Assembly: GCA_002070455.1 (NCBI GenBank)
Contig: MWDG01000008.1
Location: 1 to 64,000, forward strand
Direction: 5' to 3'
Source: Deltaproteobacteria bacterium ADurb.Bin151
Lineage (GTDB): Bacteria; Desulfobacterota; Syntrophia; Syntrophales; Smithellaceae
Length of the DNA stretch: 64,000 nt
In this document: one piece after another, positions 1 to 64,000 of the stretch
How positions within the stretch are numbered: the first letter of the stretch is position 1
Layout of the letters: every line of letters starts with the position of its first letter
Notes under the pieces: generated by a model
Seen by the model: the letters and a program-made list of their open reading frames with translations, nothing else
Told to the model about the DNA's origin: nothing
The model's database searches: none
Translations under genes and position numbers: made by a program

Positions 1-107
1 CCAGTTTGCAAAGTGGCTTCAACCCAATCTCCAGTTACATCGTTTATGCGCAATTATTTAAGACGCTGTGTATAAATAGGATATTTTCTTTCAGTTAATT
101 AAATTTG

Positions 108-1211
108 TTACCACATTACGAAATCAATTTCACCTTTTGATTCCAAGTCCGCATCAAACAATGCCGTTTGTGAGAAACTAGGTAGCGAGAAATATTCACT
201 GCGTATCTTCTTATTAGGGAATGCGGTCTCTAAAGTTTTGATGGTTGCTTCCCTCGTAAACTGGCGCGCATCAGTTCTCACAAACACAACTGCATCTTGC
301 TTTAAAAGTGATTTTGACTTTGCAAATACGTTGAATAACATACTAGTATAGTGTTTCTTATTGCTAAACTTTCGTTTGCAGAGGGCTCTATTGCTATGGG
401 GCCTCTCTGGGCCACCGAGCAACCATAGACGCAACCATTGGTCATAGAAGTAATCCGTGACACCATAATACGGTGGCGACGTGAGAAGCAGATTAGCCTT
501 CATTCTTGGAGGGTGCTTTTCCCAGAGGTTAAGAATGGATTGACAATCACCTAAGTAAATGTGTCCCGATCCAGAGTCCAAGTGTCCCTTAGCATATCGC
601 CACGCCACTTTCTTAAACATGAATTCAACGGGGTTACGTTCTGGTGGTTCGAAATTCCGTTCCTTCCACCAGTCAATCGCATATTGCGGCGACATCGCTT
701 TAGTTTGTCGCATCTGATTTGAAAAAGCATTCTGTCTTTTGCCATGTAAGTCAATTAGAAGCAACGCCATAGTCGTCCAGTCCGTCTTATTACGGCGCCA
801 ATCTAATAAAGCACGAGCTGCTAAAAGAAACTCTTTAACCTTTGGACAAAAGCAGTAATCGTAAAATAATGGTAGTTTTTTTGCAGCGGCTCGATAATTT
901 TTAGCTTTTTTACCAAGCCATATAATTCGTTGCTCGACATCATCGCGTTCGGCCGTTTGAAGTTTCGCTTTTCCGTAAACCCATCCCACAGGATTAATTT
1001 CAATGCCTAATCCAAAACGGCCTTCCGAAGCCGCCGCGAATAGCGCAGTAGCACGGCCAGCAAACGGATCGAAAACGCAGTCCTCTGGCTTTGTATATTC
1101 CTTCACTGCATCAGTGGCAAAGCTTACAGGAAACATGGCGTAGTATGGACCGACCCCAGCCCAACGACTTGCAGGAGTATCATAATGAGAAAGTCGACCC
1201 TCGCTAATCAT
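108..1211 (-). CDS. DNA methyltransferase of a HerA-NurA cassette
   Basis: Likely S-adenosylmethionine-dependent amino-methyltransferase acting on DNA adenine or cytosine. The 367-residue protein shows motif I as DPFAG (residues 48-52), a motif II-like GLGIEINP (67-74) and the catalytic motif IV TSPPY (244-248). Motif I precedes motif IV by nearly 200 residues, the alpha-like order; the segment between them has no recognised domain and may hold target recognition. TSPPY is typical of N4-cytosine and some N6-adenine enzymes. It is the last gene of a three-gene minus-strand operon; its ATG overlaps the NurA stop by one base (TAATG), with AGGAGG just upstream. No restriction endonuclease is adjacent, so it probably marks self DNA for the HerA-NurA nuclease. 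Methyltransferase fold is well supported; target and role are inference. Confidence 0.85.
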   Translation of the reverse strand: MISEGRLSHYDTPASRWAGVGPYYAMFPVSFATDAVKEYTKPEDCVFDPFAGRATALFAAASEGRFGLGIEINPVGWVYGKAKLQTAERDDVEQRIIWLGKKAKNYRAAAKKLPLFYDYCFCPKVKEFLLAARALLDWRRNKTDWTTMALLLIDLHGKRQNAFSNQMRQTKAMSPQYAIDWWKERNFEPPERNPVEFMFKKVAWRYAKGHLDSGSGHIYLGDCQSILNLWEKHPPRMKANLLLTSPPYYGVTDYFYDQWLRLWLLGGPERPHSNRALCKRKFSNKKHYTSMLFNVFAKSKSLLKQDAVVFVRTDARQFTREATIKTLETAFPNKKIRSEYFSLPSFSQTALFDADLESKGEIDFVMW

Positions 1212-2560
1212 TATCCTCCTTCTCGCATAAGCGCTTGCGCTAGCTGTTTGAGAACCTTCTGCCCTAAATGCAGAGGGATAGAAGCGTGGGCATGTGCGCT
1301 CACAATTGGGCTGAGTGCATTCGGGAAACGAGATGTCACCAGTTTATCGAGCAGCGCACATACTGTACCGAATCTCGGATACAGCGAGGGATCATCATTT
1401 AAAAGTGAATCTTGTTCCGGTGTGAGAAAAGGTATGCTAGCAACAATGTGAGCTCCACTCTTAGTCTTGTAGAAAAACTTTCGTCCAAAATAAGTATCCG
1501 CACCATAGCGTTTAATACTGTCTGAGAATATCACTCGTTGTTTAATGTAACTGTCGGTTGGCATATAGTATGTCCTTGGTTGAAAGAGCTGGCCTCCATC
1601 CTCCAATTTATCAATTTCGTCGAAATGCGCTACGAAGTTTCCCGATTTTTCTATGCCAACAATAGTCATGTCGTTACCAGTCTTTTCTCGCACAACCATA
1701 TTCAAACGTTGCAGTTCGCGACTAATTGCAGCGCTCAGCCATGCCGGTGGCCCAAATATCGCCAGCGGACCGTCGAGGAAAAAAGCAATATTGTTCAGCC
1801 GATCAAGCCAGTTACGCTGTTCGAAACAGCGTAACAAATGAATCAGAAGCAGTCTTTCCCAGACACTCATCACGTATCCAAAAGCCTCTCCATTGCTGCC
1901 GGAATCATCATTGAATCTCTCGTGAATACGCAACGCATCAGTTGGGAATAATGGTTTCCTATGTTCACAGGAACACGTGCTAAGATTCGCAGTGATAGTC
2001 ACTTGACGATCACAACCAAGATGAGCATATGGACATGAAATAGTGCCTGCTGGTTTGAAAGCGAAAAGCGCTTGGTAAGTTGCAAGCAAACGTGTATTGT
2101 CTTCTTCATCTACTATCGCATCATGAAACAGTTCAAAAACTGCTTCACGAAAAGAGTCTTTTGCTGACAAATGATCACGTGTAATGACGTTGCATCCAGG
2201 TAATGCACTTGCGTCAGATGACGGATCTTCGGTTTGACGGAAATTAATCGGATTCACTGGTCTTTTACTATCCAGTCGCTCCACTTCAGTAAGATTAAGG
2301 ACGACTGAGGCCACTGAACAATAGCCAATTTTTGCTCCGGGATAACCATTACGAACATCTACCTCAGCATGACTACCATCGATTGCTAGCACGAGAGAGG
2401 GAAGTGTTGAGTCAGCTATCGGTGGCGTTTGCGGTGTCGCCTGTTGTGTTATCGTCGACGAATCAAGCACGCGAGATCGCCGAAGTAATTGTTGAACACG
2501 TTCAGATTCGACTATACGTTTCAGTGGTTGGTAGTGGGAGTATTCTCCTTCATAAGGCAT
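1211..2560 (-). CDS. nurA: NurA-family nuclease
   Basis: NurA is a Mn-dependent single-strand endo- and 5'-3' exonuclease that works with the HerA translocase to resect or degrade DNA. Family signals in this 449-residue protein are an N-terminal acidic motif LAIDGSH (D61), a second acidic strand FFLDGP (D263) and a late histidine-containing motif (SAHAHASIP, close to the C-terminus). A cysteine cluster at C176, C183, C196 and C198, followed by FPTDALRIHERF, looks like a zinc-ribbon insertion. The gene lies between herA and the methyltransferase; its start is 5 bp after the stop reached if the herA amber codon is read through. The RBS is weak (GAGAG), so translational coupling to herA would matter. 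Family assignment is from motifs and from adjacency to HerA. Confidence 0.82.
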   Translation of the reverse strand: MPYEGEYSHYQPLKRIVESERVQQLLRRSRVLDSSTITQQATPQTPPIADSTLPSLVLAIDGSHAEVDVRNGYPGAKIGYCSVASVVLNLTEVERLDSKRPVNPINFRQTEDPSSDASALPGCNVITRDHLSAKDSFREAVFELFHDAIVDEEDNTRLLATYQALFAFKPAGTISCPYAHLGCDRQVTITANLSTCSCEHRKPLFPTDALRIHERFNDDSGSNGEAFGYVMSVWERLLLIHLLRCFEQRNWLDRLNNIAFFLDGPLAIFGPPAWLSAAISRELQRLNMVVREKTGNDMTIVGIEKSGNFVAHFDEIDKLEDGGQLFQPRTYYMPTDSYIKQRVIFSDSIKRYGADTYFGRKFFYKTKSGAHIVASIPFLTPEQDSLLNDDPSLYPRFGTVCALLDKLVTSRFPNALSPIVSAHAHASIPLHLGQKVLKQLAQALMREGG

Positions 2561-2565
2561 AGATT

Positions 2566-2655
2566 TTATCTCTCTCGAATGTTAAATCGTTCGACTTGAA
2601 TGGGCACAACATATGGATTTGAAAGTGTTTTCATTCGTATGAATCCACGGTCCTA
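2566..2655 (-). other. Open C-terminal extension of herA beyond the amber stop
   Basis: Continuing the herA frame past TAG (2653-2655) gives 28 sense codons, beginning DRGFIRMKTLSNPYVVPIQV, and then TAA at 2566-2568. The extension is rich in beta-branched residues and proline and resembles the terminal strands of HerA ATPases as I recall them. TAG differs from the glutamine codon CAG by one base. Other genes here, such as those ending at 12668 and 18662, use TAG as an ordinary stop, so global recoding is unlikely. Confidence 0.6.
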
Positions 2656-4680
2656 TGCCCGCAGGATGCTGCTTTCGAAATCAGCGAAGTCATAAAACTT
2701 TCGAAGTTCTCTTGTCTCATCCGTATTGTTCAGATGGCCGATGAACCAGTTTGCCGTGTTCCGCAGAATGTTCTTCTGAATCGAAGATACCTCCTGTGTC
2801 GCATATACCAATCCAATATTATACTTCGCACCCTCCTTCGCTGTCCGCACCCAAATATCTTTCAAATCATTTTCTTTGGATGGTGGCAATATGTTGTGAG
2901 CTTCTTCAACGTATGTGAGAATCTGAGGCGGCTGTTGCCCTTGACGGAACAATTCTTTGTTTCGATCAAAAATCTTTTGGATTACACGATCAGCCGCGGC
3001 CTTGTTGATTTCAGCGTCACCGCTAGACTGGTCAATGATCACTAGACGGCCCTGCCGCAAATGTTCGTAAATATCGTCCGCATAATCAGATGTAGTGCTC
3101 GGTGTGTGTCGGTCTCTCACCCTGCCAATTTGACGAGAGCCGTTCGGGTAAGCGAACATCTCTAGTATCTTTTTCAGATCGTCGTCGGCCCATGATCCGC
3201 TGCTACTACTTTGAACGTAGTTTGCATCAAATTGTACGAAACCCGATGTCCTGTCATTGATGAAGTCTCTTAGAATAGAACCACACTGTTCCATTTCACC
3301 CCATGTTGGCCGGGCTTTACTCAACATTGTTGCGCAATTAGCATATGCTTGTGGGTCATCACCTTGTCCATTTCGCATCGCATTTAAGAGATCTGCATTG
3401 AATAGACGACTTGTTTGCGGTGTTAGGTTGTTTGGTGGCATGTAATCGGCCTTGAATAGTAATGCGCGATAGAAAAGCACCCTTCGGTTATATCGTGTAG
3501 TTGCTGATCGATCGTTTGGGTCAGGTGCATCAAACACAACGTCTCTGAAATTTGAGATGAACTTTGTCGTATCTCTCGCAAGAAATCCGTCAATAATCTC
3601 CTTTCCCGTCTGTAGATTTTGATCAAGATAGAAATTTAATAGCATCAGGTTACGATTGGGGTCGTTTGGGTGGGTCGAGATACCATAGGTTACCACGTCA
3701 TCTTGACAAATTTGTTGCTGCTCAGCTGGGGCGGATTTCCAAACATTTTTGATTGCGTTTGGATTGTCACTATGTGTCGATGCATCCTGCACATTCTCGT
3801 TTGCGTATTCGCCGTTAGGATCAAATACAAGTTGACCAATGCGTTGATTGTTTGCAGCAGCCCATCGCAAGGCAAAGATTGCCTTCAGTATGATTTTTGT
3901 AGTGTTGGATTTTCCTGTGCGTGTCATACCAAATAAAGCTGTCTTCTGTCCTAGTAAGTCCGTTGGTGTAATAGACACGGGCACACTGGCGACATGTTGA
4001 AATTGCCGATTAGTTGATGCGTATCGAACGTGGCCAATATGCACCATAGGAATTTGGGCCCCAGCGAAAATCATTGGGTCACGAAAGTTAACAATTTGCG
4101 CCAAGAATTCAGAACGAGGCTTATAAACTTTCAAGCCTCGGTTAGGGTAATAGTTGCTTATGTCCGAACCGAAACATAGTTGCCAGTTTGGCTCAGAGTC
4201 AGTTGTAAGGTCAGCCATGTAAAATGTGCCTATAACTCGGCAACGAACCCCGGCATATCCTAGTAGATGATGAGTAGTCGGGTCCATCACAGTGCGGTCA
4301 TCCCAATTCGTTCCAACTTCGCCACTAACACGTTGAGCATTCTCAACGCGGACACGTTTTGCCTCTTCGGCGTTTGGGAGGTCGGCATGGTCCATCACGC
4401 GCAGTAAGATCACGGCTGTATCCTCGACCCTCGCATCGGGAGTCGTTTGTGGATTCATACGAGTAGCAAGGAGAAAACATAATGCGGGAATTCCACCAAC
4501 TTGCTGGCGGTGGTAATCGTGAATTTGGAGAATAGCTTCACTATACCCGAGCGATACAGCCTCTCCAACATATGCGCTTGCTTCAACCAAGCCGCGTAAA
4601 TTCTCGCCCGCGTCATGGATTGGTTGAGGCAATGTTGGTTTGGGTAATTTTTCTGAAATTTTTGAAATAACCTTTGACAT
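2653..4680 (-). CDS. herA: HerA-like DNA translocase ATPase, ending at an in-frame amber codon
   Basis: Hexameric FtsK/VirB4-type ATPase (DUF87/HerA) expected to pump DNA into a NurA nuclease. The 675-residue product has an N-terminal region with the HAS-barrel-like context (about 1-235), Walker A GMTRTGKS (251-258), an acidic strand VFDPNGEY after it, Walker [10 protein letters not shown] (587-595) and a sensor-like ATQE (627-630). The start at 4680 has a strong AGGAGG upstream. The frame closes with TAG (2653-2655) directly after [11 protein letters not shown]. Without that codon it stays open for 28 more residues, to a TAA 5 bp before nurA, and the extra residues look like the family C-terminus. 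The gene may therefore be truncated, readthrough-dependent, or carry an assembly error. It starts an operon with nurA and a methyltransferase. Confidence 0.88.
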
Positions 4681-5027
4681 CTATGTGTCCTCCTATCTCA
4701 ATAGATTCGTAATTATTTCATTCAATTCACAACAATTAAGACAATTATGATTAGTACATATAAATTAGTTTTAGCCGCAAATTAACATTACAACTTTATT
4801 TTAGTGAAACATGCACAGAGCCAAAAGAGTCATCCAACATTCGCCACATAAGGGGGATGTTTTTTTAACGTCTTTTTCAGAAATAATGCAAGTAGAAATG
4901 TCTAGTTATCTGTCAGGTGAATTCTGGGGACATAAAACTTACCTCTACATTCCGATCATAGATAATCAATTGTTATGTTACCCGAATTGCCCGTTCCTGC
5001 AACGAATCCAAAAAACGATTTGCCTCT
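4681..5027. other. AT-rich intergenic region upstream of the herA operon
   Basis: This 347-bp gap separates the start of herA from the stop of the next minus-strand gene. It is markedly AT-rich between about 4690 and 4800 and must hold the herA promoter. Several TATA-like hexamers are present, but no single -35/-10 pair stands out. No convincing coding sequence was found. The only long plus-strand frame (from 4811) runs antisense into the acyl-CoA synthetase gene and lacks recognisable features. Confidence 0.5.
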
Positions 5028-6434
5028 CTAACGGTGTGTCCGCTTTTCCACCCATTCGAAATACGTCTCAATTACATAGACGGCCTCCTGGATGGTTCCG
5101 TAAACGGGAAAGCCGGCCTTACGCAGCGATTTGAAGGTATCGATCCGGATGCGCTCCGCTTCCAGGTTGTTTTCCAAAAAGGAGATGAGGACGGGAATTA
5201 CCGGCTTCCTGATACCTTCGGCCATTTTCATGATCGTGTCGGCGCTGTTCTTGATCTGGAGAATCATCTCGGCCTGGATGAGGTATTCGACGTCAAAGTA
5301 GGGAATGATCACGTCGATGTTGTCGTCCTGATCCATGGCCTGCATCGTATGCAGCATGACGTTGAGGTCAAAGCCGAAGGCGCCCAGATCGACAGGGTTT
5401 GTCGTTGAGGTGTTTACGCCCCTGATTTTTTCGTTGATCATCTGCTGCGTACGGGGTCCCAGTTCAGGAAGCTCGAGCCCTGCGGAAACGGCCAGATCGG
5501 CAAATAAGACCGAAACACCGCCGCCCGCACCCAAAAACCCGACGCGCCTGCCGCCTGGGAGTTTTTTTGCGGTGCCCAGCATCGCCAGGTTCATTAGTTG
5601 ATCAAAGTCGTCCACCAAAAGGCCCCCATGCTGCCGCACGGCTGAGGACCAGATTGTGTAGTTGCTGGCCATGGCGCCTGTGTGGCTGGCTGCCGCTTTC
5701 GAACCCTGTTCCGTTCTGCCGCCCTTGAGGATGAGCACGGGTTTTCTGGCCGTTGTCCTCTTGAGCGTTTTAAGGAATCCGGAGACATTCTTGATGTCTT
5801 CGACATAGCAGGCGATCAGACGGATCCTGTCGTCGTCCGCCAGGTATGCCAGGTAGTCCTCCAGCCGAAGGTCGATCTGGTTTCCGTAAGAGACGACTTT
5901 GTTGAGCCAGATATGGCGGGTTGTAGCCATGGCTGCAAAACTCGACGTAATGCCGCCGGACTGCCCCAGGAAAGCGATGGCGCCCGGCTCTTCCTGATCC
6001 TTCAGGAGCTTGAAGGACAGCTTCGATTCGTAGCATTGCGCGCCGATGCAGTTGGGTCCGACGATGCGCAGATGGCCCTTGCGGGCCTCCCGGACCATGT
6101 CTTTCTCCATTTGCAGGTTTCCCGTCTCGCCGAATCCCGAGGTGAAAAAATGGATGAACTTGATGCCCTTGCGCACAGCCGCCCTCACGATGTCGATGGA
6201 CTGCTCGACCGGTGCAGCCACCAGGGCATAATCGACCGGTTCAGGGAGGTCGTTGATCGACGGATAGGCCTTGACACCTGCGACTTCCGGGCGGCGGGGA
6301 TTGACGGGATAAAGTTTCCCTGCATAACCGTTCATCTGCTGGATCTGGAAATAGGGCATTTTCCCTCCGCCCAGATTGTCCGACGCGCCTATGACGGCTA
6401 TACTTTGGGGATAAAATAATGCATCAAGATTCAT
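5028..6434 (-). CDS. ADP-forming acyl-CoA synthetase, alpha-type subunit
   Basis: Member of the NDP-forming acyl-CoA synthetase family, which interconverts acyl-CoA + ADP + Pi with acid + CoA + ATP. The 468-residue protein has an N-terminal CoA-binding Rossmann domain (SIAVIGASDN, residues 11-20; GPNCIG, about 126-131), then succinyl-CoA-ligase-like domains with the phosphorylatable histidine in ASHTGAM (H251). The ATP-grasp beta domain is missing and no beta-subunit gene is adjacent. In anaerobes such enzymes make ATP from acetyl-CoA or aryl-CoA; whether this one is active alone or pairs with a distant beta subunit cannot be seen. It is a monocistronic minus-strand gene. A second family member lies at 44827-46293. 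Confidence 0.88.
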   Translation of the reverse strand: MNLDALFYPQSIAVIGASDNLGGGKMPYFQIQQMNGYAGKLYPVNPRRPEVAGVKAYPSINDLPEPVDYALVAAPVEQSIDIVRAAVRKGIKFIHFFTSGFGETGNLQMEKDMVREARKGHLRIVGPNCIGAQCYESKLSFKLLKDQEEPGAIAFLGQSGGITSSFAAMATTRHIWLNKVVSYGNQIDLRLEDYLAYLADDDRIRLIACYVEDIKNVSGFLKTLKRTTARKPVLILKGGRTEQGSKAAASHTGAMASNYTIWSSAVRQHGGLLVDDFDQLMNLAMLGTAKKLPGGRRVGFLGAGGGVSVLFADLAVSAGLELPELGPRTQQMINEKIRGVNTSTTNPVDLGAFGFDLNVMLHTMQAMDQDDNIDVIIPYFDVEYLIQAEMILQIKNSADTIMKMAEGIRKPVIPVLISFLENNLEAERIRIDTFKSLRKAGFPVYGTIQEAVYVIETYFEWVEKRTHR

Positions 6435-6665
6435 TGCCTTCCTCCTTTACATCTCCGATCGAGATTCCACGGCATCGTTTGATGGGGTATTTGATTCAAT
6501 ACCGGTACTTCATCTTCGACTTGCCGGCAGGCCGATTATCAAATGGCGTTATATTACAACTTTGCCGATGTGATGCAAGAGGAAATTCAAAAGACCTTAC
6601 GTCAACAGGGGGCAGTTTGTTCCCCTCACGGAGGTGCTGCTCTGCTTTTGTCTTCCTCATGGAGG
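6435..6665. other. Intergenic stretch before the repeat elements
   Basis: About 230 bp upstream of the acyl-CoA synthetase gene, expected to carry its promoter. No gene, hairpin or clear promoter pair was recognised. The gap to 7007 is otherwise filled by repeat elements described separately. Confidence 0.4.
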
Positions 6666-6817
6666 GAGGCTGTGTCGTAATGTCATTGCGAAGGAGCAAC
6701 AGCGACTGAAGCAATCTCCTAAGTAGCCGAATACACGAGATTGCCACGACGCCTGAGAGGCGCCTCGCAACGTGTGACCTGAAAGGTTATGACCATTCTG
6801 CATTGTGACACAGCCTC
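6666..6817. repeat. MITE-like element, copy 1 (152 bp)
   Basis: The element begins GAGGCTGTGTCGTAATG (6666-6682) and ends CATTGTGACACAGCCTC (6801-6817), a 17-bp terminal inverted repeat with 15 matches. Inside are a CATTGCGA...GAAGCAATCTC segment, a short hairpin around CGCCTGAGAGGCGC, and a 23-bp unit (6771-6793) also found at 13783, 13842 and 41927. A second copy of nearly the same length is at 41823-41973. It has no coding capacity. Its size, terminal repeats and intergenic location resemble a non-autonomous miniature element, but no parent transposase is in the window. Confidence 0.75.
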
Positions 6818-6835
6818 GAAGGCCGGCATCCAGAC

Positions 6836-6914
6836 GTCGTCCCCGCGAAGGCGGGAATCCAGAACTCTTTAATATTCCTGGATTCCGGGTCGCGCTTCGC
6901 TTGCCCGGAATGAC
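6836..6914. repeat. Palindromic intergenic repeat, family B copy 1
   Basis: About 79 bp starting GTCGTCCCCGCGAAGGCGGG and ending TTGCCCGGAATGAC, with imperfect inverted ends and an internal CGCGAAGGCG hairpin. A diverged copy is at 13707-13783. Sequences of this form (GTCATTCCCGCGAAAGCGGGAAT and similar) are known as dispersed intergenic repeats in several proteobacteria. It lies 18 bp beyond the MITE-like element. Confidence 0.65.
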
Positions 6915-7007
6915 AAAAAAGTAATTGTGACACCTCCGACTAACCTAATAACCTGAAGGTCATGTGAGGTCACGCCAACGGAGGACACAGCGGTGTATGA
7001 TGCTTTT

Positions 7008-9479
7008 TCATTCCAGGATGGTTCTGGTTTTAATCACCTGAATCTGCTGCGCCTCGGCGGCGGAACAACCTAAAACATGCCCGATGATGTCAATGGGCCG
7101 GGTGGAGCCCGTTTGCGCATGGCGCAGGACAGCGGTGATTTTTTTCTCACCGGCGTTGAAGGTCAGCGCCTCGACAAAGGGGCGGATGTCGCGGGTGATA
7201 GTTTTCCCCTTGGATTGTCTGGAAATCGGAAACGATGTTGAGGCCAGAAATCCTTCAATATTATCTTTAATGTTATGAATTTGATCTTCTTTCATGTTGT
7301 CAGGCAATACCAGCTCATAGGTAAAGCCGTAAAGTGACCGGGCCAGATCTTTGGCGACATAGGAAAGCAGTTGGATATCTGTGATCTCCAATCCGGCAGG
7401 CAGAGCGGCGTTGATTTCTTTTTTCAGATGAGACAAGTCTCCCGGATACTCGGTGGCGGTGACATCCATATATTCCTCAAGGCTGGCCATTCCCACCGAC
7501 GTGGCGGTGGCAAATGATATTTTCGGATGCGGGTGAAAGCCCTCTGAATAACTAAGGGAAAGGGAGCTTCGGCGCAGAGCACGGGTGAGAGACATAGCCA
7601 GCTCCAGATGGGACAAAAAGCGGGCTCTGCCGGTTTTCGCAAAGTTCAGGCGGTAGACTTTTTCGCTGGTGCGTGCCGTCTGTGTTTTGATTTCCGCCGG
7701 GACGGGGGAGAGGTACGGGTCTGAAAAAATATTTTGTATTTCAGAAAAATCGCAGACCCCGCAGTCCTGGCATGTGTCGTAGCGGCAGTCCGGTGTGGAT
7801 TTCTGTTCATCGGATTTCAACTTTTCCGAAAACAAAAAATCACGGTTCACACCGCAGTCGATGTTCTCCCAGGGCAGAGCCTCTGTTGTTGCTCTTTCAC
7901 GTAAATAATCATTGACATTTATCCCAGTTTCCCGGATGGCATCCTGCCACAGGTCAAAGCGCAGGATCTCACTCCAGCCGTCAAAGCGGCAGCCTTTTTG
8001 CCAGGCGCACAGAAGCAGATCCCCGATTTCTTCATCGCCCCTGGAAAACAGTCCTTCCAGCAGGCTCATCCGGGCGTCATGCCATTTGACGGTGAGATTG
8101 CGGTTGTTCATCCGCTGCCGGATAAATTGCTGCCGGGCATACGTTTCGTCTAGCGACAGCTGCTTTTCCCACTGGAAGGGGGTGTGAGGTTTGGGAACAA
8201 ATGTCGAAAGGCTGATGGTGACCTGGCCGCGGTGACGGGCCGCCCGCAGTGCCTGGTAACCCAGATCAATGATGCCTGCCAGATCGCTTTCTTCTTCATG
8301 CGGCAGGCCGATCATGAAATAGAGCTTGATGGATTTCCAGCCGGCGGCAAACACTTTATCCACGGAGGAGAGCAGGTCTGCGGCGGTGTTGCCTTTGTTG
8401 ATGATCTGACGCATTTTGTCCGTTCCCGCCTCGGGTGCCAGGGTAAAGCTGGTTTTACGCGTGCGTTTGATTTCTTCAATCAGCGTCTCACTCAGCGATT
8501 CGACCCGCAACGACGGCAGCGCAAGGGCAACACGCTCCGTGTGATGTTTTTGCATCAGGTTTTGAATAAGAGGTTCAATACAGCTGTAGTCTCCGGAACT
8601 GAGCGCCAGAAGCGATATCTCATCATGGCCGGTTGTCTGAAGGGCCTTGTCCGCCATTTCCGTAATCAGTTTTGCATTTCTTTCCCGGTAAGGGCGCCAG
8701 ATCATGCCTGCCTGACAAAACCTGCATCCTCTGGTGCAGCCCCGGGCGATTTCCAGTACGATGCGGTCATGGACGGTCTGCATAAGCGGCACAACTGGTG
8801 CGACAGGGTGAGGCCGGGCATTCAGATCAACGGATTTCCTTTTTTTGATAACGGTTTTTTTGCCATGCACACGGGGAACATAAATGCCGCTGATTTCCGC
8901 CAGCTTTTCGATGATCGTCTTTCTTGTGAGGGCTTGCTTTTTCGCGGCGGAGACAGCGGCGGTAATTTCCGCGACGACTTCTTCGCCTTCACCAATGACA
9001 AAAGCGTCGATAAAACTATTAAGCGGAACGGGATTGAAGGTGCAGGGCCCTCCGGCAATAATCAGCGGATGACTCTCCAGGCGGTCATCCGATCGAAGCG
9101 GGATCCCGCCCATATCCATCATGTTGAGCATGTTCGTATAGGACAGTTCATACTGCAGTGAAAAGCCGATAATGTCGAAAGCCACCATTGGCCTCGCGGA
9201 TTCCAGCGAGGTCAGGGGAAGGTGATGATCGCGAAGCTGTCGTTCCCGGTCCGGCCAGGGAGCAAAACATCTTTCGGCGGCAACGCCTGGAAGCGCGTTC
9301 AAAACGGCGTAGAGAATTTGCAGCCCAAGATGCGACATGCCCACTTCATAGGTATCGGGAAAGGCAAGCAGAAAGCGGACATCGGCTTTGTCTTTACAGA
9401 TGGAGTTGACTTCCGTGCCGATGTAGCGGCTGGGTTTTTCGGCAATGGTCAACAGCTCGTCGGGAATGTTCTGGGTCAT
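7008..9479 (-). CDS. TIGR03960-type radical SAM protein with DUF2344 C-terminal domain
   Basis: An 823-residue fusion. An N-terminal B12-binding-like/unknown region (about 1-230) leads into a radical SAM domain with the cluster motif CTRGCRFC (C248, C252, C255), which binds a 4Fe-4S cluster that cleaves S-adenosylmethionine. The C-terminal part (about 608-800, starting near VYRLNFAKTGRARFLSHLEL) is DUF2344 (TIGR03936). A cysteine cluster (CRYDTCQDCGVCDF) sits between the two. This architecture is widespread in anaerobes, often near ribosomal or RNase E/G genes, and its substrate is not established. The minus-strand gene is followed upstream by a small conserved-looking protein (9515-9913), possibly in the same transcript. 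Confidence 0.88.
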   Translation of the reverse strand: MTQNIPDELLTIAEKPSRYIGTEVNSICKDKADVRFLLAFPDTYEVGMSHLGLQILYAVLNALPGVAAERCFAPWPDRERQLRDHHLPLTSLESARPMVAFDIIGFSLQYELSYTNMLNMMDMGGIPLRSDDRLESHPLIIAGGPCTFNPVPLNSFIDAFVIGEGEEVVAEITAAVSAAKKQALTRKTIIEKLAEISGIYVPRVHGKKTVIKKRKSVDLNARPHPVAPVVPLMQTVHDRIVLEIARGCTRGCRFCQAGMIWRPYRERNAKLITEMADKALQTTGHDEISLLALSSGDYSCIEPLIQNLMQKHHTERVALALPSLRVESLSETLIEEIKRTRKTSFTLAPEAGTDKMRQIINKGNTAADLLSSVDKVFAAGWKSIKLYFMIGLPHEEESDLAGIIDLGYQALRAARHRGQVTISLSTFVPKPHTPFQWEKQLSLDETYARQQFIRQRMNNRNLTVKWHDARMSLLEGLFSRGDEEIGDLLLCAWQKGCRFDGWSEILRFDLWQDAIRETGINVNDYLRERATTEALPWENIDCGVNRDFLFSEKLKSDEQKSTPDCRYDTCQDCGVCDFSEIQNIFSDPYLSPVPAEIKTQTARTSEKVYRLNFAKTGRARFLSHLELAMSLTRALRRSSLSLSYSEGFHPHPKISFATATSVGMASLEEYMDVTATEYPGDLSHLKKEINAALPAGLEITDIQLLSYVAKDLARSLYGFTYELVLPDNMKEDQIHNIKDNIEGFLASTSFPISRQSKGKTITRDIRPFVEALTFNAGEKKITAVLRHAQTGSTRPIDIIGHVLGCSAAEAQQIQVIKTRTILE

Positions 9480-9514
9480 GACTTCCTTTTCGTTTAAAAA
9501 TGATTTTTTCTGCT

Positions 9515-9913
9515 TTATTCTGCTTGTTCAGGATAAGGGGCGGCCCGATAATTGAAGGGATTCAGCTTCATGTCTCTGAGCAGAGACAATGCCATTTTCT
9601 TTGCGAAATTCGGGGACGAAAGATAACTGAGAGAGTTATCCTTAAATGTGTTCAGAAGCTCGGCACGGACGGATTCTTCCTCGCCGTCATTGACAAAGGA
9701 TCTTTCCAGTTTGTGCTCATAAGTCAGTTCATCTCCGAAGATTTTTTTTAACTGATGACAGTCTTCGGGAGAAGCGAAAAACGAATTCAGAACTTTAATT
9801 TTTACCTGAAAATATAATTCCACTTTCAGGGTGTCTTTGGCGATGCGCCGGGAGGCGTCGCTGATGGTAAGCGTCAGTCCGTTGGGGAGGTTGATCGTTT
9901 CGATTAATTCCAT
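9515..9913 (-). CDS. Hypothetical protein, 132 aa
   Basis: I do not recognise a family. The soluble, acidic, alpha/beta-looking protein opens MELIETINLPNGLTLTI and contains a single cysteine in SPEDCHQLKK and a C-terminal FNYRAAPYPEQ. It has no signal peptide or membrane segment. It is 35 bp upstream of the radical SAM gene on the same strand, suggesting co-transcription. The start has a modest AGGAAACAG upstream. Codon use and composition match its neighbours, which supports a real gene. Confidence 0.65.
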   Translation of the reverse strand: MELIETINLPNGLTLTISDASRRIAKDTLKVELYFQVKIKVLNSFFASPEDCHQLKKIFGDELTYEHKLERSFVNDGEEESVRAELLNTFKDNSLSYLSSPNFAKKMALSLLRDMKLNPFNYRAAPYPEQAE

Positions 9914-9933
9914 GGTTTCTCTGTTTCCTGTTT

Positions 9934-10098
9934 TTATTTTTCCAAACCGCTTTTGAAGGATTGCAAGACCTTCAGGAGGGGAGGTTCCAAAACAGCATTG
10001 ACGGAATGCTTTGACAAAACCGTTCCCGATTTTTCGGGGCCGTAAAAACCGGACCGGAAAAGCGAAATGGTAATACCATTTTTATTCTTGACCTGCAA
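9934..10098 (-). CDS. Possible small ORF, about 54 aa
   Basis: A TTG at 10096-10098 is preceded by AGGAGG at good spacing and opens a short frame ending PLLKVLQSFKSGLEK, 20 bp before the 132-aa gene on the same strand. There is no recognised family and no cysteine or membrane features. It overlaps only the extended upstream part of the plus-strand frame at 10067-10942, outside the start preferred for that gene. It may be a leader gene of the same operon or chance. Confidence 0.25.
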   Translation of the reverse strand: MQVKNKNGITISLFRSGFYGPEKSGTVLSKHSVNAVLEPPLLKVLQSFKSGLEK

Positions 10099-10123
10099 CG
10101 CCAATCCTCCTATAAAGCTGACC

Positions 10124-10942
10124 ATGTCTTCATCTTCCGAAATAATGGTTTTATGTCAACCGGATGAAAGAAAGTCCTGCGGTGCGTGCTGCGGACTGTA
10201 TAATTACGTGGACAGTTCGCGCGGGGCCCTCACCGAAAGGCTGCGCGCCCGGACAAAACGATTCCGCGAGCTTGTCAAAACACCGGATGATCTGAAGCGT
10301 TATGCCGATGCAACCTTTGCCGCGGAAGACTTCACAAAAAGGTACGAGGTCATCTACTGCTGTGAATATCTTGGTTTTCTGGACGACAAAGAAAGAAAAG
10401 TGGGTTGCCTTGTTCACCCCATGCAGATGAGTGGCGTGGATATGCGCACGGTGTCATTTTACGGGAGGGATGTCTGCGCCGGACATTTGTGTCCCAGCCA
10501 TCATTTTATTCCACGTTCCCAGCAACTGATCCTGTTAAAAATTATTGATGACTGGTATCTTTACGGTCTGTGCCTGACAGACATCGACCTGGTCGTTACC
10601 TACTTTCGTCTGATTGCAAATCGGGTCGGACAGGAGATCAAACCCGATGTGTTTGACAGGCAGGAGCTGAAGGATATTGCCCTGGAATTTTTTGGCTGGA
10701 AGACCACATGGCCCTACCGGTCGCCTTCGGCCAACCGGTTGGGCAAATACTATTTTGACGGATCGCAGTATATGATCAGTCATATTGACTATGAAAAGTA
10801 TGGAAGAGAAATTTCACCGCTCAATTCCATCTTCCTCAGCCTGTCGTCGGAATTTCAAAACGGGGATGAACTGGAAGCCGCGGAAAAAATGGTCTGGAAG
10901 AATATTGACACCTTCGTTTCAATATATCAGGATTTTTCCTGA
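10124..10942 (+). CDS. Cysteine-cluster protein, YkgJ-like motif
   Basis: Around 272 residues. The N-terminal motif CGACCGLYNY resembles the metal-binding CxxxCC segment of YkgJ/Fe-S cluster-binding proteins, and further cysteines follow (YCCEYLG, GCLVHP, DVCAGHLCPSHH), enough for an Fe-S or zinc site. The rest is soluble and unassigned. The start is uncertain: ATG at 10124 or 10145 places the cysteine motif near the N-terminus, and neither has a clear ribosome-binding site; the frame is open back to 10067. The gene ends just before the hpt promoter. Function unknown. Confidence 0.65.
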   Translation: MSSSSEIMVLCQPDERKSCGACCGLYNYVDSSRGALTERLRARTKRFRELVKTPDDLKRYADATFAAEDFTKRYEVIYCCEYLGFLDDKERKVGCLVHPMQMSGVDMRTVSFYGRDVCAGHLCPSHHFIPRSQQLILLKIIDDWYLYGLCLTDIDLVVTYFRLIANRVGQEIKPDVFDRQELKDIALEFFGWKTTWPYRSPSANRLGKYYFDGSQYMISHIDYEKYGREISPLNSIFLSLSSEFQNGDELEAAEKMVWKNIDTFVSIYQDFS

Positions 10943-10949
10943 TTTTTTA

Positions 10950-10980
10950 TTGACAGAAACAAGGAAACTTTGATTATAAT
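10950..10980 (+). promoter_or_regulatory. Candidate sigma-70 promoter for hpt
   Basis: TTGACA (10950-10955) and TATAAT (10975-10980) are both perfect hexamers, but the spacer is 19 bp, longer than optimal. Transcription would start a few bases before the hpt ribosome-binding site. Confidence 0.55.
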
Positions 10981-11016
10981 CTAAATGTGTTGAATGATGG
11001 CGGGGAGCAATCCGAA

Positions 11017-11571
11017 ATGACCACTTTATCCAGAGAAATTCTTATTCCACGGTCTGAAATATCCAGACGTGTTCAGGAATTGGCCGATCAGATTTCCCGT
11101 GATTGTGCCGGAGAAGAAATTCTGGCGATCGGCGTTCTTAAAGGTTCTTTTATTTTCATGTCGGATCTGATAAGAGCGATGGCCGTTCCCTGCCAGACCG
11201 ATTTTATCCGCGCTGCAAGTTATGGCGCGGGTTCAGAGAGTTCTGGCAAAATCGTGATCACCAAGGATGTTGAATTGCCTGTTGAAAATAAAAATATTCT
11301 GATTGTTGAAGATATCGTGGATACCGGTTTAACCTTGCAATACATTGTTGATCATTTGAAGCGAAGAAATCCGAAATCCATCAGAGTCTGTGCCTTTCTG
11401 GACAAGCGCAAAAGAAGAAAAGTCTCGTTTGAAGCTGATTATGTCGGTTTCAGTATGGACGACGGTTTTGTTGTTGGTTACGGACTGGATTTCAATGAGC
11501 AGTATCGCTTTTTGCCTGATGTTTATGTGATTCAGACAGCCGTTGATGAGATAAAAGAGGGGAACCCATGA
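11017..11571 (+). CDS. hpt: Hypoxanthine phosphoribosyltransferase
   Basis: Purine salvage enzyme transferring phosphoribosyl from PRPP to hypoxanthine or guanine. The 184-residue protein has the PRPP-binding signature ILIVEDIVDTGLTL and the flexible-loop region RAASYGAGSESSG, with the late VGYGLDFNEQYR motif closing the family fold. ATG at 11017 is preferred because GGGGAG lies 9 nt upstream; a GTG at 10987 would add ten residues without an RBS. The stop overlaps the start of the next gene by 4 bp (ATGA). Confidence 0.93.
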   Translation: MTTLSREILIPRSEISRRVQELADQISRDCAGEEILAIGVLKGSFIFMSDLIRAMAVPCQTDFIRAASYGAGSESSGKIVITKDVELPVENKNILIVEDIVDTGLTLQYIVDHLKRRNPKSIRVCAFLDKRKRRKVSFEADYVGFSMDDGFVVGYGLDFNEQYRFLPDVYVIQTAVDEIKEGNP

Positions 11572-12668
11572 TTATACAGTGCAGGCAGTGCCGTACAAAA
11601 TTCCGTTTTGATGATTTGAATATGGAAGGCGACGGTTTATGGATGCGCTGCAGCCGCTGCCATCATGTTTTCTTTCAGGAAAATCCCTTAAAGTCGCATC
11701 CGCCAGCCGCCGTGCATGAGGTTTTGCCCGTTTTTACAAAAGAAGCAGAGACTGAAAAAGCATCCGCAGGATTGGCATTTGAACCGGCTGCCACCCCAGT
11801 CGTTCCCCCGTCTGTTCCACCAGCCGTTTCCCCGGCCGCTCCTCCGGTAGAGCGCCCGACGGCACCCCCATCCGCCCAAAATATTCCTGAAGAAGATACA
11901 GCTGCCGTCATTGACGACTACGACAAGGCGATTCCCGAACCCGCCGAAACAGAGGAAGTAAAGACAGAGCCCGAAACGACAGACCAGGAAGATATAGAGC
12001 TTGCTGATATCACGTTTGCCAGAGGATCCGAAGAACCGGATGATACGGGCGAAACCGCGGATATTCAGGAAGAACAGCCGCCGCCCCCGGTTCGCAGGAA
12101 GAAAAGCCCATGGAAGGTTTTGCTCTGGACAATTCTGGTTGTTTTTGTGATTCCGGGAGTCATCTCTTTTGTAATCTTCCCGAAGCTCGGGGAACGATAC
12201 ATGAAACTTGGACAGCACGGTGTGAATCGGATTTTCAGCCTGTTTGGCGGTTCAAAGCCTTCACCAGGTCAATACGTGGCAGGATTCGTCAAGGTGCAGG
12301 ATTTTCGGCAGAGGTTTGTGGATAATAATATCCTGGGCAGGAGAGTCCGGATTGTGGAAGGAACCGTCTTGAATCAGTCTGATTTTTCCATTGCCCGCAT
12401 CATGGTCACCGTGGAGCTGCTTGATGCCGATTCGTCTGTTTTGAGCGAGCGTGTGAGTTATGCCGGGAATGTTTTGACGGACCAGGAGCTTTCCACTCTT
12501 TCTGAAGAAGAAATCATGAAAAGACTTTCCGTGCCGGAAGGAAGAAACAATCTCAATGAAAAGGTGGCTCCTAACGGACAGATTCCTTTTATGATTGTTT
12601 TTACGAAGGATCCGCCGGGTACTTTTAAAACCAGTATTATCGTTTCAGGGGCGGAGCGGCTGCTTTAG
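11568..12668 (+). CDS. MJ0042 zinc-ribbon / DUF3426 single-pass membrane protein
   Basis: The N-terminal zinc ribbon has C5, C8, C28 and C31, followed by a long acidic Pro/Ala/Glu-rich linker (about 45-170). A transmembrane helix (WTILVVFVIPGVISFVIF, about residues 185-203) separates this from a C-terminal DUF3426 domain that should lie outside the membrane. Proteins of this build occur across delta- and betaproteobacteria; function is unknown. It overlaps hpt by 4 bp, so translational coupling is likely. The stop is TAG. Confidence 0.8.
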   Translation: MIIQCRQCRTKFRFDDLNMEGDGLWMRCSRCHHVFFQENPLKSHPPAAVHEVLPVFTKEAETEKASAGLAFEPAATPVVPPSVPPAVSPAAPPVERPTAPPSAQNIPEEDTAAVIDDYDKAIPEPAETEEVKTEPETTDQEDIELADITFARGSEEPDDTGETADIQEEQPPPPVRRKKSPWKVLLWTILVVFVIPGVISFVIFPKLGERYMKLGQHGVNRIFSLFGGSKPSPGQYVAGFVKVQDFRQRFVDNNILGRRVRIVEGTVLNQSDFSIARIMVTVELLDADSSVLSERVSYAGNVLTDQELSTLSEEEIMKRLSVPEGRNNLNEKVAPNGQIPFMIVFTKDPPGTFKTSIIVSGAERLL

Positions 12669-12674
12669 CTCATG

Positions 12675-12708
12675 GTTCGTAGTTCGTAGTTCGTAGTTCG
12701 TAGTTCAT
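12675..12708. repeat. Heptanucleotide tandem repeat (GTTCGTA)
   Basis: About four and a half head-to-tail copies of GTTCGTA directly after the DUF3426 stop codon. The tract is intergenic, so length changes would not shift a reading frame. Confidence 0.85.
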
Positions 12709-12773
12709 GCGCTACCCGGTTGTTCTTTGCCGGGTGATTTGATTTTGAAACGGAAAAATAAAGGTAAAATCAT

Positions 12774-13652
12774 TTGAGATACGAAGGAAATATTTACCGG
12801 CCTTTTAGCGAAGCCAACAGCTACCTTTTGCAGTGTACCATCGGTTGCTCCCATAATCAGTGCACATTTTGCGGAATGTACAAAGGCGTGAAATACCGCG
12901 TGCGTGACATTGCCGAGATATTGGAAGATATCCGCATGGCGAAAGATTATTACGGCGATGTGGAGAAAGTGTTTCTTTGCGATGGCGATGCGATTGTCAT
13001 GGAAACGGACACCCTGTTGGTCATCCTGGACAGGCTTTATGCAACTTTCCCGTCTTTGCGCCATGTCGGGAGTTACGTTGGGCCACAAAGTACGCTTTCC
13101 AAAACACCCGCCGAATTGCGGGCATTGAGATCGGCCGGTCTGACGAAAGCCTATATCGGGGTGGAGACCGGCGATGACGAACTGCTCAGGAAAGTCAAAA
13201 AAGGCGTGGGATACGATGATATGCTTCAGGCCGGGCGACTTCTGGTGGAAGCGGACATCAATTTATCCGTCATGGTTCTTCTGGGACTGGCGGGTCCGGG
13301 AGAGGCCTCGGTTCGACATGCGCTTGCCACGGCCAAAATCTGTAATGAGATACAGCCCCGTTATCTGGCAGCCCTGACCGTCACTCCTGTGCCGGGAACT
13401 GTTCTGTATCGTCAGGTACAGAACGGAGAATTTCAGCTGCTCGATCCCTTTGAAACCCTGGCTGAGATGAAGCAGATTTTTGAAAATATCACCATGAACA
13501 ATCTGAAGTTTGTCGGCACTCACGCCTCCAACTACCTGCCAATCACGGGTACGCTTCAAAAAGACAAGCAAAAGATGATTGCACAGGTGGACAAGGTCCT
13601 TAGTGTCCGTGATGAGAGATTGCTTCGCCCGGATTACCAGCGCGGCCTTTGA
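12774..13652 (+). CDS. Radical SAM protein
   Basis: A 292-residue radical SAM enzyme with cluster region CTIGCSHNQCTFCGMY, the motif of small YgiQ/HemN-like radical SAM proteins in which the first two cluster cysteines are more widely spaced than in CX3CX2C. A later VETGDDELLRKVKKG is the usual SAM-binding strand. No auxiliary cluster domain is seen. The start is TTG at 12774, preceded by AAAGG; no in-frame ATG lies nearby. Substrate unknown. The gene stands alone between repeats. Confidence 0.85.
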   Translation: MRYEGNIYRPFSEANSYLLQCTIGCSHNQCTFCGMYKGVKYRVRDIAEILEDIRMAKDYYGDVEKVFLCDGDAIVMETDTLLVILDRLYATFPSLRHVGSYVGPQSTLSKTPAELRALRSAGLTKAYIGVETGDDELLRKVKKGVGYDDMLQAGRLLVEADINLSVMVLLGLAGPGEASVRHALATAKICNEIQPRYLAALTVTPVPGTVLYRQVQNGEFQLLDPFETLAEMKQIFENITMNNLKFVGTHASNYLPITGTLQKDKQKMIAQVDKVLSVRDERLLRPDYQRGL

Positions 13653-13706
13653 TTCTGCCATCGCAGGACGAACGTTATTAATGTTCTCATAATAATATCA
13701 AAACGA

Positions 13707-13783
13707 GTCATTCCCGCGAAAGCGGGAATCTAGTATTAATTTAGATTTCTGGATTCCGGATCGCGCTTCGCTTGTCCGGAACC
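13707..13783. repeat. Palindromic intergenic repeat, family B copy 2
   Basis: GTCATTCCCGCGAAAGCGGG through CGCGCTTCGCTTGTCCGGAA, matching the element at 6836-6914 over most of its length. It sits after the radical SAM gene and runs straight into a segment carrying family-A pieces. Confidence 0.65.
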
Positions 13784-13864
13784 GTGTGACCTGCAAGGTT
13801 ATGACGTTAATTGAATTACGACACAGTCTCCAAGCCCGGAACGCGTGACCTGAAAGGTTATGAC
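13783..13864. repeat. Hybrid repeat with family-A end and two 23-bp units
   Basis: Two copies of the 23-bp unit (13783-13805 and 13842-13864, core GACCTGAAAGGTTATGAC) flank AATTACGACACAGTCTC (13814-13830), which matches the right terminal repeat of the MITE-like element. The left end of that element is missing, so this looks like a deleted or recombined copy fused to a family-B repeat. Confidence 0.55.
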
Positions 13865-13884
13865 AGAAAGGTAGTTGTGAAACA

Positions 13885-14523
13885 CTACACTAGATTCACA
13901 TAATTCTGAACGATCTCTCTGGCAATGACACCCGGTCTGATGATTTGGACAGGTTCGCAAGACGCATCAAGGATGGTGGAACCAATACGGCTTTCTGTTT
14001 TTCCCGAATCAACGATTGCTTCTATTTGATCGCCAATTTGCCGGATGACCTGGTCCGCATCTTCACATTCCGGGGTTCCGGACAGGTTCGCGCTGGTTGC
14101 GGTCAGCGGTTTGCCCGTTTTTTCGGCGATGCCCCTGGCAATGTCATTGCCGGATAAGCGTATGCCGATCTTGCCGGTGTTTGCCGTCAGGAGCGGGGAA
14201 ACAGTCTCGGATGCTTCAAAAATTATGGTTAGCGGTCCGGGCCAGAATTCATCCATCAACTTCCGGGCGGAATCAGTGACATTACGCACCAGCGGGTAAA
14301 TATCCTGTGCATGGCCAATGATTACAGACACGGGATTGTGAAAATTACGTCCTTTGATTTCAAAAATCCGGCCGACGGCCTGTTCATTTGTAGCGTCCGC
14401 CCCCAGACCGTAAAAAGTTTCGGTGGGATATGCAATAACGCCGCCCCGGGAAACGAAGGCGGCGGCGTCACGTATCAAATTCTCTTTGGAATACTCTGCA
14501 CCGGCTTTCAGGATTTGGGGCAT
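13885..14523 (-). CDS. tsaC: L-threonylcarbamoyladenylate synthase (Sua5/YrdC/YciO)
   Basis: Makes threonylcarbamoyl-AMP from threonine, bicarbonate and ATP for the t6A37 modification of ANN-decoding tRNAs. The 212-residue protein has the family features: a [15 protein letters not shown] strand, the KGR segment ([10 protein letters not shown]), and the [11 protein letters not shown] nucleotide-binding motif. Its length fits the single-domain TsaC/YrdC type without a Sua5 C-terminal domain. The start overlaps the end of purE by 16 bp, so the two genes are co-transcribed. Confidence 0.92.
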
Positions 14524-15029
14524 GAAAGATTTTCCTGTTTTTTCTCTACCTCTTTGGCCATTCTGGCCATATACGTGGTTAGTTTCTTATTAAGAGACGG
14601 ATCTTCCAGAGCGAGCAATCGAACGGCAAAAAGCGCGGCGTTTTTTGCACCGGCTTTTCCGATGGCCATCGTTGCTACGGGGATTCCTCCCGGCATCTGC
14701 ACCGTGGAGAGCAAAGCGTCCAGCCCGTGCAGCGGTGTTGCATCTATCGGGACGCCAATCACCGGTAAAAGGGTTTGAGAGGCAATGACACCGGCCAGAT
14801 GCGCTGCGGCGCCTGCACCGGCAATAATGATTTTCACGCCCCGCGACTCAGCCGTTTTGGCAAATTTTGTTGTGCGTTCAGGGGTCCGGTGCGCCGATGT
14901 CAGAATCAGCTCGGAGCCGATTCCGAATTCGTCGAGAATTTTTACTGCCTCGGTCATAATCGGCAGATCGGAATCGCTGCCCATGACAATGCTGACCAAT
15001 ACATTATTTTTAGCGTTTTTTGCTCTCAT
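14508..15029 (-). CDS. purE: N5-carboxyaminoimidazole ribonucleotide mutase
   Basis: Purine-pathway mutase converting N5-CAIR to CAIR. The 173-residue protein has GSDSDLPIM near the N-terminus, [10 protein letters not shown] (catalytic histidine region of class I PurE) and the [11 protein letters not shown] segment. ATG at 15029 has AAGGAG upstream. No purK is visible. It precedes tsaC with a 16-bp overlap. Confidence 0.93.
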
Positions 15030-15140
15030 GCAGGCTCCTTTTGGTCCTCGAAGTGCGTCTCTCCGGTAAATCCCGGCAATGCTTGAAGGAATTAGTCATA
15101 ATTAACGTATTGAGACAGGTTTTGCAAGATGGTTTTTGGC

Positions 15141-15169
15141 TTGACAGATCGGGCCATAATCTTTAATGT
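15141..15169 (+). promoter_or_regulatory. Candidate sigma-70 promoter for the cyclophilin gene
   Basis: TTGACA (15141-15146) and TAATGT (15164-15169) with a 17-bp spacer, about 30 bp before the gene start. Confidence 0.6.
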
Positions 15170-15198
15170 TTCATACACCCATTCCAAAGGAGATGATC

Positions 15199-15735
15199 AT
15201 GAAAAATAATCTTATTGCAGTCATTGAAACCGATAAGGGCACCATGCGGTTAAAATTATTTGCCGATCAAACGCCGGTTACGGTTAGCAATTTTGTCAAT
15301 CTGGCGCAGCGGGGGTATTACAATAATCTGAAATTTCATCGCGTGATTCCGGATTTTATGATTCAGGGCGGATGTCCGGCAGGCGATGGACGAGGGGGGC
15401 CCGGCTACCGGTTCCAGGACGAATTTGTCAGCGAGCTGCGTCACAGCAAACCCGGCATTTTATCCATGGCCAACGCCGGTCCGCAAACCAATGGAAGCCA
15501 GTTTTTCATCACGCACGTTCCCACACCGTGGCTTGACAACAATCATACCGTGTTTGGTGAAGTTGTCAGTGACAAGGACCAGGAGGTGGTCAATGCCATT
15601 GTGCAGGGTGACAGGATCTTGTCCATTACGATTGAAGGCGACAGCTCAGAGCTGATGGAGAATAACAAGGCGATAGTGGATCAGTGGAATGCGGCGCTGG
15701 ACAGGAATTTCCCCGGACTGTCTAAATCATGCTGA
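15199..15735 (+). CDS. ppiB: Peptidyl-prolyl cis-trans isomerase, cyclophilin type
   Basis: Cytosolic protein-folding enzyme of about 178 residues. Cyclophilin signatures are visible: [41 protein letters not shown] and the HTVFGEV strand. There is no signal peptide. ATG at 15199 is preferred, since AAAGGAG lies 6 nt upstream; the earlier in-frame ATG at 15193 touches that site. It is a single gene with its own promoter. Confidence 0.93.
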
Positions 15736-15861
15736 ACTCTTAACGGCCTGTTGCCCAAGTATCCTTTTCGCTTGCCTAAAAGTGTTTTGAATAAATCAAA
15801 AGCTTGCGAAAGGTAATGACAAAACTCGACTGCGGCTCAAACAGTTGTCATACCTGATCTT

Positions 15862-16545
15862 ATGCTGCGCTTTGAAAATAAGCTGGACCGGGGATTTCAT
15901 CAGATTACCGTGGACATCGAAAGCGATGGCGAGCGCCCCGCGGTAAAGGGCGATATAACGGTTCACGAGGGCCTGAAAATTTACGAACCGCTGGTTCAGG
16001 TGTCTCCCATTACGCAGACGCGGCCTTTCTATACGCATAAAGCGGCTGTGCCCGCATCCGGCAGCATGATGGCGGGTTCCCAAAAAATTGTTCTGAACCG
16101 TAATGACTGCGTTGCCCTGATTGATGAGCAGAAAACCCATTATCCCTATTTCAGCTTCTGGAAATGGGCGACTGCTGCCGGGTACACGAATGACGGGAAG
16201 CTTCTCGCTTTTAATCTTTGTCAGAACATGATTGGTGATGATGAAGACTACAACGAGAACTGCTTCTGGATGGACGGGAAAATTCATTATCTCAAGGCGG
16301 CGCGCTTTGATTTCGGGGATGTCATGCAGCCCTGGAAGATGAAAACTTCGGACGGGAAACTTGCATTGTCCTTCATCCCTAAGGGTGAGAGGGCACAGAA
16401 AACGAATATCGCAGGCGGGTTGATCCTGTCGGATTTTCATCAGCCCTTCGGGTTGTACAGCGGCAGGTTCACAGAAAACGAAAGCGGCAACCATCCCATT
16501 CAGAACTTTTTTGGCCTGGCTGAACATCACATTACCCGGTACTAG
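15862..16545 (+). pseudogene. DUF2804 protein fragment, N-terminus missing
   Basis: 227 residues matching the C-terminal two-thirds of DUF2804 proteins as I know them: PASGSMMAG, YFSFWKWATAAGY, an NLCQNMIGD segment, PWKMKT, and the closing FGLAEHHITRY. Full-length members are about 330-350 residues with an N-terminal domain of roughly 110 residues. Only 126 bp separate this frame from the cyclophilin stop and they do not encode that domain in any frame, so this is a truncation rather than a frameshift. No RBS precedes the first ATG. The remaining frame is undisrupted, so the loss may be recent. Confidence 0.7.
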
Positions 16546-16671
16546 GGTGTAAGCCTTCCAGGCTGCCGGCGGTTTGGGGTCTTCAGACCGGAAATAACAG
16601 GAAAAATCGCGTCACGAAAGCATTAACTCCTTTCTTATGATTGTGAATTTCAATCTTTTGTCTGAATCCAG

Positions 16672-16700
16672 TTGACATACAAAACTTCTCTTCATATACT
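16672..16700 (+). promoter_or_regulatory. Sigma-70 promoter for purO-purH
   Basis: TTGACA (16672-16677), 17-bp spacer, TATACT (16695-16700). It lies about 48 bp before the purO start and is one of the best promoter matches in the window. Confidence 0.75.
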
Positions 16701-16748
16701 CCGGCAGCAAAAAATGACGTCTTGTATTTCATAAGGAGAGAAGCAAAA

Positions 16749-17480
16749 ATGAAAGAAAACTTGTACGAATATCTGGCAGGCAACGAGTATCCTGGCCGCG
16801 GCATCTGCATCGGGAAGACGCCCGGAGGCAGCAAAGTGATGGTTGCCTATTTTATCATGGGCCGCAGTCTCAACAGCCGCAACCGCGTCTTTGATCCCAT
16901 CGACGGCGGTATCCGCACCATGGCGGCCGACCCCTCCAAAATGACGGACCCGCACCTGATTATTTATAATCCCGTCCTGACACTGGACAATACAACGATT
17001 GTGACCAACGGCGACCAGACCAACACAATTCATGATTTTCTGTCTCGTAATGACTTTCCGGGTTTCAGTTTCGAAGCCGCACTCGATACCCGCACTTTTG
17101 AAGATGATAAACCGAACTGGACACCCCGCATTTCCGGTGTGGTGGATATGCAAAGCGGCGGATACAAGCTGAATATCATGAAAAGCAACCACGGAGATGA
17201 CAAGAGCGTGCAGCGCTTTACTTTCAGTTACCCCGAACCACTGGCCGGTGAAGGACACTTCATCAGCACCTACAAGTGCAATGGCAACCCTATTCCCAGT
17301 TTTGAAGGGGAGCCGTTGCTAGCGGACATCGACCAGGAAGACCCCAATGAATACGCGGGAAAATTGTGGGAAGCCCTGAACGAGGACAACAAGGTGAGCC
17401 TTTTTGTGCGTGCCATCGACCTCAAAACGCAGGGTTACGAGGATGTCATTATCAACAAATATAAAACAGTGGAGGGATGA
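16749..17480 (+). CDS. purO: IMP cyclohydrolase, PurO type
   Basis: Closes the ring of FAICAR to give IMP, the last step of de novo purine synthesis. The protein (about 243 residues from ATG 16749, AAGGAG 10 nt upstream) matches the archaeal-type PurO family rather than the PurH N-terminal cyclohydrolase: YPGRGICIGKTPGG, YFIMGRSLNSRNR and a DPHLIIYNP segment. The next gene, 3 bp downstream, supplies the formyltransferase step as a separate protein, so the two together replace the usual bifunctional PurH. Confidence 0.88.
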   Translation: MKENLYEYLAGNEYPGRGICIGKTPGGSKVMVAYFIMGRSLNSRNRVFDPIDGGIRTMAADPSKMTDPHLIIYNPVLTLDNTTIVTNGDQTNTIHDFLSRNDFPGFSFEAALDTRTFEDDKPNWTPRISGVVDMQSGGYKLNIMKSNHGDDKSVQRFTFSYPEPLAGEGHFISTYKCNGNPIPSFEGEPLLADIDQEDPNEYAGKLWEALNEDNKVSLFVRAIDLKTQGYEDVIINKYKTVEG

Positions 17481-17483
17481 TCC

Positions 17484-18662
17484 ATGAATGAAATACAACT
17501 GAAGTACGGCTGCAACCCCAATCAGAAACCGGCTCGAATCTTTATGGCCGACGGCGGCAATTTACCGGTTGTCGTGCTAAACGGCAAACCGGGCTACATT
17601 AATTTTCTGGATGCGTTCAACAGCTGGCAGCTGGTGAAAGAACTGAAAGATAATACCGCAATGGTAGCTGCGGCTTCCTTTAAGCATGTTTCTCCCGCCG
17701 GAGCCGCCCTGGGTTATCCGCTTGATGACGTTTTAAGAAGGATGTATCACATTGCCCCCAACATGGAGCTTTCCCCGCTTGCCTGTGCCTATGCGCGTGC
17801 CCGGGGCGCCGACCGCATGAGCAGCTTCGGAGACTGGATTGCGCTTTCCGATGTTTGTGATGTATCCACGGCAAAAATCATCAAAAATGAAGTCACCGAC
17901 GGTATTATTGCGCCCGGTTATGAGCCTGAAGCCCTGGAGATCCTGAAATCCAAGAAGGGCGGTAACTACAATGTGGTTTCCATCGATTCCAAGTATGTGC
18001 CTGCCTCCCTGGAGCACAAGCAGGTGTATGGCATAACCTTTGAGCAGGGTCGCAACGACCTGAAAATTGACAGCCGCATGCTTGAAAACATGGTCACCGA
18101 GAAAAAAACCCTGACCGACGCGCAGAAACGTGACCTGGTGCTGGCGCTGATCACCCTGAAATACACGCAGTCCAACAGTGTCTGCTACGTGCAGGACGGC
18201 CAGGTCATCGGCGTGGGGGCCGGCCAGCAGAGCCGCATCCACTGCACCCGGCTTGCCGGTCAGAAGGCCGACAACTGGCAGCTGCGCCACATGCCCAAAG
18301 TGCTGGATATTCCTTTCCGGGACGATGTTTCCAAACCCAATCGGGACAATGCCATCGACGTTTACCTCGGTGAAACGCCGGAAGACGTAATCGGCAACGA
18401 CGTCTGGGCCGAGACCTTTACCCGTCAGCCCGAACTTTTGACTGCAGCTGAAAAGAAGCAGTGGCTTGCCAAGGTTACAGGAGTTGCCCTGGGCAGCGAC
18501 GCGTTCTTCCCCTTCGGGGACAACATTGAACGCGCCCGCCGCAGCGGTGTTACGGCCATCGTGGAGCCCGGCGGTTCCATCCGTGATCAGCAGGTGATCG
18601 ATACCTGCAACAAATACGGAATCGCCATGGCCTTTTGCGGACTGAGGCTGTTTCATCACTAG
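17484..18662 (+). CDS. purH: AICAR formyltransferase, stand-alone PurH C-terminal type
   Basis: Transfers a formyl group from 10-formyl-THF to AICAR, giving FAICAR. The 392-residue protein covers only the transformylase half of PurH: LKYGCNPNQKPAR at the start, AASFKHVSPAGAA (catalytic KH pair), GAGQQSRIHC, SDAFFPFGDNIERA and the final VEPGGSIRDQQVI. The methylglyoxal-synthase-like cyclohydrolase domain is absent, consistent with purO 3 bp upstream. Stop is TAG. Confidence 0.92.
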   Translation: MNEIQLKYGCNPNQKPARIFMADGGNLPVVVLNGKPGYINFLDAFNSWQLVKELKDNTAMVAAASFKHVSPAGAALGYPLDDVLRRMYHIAPNMELSPLACAYARARGADRMSSFGDWIALSDVCDVSTAKIIKNEVTDGIIAPGYEPEALEILKSKKGGNYNVVSIDSKYVPASLEHKQVYGITFEQGRNDLKIDSRMLENMVTEKKTLTDAQKRDLVLALITLKYTQSNSVCYVQDGQVIGVGAGQQSRIHCTRLAGQKADNWQLRHMPKVLDIPFRDDVSKPNRDNAIDVYLGETPEDVIGNDVWAETFTRQPELLTAAEKKQWLAKVTGVALGSDAFFPFGDNIERARRSGVTAIVEPGGSIRDQQVIDTCNKYGIAMAFCGLRLFHH

Positions 18663-18752
18663 ATCGCAGGCTGCTAGATTATAGATTGTTAGACCATTGG
18701 ATGTCAGAAACAAAGATAGAGAAAGTCGTTTCAACTTTAAGATATGGACGTG

Positions 18753-19970
18753 TTATCTGGAGTGTGCTTGAACAGGCAAAGGATTTGAGGGTTTCCCGGA
18801 TTTAACAAAAATAAGACCGATTAAAGCAAGGACCGTAAAGGCGGCACCGGCGATAAACGTTACCTGTGCGCCGACAACACTCCATAATAAGCCGGCGATG
18901 GCGCTTGCCGTTAAAAGAGCGATGCCGGTGACCAGGTTGAAGATACCGAAGGCCGTGCCTCTCAGCCTGACGGGAGCATGATCGGCTACCAGCTTGGAGA
19001 ATAACCCCTGTGTTAGTCCCATATGCAGTCCCCATAGTGCAGTGCCGATGAATACGTGAAGAGGGTTATCGGCCGAGGCTAATATGATGTCGGCAGCGAT
19101 CAGGACGCCAAGTCCAGCAGCCAGCATTGTCCGTGGCCGCATCCGGTCTGTCAGGATTCCTGCGGGGTAGGCTGTAAGCGCATAAACGGCATTCATAATG
19201 ATCATGATTGCAGGCACAAAACCAACAGCCAGCCCGACCGATTGGGCGCGCAATATTAAGAACGCCTCGCTGAAACGGGCAAGTGTGAAGATTGAATTGA
19301 GACCTAAAATAAGCCAGTAGCGGCGCGGAAGGCGCCTCGTGTTACGAAACGAAAAAAAACTTTTTCCTGTTCGATTCAAGGTTTGTGGCCTATCGGGTTC
19401 ATGAACGCCGAAAATAAGTACACCCATGGCCATAAAAGCAGGTATCACAGCAATCCAGAGGACGCTTCGAATGTCATTTACAAAAATAACCATGAAGATT
19501 ACCGCCAGTAGCGGACCGATGAAAGCTCCTGCGGAGTCCAGCGCCTGGCGAAGTCCGTATGCAGCCCCTCGCTGATTTGGAGGGGTTATATCCGCGACCA
19601 GTGCGTCGCGCGGTGCTCCGCGAATCCCTTTGCCAATCCGGTCGATAAACCGAGCGCTGAAAACCCAACTAATCGTTGTTGCCAAGGGGAACAAAGGTTT
19701 TGTGATTGCAGCGAGTCCATATCCCACTATGGCAAGGACTTTTCGTTTCCTGATGTAGTCGCTGATGATTCCTGAAAAAACTTTTGTGATTGAGGCAGTC
19801 GCCTCTGCGATTCCCTCAATGAACCCAATGGCAATCACTGAGGCGCCTAAAGTGGTCATCATAAAAATGGGAAGCAGACTGTGAATAAGTTCCGAGGATA
19901 TATCCATGAACAATGAAACAAATCCCAGCGCCCAGATGCCTACCGGCAGTTTTTGCATCTCAATCCTCAT
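18753..19970 (-). CDS. Major facilitator superfamily transporter
   Basis: A 405-residue inner-membrane protein with about 12 hydrophobic segments and the MFS loop motif in DRIGKGIRGAPRDAL after helix 4, plus GIISDYIRKRK between helices 2 and 3. This DRIGKG(I/V)RG(A/P)PRDA form is typical of a bacterial MFS group often annotated as drug or sugar efflux; the substrate cannot be read from sequence. The start could be ATG 19970 or the in-frame ATG four codons later. It is single and convergent with purO-purH. Confidence 0.88.
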   Translation of the reverse strand: MRIEMQKLPVGIWALGFVSLFMDISSELIHSLLPIFMMTTLGASVIAIGFIEGIAEATASITKVFSGIISDYIRKRKVLAIVGYGLAAITKPLFPLATTISWVFSARFIDRIGKGIRGAPRDALVADITPPNQRGAAYGLRQALDSAGAFIGPLLAVIFMVIFVNDIRSVLWIAVIPAFMAMGVLIFGVHEPDRPQTLNRTGKSFFSFRNTRRLPRRYWLILGLNSIFTLARFSEAFLILRAQSVGLAVGFVPAIMIIMNAVYALTAYPAGILTDRMRPRTMLAAGLGVLIAADIILASADNPLHVFIGTALWGLHMGLTQGLFSKLVADHAPVRLRGTAFGIFNLVTGIALLTASAIAGLLWSVVGAQVTFIAGAAFTVLALIGLIFVKSGKPSNPLPVQAHSR

Positions 19971-20085
19971 CAGTGGAACTGAATGTCAACGGCAGCAGAA
20001 AAAACTTCTGCAACCACAAAACAACTGACCAAATCAAAAAAACATCATGCAACTGTATATCCAACCGGATTTACGGCACCTGCCG

Positions 20086-21417
20086 CTATGACATTCGGAT
20101 CTTCTTCATGTGGTCGATGCGTTTTTGAATCAGGGCCTGTGTGCCGATGTCTTCCCGGTAGGCCACGGGGCCTTTGACGGCCTTGACGCCTTCCTCTGCA
20201 ATTATTCGCGCTTCATCCAGATTGTCTGCAATACCGACAATGCCTATTGCCCGGGACGAACTCAAATACAGTCCGTCTTCTTTCTTATCCACGGATGAAT
20301 AGTAAAGACGGGCTTTCCTCACATTGCCCACTTCAATTTTAGCCCGTGAAGATGCGGCATCGGGATGATCGGCGGGAAGGCCGTAGCCTTTCGGTACAAC
20401 ATATTTGCAAACGGTCGCTTTTGGATCGAATTCGATCTTGAGGGTATTCAGCGTTCCGTTGATGATATGCCTGCAGATATCCACAAAATCCGTTTTTAAA
20501 AGCGGCAGGATGTTCATGGCCTCCGGATCGCCGAAACGAGCATTGTATTCAAGAAGTTTTACTCCGTCTTTTGTGGCAATAAATCCGCCGTACATGACTC
20601 CTTTATAAGGTCTGCCGGTTTCTTTCAACAGGGCCGCCGCTACCTGACGGGTGATTGCCAGACCCTCTTCGACATCCGAAGCTTTCAGAAACGGCATCAG
20701 GTGGTCCGGCAGGGAATACGAACCCATGCCGCCGGTGTTGGGACCCTGGTCGCCGTCAAACCGTCTTTTGTGATCCTGTACCAGCGGCGTGCCTACAACC
20801 GTTTTGCCGTCGCAGAGGCACTGCAGCGAAAATTCCTCGCCGTCAAACTTTTCCTCGACGATCACCGACGAACTTTCCTTCAGAATCTGCCTGCATAATT
20901 TCAGCGCTTCGTCTCTTGATTTAAAATGATCACCCTGTACGAGCACACCCTTGCCACCGGTGAGTCCGTCGGGTTTGAGCACAATGCCGTCTAACTGCTC
21001 AAGAAAAGCCTCCAGACCGTCCGGGGTTGTAAATACTTTAAACTTCGGATTGCCGGGAATATGATATTTGTTTACCAGATTTCGTGTGAACGACTTTGAT
21101 GTTTCCAGCCTTGCCAGACTTTTTACAGGTCCTACCGACGGTATGCCGCACTGAATCAGGGCATCTACGATACCGTTATTGAGCGGGTCTTCCGGGCCGA
21201 TGACGGCAAAATCAATTTTATTATCCAGCGCAAAATCTGTGATACCGGACAGGTCTGAATAGCTTCCCAGTTTGCAGATGTCCGACAGGGAGGCGATTCC
21301 CGGGTTATTGGCTTTCATAAACGAGAACAGAATCGGACTGTATCCTGATCTTGCAATGGCCTCGGCCATTGCATGTTCACGCGCTCCGTTTCCAACAAGC
21401 AGTATATTGGGCATCAT
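20086..21417 (-). CDS. purD: Phosphoribosylamine-glycine ligase (GAR synthetase)
   Basis: ATP-grasp enzyme joining phosphoribosylamine and glycine in purine synthesis. The 443-residue protein starts NILLVGNGAREHAMA (the PurD N-terminal signature), has the ATP-grasp strand KPDGLTGGKGVLV, GEEFSLQCLCDG, and GVKLLEYNARFGDPEAMNILPLL. The length is slightly above the common 420-430. It is a single gene. Confidence 0.94.
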   Translation of the reverse strand: MMPNILLVGNGAREHAMAEAIARSGYSPILFSFMKANNPGIASLSDICKLGSYSDLSGITDFALDNKIDFAVIGPEDPLNNGIVDALIQCGIPSVGPVKSLARLETSKSFTRNLVNKYHIPGNPKFKVFTTPDGLEAFLEQLDGIVLKPDGLTGGKGVLVQGDHFKSRDEALKLCRQILKESSSVIVEEKFDGEEFSLQCLCDGKTVVGTPLVQDHKRRFDGDQGPNTGGMGSYSLPDHLMPFLKASDVEEGLAITRQVAAALLKETGRPYKGVMYGGFIATKDGVKLLEYNARFGDPEAMNILPLLKTDFVDICRHIINGTLNTLKIEFDPKATVCKYVVPKGYGLPADHPDAASSRAKIEVGNVRKARLYYSSVDKKEDGLYLSSSRAIGIVGIADNLDEARIIAEEGVKAVKGPVAYREDIGTQALIQKRIDHMKKIRMS

Positions 21418-21676
21418 GGATCTCCTGTGCAGTATTTTGTTTCAACATCGCCGTCTAAATAACGGAAAAGCATGTTCAAGTCAAATGGAAGGAGCAGGTT
21501 TCTGTGGGTTAAAAATAAAGGACTTGATTGTTTTCAACAATCGCATAATAATCATCTGTGAAATCTGCGGTGTTTGCCGGGATGACGTTTTAAAAGGTAC
21601 AGGACAAAATATCATCAGACAACGTATATCCTTTACACCGCATGTTGTGTAAAGTAAACGTCTGTGAGGTTGTGAT

Positions 21677-21928
21677 ATGAATTTTAAAATAATCCTGTTG
21701 ATGATTATTGCCGGTCTCGCCGTTTTGTTCATTATACAGAATGTTTCCGCTGTTACTGTTGGGATTTTCTTCTGGACAATTTCTCTTTCTCTTGCCCTGT
21801 TGATATTTCTTGTTTTGGCTATTGGGTTTACCCTCGGATGGTTTTTGCACAGCTTTCTAGCGTATCGGAAAGTCAAGCGGGAAGTGGCCGAAATTCAGAG
21901 GGAACTGAGCACCGGCAAAAAGAAGTAG
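21677..21928 (+). CDS. LapA-domain membrane protein
   Basis: An 83-residue protein with two transmembrane helices (about 5-24 and 34-58) and a short basic coiled C-terminal tail (KVKREVAEIQREL), the layout of LapA/DUF1049 proteins involved in envelope or lipopolysaccharide assembly control. GAGG lies 6 nt before the start. Confidence 0.75.
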   Translation: MNFKIILLMIIAGLAVLFIIQNVSAVTVGIFFWTISLSLALLIFLVLAIGFTLGWFLHSFLAYRKVKREVAEIQRELSTGKKK

Positions 21929-21983
21929 CAGCTTTTTCTCCTTATCCCTTGCCCCTTGAGCCTTGCACCTTGTTCCTCGTCCC

Positions 21984-22008
21984 TTCGGTCGCTGAGCCTG
22001 TCGAAGCG
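21984..22008. repeat. Short dispersed repeat (TTCGGTCGCTGAGCCTGTCG type)
   Basis: Complement of the CTTCGACAGGCTCAGCGACC sequence, recalled as a frequent intergenic repeat in many bacterial genomes. One copy here, in the 84-bp gap before the symporter stop. Confidence 0.4.
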
Positions 22009-22012
22009 CCCC

Positions 22013-23257
22013 TTACCCTTGCTCCTCCATCCATTGCTTTCCGCCCAGAACCCTTGCGACCATCATGCTGGTGACATTGTCGCCCACGGCATTGACCATG
22101 GTAGCGGGAGCGTCCACCAGCGTACCGATCATGGTAATTAAAGGAAATGCTTCGGGGGGGAGGTTATACATTGACAAAATCAGGAGCTCCCCGATGGTGC
22201 CGCCGCCCGGAATGCCGCTGACAACCACTCCGGTCAAAAGGGCAATGCCCAGTGCCGTTAAAATTGTTTCAATGCCCGTGAAGGGCATCTGAAAAATACC
22301 GAACAGAAAGGCAATTTTCAGTACGGCGGCCAGGCAGGATCCTTCCATATGCATTGTTGCGCCGATGGGAATGACCACTTCGCTGATATCCCGGGGCACA
22401 CCGATTTTATCGGCCGCCTGCAGATTCAGGGGGATTGTTGCCATGGAACTGCCGGTGGCCAGGGCGGTGAGGGACGGCGGAATAATATTACTCCAGAATT
22501 TTTTCACACAGGAGATGCGTCCCGCAAAAAATGCATACAGGGTAAAGGCCAGGAAAAAGTACAGGATCGCTGTCGTGTAATAAACGGCCATGGAGCGGGC
22601 GTAGGAACCGAGCAGTTGAGGACCGAAAACGCCGACCAGATAGGCAAAATAAGCGCACAGACCAATGGGTGCGTAATACATAATAAGGGAAATCAGTTTC
22701 ATCATGACGGAATTGGCGGATGTCAGAAATGCGGTAAACAATTTTCCCTTTTCCCCCGCGGCGGAGGCCGCCAGTCCGGTCAGGATGGAAAAGACGATCA
22801 GCGCCATCATGTTGTTTCGGGATAAAATGTTTGAGAAATCCGGAGCCGTGAAGGTTCGGACAATTTGATCGACGGTTTTGATTTGTTCAACGCCCGGCAC
22901 CACGGGCAGGGGGATATGGACACCGACGGCCGGCGGAAAAAGGATGACCGCGACAATCATGACAGCAGATGAAATGATACCGGTGATCACAAAAATCAGG
23001 ACCATCACAGAAAGAATTTTGCCAAGGCGCCTGAGATCCGTCATGGATGCAACGGTGGCCGAGATGGAAAAAAAGACCAGTGGAACAATTACGGTAAAAA
23101 GCAGGTTCAGGAAGATATCGCCCAGCGGTTTGAGTATGCCTGCGTCCTGTTTCAGGGCAATGCCAAGCACAGCGCCGGTCAGAATGGAAATGATCAGAAG
23201 GATTGAAAACCCATAGGAGTCCAGAAAGGTCGATTGATTTATTTTCATGCGAATCAC
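22013..23257 (-). CDS. Dicarboxylate/amino acid:cation symporter (DAACS family)
   Basis: A 414-residue secondary transporter with the GltP/DctA fold: an 8-helix hydrophobic pattern, the serine-rich re-entrant loop (ATGSSMATIPLNL), SGIPGGGTIGELL, and a final VDAPATMVNAVGDNVTSMMVAR that carries the substrate- and cation-binding NxxxD motif. It likely imports glutamate, aspartate or C4-dicarboxylates. The GTG start overlaps the upstream dipeptidase stop by 4 bp (GTGA). This places it third in an operon with two peptidoglycan-active enzymes. Confidence 0.9.
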   Translation of the reverse strand: MIRMKINQSTFLDSYGFSILLIISILTGAVLGIALKQDAGILKPLGDIFLNLLFTVIVPLVFFSISATVASMTDLRRLGKILSVMVLIFVITGIISSAVMIVAVILFPPAVGVHIPLPVVPGVEQIKTVDQIVRTFTAPDFSNILSRNNMMALIVFSILTGLAASAAGEKGKLFTAFLTSANSVMMKLISLIMYYAPIGLCAYFAYLVGVFGPQLLGSYARSMAVYYTTAILYFFLAFTLYAFFAGRISCVKKFWSNIIPPSLTALATGSSMATIPLNLQAADKIGVPRDISEVVIPIGATMHMEGSCLAAVLKIAFLFGIFQMPFTGIETILTALGIALLTGVVVSGIPGGGTIGELLILSMYNLPPEAFPLITMIGTLVDAPATMVNAVGDNVTSMMVARVLGGKQWMEEQG

Positions 23258-24021
23258 TTTACCGGAAAGTTAAAATAGGTATGTGGGTAAGGTTCGTTCG
23301 CCAGAGTGAAATGCCACCACTCTTTATCATAGTTCTTAAAGCCGTGTTTCTCCATGAGGGTTTTTAAAAGCAGGCGGTGGCTTCTTTGCTGCGGGCCGAT
23401 GTATTTGTTGTCCGGGTGAGATAGTTCATGGAAGCAGTCAAATCCCGTTCCCATGTCCAGAGAATTGTCTTGATAACGCATACCTGCAGGAAAATAACAT
23501 TCCTGAAGCGGTTCACCTTCATGATAAACAGGTTGAACAGGTGCGGGCAGCGGCACGATGGTCAGATCCACGGTGCTGCCCCGGCTGTGACTGGAGCGGT
23601 CGGCAACGTATCCATCGCGGAAAAGGTTTTTCTTGTCCACCGTTGGGTAAAACTCTTTCTTTGTTTTGGTGTCATCAATGTCTTTTGCCCAGCGGACAAA
23701 GTGATCAACCGCCTGCTGGGGGCGGTAGCAGTCGTAGATTTTAATCGTCATGGAAAAGGGCGCCAAATCTTTTTGCACTTTGGCCAGAGCCTGAGCGGCC
23801 TCACGGGTGAGAATGCACGTTGGGGCCAGATAGCCGTCCACCCGTACGCCCAGGAAATTGTGCTTACTGAAATACCGGATGTCCAGTATTACGTCTGGGA
23901 TGACTTCTTCAATGTGGACAAATGTTTCAGGCATAGTATCTTCGCCATGCAATACGGCGGGCGGCATCCACAGAAACAGTATGAGCGCCAAAAATGCAAT
24001 GCCGGGAATTTTGTCTTTCAT
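23254..24021 (-). CDS. ddpX: D-Ala-D-Ala dipeptidase (VanX/DdpX, M15D)
   Basis: Zinc metallopeptidase of 255 residues with an N-terminal signal peptide (hydrophobic IAFLALILFLWMPPAVLHG), so probably periplasmic. Active-site motifs are visible: CYRPQQAV, SSHSRGSTVDLT (zinc His and Asp) and EWWHF (catalytic Glu and zinc His). It hydrolyses D-Ala-D-Ala from peptidoglycan turnover; in non-producers it serves D-alanine scavenging rather than vancomycin resistance. ATG overlaps the L,D-transpeptidase stop (ATGA), and its own stop overlaps the symporter start. Confidence 0.9.
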   Translation of the reverse strand: MKDKIPGIAFLALILFLWMPPAVLHGEDTMPETFVHIEEVIPDVILDIRYFSKHNFLGVRVDGYLAPTCILTREAAQALAKVQKDLAPFSMTIKIYDCYRPQQAVDHFVRWAKDIDDTKTKKEFYPTVDKKNLFRDGYVADRSSHSRGSTVDLTIVPLPAPVQPVYHEGEPLQECYFPAGMRYQDNSLDMGTGFDCFHELSHPDNKYIGPQQRSHRLLLKTLMEKHGFKNYDKEWWHFTLANEPYPHTYFNFPVK

Positions 24022-24770
24022 TGTAAAATGCTCCTTTTTAATGCAGGTTCGGGATTCATGAGGATGGCAGGTTTTGCTGCGGGATCAAGCCAGTTCAGGA
24101 TTTTGAGCAGATGGTCTTTGGAGACCGCCACGCAGCCTGCCGTGGTTGACTTCGGTCCCGCCCAGATATGCAGAAAAATGGCGCTGCCGTGCCCCTTGAT
24201 GACCGGATCGGTGTTGTATTCGATGACTATGCCGTATTGATAGAGATTGTCTCCACGTTTCATTTTTTCATAAGAGCTTGCCCGGGTCTGGCTTTGCCTG
24301 ACCAGACGGTTGTAATCCGGGGCGTCCGGGTCATCAATCCAGACATCATCCGGGAGAGACTGGCGGTAGGGCATTTTCGTGGCGGCTGATTCAGCATAAC
24401 CGAATGCCGTTCCCAGCCGGTATAAACCGGAAGGTGTCCGTCCGTCTCCCTCCCGTTTTTCTCCGTAAGGCGCAAAGCCGTTTCTGCCGATGGCTGCGTC
24501 GAAAGGGTCCATCGCCCGGCTCCATCCGGAACCAGTCCTTTCCAGAACATAGATTTTTATGGATTTGGAAAGAGGAAAGCCGCCACCGGTTACCAGCAGG
24601 ATCTGATTGACATCCGGGGGAATTTGATTGACAACTGGCGGAAGGGTGTCGGGCTGTTTTGCGTTGGCTGAAAAAAAACATTCGGATGCCAGAAGGTGAG
24701 GGAATGCAATGATGATGGCTGCCACAAAGACCGTTATCCGGATCCAATGATATCTTTTCATTTTTTCCAC
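24018..24770 (-). CDS. L,D-transpeptidase family protein (YkuD-type domain)
   Basis: About 250 residues with an N-terminal signal sequence or anchor (VFVAAIIIAFPHLLA). The C-terminal catalytic region shows GSAIFLHIWAG followed by TTAGCVAVS, which supplies the His and nucleophilic Cys of the YkuD/ErfK fold. Closest in layout to YafK/YkuD-like proteins that cross-link or cleave peptidoglycan peptides. It is the first gene of the operon with ddpX and the symporter. The start is GTG at 24770 or ATG at 24761, with GGGTGG nearby. Confidence 0.82.
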   Translation of the reverse strand: MEKMKRYHWIRITVFVAAIIIAFPHLLASECFFSANAKQPDTLPPVVNQIPPDVNQILLVTGGGFPLSKSIKIYVLERTGSGWSRAMDPFDAAIGRNGFAPYGEKREGDGRTPSGLYRLGTAFGYAESAATKMPYRQSLPDDVWIDDPDAPDYNRLVRQSQTRASSYEKMKRGDNLYQYGIVIEYNTDPVIKGHGSAIFLHIWAGPKSTTAGCVAVSKDHLLKILNWLDPAAKPAILMNPEPALKRSILQ

Positions 24771-25012
24771 CCGTATGTTTGTGTATTTTTTAATTTAATC
24801 TATCGTATTTTTCAATATAATTATCCGATTTCTGATAAAAATAACACGCTGGCACATGACAGACGTGATTGTAATCATCTGTGAAATGGTATATAAAAGT
24901 TCTAACCTATTGATGAAAACGGGTTTTGGAATCATTTTGGTGCGGCGTTTCATAATCTTTGCAGAAAATATTCAAGAAAACAGGCTTAAATAACGATCGG
25001 GGAATGACCTGT

Positions 25013-26290
25013 ATGATTATCGCGGAGAGACGAAAGCAAAAGCGCAGATCAGAGGACATACGCGGTGATGATAATCTGTTTAAGCGCTTTGAGTTTCTGA
25101 TTCAGAACTCCCGGGATATTATTTTAACCGTCCGTCAGCAGGACAGGAAAATACTGGAAGCCAACAAGTCCGCCCTCAAGGCCTATCAATATACAATTAC
25201 TGAATTGAGATCTATGACCATTGATCAGTTGGAAAGTGCTGAGTCGAAGGATCAGGTCAAGTTGCATGCCGGCCCGGATGGCCGGCACGAAATGTTTTTC
25301 GAAACGATCCATGTCAGAAAAAACGGCCAGACGTTTCCCGTGGAAGTCAGCATGCAGAAGACGCTGATGGGAAATGAAAAGATTCTGGTGAGTGTTGTGC
25401 GCGATATATCGAGACTGAACGAGTCTCAGGAATCCATGCAGGAAAGTGAAAGCAACATCAGGGCGCTTTTAAATGCCGTTACGGAGTCCCTGCTCCTTTT
25501 AGATAAGGACGGTACCATCCTTTCGGCAAATGATACTTTTGCCAAGCGCCTGCGAATCGGAATGGATAAAATCATCGGCGCCAATTATTACGATCTGTTG
25601 CCGGCGGACACCGCAAATGAAAGAAGAAGACAGGCGGAAAATGTTATTCAAAACCGGATCCCTGTCCGTTTTGAATATGTTTCTGACAAGCGATGGATCG
25701 ATCAGGTGATTTATCCTGTTTTTGACAGTCTGGGCGAGGTGGTCAGGCTGGCCTTTTTTGGTGCCGATATCTCCCGCCGCCGTGAAATGGAAAGAGAACT
25801 GGAAGCCATGGCCCTCAATGATCAGCTGACCGGTTTGTATAACCGGCGGGGGTTTTTCACGCTGGCAACACGCGAGCTCAAGAGGGCACAGCGTTCTAAA
25901 AAAAACCTGCTGCTCTTCTTTATTGATCTGGACGGCCTTAAGGATATCAACGATCAGTTCGGTCACGAGGAAGGGGATCGGACACTCACGGCTGCCGCCA
26001 AGGTCCTGACGCAGACTTTCCGGATATCCGACATCACTTCCCGTATCGGCGGGGATGAGTTTGCCATTCTCGTTGTAGATGCCGATGAGACTTTAATCGA
26101 AAAACTGCTGCTGCGCCTGTACCGGCTGATCAATAATTTCAATGCCCGGAAAACGCACAAATCAAAACTTGCCCTCAGCATAGGGCATGCCGTCTATGAT
26201 CCGCTGAAACCCTCTACGCTTGATGAGCTCATTTCTCAGGCTGATCAGGGCATGTATAAGATGAAAAAAGTGAAATATCGCCGCCTGTAA
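25013..26290 (+). CDS. PAS-PAS-GGDEF diguanylate cyclase
   Basis: Soluble sensor that makes cyclic di-GMP. From ATG 25013 the protein has about 425 residues: PAS 1 (about 27-132), PAS 2 (about 147-252), then GGDEF. The catalytic motif is intact (RIGGDEFAIL, 346-350) and the inhibitory I-site RxxD (RISD, 337-340) lies five residues before it, so product inhibition is expected. There is no transmembrane segment. The start is uncertain: GGGG lies upstream of ATG 25004 and ATG 25013, and the frame opens at a TTG at 24959. No partner gene is adjacent. Confidence 0.88.
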   Translation: MIIAERRKQKRRSEDIRGDDNLFKRFEFLIQNSRDIILTVRQQDRKILEANKSALKAYQYTITELRSMTIDQLESAESKDQVKLHAGPDGRHEMFFETIHVRKNGQTFPVEVSMQKTLMGNEKILVSVVRDISRLNESQESMQESESNIRALLNAVTESLLLLDKDGTILSANDTFAKRLRIGMDKIIGANYYDLLPADTANERRRQAENVIQNRIPVRFEYVSDKRWIDQVIYPVFDSLGEVVRLAFFGADISRRREMERELEAMALNDQLTGLYNRRGFFTLATRELKRAQRSKKNLLLFFIDLDGLKDINDQFGHEEGDRTLTAAAKVLTQTFRISDITSRIGGDEFAILVVDADETLIEKLLLRLYRLINNFNARKTHKSKLALSIGHAVYDPLKPSTLDELISQADQGMYKMKKVKYRRL

Positions 26291-26649
26291 ATGAGACCGA
26301 TGCTTCCCTGTGGTCGATAAACCTGGAAACGAAATTTTCCGAAAATACAGATACACAATAATGCAGGCCTGCCTGCTGGTGGCGGTCTATTTGACGGTCA
26401 ATCTGCAGATACCGGCACTGGCAGGATGGTTTATCGGAGGACCGGGGAATAAGTCTTGAAGATGTGACCGCGGCAATGACACCAGGTGCCATTGAAGATC
26501 ACCAGCCGAAAGTGCAGCAGGACGCCTTCTTTGAAGACGGAAAATCAGGCGGAGGCGGCGCGGCAAGACATCTTTAGCATGACGGAAGCAGCGCAATGTT
26601 CTCAAACCACCGTGTCTGTCTGATTTCATCATCATGTTTATCGAAAAGC
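26291..26649. other. Intergenic region without a recognised gene
   Basis: 359 bp after the diguanylate cyclase. Short frames exist (for example one containing DRGISLEDVTAAMTPGAIED, near 26430-26575) but have no start with an RBS and no recognised family. It may contain decayed coding sequence. Confidence 0.35.
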
Positions 26650-26686
26650 TTGACAAATCGAAGCTATTTGGTTATATTGCCGAATA
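26650..26686 (+). promoter_or_regulatory. Promoter and candidate ArsR operator for the thioredoxin/permease cluster
   Basis: TTGACA (26650-26655), 17-bp spacer, TATATT (26673-26678). An imperfect inverted repeat, TATTTGG (26665-26671) and CCGAATA (26680-26686), straddles the -10 element, a position suited to repression by the ArsR-type protein encoded 20 bp downstream. Confidence 0.65.
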
Positions 26687-26705
26687 GGAAAGGAGGTAGC
26701 CGAGG

Positions 26706-27038
26706 ATGAAAAAATCAGCCAGGCCAAGATACGAAGCATGGGCAAAAATCATCAAGGCGATGGCGCATCCCAGCCGGCTCTTAATCATCGAAGAACTGCA
26801 AAAACAGGAACGATGCGTGAATGAACTCACCGAAATGGTCGGGGCGGACACCTCCACGGTTTCCAAGCATTTGAGTGTTTTGAAAAATGCCGGTCTGGTG
26901 TCTGACGAAAAAAGGGCAAATTCCATTTACTATTCTTTGCGATGTCCCTGTATGATGGATTTTATCGGCTGCGTGGAAGATGTGCTGTCGGCCAATGCCA
27001 GAGAACAGGCCAAAATAATGAAGACTTGCAGAAAATAG
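26706..27038 (+). CDS. ArsR-family transcriptional regulator
   Basis: A 110-residue winged-helix repressor: KAMAHPSRLLIIEEL, then a recognition helix in GADTSTVSKHLSVLKNAGLV. The classical ELCVCDL metal site is altered to ERCVNEL, leaving one cysteine there; a C-terminal CPCMMDFIGC could instead bind a metal or metalloid. AAAGGAGG precedes the start. It opens a gene cluster with two small thioredoxin-like proteins, a thiol protein and a permease, and probably autoregulates through the palindrome over its promoter. Confidence 0.88.
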   Translation: MKKSARPRYEAWAKIIKAMAHPSRLLIIEELQKQERCVNELTEMVGADTSTVSKHLSVLKNAGLVSDEKRANSIYYSLRCPCMMDFIGCVEDVLSANAREQAKIMKTCRK

Positions 27039-27051
27039 GAGGAGTCAGGAC

Positions 27052-27285
27052 ATGAAAATCGAAATATTGGGAACGGGGTGTGCAAAATGTCAACAGCTCG
27101 AGGAACTGGTACGGAGCCTTGTCGCGGAATCGGGTGTCGAGGCGGATATCTCCAAAGTGCAGGATATCAGTAAAATCTTGTCCTACGGTGTGCTGACAAC
27201 ACCCGGGCTGGTCATTAATGGCGACGTGAAGGTCGCGGGTAAAATCCCGTCAGCCGAACAGATTAAAGGTTGGCTGAAAATTTAA
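27052..27285 (+). CDS. Small thioredoxin-like redox-active disulfide protein
   Basis: A 77-residue glutaredoxin-sized protein with active site GCAKCQQ (C9, C12) and the cis-proline in TTPGLVING. It matches the MTH895-like redox-active disulfide family frequently found beside ArsR regulators and YraQ/ArsP permeases. It lies 13 bp after arsR with GGAGG before its ATG. It could reduce or carry a metalloid or thiol substrate for the permease. Confidence 0.88.
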   Translation: MKIEILGTGCAKCQQLEELVRSLVAESGVEADISKVQDISKILSYGVLTTPGLVINGDVKVAGKIPSAEQIKGWLKI

Positions 27286-27331
27286 TCGATCATACGGATT
27301 TCATATAACTGCCGGGAGGAGCAATACTTGA

Positions 27332-27838
27332 GTGAAGAACAAAATCACACAAATTCGTGTGGAAGGCTATTTAACTGGTGTCATCGGTCTGGAAGAAATC
27401 ATCAAGGCAATTGCCGAACATCCAGGTCAAATGTCTGATTCAGAAATTGCTGCATCGCTTCTCATCCGGATACAGAAACTGAACTATGTTCCCTCAAAAA
27501 GGGAGGAAGCCTATCGCAAAGCTTTGTTGCGTGAATATAAAAAATATATGGGGGATGAGGTGGAGACAGAATCTCCCGGCGATTTACAGGTGGTCGTTCT
27601 TGGCCCCGGCTGTTATCAGTGCACTTCATTGGAAACAGATGTGCGGAATATCATGGCTGAAATGGATCTGGCCGGGGATTTGAGGCATGTCACAGACCCG
27701 AAAGAAATCGCCAGCTATGGGGTTATGGGGGTTCCTGCTTTGATTATCAACAACAAAGTTGTTTCCGCAGGCGTGTTACCGGATAAAAAAATGATTTGTC
27801 AATGGCTTGCAGATGCCAGGAAAACGCTGGGTGAATGA
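27332..27838 (+). CDS. Two-part thioredoxin-like protein
   Basis: 168 residues. The C-terminal half repeats the small thioredoxin fold seen in the preceding gene (GCYQC active site, MGVPALIINN cis-proline loop). The N-terminal 80 residues form a helical domain with no known function (GLEEIIKAIAEHPG, SKREEAYRKALLREY). The start is GTG 27332, ten nt after GGAGGAG. It probably arose by duplication of the upstream gene plus fusion. Confidence 0.78.
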   Translation: MKNKITQIRVEGYLTGVIGLEEIIKAIAEHPGQMSDSEIAASLLIRIQKLNYVPSKREEAYRKALLREYKKYMGDEVETESPGDLQVVVLGPGCYQCTSLETDVRNIMAEMDLAGDLRHVTDPKEIASYGVMGVPALIINNKVVSAGVLPDKKMICQWLADARKTLGE

Positions 27839-28029
27839 TTTTTATAGACTGGTTATATGTTTGTGCTCCATTAATAAAAATGACAAAAAGGTTTATTGAT
27901 GTCGATACAGATTGGTAGAAAATTATCTTTTTTGGACCGTTACCTGACCTTGTGGATTTTTTCGGCAATGGTTGTTATTATTCAGATCCGTCAAAACGCA
28001 TATCATGAAACAAGGAGGTGTTATTATCG

Positions 28030-28647
28030 GTGATAAAAGAAAAAAAGTTGGCTGCCTTCATGGTGTTGTTTCTTATCTTGTCTTCTTCTTTTATTTGTTT
28101 TTTGCCGCCCGCTTATGCGCAGGATTCTGTCCGTGTGATTCCTTCGTTGGGCAAGGGGCCCTATGAAGTCATTATATTTACTGATTATTATTGTCCCCCC
28201 TGCAGGCGCATCGACGCGCAGGCCGAAGGTTTGTTCAAAGAACTGGTGGCGACGAATAAAGTCAAATTGACTTTTGTTGACGTTCCTTTCAATCCTGTTA
28301 CGCCAATCTATGCAAAATATTACCTTTACGCTGTCAACAAGTCTCCCGGGATCAGCAATGTTCTTCATGTTCGCCGTATTCTTTTCGAAGCGGCTCAGAG
28401 CAGGCACATTCAGGATGAGAAGGCTCTCCTTGCCTTCCTTATAGAGAAAAAAGTTGCCTGGAGTCCCATGAATGAAAGGTCCATCTTTCCCCTTTTGAGC
28501 GCCGTGATTAAGGAGCACAAAATTGATGCGACACCCACTTGTGTCATCAAGTATTCCCCTGCGGACGTGAGAAAATATGTTGGTACAGACGAAATCTGGG
28601 ACGGACTGACGAAATTAAAATTATACCTGACGACCGGAAGACGATAG
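28030..28647 (+). CDS. Exported thioredoxin-fold (DsbA/DsbC-like) protein
   Basis: About 205 residues with a signal peptide ending near PPAYAQD, then a thioredoxin strand and active site YYCPPCRR. The second half carries a helical insertion and the cis-proline region ATPTCVIKY, as in DsbA/DsbG-type oxidoreductases. GTG at 28030 is preferred (AAGGAGG at 28012-28018, 11 nt upstream). It would act in the periplasm on the cluster's thiol chemistry. Confidence 0.75.
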   Translation: MIKEKKLAAFMVLFLILSSSFICFLPPAYAQDSVRVIPSLGKGPYEVIIFTDYYCPPCRRIDAQAEGLFKELVATNKVKLTFVDVPFNPVTPIYAKYYLYAVNKSPGISNVLHVRRILFEAAQSRHIQDEKALLAFLIEKKVAWSPMNERSIFPLLSAVIKEHKIDATPTCVIKYSPADVRKYVGTDEIWDGLTKLKLYLTTGRR

Positions 28648-28653
28648 CCAAAG

Positions 28654-28802
28654 CTCAGGACATTTACTGAAGAGCTATAGGTCGAAGTTCCTGATCGACG
28701 AAGTGCCTAAACTGTCTGAAGAATTGCTCAGGGACAAGGCAAAAAATTATTCGGGAAACAAAAAACAAATACGGCGAAAACAGCTATGAAGGAATGGCAT
28801 AA
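28654..28802 (+). pseudogene. Frameshifted fragment between the thiol protein and the permease
   Basis: Two abutting frames look like one coding sequence. A first frame reads KFLIDEVPKLSEELLRDKAK, and after a one-base shift at the A6 run 28741-28746 a second reads IIRETKNKYGENSYEGMA and stops at TAA 28800-28802, overlapping the permease start. Removing one A joins them. There is no start codon with an RBS and no family is recognised. Either a decayed gene end or an indel in the sequence. Confidence 0.4.
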
Positions 28803-29958
28803 ATTACTGTGGATTATCGGTATATTCCTGGGGGCTTATTTCATTCCATGGGAATCCACGCCTATCAGGCAGGCCGGGCTGGAAGCCTTTATGATGCTTC
28901 AGGACTATGCAAGGCAGCATGTGCTCACCTGCCTGATTCCGGCTTTTTTCATCGCCGGTGCAATCAGCGTGTTTGTTTCGCAGGCGGCGGTGTTGAAATA
29001 TTTTGGTGCAAAAGCCAATAAGATCCTGTCTTATTCCGTTGCATCCGTTTCCGGTTCTGTGCTGGCGGTCTGTTCCTGCACGGTGCTGCCTCTTTTCGCG
29101 GGCATCTATACGCGCGGTGCGGGCATTGGCCCCGCGACGGCATTTTTGTATTCCGGTCCCGCCATTAATGTGCTGGCAATTATTCTCACCGCAAAGGTGC
29201 TGGGCTGGCAACTCGGGTTGGCGCGCGCTGTCGGCGCGGTCGCGTTTGCGATCATTACAGGTCTTTTGATGGCGTTTATTTTCCGCAAGGACGACGCCAA
29301 CCGCGAAACGGGCGAAATGTTCCTGCCGGAAGAAGAGGGCATGGGAAGGGCGCTGTGGCAGGATGCCGTTTATATGCTGGTGATGGTGCTGATTCTGGTT
29401 TTCGCCTCTTTTGCAAAACCCGCGGAGAATGATGGCGGTCTCTGGCGTCTGATCTTCAGCGCAAAATGGTTTCTGGTGATTGCACTTCTTGTTATTTTAG
29501 GCATCATGCTCAAAAAGTGGTTTGTCCAAGAAGAGCTCAAAGGTTGGGTACAGGCGACCTGGAACTTTGCCAAGCAAATTTTACCCCTGTTATTCGGTGG
29601 TGTACTTGTGGCGGGGTTTTTACTGGGCCGCCCAGGTTATCCGGCGCTGATTCCCGAATCCTATATTCAGCTGCTGGTCGGGGGTAATTCGCTGGGTGCA
29701 AATTTCTTCGCCTCCATCGTCGGAGCGTTCATGTATTTTGCTACGCTCACCGAAGTGCCGATCCTGCAGGGACTTATCGGTTCCGGTATGGGGCAGGGCC
29801 CGGCGCTGGCCCTTCTGCTTGCTGGACCGGCTTTATCGCTACCGAGCATGATTACGATTGCCAGTGTTATGGGCGCTAAAAAAACCGCTGTTTACTGTGC
29901 CATTGTTATCGTTCTTTCGACTGCAGCCGGTATGGGGTATGGAATGCTTGCAGGTTAG
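28786..29958 (+). CDS. YraQ/ArsP-type permease (DUF318)
   Basis: A 390-residue membrane protein with about 10 hydrophobic helices and the permease signature SVLAVCSCTVLPLFAGIYTRGAGIGPATAFLYSGPAIN. The Cys pair in the CSCTVLPL motif is characteristic of this family, whose studied members export trivalent organoarsenicals or are of unknown substrate. It is the last gene of the ArsR/thioredoxin cluster. The start ATG 28786 has no obvious RBS and lies within a frameshifted fragment, suggesting coupling to that upstream frame. A GC-rich hairpin follows the stop. Confidence 0.88.
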   Translation: MKEWHKLLWIIGIFLGAYFIPWESTPIRQAGLEAFMMLQDYARQHVLTCLIPAFFIAGAISVFVSQAAVLKYFGAKANKILSYSVASVSGSVLAVCSCTVLPLFAGIYTRGAGIGPATAFLYSGPAINVLAIILTAKVLGWQLGLARAVGAVAFAIITGLLMAFIFRKDDANRETGEMFLPEEEGMGRALWQDAVYMLVMVLILVFASFAKPAENDGGLWRLIFSAKWFLVIALLVILGIMLKKWFVQEELKGWVQATWNFAKQILPLLFGGVLVAGFLLGRPGYPALIPESYIQLLVGGNSLGANFFASIVGAFMYFATLTEVPILQGLIGSGMGQGPALALLLAGPALSLPSMITIASVMGAKKTAVYCAIVIVLSTAAGMGYGMLAG

Positions 29959-30084
29959 AAAGGTAACCGGAAACATATTTGTTTAAGATGCAGAATCATG
30001 TTGATTGCATCAAGAATCAATTATTTTGATGCAGCTGTTAATGAATCATTTGAGGTGATTGAAAACAACGCGTTTTTTCCTGAC

Positions 30085-30108
30085 GGCGGCGGAAGAATTT
30101 CCGCCGCC
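30085..30108. other. GC-rich hairpin after the permease gene
   Basis: GGCGGCGGAA (30085-30094) pairs perfectly with TTCCGCCGCC (30099-30108) over a 4-base loop. No T-tract follows on either strand, so it may stabilise the mRNA end or act as an atypical terminator. Confidence 0.45.
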
Positions 30109-30182
30109 CAATGCTAAATGTCAAAATGATTTTTTACACACACCGTGTCCTATCTCGGTTGCTGAATGCAGAAAACTTTGAA

Positions 30183-30389
30183 TTAGGGTGCATATTTGAA
30201 GGACACTCTCAGTTTTACGCGGAATTCGACAACTTTATTTTTCTCAACTCTCATGTCGAGTTCCTTGACTTCCGCAATCCGGATTTCCTTCAGACTCTTC
30301 GCCGCTGTTTCCATTGCCTTTTTTGCCGCATCCTCCCATGACTTTTCACTGCCGCCAATAATCTCGATTACCTTGTAAATGCTGCTCAT
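30183..30389 (-). CDS. Dodecin-family flavin-binding protein
   Basis: A 68-residue dodecin: MSSIYKVIEIIGGSEKSWEDA, then KEIRIAEVKELDMRV and FRVKLRVSF. Dodecins form dodecameric shells that store flavins or CoA. The start at 30389 is chosen because AAAGGAG lies 7 nt upstream; the frame extends further upstream but that part has no homology. It is a single gene. Confidence 0.9.
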   Translation of the reverse strand: MSSIYKVIEIIGGSEKSWEDAAKKAMETAAKSLKEIRIAEVKELDMRVEKNKVVEFRVKLRVSFKYAP

Positions 30390-30852
30390 CATCCTTCTCC
30401 TTTCTTTCAGTCGGTTGAAAAAGCATTCAAATGTTACGAACCGGCTTCGATAAGCCGGTAATCCTGGATAATGCCGGCAATCCCGCAAACAGATTATCGC
30501 AATTCGCTTTTTTTAATGCAGCAGTCTGGTCATTTAAGAACAAGGTTCAGCGTAACCGATAAGATTAGGAATCAAAACAAAATCGAAGTGAGAAAAGTTT
30601 CCAGCTACGAGGCGGATGCTTCTACAAGAGGGCCCGAGGGAGAAGGAAAAGATTAGACAGTGGAAAAATTAACCTGTTTTTTTATAATTATACCTCTTTT
30701 TACGAAGGCGTCAATCGGAGAATGAATAAACTGCTGTCTTTAATGGGATGAGTCTCACAGAGAGAATAATATGAAGATTCCCCTCATGTTTTGGAATTCT
30801 GTAATAAAATGAATACATTGCAGAATTGGCATTTTACTAAATCACGGAGCGG
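30390..30852. other. Intergenic region between dodecin and FmdB-like genes
   Basis: About 460 bp with AT-rich stretches. A plus-strand frame at 30471-30656 has no RBS or family. No promoter pair, RNA element or repeat was recognised with confidence. Confidence 0.35.
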
Positions 30853-31101
30853 TTAATGACCGCAGGAGGAACAGTTAGAAGAGGAACAGGATGAACATGC
30901 TGAACTTGATGGCGAGCTTGCTGAAGCTGAACTGCCCGAACGAAGAGACCCGTATTTGCCTTTGCCGACTTTGGAGACCAGTTTGTGTGTTTTTTTGGAT
31001 TTGCATTTCGGACAAACGGCGTTGGGTTTTTCACTAAGACTCAGCGTAACCACTTCAAACTGCTTTTTGCATTTATCGCATTCAAATTCGTAAATAGGCA
31101 T
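30853..31101 (-). CDS. FmdB-family zinc-ribbon protein
   Basis: An 82-residue protein starting MPIYEFECDKC, with zinc ligands C8, C11, C30 and C33. The tail (about 55-82) is Ser/Cys-rich and ends CSSCGH, with several extra cysteines that could bind another metal. FmdB-like proteins are small putative regulators. It diverges from the Cys/Met PLP enzyme gene. Confidence 0.85.
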   Translation of the reverse strand: MPIYEFECDKCKKQFEVVTLSLSEKPNAVCPKCKSKKTHKLVSKVGKGKYGSLRSGSSASASSPSSSACSSCSSSNCSSCGH

Positions 31102-31201
31102 ATCTGTGCATTCCTTGCTTTTTCTTTCAATCTAAAGATTAAGAAGGAAAATGTCAATACCTGTGGAATGTTTCATCCGGAATTGTTTCTGAAATTGTCC
31201 A

Positions 31202-31230
31202 TTGACATGCAGGAGGGATCTTTCTATACT
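31202..31230 (+). promoter_or_regulatory. Sigma-70 promoter for the Cys/Met PLP enzyme
   Basis: TTGACA (31202-31207), 17-bp spacer, TATACT (31225-31230), about 57 bp before the gene start. Confidence 0.75.
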
Positions 31231-31286
31231 TCAGCGCAATGCAATAAATTATTTCAGAAATTCAATTGTTTTGATGAAAGGACGCC

Positions 31287-32480
31287 ATGAAAGGTAAAGA
31301 TAGAAAACAGGAAAAATCAATATTTACAAAATCCATTCACGCGGGAGAGGACCGTGCACGCTACGCGGATTCAATCACCACGCCTATTGTTCAGTCATCT
31401 ACCTATACCTTCAAGGACAGCAGGGAAATTGAAGCCTATACAAAAAACGCCAAAAAGCGCTATGAATACGGGCGATACGGTAATCCGACGGAGAAAGTGG
31501 CTGAACGCCGCCTGGCGGAGCTCGACGGGGCGGAGGAGGCGCTGATGTTTTCTTCGGGTATGATGGCGATCACCACCACTATTCTGGCGCTGGTCCAGTC
31601 CGGTGATCACATCGTGATTACCGACGACTGTTATGGAAGGACGCTGGAATTCTGCAGAACGTATCTCAAACGGTTCGGCATTGAATGTACCATTGTGCCT
31701 TTCGGGGATTACGAAGCATTTGACGCTTCCATCAAAAAGAATACCCGGTTTATTTTTTCCGAATCACCGACCAATCCCTATCTCAATGTGTTTGACATGG
31801 TAAAATTCAAGCAGATCGGCGAGAAGCACAAGGTCATCACGATCATCGATTCCACTTTCGCGACACCTTATAACCAGAGACCGCTTGAATACGGGATCGA
31901 TCTGGTGATTCACAGCGGCACGAAGTATTTGGGAGGTCACAACGATATTCTGGCAGGTGTGCTTCTGGGCAAAAAAGAGCTGGTGAACAAGGTTCGCGAA
32001 CTGCACAAGTCCATGGGCGGCGTGATTGATGCTCATTGCTGTTACCTGCTGCTGCGCGGGCTGAAGACTTTTCCTCTCCGTGTAAAAACGCAAAACGAAA
32101 ACGCGCTTAAAATTGCCGAATATCTGGAAAATCATCCGAAGATTGAAAGGGCTTATTATCCTTTTCTGAAAAGTCATGCCCATTATAATATTGCAAGGAC
32201 GCAGATGAAAGGCGGTGGCGGCGTTGTCACCTTCACCATCAAGGGTGATCTGGACGCGGCAAAAAGATTTATGGATTCTCTGGAAATGATCTATATCGCT
32301 CCCAGCCTGGGTGGCGTGGAGACCCTGATTACGCATCCGGCCACGGTGACCTATTACCGGTACACCCGGGAACAGCGCTACGAACTGGGAATCGTGGACA
32401 ATCTCTTCCGGTTGGCCGTGGGTATTGAAGATGTTGAAGACATCATTGCCGACTTGGAAAGAGGATTCGCCAAAATATAA
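31287..32480 (+). CDS. Cystathionine gamma-synthase/lyase-type PLP enzyme
   Basis: Trans-sulfuration family enzyme of 397 residues. It has TKSIHAGEDRARYADSITTPI at the N-terminus, YGRYGNPTE, the PLP-contacting SGMMAITTT, the Schiff-base lysine in HSGTKYLGGHNDILAG, and the C-terminal SLGGVETLITHPA. Whether it is a gamma-synthase, gamma-lyase or methionine gamma-lyase cannot be decided by eye. It is monocistronic with a strong promoter and a perfect intrinsic terminator. No SAM riboswitch was seen upstream. Confidence 0.88.
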   Translation: MKGKDRKQEKSIFTKSIHAGEDRARYADSITTPIVQSSTYTFKDSREIEAYTKNAKKRYEYGRYGNPTEKVAERRLAELDGAEEALMFSSGMMAITTTILALVQSGDHIVITDDCYGRTLEFCRTYLKRFGIECTIVPFGDYEAFDASIKKNTRFIFSESPTNPYLNVFDMVKFKQIGEKHKVITIIDSTFATPYNQRPLEYGIDLVIHSGTKYLGGHNDILAGVLLGKKELVNKVRELHKSMGGVIDAHCCYLLLRGLKTFPLRVKTQNENALKIAEYLENHPKIERAYYPFLKSHAHYNIARTQMKGGGGVVTFTIKGDLDAAKRFMDSLEMIYIAPSLGGVETLITHPATVTYYRYTREQRYELGIVDNLFRLAVGIEDVEDIIADLERGFAKI

Positions 32481-32536
32481 ACCGGCACCGCAGACATTCC
32501 TCTTGCTTTCCGGGTGAAGCAAAGAACAAAATCACG

Positions 32537-32567
32537 GGCCGGAAGCCTGCCGGGCTTCCGGCCTTTT
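32537..32567 (+). terminator. Intrinsic terminator after the PLP enzyme
   Basis: GGCCGGAAGC (32537-32546) pairs perfectly with GCTTCCGGCC (32554-32563) over a 7-base loop, followed by TTTT. Confidence 0.8.
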
Positions 32568-32593
32568 CGCTGCATTATCTTTTCGGAGGTTGT

Positions 32594-33898
32594 ATGGCGG
32601 ATGTGGTCGTAATCGGAGCCGGGTATGCCGGAATGAGCGCCGCGGCGCTGCTGGCGCATGCCGGCCGGAAAGTGCTCGTACTCGAGGAGAACGGCATGAT
32701 CGGCGGACGTGCGCACTCGTGCCGGGAAGAGAGTGGTTATATCCGTGAATACGGAGCTCATTCACACAGGCTTGCCAGGAAAGGCATCGCCAACGAGGTT
32801 TTCAAAAGGCTGGGGGAGGAAATCGATTTTCTGCCCCACTCCGAAGACGCTAAACTGATTTTCAAGGGCAGGCTCTGGGAAAGACCTGACGGCGTCAAAG
32901 GATTTCTGAAAACCCCGATGCTGTCATTTGGCGCCAGACTCACACTCCTCGTCCTGTTCATCAAAATCAGGAAGGCCGATCCTGCGGACTGGTACGATAA
33001 AACCCTGCTCGATTTCTACAGAACCTCGCTTCAGCATCCCGAGGTGGAATCATTTCTGCCATTTCTGGGCATGACGGTGATGTGCCCCCAACCCGAAAAG
33101 GTCAGTGCAGGTGAAGTGATTGAGTTTCTTCAGAGGGCGCTCGCGGCAGGTGTCGGTGTCGGTGAACCCCGGAGCGGATCGATCCAGCTGTTTTCCACCC
33201 TGAAACGATACGTTGAACAAAATGGGCGGATTGCGCTGCATGAGAAAGCTGAAAGAATTATCACCGAAAACGGCGCAGTGAAGGCTGTGAAAACAGCCGG
33301 GGCAACCTACACCGCTTCCAGGGTCATTTTTGCCGCCCGGCTGCCGCTGATCCTGGATATCATTGACAATGCGCTGCTGCCCGCCGACCTTGTCCGTTAC
33401 GCGCAAAGAATCGAAAACAGCGCCGGCCTGAGCATTGATTTTATTACAGACGGTCCGGTGAGTGATATTCGCTCCGGAGTTCTGGGAGTGGATGTTCCGG
33501 TATGGGCGCGTTTCCAGTCCAACGCCGACAGTAACTTCACTCCTCAGGGGAAATACCTTTCCACCTGGGGAATCATGCTGCCCTGGGGTTTTGACGGCGA
33601 CAAAAGCATTGTGGCAGCGGCGGAAAAAAGATTAAAAAGTACAATTTCGGCGGTTTTCCCGAATTTTCCTGATCGGGTGATCGAGGAAAGAAAAACTGTT
33701 GCTTCCGTGATGAACGGTACTGTTCTGACCCCGGCGCAGTCAAGGCCTCGCCGTCCCGATATTCCATGCCCGACTGTTCAAGGCCTTTATTTTGTAGGCG
33801 ACACGGTCCGGGGTGACGGCTGTTCCGGCGACATCAGCTTTTCATCAGCGATGAAAGCCGTTGATCTCATTCTGGGCGAAGGAGATACGGGGACGTGA
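32594..33898 (+). CDS. FAD-dependent oxidoreductase, phytoene-desaturase-like
   Basis: A 434-residue flavoprotein with the dinucleotide-binding signature VVVIGAGYAGMSAAALLAHAGRKVLVLE at residues 4-31, then IGGRAHS, and a C-terminal GLYFVGDTVRGDGCSGDISFSSA FAD motif. This is the amine-oxidase/carotenoid-desaturase superfamily; substrate unknown. CGGAGG lies 5 nt before the ATG. Its stop overlaps the next gene's GTG start by 4 bp, so a two-gene operon is likely. Confidence 0.87.
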   Translation: MADVVVIGAGYAGMSAAALLAHAGRKVLVLEENGMIGGRAHSCREESGYIREYGAHSHRLARKGIANEVFKRLGEEIDFLPHSEDAKLIFKGRLWERPDGVKGFLKTPMLSFGARLTLLVLFIKIRKADPADWYDKTLLDFYRTSLQHPEVESFLPFLGMTVMCPQPEKVSAGEVIEFLQRALAAGVGVGEPRSGSIQLFSTLKRYVEQNGRIALHEKAERIITENGAVKAVKTAGATYTASRVIFAARLPLILDIIDNALLPADLVRYAQRIENSAGLSIDFITDGPVSDIRSGVLGVDVPVWARFQSNADSNFTPQGKYLSTWGIMLPWGFDGDKSIVAAAEKRLKSTISAVFPNFPDRVIEERKTVASVMNGTVLTPAQSRPRRPDIPCPTVQGLYFVGDTVRGDGCSGDISFSSAMKAVDLILGEGDTGT

Positions 33899-34962
33899 GT
33901 CCGGAACCAGTTATAGCGGCCCTGATTCTTGCTTTTCAGGGATTCGAAGCGGCGCTCAGGAGATTGAATCCCCTTGTGCTTGCCGAAATCCGGAAAGAGT
34001 TGTTTGTCCTTATTGAGCCGCTTCAGAGCTCGCAGCGGTATCTTCAAATCGCCGGTGAAGACGGGATGGATGAAAGCACGCGTCTGGCATTTTTGCGCGC
34101 CTGTGATTTCATGCTCCAGGCTATCCGGAGTTTCGGTGATGCAGAGGACCTGCAGGCCGCATTTATCGCGGCTCTGCGAGCCGCCCGGAAATACTATCGG
34201 GCCCAGGAAGCAATTTTTGCCCTTTGCGGCGTATTCCCCGAAGTCAACCGGTATTTTCTGGAGCCCGGCATTTCCTTTTCTTTCCCTGCGGAACCATTGT
34301 CAGCCCGGCAAACCGGTCTGTTTCATGTCGGGACGGACCCGAATATTCACGCCCGGGGCGGGTATTCCCTCTATGTTCCGGAATTCTGCTCTCCGGTGCC
34401 GGACCGGGCCTTTCCCCTGATTGTGGCTCTGCACGGAGGTTACAGTCATGGGAGGGATTTCATCTGGGCCTGGATTCGTGAAGCCCGCAGCAGGGGATTC
34501 GTTCTTCTTGCTCCCACATCGCAGGCAATGACATGGTCGATTACAAATGTTGAGCATGACGGGAAATTGTTGGAACATCATCTGAAAGATATCTTTTCAC
34601 GTATCCACATCGACCGTTCACGCATTCTTTTTACAGGAATGTCCGATGGCGGAACCTTTGCGCTGGAACTGGCTTTTTCCGGAATGATTGCCTGTGACAC
34701 CGTTGCCCCGGTAGCCTGTGCGCTTCCCCCTGTGGATTTGCAAAACGCAAAGGGAAAGTGCATCTTTTGGGTACATGGAGCGCAGGATTGGATATTTCCG
34801 GCAGGCAGGGCGGTTCAGGCCTGCAGGCACCTGCAGCAATCAGGTGCAGACGTCAAACTTAAGATGATCGAGGATCTCTCCCATACCTATCCCCGCGAAG
34901 CAAGCGATACAATTCTGAATTGGTTTGGTATTGAAAAAAGACAGGGCACTTTACCACCCTGA
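33895..34962 (+). CDS. Alpha/beta-hydrolase with a helical N-terminal domain
   Basis: About 355 residues starting GTG at 33895 (GTGA overlap). The first 125 or so residues are helical and unassigned. A phospholipase/carboxylesterase-type hydrolase follows: oxyanion strand LIVALHGGYSHG, nucleophile elbow FTGMSDGG, acid in HGAQDWIFP and catalytic His in EDLSHTYP. The family includes serine esterases and PHB-depolymerase-like enzymes. Pairing with an FAD oxidoreductase suggests joint action on a lipid or ester, which is inference. Confidence 0.8.
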   Translation: MSPEPVIAALILAFQGFEAALRRLNPLVLAEIRKELFVLIEPLQSSQRYLQIAGEDGMDESTRLAFLRACDFMLQAIRSFGDAEDLQAAFIAALRAARKYYRAQEAIFALCGVFPEVNRYFLEPGISFSFPAEPLSARQTGLFHVGTDPNIHARGGYSLYVPEFCSPVPDRAFPLIVALHGGYSHGRDFIWAWIREARSRGFVLLAPTSQAMTWSITNVEHDGKLLEHHLKDIFSRIHIDRSRILFTGMSDGGTFALELAFSGMIACDTVAPVACALPPVDLQNAKGKCIFWVHGAQDWIFPAGRAVQACRHLQQSGADVKLKMIEDLSHTYPREASDTILNWFGIEKRQGTLPP

Positions 34963-34969
34963 AACAGAA

Positions 34970-36106
34970 TCAAAGAGGTTTTCCGAAAAGCAGTTTCAGC
35001 ATATTGACAATCATTTTCTTTCGGCCGGCCTTTTCCATCAGGATACTTAAATACAAAATCTCTGTGTTCATCGGGGGCACCGTCAGCTTGTCTTTTTTTA
35101 TCAGACGTGCCGCTTTGGGTTTGCATCTTGTGACACAAAGCCCGCATCCGATGCACCGGTCCGGATCCACCCGGAAGGTTTTTCCCATGGGGGTGATCGC
35201 ATCCATCTGGCAGCGTTTCACGCACAGGCCGCACCCCGTGCAGGAAGCTGTATCAATGACGGCATAATAATTGGTGGCAAAAAAGCGGGCAGGGCGGGCG
35301 TGCTTTTTGGCAGTGGTCAGCACGCCGCAGCAACAGCCGCAGCAGATGCAGATACAACTTGGATTTCTGGAGTTGCCGGGCTGCAGGACCATTCCTTTTT
35401 CTTCTGCTTCGTCCAGGATTTTCAGGCACTCTTCTTTGGAAATGGTTCTGGCCCGGCCACGCGCCTCATAACCGGTTGATCCGAACAACAGGCAGATTTC
35501 ATAGTTGTCCGTTTTTTGGCATGGCTTTCCCATCAGGGCTTCACCCTGTTTGCAGACGCAGTTTGCCACATGGATCGTCTGGCGGGTATGCGCGATGAAG
35601 TGTCGCATGTTATCGTAGGTATCGACAATATATTCCGGAACGATGGCTTTCAGGTGCGGGCTGGTGCGAAGCTGGGGAAGTGAAGAGCGGAAGAATTCGG
35701 CGCCGAAGGCCTCATCGAAATAACGATGCATCATTTCCATAAGCCGGGGAGTCAGGTCATCGACATGATATTCAAAGATGCCGATGGCCAGCATGGCAAT
35801 ACCGTATCGCAGCTTTCTGTCTTTGCTGTCCGTGCGCCTGATGACCCCCTTCATAAACATTTCCTCAAGTGCCGCAAAGAGTTCTTCTGAAGAAAGTTCA
35901 ATTTGAAATTGATCTTTGAGGTTTTTACGGATTCTGCCAATGGGTATAGAGCGGAGCGTCAGACACAAAGCAATTTTTGCCTGCATCGGGGTAAAGAAAT
36001 ACCTGAGGATTTCGATTTCGACGCCGCTTTTTGTCGGCGGGTATCCGATTGGGTAGCGGTCCAGCTGAATCTGAAGCTGTCTGTATAAGGAGTCATCTGC
36101 CGGCAT
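34970..36106 (-). CDS. Winged-helix-like 4Fe-4S protein
   Basis: A 378-residue cytosolic protein. The N-terminal 110 residues look like a winged-helix domain. A cysteine-dense stretch follows (ANCVCKQGEAL; NPSCICICCGCCCG), then two ferredoxin 4Fe-4S motifs (CTGCGLCVKRCQ and CIGCGLCVTRCK). Similar proteins are common in sulfate reducers and syntrophs and are of unknown role, possibly electron carriers or redox-responsive regulators. Confidence 0.83.
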   Translation of the reverse strand: MPADDSLYRQLQIQLDRYPIGYPPTKSGVEIEILRYFFTPMQAKIALCLTLRSIPIGRIRKNLKDQFQIELSSEELFAALEEMFMKGVIRRTDSKDRKLRYGIAMLAIGIFEYHVDDLTPRLMEMMHRYFDEAFGAEFFRSSLPQLRTSPHLKAIVPEYIVDTYDNMRHFIAHTRQTIHVANCVCKQGEALMGKPCQKTDNYEICLLFGSTGYEARGRARTISKEECLKILDEAEEKGMVLQPGNSRNPSCICICCGCCCGVLTTAKKHARPARFFATNYYAVIDTASCTGCGLCVKRCQMDAITPMGKTFRVDPDRCIGCGLCVTRCKPKAARLIKKDKLTVPPMNTEILYLSILMEKAGRKKMIVNMLKLLFGKPL

Positions 36107-36159
36107 GATTTTCCATACACAATTGGAGGGGATTCGTCCACCTGCAATTTGAAAAAGAA

Positions 36160-36288
36160 TCAGGACATTTTAATGGTGATGTCCCCGGTGATGATAAGGA
36201 CGATGGACATGCCGGGATTGCAGGTGACGTGCTCTTTCACTATGAAGATGGAAAAAATCGAACTGAATAAAATGAAAGGGATGATCAT
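36160..36288 (-). CDS. Possible 42-aa hydrophobic peptide overlapping the SnoaL-like gene
   Basis: ATG at 36286-36288 overlaps the stop of the SnoaL-like gene as ATGA and opens a 42-codon frame with a hydrophobic N-terminal half (IIPFILFSSIFSIFIV). No family is recognised. The coupling geometry is typical of real operons here, but the frame could be chance. Confidence 0.25.
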   Translation of the reverse strand: MIIPFILFSSIFSIFIVKEHVTCNPGMSIVLIITGDITIKMS

Positions 36289-36674
36289 TTCATTTTCTGC
36301 AGCATATCCCCCATCATTTTATGGATCAGGTTGATGGCTTTCAGCGGGCGGATCATGACTTTGAAATCAACAATTCTGCCGTCTTCTCCCCAGGTGATCA
36401 TGTCCACTCCGTTGACGGTTATTCCGTCGATGATGGTCTGAAACTCCAGCACGGCATGATTGCCGGAAGTGACTTCCCGAAGATAGTGGAACGATTCATT
36501 GTTGAACACATGCAGGGCCGCCGTCAGGTATAACGTTGTGATGAGTTTTCCTGCCTGCGGTGTATGAACCACCGGGGAATGAAAGACCACATTTTCGGCC
36601 AGGATATCGTCCAGGCCTGCTGCGCTTTTGGTTTCAATCAATTTGTGCCATGCGGCGACGGTATTTTCTATCAT
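36285..36674 (-). CDS. SnoaL-like / NTF2-fold protein
   Basis: A 129-residue protein of the nuclear-transport-factor-2-like fold: AWHKLIETKSAAGLDDILAENVVFHSPVV at the start, then VLEFQTIIDGITVNGVDMITWGEDGRIVDFKVMIRP. The DGRI strand and mid-protein Asp/Trp are typical of SnoaL/limonene-epoxide-hydrolase-like domains, which catalyse isomerisation or hydration or bind small hydrophobic ligands. GAGGT precedes the ATG. It probably belongs to the MarR-controlled CoA cluster. Confidence 0.78.
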   Translation of the reverse strand: MIENTVAAWHKLIETKSAAGLDDILAENVVFHSPVVHTPQAGKLITTLYLTAALHVFNNESFHYLREVTSGNHAVLEFQTIIDGITVNGVDMITWGEDGRIVDFKVMIRPLKAINLIHKMMGDMLQKMK

Positions 36675-36689
36675 CTTCAGACCTCGTAT

Positions 36690-37040
36690 TTATTGGCCGG
36701 GCATAACGATTCGGGAGGACTCTTTGCTCTCCATTTCTTTGGCTTCGGCAATCATCTCCTTGACCGTTTTTTCAATGGCATCCGGTAATTTAGCAATCGC
36801 ATCGCTGAGTGTTTTGGCCCCTTCAATAATGCACTGAACAGGAATCGGTCCGTTGGGCGACATCAGCTGGGCCATTCCGGTGAAAAAAGTTTCTCTGCTC
36901 TCGTCAATCGAACCGTCAATTTTGACAGGCGTGAGGCGCCGGATGGAAGCGTAGGTCAGATCCGTGAACGTTTCTTCCCTGTAAAGATTGTCGGGATTAA
37001 CCTTAATATTGGTGACTCTGGGCTCGTTAGCGTTGTCCAT
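36690..37040 (-). CDS. Hypothetical protein, 116 aa
   Basis: I do not recognise the family with certainty. It is soluble, with a mixed N-terminal half and a helical C-terminal half (AKTLSDAIAKLPDAIEKTVKEMIAEAKEMES). AAGGAGA lies 6 nt before the ATG. It sits 15 bp upstream of the SnoaL-like gene on the same strand. Confidence 0.7.
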   Translation of the reverse strand: MDNANEPRVTNIKVNPDNLYREETFTDLTYASIRRLTPVKIDGSIDESRETFFTGMAQLMSPNGPIPVQCIIEGAKTLSDAIAKLPDAIEKTVKEMIAEAKEMESKESSRIVMPGQ

Positions 37041-37247
37041 GGATGGTCTCCTTTTTCGTTTGGCGTGTTTTTATGCCCTTCAAATAATGGAAACTGTAAG
37101 CAAAACGGCCCCGTTATTTTCGGATCATGTTTTTCTCCTACACTGAAAAACCTGAAGGGTCAAGCAGGGATATCGGAAAAACGACCGTGGAAAAAGGATA
37201 TGCATGGGGAAGAAGATTCAGGCCAAAGAATATTCATTCCACGGGTA

Positions 37248-38036
37248 TTACCCCGCTTTGAACTGGGCAATCTGGCGTGAGATGGCCGCCAGGTTTCCAT
37301 TTTCATCCCATACTTCTCCGTCAGCCTCCAGGAGTCCGCAGGTAATGAAACGGGTTCTGAGGCTGCATTTAAGCCGATTGGTCTGCGGCAGGTTGCGGAT
37401 GTTCACGGAAAGCTCTATCGTCGGGACCCACGAGTTCATGCCCTGGGTAGCCATTACAGCGGGAGGCATGGAATCAATGATCAGAAAAAGGGAAAGAAGA
37501 TCTACAGGACGGCCGTCAGAGAAGCTGAAATAGCCCTTATTCTCCGATACATCGGTGAGTTTCCCGAACATCCAGCCGGCGCAGCCAGGATCGAGCCGGA
37601 GATCGAGATTGTGAAAAAGGGTGTATTTGGGCATGGTCGGAATCTGAACGCATTTTTCAACAGGTGCGAGCTCCGGGGCCTTTGTCTCATAACGCTCAAC
37701 AACGCAGCTGTTATTTTCTGCGGTAAATGTGCCGAGAGCCCTTATTTTTTCCTCTCCCTGCTGCAATACACTTGCCTCGAAACGGGTAAACTGCCGCGAA
37801 CGGGCAATTTCTGAAATCCTGATCTCCACCTCGCCGGGGACACAGCGGGAAAGATAATTGGCGGTAACCAGGGGCGTGTTTTTCTTGTCGCTGCACCGGA
37901 TCATTGCGTCGGCGATCATTGCCATCAGGTATCCACCGTTTGGGTTTCCGTTTACGGACCAGTTATCCGAAACCACGCCGGTGAAGAGGGAATTTCCCAG
38001 ATCCGTAAGCAGAATGTCTTGATCAAAGAGGTTCAT
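37248..38036 (-). CDS. Acyl-CoA thioesterase, double hotdog (TesB-like)
   Basis: About 262 residues from ATG 38036, with two hotdog repeats: NWSVNGNPNGGYLMAMIADAM in the first and the VPTIELSVNIRN strand in the second. Such proteins hydrolyse acyl-CoAs. The frame is open ten codons further (ATG 38066), which would overlap the crotonase gene by 14 bp; neither start has a good RBS. It lies between a crotonase and two small genes in the same direction. Confidence 0.8.
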   Translation of the reverse strand: MNLFDQDILLTDLGNSLFTGVVSDNWSVNGNPNGGYLMAMIADAMIRCSDKKNTPLVTANYLSRCVPGEVEIRISEIARSRQFTRFEASVLQQGEEKIRALGTFTAENNSCVVERYETKAPELAPVEKCVQIPTMPKYTLFHNLDLRLDPGCAGWMFGKLTDVSENKGYFSFSDGRPVDLLSLFLIIDSMPPAVMATQGMNSWVPTIELSVNIRNLPQTNRLKCSLRTRFITCGLLEADGEVWDENGNLAAISRQIAQFKAG

Positions 38037-38052
38037 GGTTGCAGACCGTCTA

Positions 38053-38856
38053 TCAGGCCGGGTCATTGAATTTAGGCGGCTGTTTGGTGAACTGCGCGGT
38101 AACCGCCTCCAATTGATTGGGGCTGCCCATCAGCGTCATCATCAGTTCGGATTCCATCATGAGGCCGTGGGCGGAATCTCCGTGCCACACTTCGTTGAGG
38201 AGCTTTTTCGCCGCCCGGATGGCGTCAGGATTTTTGGAAGCAATTTCTTTAGCCAGGGCCATGGCGTCATCATGGGGCTTTTCGCAGACATGTGTCACCA
38301 GTTTAAGGCGGAGCGCTTCTTCGCCAAGAATAACTTTATTTGTAAAGATCAGTTCCTTGGCCACGTCGATGGATACGATATCGCGGATGGTCTGGGTCAC
38401 GCTCATGTCCGGAATCAGGCCCCATCTCATTTCCATAATGGAGAATTTGGTATCGGGCGTGCAGAAGCGGATGTCGGCCCCCATGGCAATCTGAAAGCCG
38501 CCTCCCATCGCTACACCGTGGATTGCCGCAATCACCGGCACGGGAAGCTCTTTCCATCCATAACCGATATGCTGGTAGATGTTGGAAATCCGGTTTTGGT
38601 ATCGATCCGTAAGATTGGGGAACCTTTTTTCTCCGGATTGCATGGCCGCGAAATTTTCAATATCCAGCCCGGCGCAGAAGCTTTTGCCTTCGCCGGAGAT
38701 GACTACAACACGGACACCGGGTTCTTCGGCCAGCCGGTCGATGGTTTCGGCCATGGCGTCAATCATGTCAAAGCTCAGTGCGTTGTATTTTTCCGGCCTG
38801 TTGAAACGGACATCCGCTACATGGTCTGCGATTGTAATTTTTACCAGTTCGCTCAT
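38053..38856 (-). CDS. Enoyl-CoA hydratase/isomerase (crotonase) family protein
   Basis: About 267 residues. Crotonase features: RFNRPEKYNALS, the oxyanion-hole SGEGKSFCAGLDI, and AIHGVAMGGGFQIAMGADIR. A following WGLIPDMS replaces the usual catalytic Glu region (normally P-E-x-G/ExxLG), so it may be an isomerase-type or non-hydratase member. ATG 38856 is preferred because AAGGAG lies 6 nt upstream. It follows the molybdopterin oxidoreductase gene by 34 bp. Confidence 0.87.
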   Translation of the reverse strand: MSELVKITIADHVADVRFNRPEKYNALSFDMIDAMAETIDRLAEEPGVRVVVISGEGKSFCAGLDIENFAAMQSGEKRFPNLTDRYQNRISNIYQHIGYGWKELPVPVIAAIHGVAMGGGFQIAMGADIRFCTPDTKFSIMEMRWGLIPDMSVTQTIRDIVSIDVAKELIFTNKVILGEEALRLKLVTHVCEKPHDDAMALAKEIASKNPDAIRAAKKLLNEVWHGDSAHGLMMESELMMTLMGSPNQLEAVTAQFTKQPPKFNDPA

Positions 38857-38890
38857 AATATTCTCCTTTTTCAATGAAGGTTTTCTCTTT

Positions 38891-41125
38891 CTATAATGCT
38901 TCTACCCTACAGGGTACATACCGGTGCATCGGTGTGCAGAACTGATCTCGGTGTGTGTTTTTGGTCAAACGATTCACGTTGGCACCGTATTTGACACCAT
39001 TGTAAACCATACCGAATCCGTGGGGAATGACTACGTGGCCTTGATGCGCTGTTTCCGTTATCTCCAGTTCGATTTCTTCTGAGCCTGCTTCGGTTGTTAC
39101 CCGGACCTGCTGCCCATCCTTTAAATTTAAGGCTGCTGCGTCGTCTGGATGCATGGCCAGCGTGCAGGCACGCTTGCCTTCGTTCCAGGCGGGATCGCGC
39201 ATCATCGTGTTGGCGTTCATGGACGTATGCCGTCCGGCCATTAAGATGAGGGGGTATTGGGAAGGCATGACCAGCATTGCCTCTTCTCTTTGTGCTTCGG
39301 CGCTTTGCAGTTCCTCAAGCAGTTCCGGAATATTGAGATTGATCTTGCCGTCTTCCGTTTTTATTTCTGAAAAGTTGTTTTCCGGATCGATCCTGCCCAC
39401 CCAGATGCCTTCCGGATGATCGAGAATCTGCTGGTAGAGTTCCTCACCCAGGCCCGGTCCGGACTGGAAGCCCGCCCGGATGGCATTTTTATATAATGAC
39501 TTCGGAGCAACCTGGAGCATGCCCCAAAGCGCGGCCAGATGGACGGAACCCATGGCTTTGCCCAAGGTTTTCCCCAGAATAAAAGGCATGGTCTTCATGG
39601 CTTTCGGTTCTGTCATAGCGTATTCCATGAGTGCCTTGGCGAAGGCCGCATGACTGTCTTCTGCAGCTTGATAAAGGCTTTCCGGAATGGGTGGAATCAG
39701 GCCCAGCTTATCGGCCAGACGAAGATGAATTTCCCCCAGTTCCAGTGGTTCTCCATCCGGTTCAATAATGGGACGCCGCATCTGGAAGTGAATGCCGGGA
39801 TAGGTCATGGGAAAGAAAGTGCCGTCCCAGGATTCATAGCCTGTGCGGGAAGGCAGCACGTAGTGCGACAGGGCGGCTGTTTCTGTCATGGCAACTTCCC
39901 CTGTGACCAGAAGGTCCAGACGGCGGAAAGCGTTTTCATAAGCCGTTGTATCAGCGTAAGAGCGAAGCGGATTAGACTGCGTAACGATAACCGCTCTCAG
40001 GCGCTCAGGATGCTCTGACAGGATTTCTTCCGGCATGACGTTAGGCGGGAAGGAACCACAAACCGGGAAGGCATTTGTGGTCATTGTCCGCCAGATTTTG
40101 GGATCTCTCTCATCCGTGTGCGGGCCAATGGGCATCATGTGGCCGTTAATAACGTTGCCACCCGGCATGCAAAGCCTGCCGCAGATCGCCTGAAGAATAA
40201 CGATCAAATAAGAGTTTAAACCGCTGTGGCGCCCCATGAAAATGCCCAGATCATAACGCAGGGACGATGTGCGCGTGGCATAGGCTTTGGTAACTTCACG
40301 CACCTGATCAAAATGGAGATTGCAGACCTTCAGGGCGGCGCGGACGTCAAAATTTGAAAAGAGTGATTTCACCTGGTCAAAACCCGATGTGTGCTCATTC
40401 AGGTAATCTTTGTTTTCCCATCCTTCAGCGAGAATCATGGAGATCATCGCCTTGAGCAGCAGAGCATCCGTTCCGGGACGGATTTGCAGATGGATATCGG
40501 CAAGTTTTGCGGTTTCCGATACACGAGGGTCGACAACAATCAGCAGTTTATTCGGATCTTTCGCAAGGCGCTGAAGTTGCCGCGGCGCCTGGGGAATCTG
40601 ATGGCTTTGCATGCCGTTCCATCCGAATGTCAGAAGAACTTCAGTATTATTGACATCCGGCTGGTCATGCAGATACTGCTTTCCGTGAGTCCGCCCTACA
40701 ACCCAGAAAGCGCCGGCAAATTCCTGCGCCAGTGCGCTGTACTGATATTGCGAACCGAGCAGGCGCATCAGGCGGACGCCGAAAGCCGCCTCAAAATGGC
40801 AGCCCTGGCCGCCGCCCCCCATGTAAGCGAATGAGCGTGGGCCATACTGGTCAATAATGCTTTTGAGTTTGGCGGCAATTTCGTCAATGGCCTGATCCCA
40901 GGATATGCGTTCAAATTGATCACCGACTTTTTTTAAAGGATATTTCAGGCGGTCGGCATTGTGCTGATGATAGGCGACATTCAAACCCTTACGGCAGACA
41001 TAGCCTTCGCTCTTGACGTTGATCTTGTCTCCCTTTACCTTGACGATGCGGTTTGCTTCCACCTCGATTTCCAGGCCGCAGTTCTGTGCGCAAAGGACGC
41101 ATCCGGTTTTATAAATGGTTCCCAT
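38891..41125 (-). CDS. Molybdopterin-dependent oxidoreductase (DMSO reductase family)
   Basis: A 744-residue catalytic subunit. The N-terminal CVLCAQNCG with a later CRKG binds a 4Fe-4S cluster; MGGGGQGCH, LTFGWNGMQSHQ and the C-terminal PHGFGMVYNGVKYGANVN motif fit molybdopterin bis-MGD enzymes. There is no Tat signal, so it is cytoplasmic. No electron-transfer subunit gene is adjacent. The position between a MarR regulator and a crotonase points to redox chemistry on an organic acid or CoA ester, but the substrate is unknown. AGGAG precedes the start. Confidence 0.9.
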   Translation of the reverse strand: MGTIYKTGCVLCAQNCGLEIEVEANRIVKVKGDKINVKSEGYVCRKGLNVAYHQHNADRLKYPLKKVGDQFERISWDQAIDEIAAKLKSIIDQYGPRSFAYMGGGGQGCHFEAAFGVRLMRLLGSQYQYSALAQEFAGAFWVVGRTHGKQYLHDQPDVNNTEVLLTFGWNGMQSHQIPQAPRQLQRLAKDPNKLLIVVDPRVSETAKLADIHLQIRPGTDALLLKAMISMILAEGWENKDYLNEHTSGFDQVKSLFSNFDVRAALKVCNLHFDQVREVTKAYATRTSSLRYDLGIFMGRHSGLNSYLIVILQAICGRLCMPGGNVINGHMMPIGPHTDERDPKIWRTMTTNAFPVCGSFPPNVMPEEILSEHPERLRAVIVTQSNPLRSYADTTAYENAFRRLDLLVTGEVAMTETAALSHYVLPSRTGYESWDGTFFPMTYPGIHFQMRRPIIEPDGEPLELGEIHLRLADKLGLIPPIPESLYQAAEDSHAAFAKALMEYAMTEPKAMKTMPFILGKTLGKAMGSVHLAALWGMLQVAPKSLYKNAIRAGFQSGPGLGEELYQQILDHPEGIWVGRIDPENNFSEIKTEDGKINLNIPELLEELQSAEAQREEAMLVMPSQYPLILMAGRHTSMNANTMMRDPAWNEGKRACTLAMHPDDAAALNLKDGQQVRVTTEAGSEEIELEITETAHQGHVVIPHGFGMVYNGVKYGANVNRLTKNTHRDQFCTPMHRYVPCRVEAL

Positions 41126-41172
41126 CATGGCTCCTTTCTCCGGCCGTATTGCCGGATGTCGAATGTGCGTTT

Positions 41173-41598
41173 TTATGAGCGCGTGGATTCATAACGCAGT
41201 TTTTCGATTACATGCAGAAGATCACGCTTCTCGTTTTCATTTAAAATCTGCAGAAACTCGGTATTGGCTTCGGCAATCACACGGACGGCTTCCCGGGACA
41301 TTGATTTTCCTTTTTTCGTAAGATGAATGTGGATGGAGCGTCGGTCGTCGGGATTGCCCCTGCGTTCAATGAATCCCGCGGTTTCCAGGCGATCCAGGAT
41401 GCCTGTGAGGGTGGCGCTGTCCAGTTCCGCCCTTTTGCCCAGTTCGCTTGAAGTGACCTGATCCTCATGATCGAGAAAGCCCAGAATCATGGCTTGAACG
41501 GAGGTAAGGTTGAGTTCGGAAACCTTTTGCGTCAGGAATCGATTGCCCAGTTGATAGGCCTTGGCAAGCTGAAAGAAGATACAGTCGACTTTTTCCAT
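41173..41598 (-). CDS. MarR-family transcriptional regulator
   Basis: A 141-residue winged-helix protein with the recognition region TSSELGKRAELDSATLTGILDRLETAGFIERRGNPDDRRSIHIHLT, the typical MarR wing. It is the first gene before the molybdopterin oxidoreductase. A 21-bp inverted repeat (41611-41631) lies between its promoter and its start, so it likely represses itself and the downstream genes until a small aromatic or acyl ligand binds. Confidence 0.9.
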   Translation of the reverse strand: MEKVDCIFFQLAKAYQLGNRFLTQKVSELNLTSVQAMILGFLDHEDQVTSSELGKRAELDSATLTGILDRLETAGFIERRGNPDDRRSIHIHLTKKGKSMSREAVRVIAEANTEFLQILNENEKRDLLHVIEKLRYESTRS

Positions 41599-41610
41599 GC
41601 TATTATCCTC

Positions 41611-41659
41611 GCATGCAATTAACTTGTATGCAAGTATAACAGAAAAGGCCGTCTGTCAA
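41611..41659 (-). promoter_or_regulatory. MarR promoter and inverted-repeat operator
   Basis: On the minus strand TTGACA (41654-41659) and TATACT (41633-41638) are spaced 15 bp, short but usable. Just downstream, GCATGCAA and TTGTATGC form an imperfect palindrome (41611-41631, 7 of 8 pairs) before the marR start. Confidence 0.65.
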
Positions 41660-41822
41660 TCCTTTTTTATGATGGGTGTGGAATATCTTTACAAAACAGA
41701 CTCTTTCTTGTGAATTATTACCAAGACAATGAAAAGTTTAAATCATTAAGGTTACCTTATGTGATTAGCGTGTTACCATTTGGCGGCAGATTGAACGGCA
41801 TCGGTTGTTCCCCTGATGGAGG

Positions 41823-41973
41823 GAGACTGTGTCGCAATGTCATTGCGAGGGAGGGAAACGACCGAAGCAATCTCATAAGTTCACGAATACATAAGATTAC
41901 CACGACGCCTGCGAGGCGTCTCGTAACGTGTGACCTGAAAGGTTATGACAAAGAAGAATTGCGACAGAGCCTC
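41823..41973. repeat. MITE-like element, copy 2 (151 bp)
   Basis: Begins GAGACTGTGTCGCAATG (41823-41839) and ends AATTGCGACAGAGCCTC (41957-41973). The interior follows copy 1 (6666-6817) throughout, including the CATTGCGAGG...GAAGCAATCTC segment, the GACGCCTGCGAGGCGTC hairpin and the 23-bp unit at 41927-41949. Confidence 0.75.
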
Positions 41974-42090
41974 AGGGGGTAGGGGTAGGTCGCTTTATAC
42001 GGGGTGCCCCTTGTAATTGTCCGGTATTTGCCGTCCTTGCCGTTTCGAATTAATCAGGGAGTAATCCCTATGACTACCACCTCCGGCGTT

Positions 42091-42996
42091 TCACGCCACC
42101 TCCGCCGGCGGAGGACAGGGAAAATCTCCGAGGGTTGGAATGCCGCTTCGTCCACCCATCTGCTCACTCACCCTGGCAGCCGCCCAGGCTCCAAGATCCA
42201 GCGACTTTTCTGTGTCCCACCCCTTTACAATGCCGTAAGTCAAACCGGCGTGAAAGACATCTCCGCAGCCGGTGGTGTCAATCGCGTTTGCCGGGTAAGC
42301 TGCTTTGCGGATGAAACGGCCATTGACCAGGGCGACGTAACCTTTTGCTCCCAGCGTTACTCCAGTGAAACGGACACCAAGACCGGCCAGTATTCGGCAG
42401 GTTTCTTCCGGGGTCCGGGAAAGCTCGTTGGAAAAAGCTTCTGATGTGACAAAACAGTCGCTTAGTTTTGCGATTTCCAGCATCCCGTCGCGCAGAGATC
42501 CTGCGTCAACAATGACGGGAATGCCTGCCTCCTTTGCCTTGCGACAGGCAAAAAGAGAGGCTTCTGGAAACAAACCGTCGGTGTGAAACGCCGAGCTTCT
42601 TAAAAGCAGATTTATATCCAGTTCTTCAGGCTGGAGGGGGTGGCCGGTGGGACGCTGCCAGAAGATTGTACGGCGGGCCGTGGCCGGTTCACTTACTATA
42701 AACGCAAACTGGGAGTGATGATTCTTGCGGATGACGAGACCGCCTGTATCGATGCCTTCCGACGTCAACGAATAGGTGATTTGCGCGCCAAAGTCATCAT
42801 CCCCTGCTACACCCGCCATAAAGGCATCAAGTCCCCATCGCTTCAGCGCCACCAGCGCAGTTGCGACGGGGCCTCCGCCCTGCACAACCAGATTGGAGAA
42901 TTCACACTTCACATCCGGCGGCGGGTAAGCGGGAATCTGACCCAGATAGTCCAGCGAACACTGGCCGATACCGAAGACAAGGGGATTTTGGTTCAC
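42091..42996 (-). CDS. PfkB-family carbohydrate/nucleoside kinase
   Basis: A 301-residue ribokinase-like kinase: VQGGGPVATALVALKRWGLDAFMAGVAGDDDFG near the N-terminus and the phosphate-transfer motif DTTGCGDVFHAGL (catalytic Asp in GCGD) near the C-terminus. Substrate cannot be read. It is transcribed away from the riboswitch-controlled thiM-thiE genes; a thiamine-precursor (HMP) role is possible from location only. Confidence 0.87.
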   Translation of the reverse strand: MNQNPLVFGIGQCSLDYLGQIPAYPPPDVKCEFSNLVVQGGGPVATALVALKRWGLDAFMAGVAGDDDFGAQITYSLTSEGIDTGGLVIRKNHHSQFAFIVSEPATARRTIFWQRPTGHPLQPEELDINLLLRSSAFHTDGLFPEASLFACRKAKEAGIPVIVDAGSLRDGMLEIAKLSDCFVTSEAFSNELSRTPEETCRILAGLGVRFTGVTLGAKGYVALVNGRFIRKAAYPANAIDTTGCGDVFHAGLTYGIVKGWDTEKSLDLGAWAAARVSEQMGGRSGIPTLGDFPCPPPAEVA

Positions 42997-43081
42997 GGTA
43001 ATATCCTTTCCTGAGATTGGATTTTAAAATACCATGATGCCAAAGAAATGTGTAAGTAAAAAATATTTTGCGAATCCACAA

Positions 43082-43110
43082 TTGACAATGAGACTGAAGA
43101 CTGTTAAATA
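43082..43110 (+). promoter_or_regulatory. Sigma-70 promoter of the thi operon
   Basis: TTGACA (43082-43087), 17-bp spacer, TAAATA (43105-43110), with transcription expected to start right at the edge of the TPP riboswitch. Confidence 0.65.
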
Positions 43111-43118
43111 CAACGAAC

Positions 43119-43200
43119 AAATTCGGGGTGGCAGTTATGAAATTCTGTCTGAGATCATACCCGTTGAACCTGATCCGGATAATGCCGGCGGAGGGAGAAT
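43119..43200 (+). promoter_or_regulatory. TPP riboswitch (THI element)
   Basis: All conserved blocks are present in order: TTCGGGGTG, TCTGAGATCATACCCGTTGAACC, TGATCCGGATAATGCCGGCG and GAGGGA. The ATTC/GAAT ends close the outer stem. It lies between the promoter and thiM. A strong terminator follows at 43213-43249, indicating control by transcription termination when TPP is bound. Confidence 0.95.
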
Positions 43201-43212
43201 AAAGAAGATTTG

Positions 43213-43249
43213 AAAAACCCTTTTCCCGTTCGGCAGAAGGGTTTTTTTT
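43213..43249 (+). terminator. Riboswitch-controlled intrinsic terminator
   Basis: AAAAACCCTT (43213-43222) pairs with AAGGGTTTTT (43237-43246), followed by an unbroken T run. It sits 12 bp after the TPP aptamer and before the thiM ribosome-binding site. Confidence 0.85.
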
Positions 43250-43281
43250 AATTGGTTCTGAACTTTAGAGGAGACAGAAAA

Positions 43282-44085
43282 ATGAAACTTACAGCAGCGG
43301 AAATTTATCGGTCAGTTGAGGATATTCGTGCAAGAAGTCCATTGATTCATAACATCACAAACTACGTGGTCATGAACAACACGGCCAATGCGCTTCTGGC
43401 TCTCGGCGCATCACCGGTGATGATCCACGCCGAAGAAGAAGTCGCCGACATGGCGGCCATGGCCTCGGCGCTGGTGATCAATGTTGGTACGATCAGTGAA
43501 CCCTGGGCGCGGGGAATGTTCAAGGCTTTCGCTGCGGCCTGGGAAAACGGCGTTCCAGTGGTGATCGATCCGGTGGGCGCCGGAGCAACGCCCTATCGGA
43601 CCCTTAAGATTCGGGAACTGATCAATGTCGCTGAACCGAAGATTATTCGTGGCAATGCATCTGAAATTATGGCGCTTACGGACAGCAGTCTTCAAACCAA
43701 AGGGGTCGACAGCACAGCTGCTTCAGGTGAGGCGCTTCAGACGGCCAGGATCATCAGCAAAGAAAGAAACTGCACCGTGTGCATCAGTGGAGAGATCGAT
43801 TATGTTGTCCAGGGAGACAGGATGGTAAAAATTGCCAACGGCCATCCAATGATGACAAAAGTTACCGGATTGGGCTGCACGGCCACTGCTCTTTGCGGGG
43901 CTTTCGCAGCCGTTGAAAAAGACGGTCTGGCCGCCGCGGCCAAAGCAATGGCAGTCATGGGCATTACGGGGGAGATGGCAGCCGAAAAGTCGTCGGGACC
44001 CGGCTCTTTACAGATGCATTTTCTGGATATTTTGTATAACCTGTCAGAAAGTGACATCCATCTGCGCCTGAAAGTGGAGGAATAG
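43282..44085 (+). CDS. thiM: Hydroxyethylthiazole kinase
   Basis: Phosphorylates 4-methyl-5-(2-hydroxyethyl)thiazole in thiamine salvage. About 267 residues: SPLIHNITNYVVMNNTANALLALGASPVM at the N-terminus, VVIDPVGAGATPYR, RGNASEIMAL and the ribokinase-like KVTGLGCTATALCGAF with its catalytic cysteine-containing loop. ATG 43282 has AGAGGAG 9 nt upstream. Under the TPP riboswitch, 2 bp before thiE. Confidence 0.95.
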   Translation: MKLTAAEIYRSVEDIRARSPLIHNITNYVVMNNTANALLALGASPVMIHAEEEVADMAAMASALVINVGTISEPWARGMFKAFAAAWENGVPVVIDPVGAGATPYRTLKIRELINVAEPKIIRGNASEIMALTDSSLQTKGVDSTAASGEALQTARIISKERNCTVCISGEIDYVVQGDRMVKIANGHPMMTKVTGLGCTATALCGAFAAVEKDGLAAAAKAMAVMGITGEMAAEKSSGPGSLQMHFLDILYNLSESDIHLRLKVEE

Positions 44086-44087
44086 CT

Positions 44088-44720
44088 GTGCGAGGTGTTT
44101 ATCTGGTGACGGACCGCGGCTTATGTCTCAACCGATCGCTGCAGGATGTCGTGCTAATGGCAGTGCGAGGTGGCGTGTCGTACATTCAATTGCGGGAGAA
44201 GGACCTGCCGACAAGTGATTTCATCGAGGAAGCCGCGGCCGTAAAAAAAATTCTGCTTCCTTTTCAGGTTCCCCTGATTATTAATGACCGAATGGATGTA
44301 GCACTGGCCTGCGGGGCGGATGGTGTGCATCTCGGTCAGCAGGATATGCCTTATGACAAAGCCCGTAAGCTGATGGGAGAAAAAGCGATCATCGGGCTGT
44401 CGGTGGAAACCTGGGAGGATGTCGAGTCTGTTGAAAAACTGGATGTAAATTATATCGGAGTGAGTCCTGTATTTGCCACGCCGACCAAGACAGACACGAA
44501 AGAACCATGGGGACTTGCAGGATTAAGGAAAATCCGGGCTTTCAGCCGTCATATCCTGGTGGCCATCGGCGGGATCAACATTTCCAATGCGCAGGCCGTC
44601 GCAGAGGCGGGCGCCGACTGCCTGGCTGTTGTTTCAGCAGTCTGTTCAGCTGATGATCCGGCATCTGCTGCGACAGAACTCAAAAATATCATGGATGAAG
44701 TGACAAAAAAACGTGGCTGA
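44088..44720 (+). CDS. thiE: Thiamine-phosphate synthase
   Basis: Couples HMP-PP and thiazole phosphate to thiamine monophosphate. A 210-residue TIM barrel with VSYIQLREKDL, INDRMDVALACGADGVHLGQQD, and GVSPVFATPTKTD (diphosphate binding), then LVAIGGINISNAQAV. GTG start with GGAGG upstream. Together with thiM this is a salvage pair; no thiC or thiG is in view. Confidence 0.95.
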   Translation: MRGVYLVTDRGLCLNRSLQDVVLMAVRGGVSYIQLREKDLPTSDFIEEAAAVKKILLPFQVPLIINDRMDVALACGADGVHLGQQDMPYDKARKLMGEKAIIGLSVETWEDVESVEKLDVNYIGVSPVFATPTKTDTKEPWGLAGLRKIRAFSRHILVAIGGINISNAQAVAEAGADCLAVVSAVCSADDPASAATELKNIMDEVTKKRG

Positions 44721-44826
44721 ACCGGGTTGAAAGATTGAGGTGTCTTTTTACAGCCCGTTCAAATGTCGGGTGTCCCGATGCGCTGACCTTTGCAGGCTAG
44801 CGTTATCTCACAAACGTCAATCACCG

Positions 44827-46293
44827 TCAGGCAGCATCAGCCTTCATGCTTTCTCTTTTTTCGTAGTACTTCCACACGGCCGCCATGGCTCTTACTGCGC
44901 GTTCTGGATCCTGATAAACCGGAATGCCACGGTCCAGCAGAGTCCGGATCATTTTTTCCTGAAGGCTGCGATAGGTAAACCCAACAATCGGCTTATCGGG
45001 GTGCAGCCTGGTGAGACTGAAGAATTTCTCCGCGTAGTCAATGCTCAGTTTGTCCGTTTCCAAGGCGACCAGATCCTCCTCAATGCCCATTTCGCCCAGG
45101 ATTCGTTCGATGAAAATTCCCGGAGAGACAAAATAAGCAAGGAGCATATCCGTCTGTTTGTCCTGGAGAAGAATGTCCGGAATACTGAAAAAATCCTCCG
45201 CAGGATTTTTGCTGAAGGTCATGTCCACGGGGTTGGCCGTGCTGGCGGTTTTTGGAATCAGGGGTTTGAGCTTCTCCACGGTTTCGGGTGACAGGCGCGG
45301 AAGTGAAAGTCCTGAGCGTCCGCAGGAATCCGCTGCCGTTGCACCGGGTCCTCCGGAATGCGTCTGGACAACGACCCGGTTTCCCGCAGGGCGGGGCAGC
45401 GTTCCCAGGGCCAGCGCGTAATCGAACAGCTCGGTGAGCGTCCGGGCACGGATAATGCCGCATTGCTTAAAAATTCCGTCATAAATTTCATTGGGGCCGG
45501 ACAGAGAACCGGTATGGGAGAGCCCCGCCTGCTTTCCTGTTTCCGAACCGCCAACGTAAAGAGCAACGATGGGTTTGCGCGGGGTGATCGCTTTCGCGAT
45601 TTCCACGAACTTGTTTCCGCGGTTGATTCCTTCAATGTACAGAGTGATGACTTTCGTGTCGGGACAGGCACCCAGATATTCCAGGCAGTCCACAATATCG
45701 ATGCTGGCTTCGTTGCCCACACTTAAGGCCGTACTGAACCCCATGCCGTGGCGGTGAAGATAGTTGAACATCTGCGTAATGAAGCTTCCGCTTTGCGAGG
45801 CCAGACCGACAAAGCCGGCCGGGCAATCCGCCTTGATGGGCGTGGGATTTAGCTTGAGGTGCAGATTGGCAACGCCCAGGCAGTTGGGACCCAGAAACCG
45901 GATATCATGCCGGCGGGCGATTGCCTCCAGTTCCTTTTGCAGCAGGGCGCCTTCCGGGCCTGCTTCGCGAAACCCTCCTGAAACCACAATGGCATGACGA
46001 ATACCTTTCTTCCCGCAATCGTCAAGCGTCTGGCATACAATTTCCGTGGGCAGCACGATGACGGCCAGATCAGGAACTTTGGGCACATCCATGATGGTCG
46101 TATAGGCCGCAAGGCCGCGGACGACTTTCTCTGTGGGATGAATCGGAAATATTTCTCCTTCAAATCCCAGGGCCTGCAAAGAGGAAAGCATGATTGATCC
46201 CATGCGCATAAATGTGTTGGATGCGCCGAAAAAGGCGATGCTTTTCGGGTTGACAATCGGATAGAGAGGACTTTCAGAAATAGAACGAATCAT
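44827..46293 (-). CDS. ADP-forming acyl-CoA synthetase, alpha-type subunit (second copy)
   Basis: A 488-residue relative of the gene at 5028-6434: CoA-binding domain (SIAFFGASNTFMRMG, then FLGPNCLGVANL) and the ligase domain with the phosphohistidine in GLSHTGSLSG. Again there is no ATP-grasp domain and no beta-subunit gene nearby. The two paralogues differ widely in sequence, so they probably serve different acyl-CoAs. Its neighbours are a C_GCAxxG protein and the GlcD operon, all on the minus strand. Confidence 0.87.
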   Translation of the reverse strand: MIRSISESPLYPIVNPKSIAFFGASNTFMRMGSIMLSSLQALGFEGEIFPIHPTEKVVRGLAAYTTIMDVPKVPDLAVIVLPTEIVCQTLDDCGKKGIRHAIVVSGGFREAGPEGALLQKELEAIARRHDIRFLGPNCLGVANLHLKLNPTPIKADCPAGFVGLASQSGSFITQMFNYLHRHGMGFSTALSVGNEASIDIVDCLEYLGACPDTKVITLYIEGINRGNKFVEIAKAITPRKPIVALYVGGSETGKQAGLSHTGSLSGPNEIYDGIFKQCGIIRARTLTELFDYALALGTLPRPAGNRVVVQTHSGGPGATAADSCGRSGLSLPRLSPETVEKLKPLIPKTASTANPVDMTFSKNPAEDFFSIPDILLQDKQTDMLLAYFVSPGIFIERILGEMGIEEDLVALETDKLSIDYAEKFFSLTRLHPDKPIVGFTYRSLQEKMIRTLLDRGIPVYQDPERAVRAMAAVWKYYEKRESMKADAA

Positions 46294-46401
46294 TTGCTTA
46301 TACCTGCCTTTAAAGTTTTATTTTTATCATGGTGAATGTCTTCAGGAAGGTCCAGCCGAGACGCCGGATTTGGATAGGGGTTTCGGTATCATATTCAACT
46401 C

Positions 46402-46929
46402 CTACGCCACCGGTAATTCCACGTTCTTGCTCTTTTTATCCTGTTCGTCGAGGATGATCTCAAGCGCCATCCGGGCCGCTTTACCGACCAGCGTGGAACA
46501 GCTTTCGGCCATGTTCGCGGCAACGGCCGCTTTCAGATCCTCCATGTCATAGAGGTTGAAAAAACGGCCGAATCGCTTGATCTGAATATCATGGCACCGG
46601 CAAGAGGAAAACTCTTTTACAAACTGTTCATGAAATTTTTTGGCGAGCAGCAGCGCCCTGAGCTGCTTGCCCAATCGACCGAGGTCTTCCTTGCTTCGTC
46701 CGAAAAAGTAGCTGATGGCGATCGTGCCGCCGGAGAGCGCGCCGCAGTGGCCATCGCCGCTCAGGCCCACGCCGTCGGCCAATCCTGTCGCGGATCGGAT
46801 AACGTTTTCATCCTCCACACCCAGAACGTCGAAAATGGCGGCAATGGAGCATTGGGCGCAATTGCCACCTTTGAGTTCGCTGGCTTTTGCTTTTTGATAA
46901 ACCGCTTCAAGCATTTCTTCTCTGTTCAT
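46402..46929 (-). CDS. C_GCAxxG_C_C family redox protein
   Basis: About 175 residues from ATG 46929, with GGNCAQCSIAAIFDVLG, SGDGHCGALSGG and later cysteines in SSCRCHD and ESCSTLVG, the pattern of this putative Fe-S or redox-active family common in anaerobes. The frame is open upstream to 47076 but that part runs through a GC-rich repeat and is unlikely to be coding. GGAG lies 11 nt before the chosen start. It follows the GlcD operon in the same direction. Confidence 0.82.
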   Translation of the reverse strand: MNREEMLEAVYQKAKASELKGGNCAQCSIAAIFDVLGVEDENVIRSATGLADGVGLSGDGHCGALSGGTIAISYFFGRSKEDLGRLGKQLRALLLAKKFHEQFVKEFSSCRCHDIQIKRFGRFFNLYDMEDLKAAVAANMAESCSTLVGKAARMALEIILDEQDKKSKNVELPVA

Positions 46930-46985
46930 TTGATGATTATCTCCATGGTCATTATTTTGGACTTTGGCTTCCTTAGGATATTTCC

Positions 46986-47069
46986 CCGCCCCTGGTGGGC
47001 GGGGACCGAGGGGAGGGGGATTTGATTTCACCCTCCCCCAGCCCCTCCCGTCAAGGGAGGGGTGAGCTA
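46986..47069. repeat. G/C-run intergenic repeat with hairpin
   Basis: CCCCGCCCCTGGTGGGCGGGG and CCCCTCCCGTCAAGGGAGGGG are two strong hairpins in the gap before the Fe-S gene stop. The CCTCCCCCAGCCCCTCCCGT form is a common dispersed repeat. It may also work as a processing or pause site between genes. Confidence 0.55.
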
Positions 47070-47072
47070 AAA

Positions 47073-48248
47073 TCATTTTCGGGCCCGCTCCAGAATTTCA
47101 GCAAGGTTAAGCACTTCCATGCGGTCTTCGAGATGTTCCATCTTCACCGCATCGGAAAGCATCTTGGCACAGTTGGGGCAGCTGACCGCCAGAATATTGG
47201 CCCCCGTTTCAGCCGCTTCGCGCACGCGCACTCGCGAGGCGCTGCTCTCCGCTGTGCCCAGTATGTCTGTAAAAAAGTTGCCGCCTCCTCCGCCGCAGCA
47301 AAAGGCGTTTGGGCCGTGACGGTGCATTTCGATCAGTTCGGCTTTTGGAACGGCCTTAAGGATTTCCCGTGGCGCCTGGTAAATATTCTGATGCCGCCCC
47401 AGGTAGCAGGGATCGTGATAAGTGATTTTTGCCGGATAAGTTTTGAGCTTGATCTTTTTCTTTCGGATCAGTTCGGCCAGCACCTCACTGTAATGACGGA
47501 CCTGAAATATACCGCCGAGGCCGGGATAATCTTTTTTGAACGTGTTTAGCGCGTGGGGATCAAGCGTAATGATTTCTCTGACGCCTTTCGCCTTGAATAT
47601 ATCAACATTGGCCTGGGCCAACTGGGTAAAGAGTCCTATCTCGCCTAATACCCGTACGTCGTTGCCGTCGCAGGTTTCCTCGCTGCCGAGAATTCCGACG
47701 GAAAGGCCAGCATCCACCAGCATTTTCCCCACGCTTTTGGCCATGCGCTGTCCGACTTCATCGTAAGAGCCGACGCAGCCCGTGTAAAAGAGGTATTTGT
47801 GGTTGTTGAAGGGTTTGAGTCCTGTACCTGCGGCCCATGCGCCCCTTTCACTCTGCGGGAGCTTGTAGGGATTGCCGTTCACCGCAATGGCCTTGAAATA
47901 GTCGCGCACGCCCGGTGGAATCCTGCCTTCGCCCACCAGCTCGGCACGGGTTTCCTGAAAGATGTCCGGCAGAAAATCCTTGAATTTGGGAAAGACGCAC
48001 TGGTTTTTGCAGTTGTCGCACGCCACACAGGAAAACATGATTTCGGCAAAGCGCGCAGAAGTTTCAATTTCGCCTGCAAGCCAGGCGCGGGTCAACCACA
48101 TGCGGCCTCCCGGGGCGAAGGTGTCCCAGCCGAAAGCTTTGTAGGAAGGGCAGTTGAAATCGCTGTAGTTGGACGGATACCTGCAGTAGCCGCAGCGAAA
48201 GCAGCGATGCACGATATTTTCATGTTCGATGTGTCGTACATAGGTCAT
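47073..48248 (-). CDS. CCG-domain iron-sulfur protein (HdrD/GlcF-like)
   Basis: A 391-residue protein with ferredoxin-type cysteines near the N-terminus (CFRCGYC and CVACDNCKNQC) and CCG domains: YTGCVGSYDEVG, TYHDPCYLGRH, FCCGGGGGNFF and SCPNCAKML. CCG domains hold the noncubane or thiol-active Fe-S sites of heterodisulfide reductase and glycolate oxidase. It is the third gene of an operon, overlapping glcD-like by 4 bp, and would pass electrons from the flavoprotein. Confidence 0.87.
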   Translation of the reverse strand: MTYVRHIEHENIVHRCFRCGYCRYPSNYSDFNCPSYKAFGWDTFAPGGRMWLTRAWLAGEIETSARFAEIMFSCVACDNCKNQCVFPKFKDFLPDIFQETRAELVGEGRIPPGVRDYFKAIAVNGNPYKLPQSERGAWAAGTGLKPFNNHKYLFYTGCVGSYDEVGQRMAKSVGKMLVDAGLSVGILGSEETCDGNDVRVLGEIGLFTQLAQANVDIFKAKGVREIITLDPHALNTFKKDYPGLGGIFQVRHYSEVLAELIRKKKIKLKTYPAKITYHDPCYLGRHQNIYQAPREILKAVPKAELIEMHRHGPNAFCCGGGGGNFFTDILGTAESSASRVRVREAAETGANILAVSCPNCAKMLSDAVKMEHLEDRMEVLNLAEILERARK

Positions 48249-49627
48249 GCGTTCACCTCCCAGTTGCCGGGGTTCATGATCCCCTGTGGATCGAGATTGT
48301 TCTTGATCATCAAAAGGAGATTGCGCGCGTTGGGTTCCATTCTTTCGAGTGTCATTTTCTGTTCCTTGAAATTAGGCTTCCAGGGAATGCCGCCCATGTC
48401 CAGAGCAAAAGCCATCGCCTCATCCAGAGCATTTTCCACGCGCTCCATCATCGCCGGGTCGTTGCGGTTGAAGGCGAAAGAGATGCTGAACATCATAGCG
48501 TGCCCGCCGGAAATGAGCCTGGCCGCGCTGGCGTAGAGAACATTATATTTGGCGGCGAGTTCCACCAGCTTTGCGGCGTATTGCGGGAAATGTTCAATTG
48601 GTGCGATGGGCCCGGAGTATTCGAACCCGCCGCCTTTGGGCACATCGGCGAAATCGGCGATGTTGCGGCCGGGCATTTCCAGGAGAACGGATTTCATATA
48701 CTGTATCGCCATAAAGCCGCCGTCCTTGGAATCCATATATTCCTGCAAGGTATCCCAGATCATCTTCCGCTTGAATTCGATTTCTTCTGCCGTGTCGCCG
48801 GTGAAGAAAATCGTGATATGGAAGTTGCCCAGAAACATGAGAGGCTTGGGCTGGAACCAGACGTTGATGTCCTCGAGCATTTCCAGATGGGTCAGCTTGT
48901 AAAGAATGTGCGGAATCAAATCGACCCGGTCCGTGACAAACAATTCGGCATCGCGAATTTTTTTGTTGGGGTAAAGCTTGAGACCGACCTTGGTGATGAT
49001 GCCCGTACAGCCCAGCCAGCCCAGAAAAAGTCCCGACAGGTCCGGCAGTGTGGGACCTTTGGAAATCCAGTAGGGGCCGATTGAGGGCGAACCGATCAGG
49101 CAGATTTCGCCCGTAGGCAGAACTACTTCGAGCCCCGTGACCATGTCTGAGTTAAAACCGTATTGATTGGTGAGCCTGCCCTGGCCGTGCAGGGAAACGT
49201 TTGCAGCAATGGTTGTGGCCGGAGGTGCGTCGGGAATGCTGTGCCTCAGCGTCGGATGGTTTTTTTGCAGGTAAGCTTTGAGGGCGCCCTGGGATGTTCC
49301 GCCTTCCACAACCACATAGCGGGCCATGGGGTTGACTTGCAGAATTTTATTCATCCGCTTCATGTCCATCACAATGCCGCCTTTGAGCGGAATCACAAGT
49401 CCTGCCAACGACATGCCGTTTCCCATTGGAATAACGGGAATTTTTTGCCGGTTTGCCAGCCTGACGATTTTCTGGACTTCTTCGGTGGTTTGCGGTGCGA
49501 CCACATAATCTGGTCTGTGCGGCGCGAGCACACCGGGATCGCGTGAATAAAACCAGAGTTCTTCCGGAGCGTCGGACACGCCCCGTTCGCCGACAATATC
49601 CACCAGGGATTTTCGAATGTCACTCAT
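48245..49627 (-). CDS. FAD-binding oxidase, GlcD/D-lactate dehydrogenase type
   Basis: A 460-residue VAO-family flavoprotein: FAD-binding PCMH region with VIPMGNGMSLAGLVIPLKGGIVMDM, the VEGGTSQGALKAYL segment, and TGLEVVLPTGEI. The C-terminal half is the GlcD-like cap. It oxidises a 2-hydroxy acid such as lactate, glycolate or a hydroxyacyl analogue. ATGA overlaps join it to a CCG Fe-S protein on each side. Confidence 0.9.
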   Translation of the reverse strand: MSDIRKSLVDIVGERGVSDAPEELWFYSRDPGVLAPHRPDYVVAPQTTEEVQKIVRLANRQKIPVIPMGNGMSLAGLVIPLKGGIVMDMKRMNKILQVNPMARYVVVEGGTSQGALKAYLQKNHPTLRHSIPDAPPATTIAANVSLHGQGRLTNQYGFNSDMVTGLEVVLPTGEICLIGSPSIGPYWISKGPTLPDLSGLFLGWLGCTGIITKVGLKLYPNKKIRDAELFVTDRVDLIPHILYKLTHLEMLEDINVWFQPKPLMFLGNFHITIFFTGDTAEEIEFKRKMIWDTLQEYMDSKDGGFMAIQYMKSVLLEMPGRNIADFADVPKGGGFEYSGPIAPIEHFPQYAAKLVELAAKYNVLYASAARLISGGHAMMFSISFAFNRNDPAMMERVENALDEAMAFALDMGGIPWKPNFKEQKMTLERMEPNARNLLLMIKNNLDPQGIMNPGNWEVNA

Positions 49628-50655
49628 ATCGTTCCCCTTTCTTTTTCACCGATGGCCATTTTGCAAAGATCGATGATGTGAACCGGTTTGAGTCCCCGCT
49701 TCGCGACTTTTTCCGAGAGAGAAATCTGGCAGGCCGGACAGTTGAATACACAGTATTCGGCGCCGACCTTTACCATGTCGTCAATATTGCGCTTGACCAC
49801 GTCGTCGGCCAGTTTGTAGCCGGAAATGGAGCGCAGAATCTCCGCGCAGCAAAGAGCGTTTTTGTCCTGATAGGTTCTTTTGGGCGCTTTGACGCCGATG
49901 AGCTGGAAGATTTTTTTGACCACCGGCAATTTATCGGGAATGAGCCGGTTGGAGCAGGAACGCTGGTAAGCAATGGTGATGTTCAGAGGTTTGATTTTAT
50001 CTTTGAGTTCTTTCATTCGCTGGAGAACATAATCCAGGTAGTAAACCGGCTTGAAAGGCACCTCCATTCCGTAAGCGGAAGCAATTGAAGTAAGCGTGCC
50101 ATAGCATTCGTCATGCAGGCAGATAACCTCCTTCACACCAAGTTTGCGGTAGTTCTCGATGACGACAGGCAGCCTTTCTTTGATGACCGACATACGGGCA
50201 AAGTGTGTATGGACAGCCGGGCACATGAATTCCGCTCCGAAAACGCCCGCGGAGGCGACATCCTTGAAGATTTCTCCGGTGCCCAGCGCCCCCAGGTCGG
50301 GAATATAGCAGCAGGAGAGCGCCTTGTCTTTCACGTCACCTACCAGGTACTTGCCCTGCATTTTTGTCATGTTAATCCATTGATTGGTAATAGGACGCGG
50401 TGCGGTAAACATCCCTTTTTCCTCGCGCCGCTCTGAGATAAGATAAAAGGGGTGGTTGCCCCGAGTGCAGTATTCTTCGCAGGCATAGCAGGTCATGCAT
50501 TCAGTAAGGACCCGCGAGTCCTTGCCTTTCATGATTTTCATCATTTCCCCGTGAGCCTCCTTGTGTCCGCTAAATTTCATATACTGGCATTTAAGCAGAC
50601 AGTCGGCGGACCTGCAGCTTGCGCAAACCTTTTGATCAAATTTCAGTTGATGCAC
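49624..50655 (-). CDS. CCG-domain iron-sulfur protein, operon first gene
   Basis: A 343-residue protein with N-terminal cysteines (CASCRSADCLLKC; CMTCYACEEYC) for Fe-S clusters, then a first CCG-type segment around SCCYIPDLG and a second containing CLHDECYG and CCAEIL with FNCPACQISL. The start is GTG 50655 with a strong GGAGGTG upstream. A 7-bp palindrome (50672-50689) lies just before it. The three-gene operon forms a flavin-to-Fe-S electron path, plausibly to quinone or a soluble acceptor. Confidence 0.85.
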   Translation of the reverse strand: MHQLKFDQKVCASCRSADCLLKCQYMKFSGHKEAHGEMMKIMKGKDSRVLTECMTCYACEEYCTRGNHPFYLISERREEKGMFTAPRPITNQWINMTKMQGKYLVGDVKDKALSCCYIPDLGALGTGEIFKDVASAGVFGAEFMCPAVHTHFARMSVIKERLPVVIENYRKLGVKEVICLHDECYGTLTSIASAYGMEVPFKPVYYLDYVLQRMKELKDKIKPLNITIAYQRSCSNRLIPDKLPVVKKIFQLIGVKAPKRTYQDKNALCCAEILRSISGYKLADDVVKRNIDDMVKVGAEYCVFNCPACQISLSEKVAKRGLKPVHIIDLCKMAIGEKERGTI

Positions 50656-50671
50656 GAAATCACCTCCATGA

Positions 50672-50689
50672 ATTAAACAACCGTTTAAT
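50672..50689 (-). promoter_or_regulatory. Palindromic operator before the GlcD/CCG operon
   Basis: ATTAAAC (50672-50678) and GTTTAAT (50683-50689) form a perfect inverted repeat with a 4-bp spacer, 17 bp upstream of the first gene. The shape suits a TetR- or GntR-type dimer; no such regulator is adjacent, only an AraC-type gene upstream. Confidence 0.5.
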
Positions 50690-50770
50690 GATTACCTTAC
50701 GTCAATGTTCCGCTTGTCAGGCGCCCTTGGGTTTGCGGAGATCCACTATACAAAAAAATTATGTTGACCG

Positions 50771-51631
50771 CTACCGCTCACGGGCCAAAATTGTTTTGCT
50801 GTGCAGGTCATTCAGGGCCGAGGGATTTCGACCGTAAGCCTCTTTGAATGACGATGAAAAGTGGGAGAGATTTTCAAAGCCAACCTCAAGATAAACATCC
50901 GAAGGTGCTTTATGTTTTTCCTTGATCAGGTAATAGGCGTGCTCGAGTCGTTTTTTCTTGAGCCAGCGGCTGGGCGGCTCATCGAATATTTTCCTGAAGT
51001 CCCGTTTGAAGGTAGAAAGGCTGCGGCCGGTCATTCTTGAAAAGGTCTCCAGGGGGACGTTGAAAACGAAGTTCTTGCTCATGAAGTCTTCCAGATCGAT
51101 TTTACCCGGATCCGTGAAATGAAAAAGGGATTCGAACAGGCATAGATCCAGCTGTCTGATGATCAAAACGGCTTCCCGGGTTTTGATGTCGCTTAGCTCC
51201 TGGCCGAGCGACATACCGGATTCGAAATATAAACGAAGCGATTCAAAAAGATTGTCCATGAGTGGCGAGGGCGGCAGTTTCTTGATCCGGCAATACGCGG
51301 TGGTGCGGTCGGTTGACGGGTCGTAAGCGATACCTTCTTTTTTCAGATGATCCAAAAGAAAGGTTTTGCGGATGAAGATGCTCAACGTTTTGAAAGGTTC
51401 GCCTTCATCCTGCGGATATTTTGTAAATTTGGCCAAGGTGTTTCTGCGGACAAATAGGGTGTTTCCTTTTTCAAACGTGTGCACCGAATCCGCCTCCACG
51501 ACAGAAAGACTTCCGGAAAGAACATGAATCAGGACATGCGCCGGCACAAACTGTTCTTTTTCGGTCATTTGGTTCGCCCTGACGGAACTAAAAATGCTCT
51601 GGCGAATGAAACTGAAATTTTCCTCAGCCAT
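50771..51631 (-). CDS. AraC-family transcriptional regulator
   Basis: A 286-residue protein: an N-terminal cupin-like ligand domain (HVLIHVLSGSLSVVEAD) and a C-terminal double helix-turn-helix (GRSLSTFKRDFRKIFDEPPSRWLKKKRLEHAYYLI and VGFENLSHFSSSFKEAYGRNPSAL). It lies 115 bp upstream of the GlcD/CCG operon on the same strand and may activate it. Confidence 0.88.
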   Translation of the reverse strand: MAEENFSFIRQSIFSSVRANQMTEKEQFVPAHVLIHVLSGSLSVVEADSVHTFEKGNTLFVRRNTLAKFTKYPQDEGEPFKTLSIFIRKTFLLDHLKKEGIAYDPSTDRTTAYCRIKKLPPSPLMDNLFESLRLYFESGMSLGQELSDIKTREAVLIIRQLDLCLFESLFHFTDPGKIDLEDFMSKNFVFNVPLETFSRMTGRSLSTFKRDFRKIFDEPPSRWLKKKRLEHAYYLIKEKHKAPSDVYLEVGFENLSHFSSSFKEAYGRNPSALNDLHSKTILARER

Positions 51632-52150
51632 GGTTTTTCGTGCCCGTTAGCCGGAGTGTCCGGAGCGGTTATTTATTTATCCGTTATCGGTGCGTTGGTG
51701 TTCCCCGGTGCCTGTGGGTGCAGGTATATCCGATTCGGATCGTACTGGTTTATGATGCGATCTTGTTCCTTGATCGGATCATATAAATTCTATAACACTT
51801 TCTACAATCTCGTAAAAGAAAATATATCATATTCATATAACCTGGAGCCAGTTGTATGTTTTGTCCGGTTGTAAAATGTAAAGATCATTTTAAGTTCGCA
51901 TTAATCAATAGGATCGAACAAGATAAAATACACTCTCTGCAAGGTTTTGTATTCCTTCGCATAATCACTTGTGTGTGACTGCATTTCTGTGTAAAACGAC
52001 TTTACAGGTGATCAATGCCAACACGTATGTGCATTTAGAAACGTACTGTAATTCCTGGCAGCATTGTCCAATCGTTTTCTAAGGATTGTATTTACTTGCA
52101 TCTTATGAAGACGACATATGGACTCGCAGTATTATTTCTGAAAGTAATTG
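51632..52150. other. AT-rich intergenic region
   Basis: 519 bp between the AraC gene start and the end of the HEAT protein. No gene or clear RNA element was recognised. ATCTTGTTC (51760-51768) and GAACAAGAT (51917-51925) are an inverted pair about 150 bp apart, of unknown meaning. The AraC promoter must lie at the left part. Confidence 0.4.
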
Positions 52151-54298
52151 CTAAGGGGATTGCCCGAGTTTTGTCTGAATCGATATCAGGGCCCGGGCGG
52201 CCGCTGCTTTCACTTTTTCCGGGTAGGCCCGAAGACCGAGGAATGATTTTGTTGCGGTTATATTGGACAGAAGATCAATTGCGTCGGGTGATCCGATTGC
52301 TCCCAGCGCTGTACAGATTTTTTCTTCCAGTGTGGTTCTTGTGACCGATGCGATCAGGGGTTTATCCTTCAGCAGATCCATCAGAAACGGCACCGCATCG
52401 GCGGCCTTGGACTGTCCTATTACTTCTATAATCACGGGCTTGAATTCCTCTTCGACCAGCGGATAGGCCTCCATCAGTATTTTCCCTCTTTGGTCCCCGC
52501 CCATGCGGTAGATGCTTTTGAGCGCTTCGTTACGGAGCTTTTCGTTTCTGCGATACAGCAGCGGGACCAGGGCACGGGTGCTTTCCGTATTGCCGATTTG
52601 TCCAAGAAGGTAAGCAATGTTTCGCAGGTAAAACCAGGGTTCCTCTTTGTTGATTCGGCCGGTTATCAGCGGCAATGCCCTTTCCCCGGCCGTTGAAATC
52701 AGGTGCATGATCTGAACGCGTTCGTTGCTGTCTGTCGTCGAGCGAAGCTGATCAAGCAGGTCTTCAATGGCAGTGCTGCCCAGCGATACAAATACCCGGC
52801 CCACGTTTTCCCGTCTTTGTTGATCCGGTGATTCGATTTCCTGAAGCAGGATGCCGATGTTTTCAGGGCAGGCCAGCTGACTGATGATTTCGTCAGATGT
52901 GTTTTTGAAATCATTTGGCTTTCCTGCATTGTTGCCTGCAATGGTGTTGAAAGCGCCCAGATACTTCAATGCATAGGGGAAATTTCTTTGACTGATATAA
53001 TTTTTTGTAATGTCCCTGAAAACGAAGCAGATTCTTTGATATCCGAGAGAGAAGACCGTTTCGTCGGTCAACCAGGGAATGATTTGTCCGGATAGTTTTT
53101 CAACGACTTCATCTCTGCGTTCATCAGGAAGATTTTCAATAATGTCGGCCAGACTTTTTGCCGCGATTAAGCGAACTTCCGTGTTTTCGCTGTACAAATT
53201 CTCGATCAGTTGCTCAAGCATATTTTCGATGGTTTCCTGCTCTTTTTGTGCGGCCAGTTGTTCGATAATCTTCGGCAGAACGGCCATTAAGCCCTCATCC
53301 AGCAAAGTTCTGGTATCCTGCAGGCGTTGGCTGAATTTCTCTGCGACCTGCAGAAGTTTGCTTTTCGGATCGCCGGATGCTTCCTTTACCCCAGGATTAC
53401 CCGAATCATTGCCTTGGCCCGTATCCGGATTTCTGTCCATGAGCTCGGCCATCAGATACTGCAAAAGAAAGCCTCCAAGAAGCTGCTCCGTGTTCTGTCT
53501 GGTCAATTCTTCGGCCAGTGCCGGATCGGATGCAATCAGGGCCTGACCGACGCGATGCGAAAGAAGCTCTCTTTTTTCATCGCTAAAGTTACCGGAGGCC
53601 TTATCCAGAAGGGACAACATTTGATTCAGGCTCTCTGAAAGCTGCATGCCGGTCAATGTTTCTTTCTGTGCCATGATTTTTGACAATCCGGTGTTGAAGG
53701 CTTTCGACAGGGCCTCCGGGTCTTTGGCCATTTCGGCGAATTGCGGAGAATCCGGATCCATCTCCGGATGCATCATGAGAAAAAAATTCTTGATTTGATC
53801 GTCGGTAATATCAAGACCCGCAACGAACTGATGATCCTTGTCAATAGCTACATAGAGTTTCTCATCGAGAACAACATGAACAATGTTTTGATCGGTTAAA
53901 AGTTTGTTGATGCCGCCGTTTTCCTGAATGCTTTCCGGTGTCCGGGAAAACAGCTCTATAAAACGGAAGAGTTCTTCTTTTTCCAGCCCCTTGGTGAACG
54001 TAATGCTCTTGAGTCCTAATCCGAGAAGAAGATTCAGCAATGAAGCCGTATGAGGCCGTTCCTGATCTTTCGGACTCAAAGGCCGGCCATCAATCAGCAA
54101 AGCCTTTTCCGATTCAGAAAATGAAATCTGTTCTTCCTGAAGCAGCAGGTCCAGAAGGGACAGGTAGAGTTTTTCGATGACGCTTGAAACGGACGCACTT
54201 GTCGGCGGGTAGAGACGGACATTTTTAATGGCCGTGTTCAGGATCACCAGGGCATTGAGTGCTTGATCTGTTTTTTTTGAGTCTGTCATCACCATCAC
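52151..54298 (-). CDS. Large HEAT-repeat protein
   Basis: About 715 residues, soluble and mostly helical. The N-terminal third has an acidic unassigned region (IDGRPLSPKDQERPHTASLL). The C-terminal half contains HEAT/PBS-lyase-type repeats: LIAAKSLADIIENLPDERRDEV, ENVGRVFVSLGSTAIEDLLDQL, LRNIAYLLGQIGNTESTRALV and VTRTTLEEKICTALGAIGSPDAI. No enzymatic motif was found, so it is probably a scaffold. The start is GTG 54298 or ATG 54289. A response regulator diverges from it. Confidence 0.8.
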   Translation of the reverse strand: MMVMTDSKKTDQALNALVILNTAIKNVRLYPPTSASVSSVIEKLYLSLLDLLLQEEQISFSESEKALLIDGRPLSPKDQERPHTASLLNLLLGLGLKSITFTKGLEKEELFRFIELFSRTPESIQENGGINKLLTDQNIVHVVLDEKLYVAIDKDHQFVAGLDITDDQIKNFFLMMHPEMDPDSPQFAEMAKDPEALSKAFNTGLSKIMAQKETLTGMQLSESLNQMLSLLDKASGNFSDEKRELLSHRVGQALIASDPALAEELTRQNTEQLLGGFLLQYLMAELMDRNPDTGQGNDSGNPGVKEASGDPKSKLLQVAEKFSQRLQDTRTLLDEGLMAVLPKIIEQLAAQKEQETIENMLEQLIENLYSENTEVRLIAAKSLADIIENLPDERRDEVVEKLSGQIIPWLTDETVFSLGYQRICFVFRDITKNYISQRNFPYALKYLGAFNTIAGNNAGKPNDFKNTSDEIISQLACPENIGILLQEIESPDQQRRENVGRVFVSLGSTAIEDLLDQLRSTTDSNERVQIMHLISTAGERALPLITGRINKEEPWFYLRNIAYLLGQIGNTESTRALVPLLYRRNEKLRNEALKSIYRMGGDQRGKILMEAYPLVEEEFKPVIIEVIGQSKAADAVPFLMDLLKDKPLIASVTRTTLEEKICTALGAIGSPDAIDLLSNITATKSFLGLRAYPEKVKAAAARALISIQTKLGQSP

Positions 54299-54506
54299 TT
54301 CAATAATATTTATTTTGGTGGATGATGTGGATTGAAAAGATTATTCAATCCTTTTCATGATATACGTATACTTAATTCATAATGGCCGGAGAAGTCAAGG
54401 AGATTATCCATCCTGCAGGTTATGAAAATTCCTGATGATTACAATTGACTTTGCTTATATATCCTGTTAAAAAAATGACAACCTTTTGATCAATGACGGA
54501 TGGCCC

Positions 54507-55007
54507 ATGGATAAGCTCAACAGCTTGAAAAAAATTCACAAGCGGATATTGATTGTCGATGACGATGAGGCCATTCTGGATGTGCTGGGACAATATATGA
54601 AAATCATCGGACTGGATGCTGTCGGCGCTTCCAGCGGTGAAGAAGCATTGTCACTGTTCCAGAAAGATCATTTTGACATTGTTGTATCAGATATCAAAAT
54701 GGCCAACATGGATGGACTGACTCTCCTGGGAGAGGTGAAACGCATTGATCCGGAGATCCTTTTTTTCATCATTACAGGCTATCCCTCCATCGAAACAGTC
54801 CTGGAGGCCATGAAGAGAGGCGCAAAGGACTACCTGGTCAAGCCGTTTCAGTTTGATGAAATCAAGATGAAGATCGAACGCGCTCTGGTGGAAAAAGACA
54901 TGAACAGACAGCTGAAAAGCAACAGGGGTTTGATCTGGTCGCTCATTATTTCCATTCCTTTGTGGCTGATTCTGGGAATTATCCTGGCAAAATTGATCAT
55001 TCGTTAA
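54507..55007 (+). CDS. Response regulator with C-terminal transmembrane segment
   Basis: A receiver domain (about residues 10-125) with acidic pair DDD in ILIVDDDEAI, phospho-acceptor Asp in VVSDIKM, Thr in FIITGYP and Lys in YLVKPFQ. Instead of an output domain, a linker leads to a hydrophobic C-terminal helix (LIWSLIISIPLWLILGIILAKLIIR), so the receiver is likely membrane-anchored. The start is ATG 54507 or TTG 54486. No histidine kinase is adjacent; the aromatic operon promoter begins 10 bp after the stop. Confidence 0.82.
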   Translation: MDKLNSLKKIHKRILIVDDDEAILDVLGQYMKIIGLDAVGASSGEEALSLFQKDHFDIVVSDIKMANMDGLTLLGEVKRIDPEILFFIITGYPSIETVLEAMKRGAKDYLVKPFQFDEIKMKIERALVEKDMNRQLKSNRGLIWSLIISIPLWLILGIILAKLIIR

Positions 55008-55016
55008 AATAATTTC

Positions 55017-55045
55017 TTGACAAGCTGGAATCTCTCATTTATATA
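55017..55045 (+). promoter_or_regulatory. Sigma-70 promoter of the aromatic operon
   Basis: TTGACA (55017-55022), 17-bp spacer, TATATA (55040-55045). Transcription would start near 55052, giving a leader RNA of about 240 nt before aroF. Confidence 0.85.
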
Positions 55046-55076
55046 GGCAAAAAAATACAATAGACTGGTTTTTCAA

Positions 55077-55172
55077 ATGAACAGACAGAGCAACGCAAAC
55101 TGCAATCTTTTCGGCTTTTGGTTTTATTACTATTATGCGTCGGTCTGCCTGTCGCTGAGGAGGACTTGGTAA
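55077..55172 (+). CDS. Aromatic leader peptide of the aro operon attenuator
   Basis: A 31-codon frame, ATG 55077 to TAA 55170-55172. Codons 12-20 read FGFWFYYYY, followed later by a C-terminal Trp (codon 31): three Phe, two Trp and four Tyr in all. Such a density is the hallmark of trpL/pheL-type leader peptides. It lies between the operon promoter and a terminator and directly upstream of aroF, the first enzyme of the pathway. There is no strong Shine-Dalgarno site (only GACTGG upstream), so translation efficiency is uncertain. Its job would be ribosome stalling when charged Phe-, Tyr- or Trp-tRNA is short. Confidence 0.85.
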   Translation: MNRQSNANCNLFGFWFYYYYASVCLSLRRTW

Positions 55173-55233
55173 GGTAATTTAAACCAACAACAGCCATGGG
55201 TAGACCGAAAGGAAGCCGCCCATGGCTTTTTTT
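55083..55233 (+). promoter_or_regulatory. Attenuator RNA with alternative pairings 1:2, 2:3 and 3:4
   Basis: Segment 1 (55083-55097, AGACAGAGCAACGCA) can pair with segment 2 (55136-55150, TGCGTCGGTCTGCCT), 12 of 15 positions, with the aromatic codons in the loop. Segment 2 (55140-55152) can also pair with segment 3 (55196-55208), including nine contiguous pairs CGGTCTGCC/GGTAGACCG (one G-U). Segment 3 (55192-55200) forms the terminator with segment 4 (55219-55227). Stalling at FWFYYYY would block 1:2, allow 2:3 and prevent termination. Confidence 0.7.
55192..55233 (+). terminator. Attenuator terminator before aroF
   Basis: AGCCATGGG (55192-55200) pairs perfectly with CCCATGGCT (55219-55227) over an 18-base loop, followed by TTTTTTT. 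It lies 20 bp after the leader-peptide stop codon and 59 bp before aroF. Confidence 0.88.
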
Positions 55234-55239
55234 GTTTTT

Positions 55240-55272
55240 AAGGTCATGGCAGCAAAAGTCATGGCCTTTTTT
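55240..55272 (+). terminator. Second tandem terminator-like hairpin before aroF
   Basis: AAGGTCATG (55240-55248) pairs with CATGGCCTT (55260-55268), one G-U, then a T run. It shares the CATGG core with the first terminator, so arms of the two hairpins could cross-pair. It ends 19 bp before the aroF start. Confidence 0.65.
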
Positions 55273-55291
55273 ATTTGGGGAGGAGGAATTT

Positions 55292-56302
55292 ATGATTATT
55301 GTTATGAAAAGTCATGCAACAGCAAAACAGATTGAAGATGTGGTGCAATGGATTGAATCCGTGGGGTACAAAGCGCATCCTTCCAGCGGTGTGGAACGCA
55401 CCATTATCGGAGCGGTTGGCGATAACCGGGATAAAGCGGTACTCAAGTATGCCGAGTCGCTGCCGGGTGTGGAAAAGACCATGCCGATTCTTAAACCCTA
55501 CAAGCTGGCCAGCCGTGAATCTCACGAGGGAGATACGGTCATCAATGTCGGTTCGATTGAGATTGGCGGACCGGAATTTGTCGTGATGGCCGGACCGTGT
55601 GCGATCGAAAGCGAAGAACAATTGTTAGAGAGTGCCTATGTTGTCAAAAAAGGAGGCGGTCAGATTTTAAGGGGCGGCGCTTTCAAGCCGCGAACATCAC
55701 CCTACAGTTTTCAGGGCATGGAAGAAGAAGGCCTCAAGGTGCTGGATTCCGTCAGCCGGAAAACCGGCCTGCCGACTGTGACCGAAGTGGTCAATCCCGC
55801 GGACGTTGATCTGGTAGAATCCTATGCCGATGTTCTGCAAATCGGCGCCCGCAACGTCCAGAATTTTGCACTGCTGAAAAAAGTCGGCCACGCGCGCAAG
55901 CCTGTGCTGCTTAAACGGGGGATGATGACAACTATTGAAGAGTTATTGATGTCGGCGGAATACATTCTCTCTTCCGGTAATCCCAACGTCATCCTCTGTG
56001 AACGCGGTATCCGTACCTTTGAAACCAGCACCCGCAATACGCTCGACATCAGTGCAGTTCCGGTGCTGAAAAGCCTGACGCATTTACCGGTGGTGATCGA
56101 TCCCAGTCACGCCGCTGGAAACTGGAAGTATGTCATTCCTCTTTCCCGTGCTGCTGTAGCCGTGGGCGCCGACGGCATTATCGTGGAAGTGCATCCTGAA
56201 CCGGAAAAAGCGGTATCCGATGGCGCGCAGTCTCTCAAACCGGAAAAGTTCTATCAAATGATGGATGATATTCGCTTGATTGCCAGGGCGATGCGAAGCT
56301 GA
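55292..56302 (+). CDS. aroF: DAHP synthase, class I beta type
   Basis: First enzyme of aromatic synthesis, condensing PEP and erythrose-4-phosphate. From ATG 55292 (GGGAGGAGG 5 nt upstream) it has about 336 residues: an N-terminal ferredoxin-like/ACT-like regulatory domain (about 1-70, IIVMKSHATAKQIEDV) and the catalytic barrel with VVMAGPCAIES, GGAFKPRTSPYSFQG and VVIDPSHAAGNW. This build resembles the Thermotoga-type, feedback-sensitive enzyme. The frame is open upstream through the terminators, but those codons are leader RNA. It is followed by aroB. Confidence 0.93.
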   Translation: MIIVMKSHATAKQIEDVVQWIESVGYKAHPSSGVERTIIGAVGDNRDKAVLKYAESLPGVEKTMPILKPYKLASRESHEGDTVINVGSIEIGGPEFVVMAGPCAIESEEQLLESAYVVKKGGGQILRGGAFKPRTSPYSFQGMEEEGLKVLDSVSRKTGLPTVTEVVNPADVDLVESYADVLQIGARNVQNFALLKKVGHARKPVLLKRGMMTTIEELLMSAEYILSSGNPNVILCERGIRTFETSTRNTLDISAVPVLKSLTHLPVVIDPSHAAGNWKYVIPLSRAAVAVGADGIIVEVHPEPEKAVSDGAQSLKPEKFYQMMDDIRLIARAMRS

Positions 56303-56316
56303 AAGAGGGGATGTGT

Positions 56317-57423
56317 ATGAGAACCTTGAAAGTCAATCTTGATAAAAAAACATTATCTTCTTACGAAATACGCATGGGTAAAGGCATTCTTGACCGTGTG
56401 ATGCTTCTCATCGCCAAAAACCACAAGGCCGCCCGCTATGTGATTGTCACGGACAGCAATGTCAACAGGCTTTACGGGCAGGTCATGATCGCTGGCATGG
56501 AAAAGGCGGGCCTGAAAACATTTGTGATTGAAATTCCGGCTGGGGAATCTTCCAAAAATATTACGGTGGTGATGGATGTAGCCGGAAGGCTATTAGCCGA
56601 GGGCGCGGATCGGGAAACAATGCTGATCGCTTTAGGCGGCGGCGTGGTAGGAGACCTGACTGGATTTATTGCGTCGGTTTACATGCGTTCGGTTCCGTAT
56701 ATTCAGGTTCCGACAACACTGATCGGACAGCTGGACAGTGCGATAGGAGGAAAAACCGCCGTGGATCTCCCACAGGGAAAGAATCTGCTGGGCACATTTT
56801 ACCAGCCGCGTGCGGTGTTTGCAGATGTGAACTTTCTTGAAACGCTGCCGGATCGGGAATTTAATAATGGCCTTGCGGAAATGATAAAATACGGCATTAT
56901 TGAAGATGAAAGTTTGTTCAGGCGGCTGGAAGAGGATATGGATGCCATCAAAAGCAGAGACTCGGGGATGCTTTTGAAAATGATCGAAACCTGTTGCCGC
57001 ATTAAAAAGTCGATTGTGGAGATTGATGAACGTGAACAGGGTCTCAGAAGAATTTTAAATTTCGGCCACACGCTGGGGCACGCTCTGGAAGCAGCTTCGG
57101 ACTATAGCCTCTCCCACGGTGAAGGTGTGGCACTGGGTATGATTGCCGCCGCCCGTCTTTCCGTTATCATGAATTATCTTTCCAGGGTGGAATCAGACCG
57201 GGTAAAAAGTGTGATTGCCAGGGCGGGACTGCCGACAACGATTGATGCTTCCTTGTCCATGGACGAAGTGATCAGGCGCTTCAGGGCGGACAAAAAGAAG
57301 AGGGATGATGTGATTCATTTTGTCCTGATTAAAAAAATAGGCATGCCCTTTGTAAATGGAAGCATTCATGATCAGCAGATTGCAGATGTCCTGGAGGAAA
57401 TGAAAGATGAAACCGTCTCTTGA
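56317..57423 (+). CDS. aroB: 3-dehydroquinate synthase
   Basis: Converts DAHP to 3-dehydroquinate using NAD and a metal. About 368 residues with GGGVVGDLTGFIASVYMRSVPYIQVPTTLIGQLDSAIGGKTAVD, the metal-binding NFGHTLGHALE and the nucleotide-binding N-terminal region. ATG 56317 is preferred (AGAGGGG 6 nt upstream). It overlaps pheA by 17 bp. Confidence 0.95.
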   Translation: MRTLKVNLDKKTLSSYEIRMGKGILDRVMLLIAKNHKAARYVIVTDSNVNRLYGQVMIAGMEKAGLKTFVIEIPAGESSKNITVVMDVAGRLLAEGADRETMLIALGGGVVGDLTGFIASVYMRSVPYIQVPTTLIGQLDSAIGGKTAVDLPQGKNLLGTFYQPRAVFADVNFLETLPDREFNNGLAEMIKYGIIEDESLFRRLEEDMDAIKSRDSGMLLKMIETCCRIKKSIVEIDEREQGLRRILNFGHTLGHALEAASDYSLSHGEGVALGMIAAARLSVIMNYLSRVESDRVKSVIARAGLPTTIDASLSMDEVIRRFRADKKKRDDVIHFVLIKKIGMPFVNGSIHDQQIADVLEEMKDETVS

Positions 57424-58486
57424 TGTGTTGCGAGAGGAGATGAGGAAAAAAGACCGGGAGATTATCCGGCTCCTCAACGAGCGTTCCCGGATTTCTGTTC
57501 AGATCGGTAAGGTGAAAGGACAGACCGGGCTTGAAATCTACAATCCAGCTCAGGAAGCGAGGGTGTTTCGATATCTGCAGGAGCTCAATGACGGCCCGCT
57601 GTCGGGCAGACAGATGTCAGCGATTTTCCGGGAAATCATTTCTGCGTCGCGAGACTTGCAAAAGCCCATGAATATTGCGTATTTGGGGCCGGAAGGATCC
57701 TTCAGCCATCTGGCCGCGCGCCTGCATTTTGGCGCTTCCAGCAATTTCTTCCCGCAGCAGGGGATTGCACGTGTTTTTGATGAAGTGGAAAAAGGCGCCG
57801 TCGAATGGGGAGTTGTGCCTGTGGAAAATTCCCTGGAAGGTTCTGTGAATGTTACTTTGGATCGGCTGGTCCTGACCCCCCTGAAGATTCAGGCTGAAAT
57901 GTATCTGCGTATCAGTCAGTGCCTGATTTCATCTGCTAAAAATCTGAAAAGCATTAAAAATGTCTATTCGCATCCGCAGGGTCTTGCTCAGTGTCAGTCC
58001 TGGCTCAGGTCCCATATGCCCAATGCAGTACTGGGCGAAATGGAAAGCACTGCTGCCGCGGCGCTCATGGTGCGGAAAATGAAAACGGCCGCGGCGATCG
58101 GCAGTTCGCTTGCCGCCGCCACCTATGGATTGAATGTTCTGGCGGAAGGGATTGAAGACAATCCGTCTAATACAACGCGATTTTTGGTGATCGGGCAGGG
58201 TGAAGGGACGCCTACGGGAGAGGACAAGACATCTGTTATCTTCGCGACGCCCGATTTTCCCGGATCGCTTCACCGCGCGCTGGCCTCCTTTGCCAAACGA
58301 AAAATTAATCTGGCTAAGATTGAGTCGCACCCCGTAAAGGAAAGAATGTGGGAGTATCTTTTCTTTGTCGATATGATCGGCCATATGCATGATAAGGCCG
58401 TTAAGGCAAGTTTGAAGGAGTTAAAAGATAAAACGGTCTATTTGAAGATACTGGGATCGTATCCTCAAGCCAAGGATGGATTATGA
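57407..58486 (+). CDS. pheA: Bifunctional chorismate mutase/prephenate dehydratase
   Basis: P-protein of 359 residues. The AroQ chorismate mutase is N-terminal (about 1-85, LREEMRKKDREIIRLLNERSRI), then prephenate dehydratase (AYLGPEGSFSHLAA, about 88; VVPVENSLEGSV; SNTTRFLVI) and an ACT domain (about 270-350). In the ACT domain the phenylalanine-binding signature GALxxxL/ESRP is GSLHRAL/ESHP, so feedback may be altered. It overlaps both neighbours. Confidence 0.93.
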   Translation: MKPSLDVLREEMRKKDREIIRLLNERSRISVQIGKVKGQTGLEIYNPAQEARVFRYLQELNDGPLSGRQMSAIFREIISASRDLQKPMNIAYLGPEGSFSHLAARLHFGASSNFFPQQGIARVFDEVEKGAVEWGVVPVENSLEGSVNVTLDRLVLTPLKIQAEMYLRISQCLISSAKNLKSIKNVYSHPQGLAQCQSWLRSHMPNAVLGEMESTAAAALMVRKMKTAAAIGSSLAAATYGLNVLAEGIEDNPSNTTRFLVIGQGEGTPTGEDKTSVIFATPDFPGSLHRALASFAKRKINLAKIESHPVKERMWEYLFFVDMIGHMHDKAVKASLKELKDKTVYLKILGSYPQAKDGL

Positions 58487-60060
58487 TTTGCATACCCGTT
58501 ACAGACAAGACGCACAAAGATGCGCTTCAGACTATTGAGAGAGGCGCCCAGGAAGCCGATGCAGTTGAGCTCCGCATGGATTTGATCCCTGACGGCGATC
58601 TGCCGGGACTGATTGACGCGGCCAGACGCGCATCCAAGCGAGTCAAAATCATTGTCACCTGCCGAAGACCGGAGGAAGCGCTCCTACCGGAACCCATTGA
58701 TTTGCCTTTCCGGAAAGAAGGCTTGAGCCTGGCTGCCAAAATCGATCTATTGAAACAGGCCGTCGAGTTGGGTGCCGATTTTGTCGATATCGAACTGGCC
58801 TGCGGAGACAGGGCCATCCGGCAGATTCTGTCCTTTATTCGCAGAAGGAAAAGCACTGCACGTGTGATTGTTTCCTGGCATGATGTTTCCCAAGCGCCAT
58901 CGCTTGCGAAATTAAAAACCATATTCCATGCGTGTATGAAGGTTGGGGCGGATATTGTAAAAATTGTCCCTTATGCCCGAAAAATGGAGGACAACCTGAA
59001 AGTGCTGAGCCTGATCGACTACGCGATTGCCCGCGATCAAAAGATCATTGCAATGTGCATGGGAGAACTGGGTCAGATCAGCCGCATAATGGCGCCGGTC
59101 TGGGGCAGTTATCTGGGGTTTGCTGTATTGCGCGGCGGCAAAAAGTCGGCACCCGGCCAGATGACAGCCCGGACAATGAAAGAATTCCAGCATTTACTGC
59201 AAAGAAATAGACGATCAGTTCAACCCTGGCTTTTGCCGCCGGGTGCGTCCAATTTTGTTCTTCTGGGCCATCCCGTTCGTCATAGCCTCTCGCCGCTGAT
59301 GCATAACAAGGCCCTGGAAGCCATGCAGATTGAAGGACATTACAGCGCCTTTTGCGTCAATGATCTTGCCGCTGCGATTGAAGGAATCCGGGGGATGAAT
59401 ATCCGTGGAGCTTCCGTTACCATTCCTTTTAAAACAACTGTGATGGAATATCTCGATGAGATTGATGAAGATGCGGCGGCCCTTGGCGCGGTCAATACGA
59501 TTGTGAATGACCGGGGGCGGCTTGCCGGCTACAATACGGATTGGCTGGGCTTGATTACAGCGGTGCAAGACAGGATGAACATCGCGGGCAAGACGATTGC
59601 GATTATCGGTGCAGGAGGGACGGCGCGGGCGGCGGTTTACGGCATCAAAAAACAGGGTGGAAATCCGATCATCATCAATAGGACACTGGATAAGGCCAGA
59701 GTGCTTGCGACGCTTTTTGATTGTCCGTTTTATCCGCTTTCGGCAATCGGTAAAATCAGGGCCCATGTACTGATTAATACCACATCTGTCGGAATGTATC
59801 CGCAGATTCATCAATCACCGGTTCCGGCACCGGTTCTGGTGAATTTCGAGCTGGTGATGGACGTGATTTACAATCCTTTGATGACCAAGTTGCTTCGGGA
59901 CGCCGAGACCAGGGGAGTGAAGACAATTCCCGGTCTGGAGATGTTTGTGAGGCAGGGCGCCGGGCAATTGAAATTATGGACGGGAAAAGAAGCTCCCCTG
60001 GCACTGATGAAAAAAACCGTTCGGGAGAGGTTAAAGAATATTGAAAACCGAGATGAATAA
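58483..60060 (+). CDS. aroDE: Bifunctional 3-dehydroquinate dehydratase / shikimate dehydrogenase
   Basis: A 525-residue fusion for steps 3 and 4 of the pathway. The N-terminal type I dehydroquinase (about 1-230) has VELRMDLI, catalytic His in VSWHDVS and Schiff-base Lys in DIVKIVPYA. The C-terminal shikimate dehydrogenase (about 245-520) has LLGHPVRHSLSPLMHN, VTIPFKTTVM (catalytic Lys), YNTDWLG and IIGAGGTARAA for NADP. Fusions of this order are known from plants and some bacteria. Its ATG overlaps the pheA stop by 4 bp (ATGA). Confidence 0.94.
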   Translation: MICIPVTDKTHKDALQTIERGAQEADAVELRMDLIPDGDLPGLIDAARRASKRVKIIVTCRRPEEALLPEPIDLPFRKEGLSLAAKIDLLKQAVELGADFVDIELACGDRAIRQILSFIRRRKSTARVIVSWHDVSQAPSLAKLKTIFHACMKVGADIVKIVPYARKMEDNLKVLSLIDYAIARDQKIIAMCMGELGQISRIMAPVWGSYLGFAVLRGGKKSAPGQMTARTMKEFQHLLQRNRRSVQPWLLPPGASNFVLLGHPVRHSLSPLMHNKALEAMQIEGHYSAFCVNDLAAAIEGIRGMNIRGASVTIPFKTTVMEYLDEIDEDAAALGAVNTIVNDRGRLAGYNTDWLGLITAVQDRMNIAGKTIAIIGAGGTARAAVYGIKKQGGNPIIINRTLDKARVLATLFDCPFYPLSAIGKIRAHVLINTTSVGMYPQIHQSPVPAPVLVNFELVMDVIYNPLMTKLLRDAETRGVKTIPGLEMFVRQGAGQLKLWTGKEAPLALMKKTVRERLKNIENRDE

Positions 60061-61297
60061 AAGGGGTGCTTTTGTAGCTGTTGACGTGCCCGGTTCGAAA
60101 AGTCTGACACAGCGTGCTTTGATTGCCGCCTCACTGGCCGAAGGAGAATCGCTGATTCGCCATCCACTGGTTGCGGAGGATACACGGTACTTGATTGCAG
60201 GACTGAAAAAACTGGGTGCGAAGATCGAACCGGTCGAGGATGGTTTTAAAATGATTGGTACCGGTGGAAATATTACCAATCAATGCAATGAAATATTTTT
60301 GGGGAACAACGGAACAGCGCTCCGCTTTCTTACGGCGCTGGTGTGCCTGGGACGCGGACGTTATGTCCTGACCGGTGAGAAGCGTTTGCAGGAGAGGCCG
60401 GTCGGACCGCTGGTTGCAGCCCTGCAGAACATGGGTGTGGCGATTTCCTGCCGCGACAACTGCCCGCCCGTGGAAGTGATGGCCAACGGGCTGAAGGGAG
60501 GCGAGATCACCCTAACGGACATTGAAAGCTCGCAGTATGTGTCTGCTCTGCTTTTATGCGGTCCTTACACGGCAAAAGGCATTGTGCTGACCCTGGAGGG
60601 CAACATTGTCTCTGCTCCTTATATCGATTTGACCGTTCGGGTGATGAATGATTTTGGCGCGAAAATCATGATGAGCGGAAAACATCAGTATATGGTCGGG
60701 ACGCAGAGCATTTATAGGGGACGGGAATATTATGTGGAAGGGGATGCCTCCAGCGCTTCATACTTTTTTCTGGCTGCCGCCCTGGCCAAAAGAACGGTTC
60801 GCGTACGTGGGGTCACCAGGAAAAGCGCGCAGGGGGATATCCGCCTGCTCAACATATTGGAAAAACTCGGATGCAGGGTTACAGACGGGGAAACCTGGGT
60901 GGAAGTATCCGCAGATCAGGATCTGATAGAAGGAGACATGACTTTTGATATGGGGGATATTCCGGACATGGTCCCGACGGCGGGCGTTCTTGCGGCTTAC
61001 CGCAAAGGGCGGACGAGGATTACCAATGTCGCTCATTTGAGGATCAAGGAAAGTAACCGTCTTGCGGCAATGGTCGAGGAACTTAACCGGATCGGTATTC
61101 ATGCGTCGGAACTGCCCGACGGTCTGATGGTGGAAGGAGGAATCCCCCATGGCGCGGATATCTCTACCTATAACGACCACCGGATTGCTATGAGTTTTGC
61201 TGTTGCGGGGCTGGTTACGCCGGGCATGGTGATTGCGGATAAAAAGTGCGTGGATAAATCCTTCCCGGGGTTTTGGCGGGAGCTGGCAAAACTATGA
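60041..61297 (+). CDS. aroA: 3-phosphoshikimate 1-carboxyvinyltransferase (EPSP synthase)
   Basis: Sixth pathway enzyme, adding enolpyruvyl to shikimate-3-phosphate. 418 residues: DVPGSKSLTQRALIAASLAEG, LGNNGTALRFLTAL, GEKRLQERPVGPL, VEGDASSASYF and the final YNDHRIAMSFAVAG. The NNGTALR form (instead of NAGTAMR) occurs in class II-like or divergent enzymes. The TTG start at 60041 has GGGAGAGG 10 nt upstream and overlaps aroDE; ATG 60053 is a weaker alternative. Confidence 0.93.
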   Translation: MKTEMNKRGAFVAVDVPGSKSLTQRALIAASLAEGESLIRHPLVAEDTRYLIAGLKKLGAKIEPVEDGFKMIGTGGNITNQCNEIFLGNNGTALRFLTALVCLGRGRYVLTGEKRLQERPVGPLVAALQNMGVAISCRDNCPPVEVMANGLKGGEITLTDIESSQYVSALLLCGPYTAKGIVLTLEGNIVSAPYIDLTVRVMNDFGAKIMMSGKHQYMVGTQSIYRGREYYVEGDASSASYFFLAAALAKRTVRVRGVTRKSAQGDIRLLNILEKLGCRVTDGETWVEVSADQDLIEGDMTFDMGDIPDMVPTAGVLAAYRKGRTRITNVAHLRIKESNRLAAMVEELNRIGIHASELPDGLMVEGGIPHGADISTYNDHRIAMSFAVAGLVTPGMVIADKKCVDKSFPGFWRELAKL

Positions 61298-61857
61298 AAA
61301 TCATCCTTATCGGCTATCGGGCGTCCGGAAAGTCAACAATCGGAGCGATTCTTTCAAAAAAGCTCAAAATCCCGTTTATCGACACTGATCAGATTATCAT
61401 GGAAGAAACAGGCATACCGATTAAGGAATTTGTGGCACAAAACGGATGGGAGGCCTTCCGCAAAAAGGAAACAGAAGTGATCGCTTCAGTCTGCGGTATG
61501 AATCTTTGTATCGTTGCCACGGGCGGGGGAGCGGTATTGGCCGCTGCAAACAGAGAGATGTTGAAAAAATCGGGAACCCTGATATATTTAAAAACACCTT
61601 TGCGCGATATTGTCGAGAGGCTCAAACGGGATGTGCACAACGAACAGACGAGGCCGCAATTTACCACGGAATCTCTTGAGGATGAGACGATGGCTGTCCT
61701 GAAGGAGCGCATTCCTGTTTACGAAGCCATTGCTGATTTTACGGTGGAAACAGACGGCAGAAATATTAGGCAGGTCAGTGACTGTATTTATCAGCATTTG
61801 TTCAACACGGGCATCGTATCCGAGATTAAAAATAAAAAGAAGATTCAGCCGGAATGA
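61294..61857 (+). CDS. aroK: Shikimate kinase
   Basis: Phosphorylates shikimate at the 3-hydroxyl. About 187 residues with P-loop GYRASGKSTIG, the substrate-binding DTDQIIMEE and the glycine-rich VATGGGAVL. ATG 61294 overlaps the aroA stop (ATGA), with GGGAG upstream. The C-terminus is basic (KNKKKIQPE). Confidence 0.93.
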   Translation: MKIILIGYRASGKSTIGAILSKKLKIPFIDTDQIIMEETGIPIKEFVAQNGWEAFRKKETEVIASVCGMNLCIVATGGGAVLAAANREMLKKSGTLIYLKTPLRDIVERLKRDVHNEQTRPQFTTESLEDETMAVLKERIPVYEAIADFTVETDGRNIRQVSDCIYQHLFNTGIVSEIKNKKKIQPE

Positions 61858-61875
61858 ATAGCGGGAGAAGGTTTT

Positions 61876-62952
61876 ATGGCGGGAAATACCTTTGGCGAAT
61901 TGTTTCGCGTAACCACCTGGGGGGAGTCCCATGGTTTGGCGCTGGGCGTGGTGATCGACGGCTGTCCATCCGGTATGGATCTGATCGAAGGTGACATCCA
62001 ACAGGCACTGGACCGACGAAAACCCTCCAAAGGGACGGTATCCACATCGCGCGCCGAGAAAGACCGTGTGGAAATCCTGTCCGGTGTTTTTCAGGGCAAG
62101 ACGACAGGCACCCCGATATCGCTGGTCATCCGTAATGCGGATGCACAATCGGCAAGTTATGATGATCTGAAGGACATATTTCGTCCGGGGCACGGTGATT
62201 ACACCTACCATAAAAAATACGGAATCCGCGACTGGCGTGGCGGAGGACGTTCGTCAGGACGGGAAACCGTGGCCCGTGTTGCTGCGGGCGCGGTTGCCGA
62301 AAAAGTGATCAACACGGCAGGAATGGAAGTGATCGCCTATACGAAAAGCATTGGCGGAATTGAGATGAATTCTGCCAATCTGTGGTCAGGTGAGGATTTT
62401 AAAAAGAAAGTTCGCGAAAACGCCTTGTATTGTCCTGATCATTCAGCTGCGCGAGCGATGGAAAATCTGCTGGCCGATGTCCGCAGGGCAGGGGATACCC
62501 TCGGTGGTGTGGTCGAAATCATCGTGCGGGGCTGTCCGGCAGGACTGGGCGAACCGGTGTTTGACAGGATGGACGCCGATCTGGCGAAAGGCCTCATGAG
62601 CATCGGAACAGTGAAAGCCGTCGAAATCGGGGATGGATTTGCTGTAGCCGCCCGAAAAGGCTCCGAAACGAATGATCCGATGGGTGCTTCGGGTTTTATG
62701 AAAAATTCTTCCGGAGGGATTCTGGCGGGGATTACCACCGGCCAGGACATCATCCTGCGCGTCTACTGCAAGCCGATTCCATCGATTGCTCTGACGCAGC
62801 AAACGATTGATACAGACGGCCGGGAGCGGTCGTTTGAAATCAGTGGCCGTCATGACATTTGCGTTATTCCGCGAATTGTACCGGTCTGCGAAGCAATGGC
62901 CTGCCTTACGCTGGCCGACCACTGGCTGAGACAGAAGGCGGTCCGTCTATGA
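61876..62952 (+). CDS. aroC: Chorismate synthase
   Basis: Last common step, making chorismate with reduced FMN. 358 residues: GNTFGELFRVTTWGESHG at the N-terminus, GHGDYTYHKKYGIRDWRGGGRSSGRET, and late SSGGILAGITTGQDI. GGAG precedes the ATG. Ends with ATGA overlap to tyrA. Confidence 0.96.
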   Translation: MAGNTFGELFRVTTWGESHGLALGVVIDGCPSGMDLIEGDIQQALDRRKPSKGTVSTSRAEKDRVEILSGVFQGKTTGTPISLVIRNADAQSASYDDLKDIFRPGHGDYTYHKKYGIRDWRGGGRSSGRETVARVAAGAVAEKVINTAGMEVIAYTKSIGGIEMNSANLWSGEDFKKKVRENALYCPDHSAARAMENLLADVRRAGDTLGGVVEIIVRGCPAGLGEPVFDRMDADLAKGLMSIGTVKAVEIGDGFAVAARKGSETNDPMGASGFMKNSSGGILAGITTGQDIILRVYCKPIPSIALTQQTIDTDGRERSFEISGRHDICVIPRIVPVCEAMACLTLADHWLRQKAVRL

Positions 62953-63722
62953 AGAAGGCGACCGTAGGCATTATCGGCGGGACTAACGGTATGGGGCGGT
63001 GGCTTGCTGATCTTCTGACCGCACAGGGTTTCACCGTTCATGTCACCGGACGAAAAACGCAAATGACGGCGGTCGACGCGGCTCGGATCTGTGATGTTGT
63101 CGTCATATCGGTGCCGATTGCGGCAACGTCCTCTGTGATTGCCAAGGTCGGTCCGCATGTCAGGAAGGGTCAGGCTCTGATGGATTTGACGTCGCTGAAG
63201 AAAGAACCGGTGGCGCTGATGCTTCAGCATTCTGAAGCGGAGGTGGTCGGGTGCCACCCGCTTTTCGGCCCTTCTGTAACGGAACCGTCAGGGCACAATA
63301 TTGTTTTGTGCCGGGGCCGGGGAGATGCCTGGTACGCATTGATCAGAACAATTTTTGAAAATACCGGCTATACTGTTCTGGAAAGGACACCCGGCGAGCA
63401 TGACCGGATGATGGCGATTGTTCAGGTCCTCAACCATTTCAATACCATTGCGCTGGGCATGGCGATTGCCGAAACCGGGATCCCGCTTTCGGAAGTCAGC
63501 CAGTTTTCCACACCGATTTTCAAAACCAAGATGGAGATCGTCAAAAAAATATTTACGGAATCCCCTGAACTTTACGCTGACATCATCGCCGGAAATCCCG
63601 ATACAAATGAAGTGCTTCAAACCTACGAAAGGGTTGTCGGGAAAATAATCAGTCTGCTTGCCAAAGGTGACGGGTCCAAACTGAAAGACTCCATGGAATC
63701 CGTCGCAAAGAAATTGTTTTAA
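62949..63722 (+). CDS. tyrA: Prephenate dehydrogenase
   Basis: Oxidises prephenate to 4-hydroxyphenylpyruvate for tyrosine. About 257 residues: Rossmann start VGIIGGTNGMGRWLADLL, then DVVVISVPI, GCHPLFGPS (catalytic His region) and HDRMMAIVQVLNHF. The layout is the stand-alone TyrA without fused mutase or ACT domain. ATG 62949 overlaps the aroC stop. It closes the operon; no terminator stands out after it. Confidence 0.92.
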   Translation: MKKATVGIIGGTNGMGRWLADLLTAQGFTVHVTGRKTQMTAVDAARICDVVVISVPIAATSSVIAKVGPHVRKGQALMDLTSLKKEPVALMLQHSEAEVVGCHPLFGPSVTEPSGHNIVLCRGRGDAWYALIRTIFENTGYTVLERTPGEHDRMMAIVQVLNHFNTIALGMAIAETGIPLSEVSQFSTPIFKTKMEIVKKIFTESPELYADIIAGNPDTNEVLQTYERVVGKIISLLAKGDGSKLKDSMESVAKKLF

Positions 63723-63912
63723 AAGACGATTTATATCGATTTCCTGCAGCCGCCTTTTCTTTATCTGACGTCATCTGATACATACCCTTTAAACAACTGA
63801 TAATTTCCCGTCATTCCGACATTTTGGGCCGGGAAATAGTATTTGTCTTTTTCGGATATGGTGTATTAAAGTAACAATAATGAATTGCGGAGAAAAGGAG
63901 CATGCCGGGAAT
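63723..63912. other. Intergenic region between tyrA and the sirtuin gene
   Basis: 190 bp. No strong hairpin or promoter pair was recognised. AAAAGGAG near the right end serves the next gene. Confidence 0.4.
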
Positions 63913-64000
63913 ATGACAGAATCAATCGATCAGACTGCAGATATGATTGCGAAAGCGAAAAAAGTTGTTGTGTTTACAGGTGCGGGTATCAGTACGGAGT
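63913..64000 (+). CDS. Sir2-family NAD-dependent deacylase (partial, runs off the window)
   Basis: Only the first 29 codons are present. They contain KKVVVFTGAGISTE, the NAD-binding GAGIS motif of sirtuins. AAAAGGAG lies 12 nt upstream; an earlier ATG at 63902 stops after four codons. It probably encodes a CobB-type protein deacylase that controls acyl-CoA metabolism. Confidence 0.82.
   Translation, partial: MTESIDQTADMIAKAKKVVVFTGAGISTE

Follow-up and report, generated by a model that had tools for sequence, protein, structure and literature searches.

A candidate aromatic-sensing attenuator with tandem terminators upstream of the aro operon of a Smithellaceae bacterium

Our findings point, with high probability, to a ribosome-mediated transcription attenuator of the trp/his type at the aro operon of the window, as we call the 64,000-nucleotide stretch of DNA analysed here. 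Judging from modelled ribosome positions, the element probably reads charged Phe- and Tyr-tRNA, with Trp-tRNA a probable third input, and probably controls the common pathway together with the Phe and Tyr branches. Coevolution of two downstream segments suggests that the switch is a six-segment relay of hisL topology in which hairpins 3:4 and 5:6 are both terminators; the 4:5 step of this relay, taken alone, we regard as fairly likely. The argument draws on the anatomy of the locus, conservation of the leader and its frame, covariation in pairings 2:3, 3:4 and 5:6, swap tests of 1:2 and 4:5, and the modelled dependence of the fold on ribosome position. If correct, this reading adds the whole chorismate pathway, here in syntrophic and mostly uncultured bacteria, to what leader peptides control.

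Anatomy of the leader and its operon

The leader ORF, MNRQSNANCNLFGFWFYYYYASVCLSLRRTW (55077-55172, plus strand, as are all features of the locus), runs for 31 codons from the ATG at 55077 to the TAA at 55170-55172, carries three Phe, two Trp and four Tyr codons, and is conserved across the order. Its aromatic cluster F12-Y20 (F G F W F Y Y Y Y) occupies 55110-55136, so that the leader described in the initial annotation, a 31-codon ORF with this cluster upstream of the operon, is borne out by the sequence. Within the window, no strong Shine-Dalgarno sequence was seen before the ORF. A promoter-like element (55017-55045) consists of -35 TTGACA (55017-55022), a 17 nt spacer and -10 TATATA (55040-55045). 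It had been called a consensus promoter, which is exact for the perfect -35 and generous for the whole, because the -10 matches TATAAT at 4/6 and a stricter promoter scan omits the promoter.

Segment 1 (55079-55106) pairs with segment 2 (55141-55157, with the conserved core GGTCTGCC at 55142-55149) in a fold of -17.5 kcal/mol. Segment 2 can instead pair with segment 3 (55191-55207), joining CGGTCTGCCTGTCGCTG to CAGCCATGGGTAGACCG with 16/17 positions paired at -29.3 kcal/mol. Within segment 3 lies AGCCATGGG, the 5' arm of terminator 1 (3:4; 55192-55233), which pairs with CCCATGGCT at -19.5 kcal/mol and is followed by T7; the arms lie at 55192-55200 and 55219-55227 and the U tract at 55227-55233. 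The three competing pairings and the terminator that had been read from the sequence thus all exist. Segment 4 (55211-55228) provides the 3' arm of terminator 1 and has segment 5 as a probable alternative partner. Directly after terminator 1, and just 5' of the aroF ribosome-binding site, stands another hairpin that carries a U tract of its own: terminator 2 (5:6; 55240-55272), with arms at 55240-55253 and 55258-55268 and a U tract at 55267-55272. Both terminator 2 and the 4:5 pairing were absent from the initial annotation. The stop codon lies 20 nt beyond the GGTCTGCC core, in agreement with the earlier estimate of about 20 nt beyond segment 2, and 12 nt beyond the extended segment 2.

The operon, identified by NCBIfam, comprises aroF (55292-56302), encoding a DAHP synthase of the TIGR01361/PRK08673 type, aroB (56311-57423), pheA for chorismate mutase/prephenate dehydratase (57407-58486), an aroD-aroE fusion (58483-60060), aroA (60041-61297), a shikimate kinase gene (aroK/aroL, 61273-61857), aroC (61876-62952) and tyrA for prephenate dehydrogenase (62943-63722). 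Most identities lie above curated cut-offs; the shikimate kinase (best family 149.9 bits against a cut-off of 161) and tyrA fall below them. This complete aro set with pheA and tyrA agrees with the earlier description of an operon that serves the common pathway and both the Phe and the Tyr branch.

Conservation and covariation

We compared the sequences upstream of aroF in 50 genomes that represent about 20 families of the order. An ORF with at least six F/W/Y within nine residues was found in 47/50, vs 1.7% of 1000 dinucleotide shuffles, so that the aromatic leader expected before orthologous operons is kept in nearly all of those examined; the 8/9 density of the window's own leader was reached by 0/1000 shuffles. 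The frame of the leader relative to GGTCTGCC is identical in 50/50. Aromatic class is kept by position while F and Y swap freely, and codon -5, just before the core, is aromatic in none of the 50. Model R1, which spans segment 2 through terminator 1, matches 147/155 genomes of the order and 136/297 sampled genomes of the phylum at E <=0.01, E-values that are rough. A scan of 84,980 species genomes with the core pattern returned 61 loci, all in records labelled Smithella, Smithellaceae, Syntrophaceae, Syntrophales, Syntrophobacterales or (delta)proteobacterium.

Pairings 2:3, 3:4 and 5:6 covary. Among 84 distinct sequences, mostly aroF leaders, the terminator helices 3:4 and 5:6 show 73 double-changed cells vs 13.5 when shuffled, with 97% paired, and 2:3 shows 31 vs 17.4, with 88.9% paired. 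Across the phylum, in sets that cover differing leaders and downstream genes, 2:3 has 30 double-changed cells vs 10.5 shuffled (0/500; slid controls 3-11; 90.8% paired) and 3:4 has 61 vs 18.4, far above slid controls. The covariation of 2:3 and 3:4 anticipated in the initial annotation therefore holds phylum-wide. In a simple swap test, 1:2, 2:3, 3:4, 4:5 and 5:6 all beat exchanged partners, and the controls 1:3, 3:5 and 2:5 do not; the 1:2 pairing, which the initial annotation had also listed for checking in relatives, is significant here while its control 1:3 is not. A mutually exclusive antiterminator and terminator, kept by covariation, is what an attenuator of the trp/phe/his type displays.

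Segments 4 and 5 are paired in 87% of cells, but most pair-count measures do not rise above shuffles, and counting gives no support to covariation of the helix as a whole. Because the pair counts did not decide, we turned to a refined swap test that pairs a genome's segment with partners from other lineages and removes row and column effects, and with them composition. Four of 49 aroF leaders (L032, L047, L048 and L050), which are without a normal second terminator, were set aside. With 29 representatives the test gave z -3.9 for 2:3, -7.2 for 3:4, -10.9 for 5:6 and -4.3 for 4:5 (p 0.00005), and six control pairings gave p 0.05-0.74. These comparisons make the 4:5 pairing probably real in aro leaders.

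Dependence of the fold on ribosome position

A ribosome footprint was set at each codon and pairs spanning the ribosome were forbidden, which is an assumption of the model. An earlier version, which allowed pairs across the ribosome and gave 2:3 at the stop codon, was replaced by this one. Under equilibrium folding with the steric rule, the probability of terminator 1 is 0.00-0.04 with the A-site at F12-Y18 (55110-55130), the modelled antitermination codons. From Y19 onwards, up to and including the stop, it is 0.98, and Y19-Y20 mark the edge of the modelled sensor; at the first eight codons it is intermediate (0.49-0.64). Four other footprints gave a similar profile. The probability of 1:2 before segment 3 is made averages 0.76 and is 0.69 for the window's leader. 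The regulatory codons are thus sited, in the model, such that a stall leaves segment 2 free for segment 3, as in known attenuators.

Equilibrium folding was rejected as a sole predictor: on E. coli trpL, used as a control, it was flat at 0.83-0.85 and did not reproduce antitermination. Because of this failure we added a calculation of 2:3 before segment 4 is made, which gives 0.78 at both trpL Trp codons and reproduces the known behaviour. The default without a ribosome is ambiguous in the window: the terminator has probability 0.94 if the transcript is cut at terminator 1, and 2:3 is favoured before segment 4 is made and when terminator 2 is included.

The initial annotation proposed a sensor that mixes Phe, Trp and Tyr codons. 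In the model this stands for F12-Y18, with three Phe, one Trp and two Tyr codons, and fails for the Trp at codon 31, which is outside the modelled sensor: it lies past segment 2, a stall there is modelled to terminate, and the position is Cys in most sister genera among the aroF upstream regions of the order. Conservation, covariation and modelling together lend strong support to ribosome-mediated attenuation by aromatic supply. The same annotation flagged the position of the non-starved ribosome as a concern. The likely answer, which rests on the steric assumption, is that a ribosome halted at the stop codon occupies the 2:3 loop and thereby prevents 2:3, leaving 1:2 able to refold in its wake (P 0.77 in the model without spanning pairs).

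Provided that the RNA is made and translated, and that stalling at uncharged tRNA is the driver, the following cycle would operate. When aromatics are plentiful, the ribosome would cross the aromatic codons, cover segment 2 and park at the stop within the 2:3 loop; 3:4 would then form and transcription would end at terminator 1, with terminator 2 as a second barrier. A ribosome stalled at F12-Y18 would sit within the 1:2 loop, allowing 2:3 to form and disarm terminator 1. The freed segment 4 would pair with segment 5 while segment 6 has yet to be transcribed, so that terminator 2 would also be disarmed and the operon read. In the model before segment 6, stalls at F12-Y18 give 2:3 with 4:5, whereas 3:4 without 4:5 results when the ribosome has reached A21 or a later codon; with segment 3 sequestered, 97% of 93 sequences are expected to form a 4:5 helix of at least 6 bp. 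After segment 6 has been transcribed, 5:6 outcompetes 4:5 at equilibrium, and the relay must therefore be kinetic, with 4:5 presumed to form ahead of 5:6.

Alternative readings

The most serious competitor, which we consider possible though doubtful, is a plain four-segment attenuator in which terminator 2 is an unregulated fail-safe and 4:5 a by-product of the self-complementary CCATGG arms common to both hairpins. CCATGG is indeed a palindrome, and this reading would also account for the unremarkable pair counts of 4:5 and for its loss to 5:6 at equilibrium. In 25 non-aroF relatives, moreover, 4:5 (p 0.039) does no better than the 3:6 control (p 0.049). Against this, a terminator 2 that escaped regulation would keep the operon shut in starvation too, the strong 4:5 interaction of the aroF leaders has no counterpart in 3:6, 3:5 or 4:6, and the loop-proximal part of 4:5 is significant by itself in aroF leaders (p 0.0003). 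A separate and somewhat unlikely alternative concerns the input, namely that the switch effectively senses Phe and Tyr only and the Trp codon is incidental. Leaders average 2.8 Phe and 3.8 Tyr codons vs 0.9 Trp, 5/50 are without Trp upstream of the core, and trpE has its own WWWW leader; yet Trp does occur upstream of the core in 45/50, in 32 of them at the same codon (offset -23), and in the window this Trp falls centrally among the modelled antitermination codons.

Leader peptides can have functions of their own, as with S. meliloti peTrpL, which acts in trans (PMC7298713), and the conservation of the peptide past its aromatic run (VC.SLRRT) could be taken to mean that the ORF is mainly a functional small protein acting in trans. 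We consider this very improbable: the conserved tail overlaps segment 2, and in relatives the peptide changes completely (WWW, FFFF, YYYY) while the RNA core stays. Position before an amino-acid operon would equally suit a metabolite riboswitch, a T-box or a protein-bound terminator, which we judge more improbable still, as Rfam at the gathering threshold gives no match at this locus or at 20 related loci, and a permissive search gave chance-level matches only. The sole gathering-level match in the window is a TPP riboswitch (RF00059, 43114-43214, 68.9 bits), outside the attenuator.

Relation to known attenuators

The hisL topology sets 1:2, 3:4 and 5:6 against 2:3 and 4:5. The attenuator proposed here resembles hisL of E. 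coli and Salmonella in its leader with regulatory codons and in its extra middle hairpin, and would probably share this topology. Unlike hisL, it carries aromatic codons, and 3:4, its middle hairpin, doubles as a U-tract terminator, which makes two terminators; the proposed tandem-terminator relay is a testable variation on the hisL design. For the his attenuator, a further hairpin is documented between the first one and the terminator (PMC1183508). As in E. coli pheL and trpL, ribosome position would choose between 2:3 and 3:4, although those leaders have one terminator, and the trpL stop precedes segment 2 whereas the window's follows it. Against the Phe_leader model RF01859 the window scores 17.5 bits, short of the gathering score of 55, and model R1 has no match at E. 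coli pheL or trpL.

The earlier remark that known leaders usually sense one amino acid was too strong, since in E. coli the ilvGMEDA and thr leaders each respond to several amino acids. A published account lists the two as attenuators (PMC1183508). The suggestion that a leader of this kind may be undescribed needs dividing. Leader peptides before aroF are known from C. glutamicum, where aroR precedes the DAHP synthase gene with Phe-Tyr-Phe only and in a different phylum (PMC11802643, PMC4046766), and one is proposed in Acholeplasma, where uORFC-13-1 is a predicted uORF with a terminator before aroF that differs from the window's leader in its Phe-coding U run, structure and lineage (PMC8632094). 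Within the open-access literature, where searches on leaders in Desulfovibrio, Geobacter, Syntrophus and Deltaproteobacteria brought up no matching paper, no description appears to exist of the Desulfobacterota RNA family, of its use with varied leader peptides, or of a relay whose two downstream hairpins both act as terminators.

Reuse of the core before other genes

Sequence comparison indicates a modular core: throughout the phylum, one RNA element is combined with differing leader peptides (Trp, Phe or Tyr) before further genes of aromatic amino-acid metabolism, and the leaders suit the genes that follow. It lies before an ADTH synthase gene with F/Y/W leaders (L155), a class-I DAHP synthase gene (L157) and trpE with the leader WRWWWY (L182). 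A simple hairpin search finds a second terminator in 45/65 phylum-level matches. In the window's own genome, a locus located via trpE and not by R1 (L215, G000:C44) has the leader MKNIAVKLNLNNWWWWNLAGRIFRR (NNWWWWN) and two tandem terminators, then trpE-trpG-trpD. We put forward, at even confidence, a Desulfobacterota-wide attenuator family absent from Rfam, with the core GGTCTGCC ... GCC[AG]TGGG[CT]AGACC ... GCCCA[CT]GGC-U tract, in which exchange of the leader would change the amino acid sensed and, in aro leaders, a relay of 2:3 then 4:5 would disarm the tandem terminators. If so, the leader's amino acid predicts the substrate or product of the downstream gene and could annotate transporters and enzymes of unknown specificity, with Phe indicated for LivJ-like ABC systems and Trp for a PF13557 outer-membrane protein, both described below.

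Leaders of the form WWW accompany the core before a PF13557 outer-membrane protein (L067, L196). Trp-only leaders (e.g. MRIRSMGWWWRINGSVRVCPS) before this MetA-like protein recur at L057, L074, L079, L081, L086, L174 and L202 as well, and suggest Trp-responsive control of an outer-membrane channel. Phe leaders precede LivJ-like binding proteins (L169, L172). In the window's own genome (L169/L189/L193; G000:C7, core 39634-39714), the Phe-rich leader MSRSKQMLKQYLLFRQAFTFYFFSFIGFKVCLKVS precedes a LivJ-like ABC transporter operon with an AMP-binding ligase among its genes, which suggests an uptake system for aromatic amino acids or aryl acids; relatives (L170-L173, L197-L200) have Phe leaders too. 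The core with a Tyr leader precedes a LivJ-like binding protein at L194, and Tyr-rich leaders (YYGYYYY, YDYYGYGY) before another such protein at L194, L195 and L208 may reflect Tyr uptake. At L212 the Phe-rich ORF MYRLSFNPFAAFFGINFGFFKAGFL ends before the core and a phenylacetate-CoA ligase gene lies downstream, possibly for aryl-acid salvage into aromatic amino acids.

Leu-rich ORFs occur beside weaker matches, one followed by a 2-oxoacid oxidoreductase gamma subunit gene (L176) and one, MISFMTTMITASALLSLLLGLVLLGLLLKASCPSSLGRH, before leuA in the window's own genome (L190, G000:C72:5815-5887, minus strand; weak R1 match, E 0.0036). In a Trp-leader copy (L081), part of the second terminator region is tandemly duplicated just 3' of terminator 1. 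At L016 the U tract of terminator 1 is gone (CCATGGTTTAAAGAG) but terminator 2 retains one, and the latter may therefore be the working terminator there.
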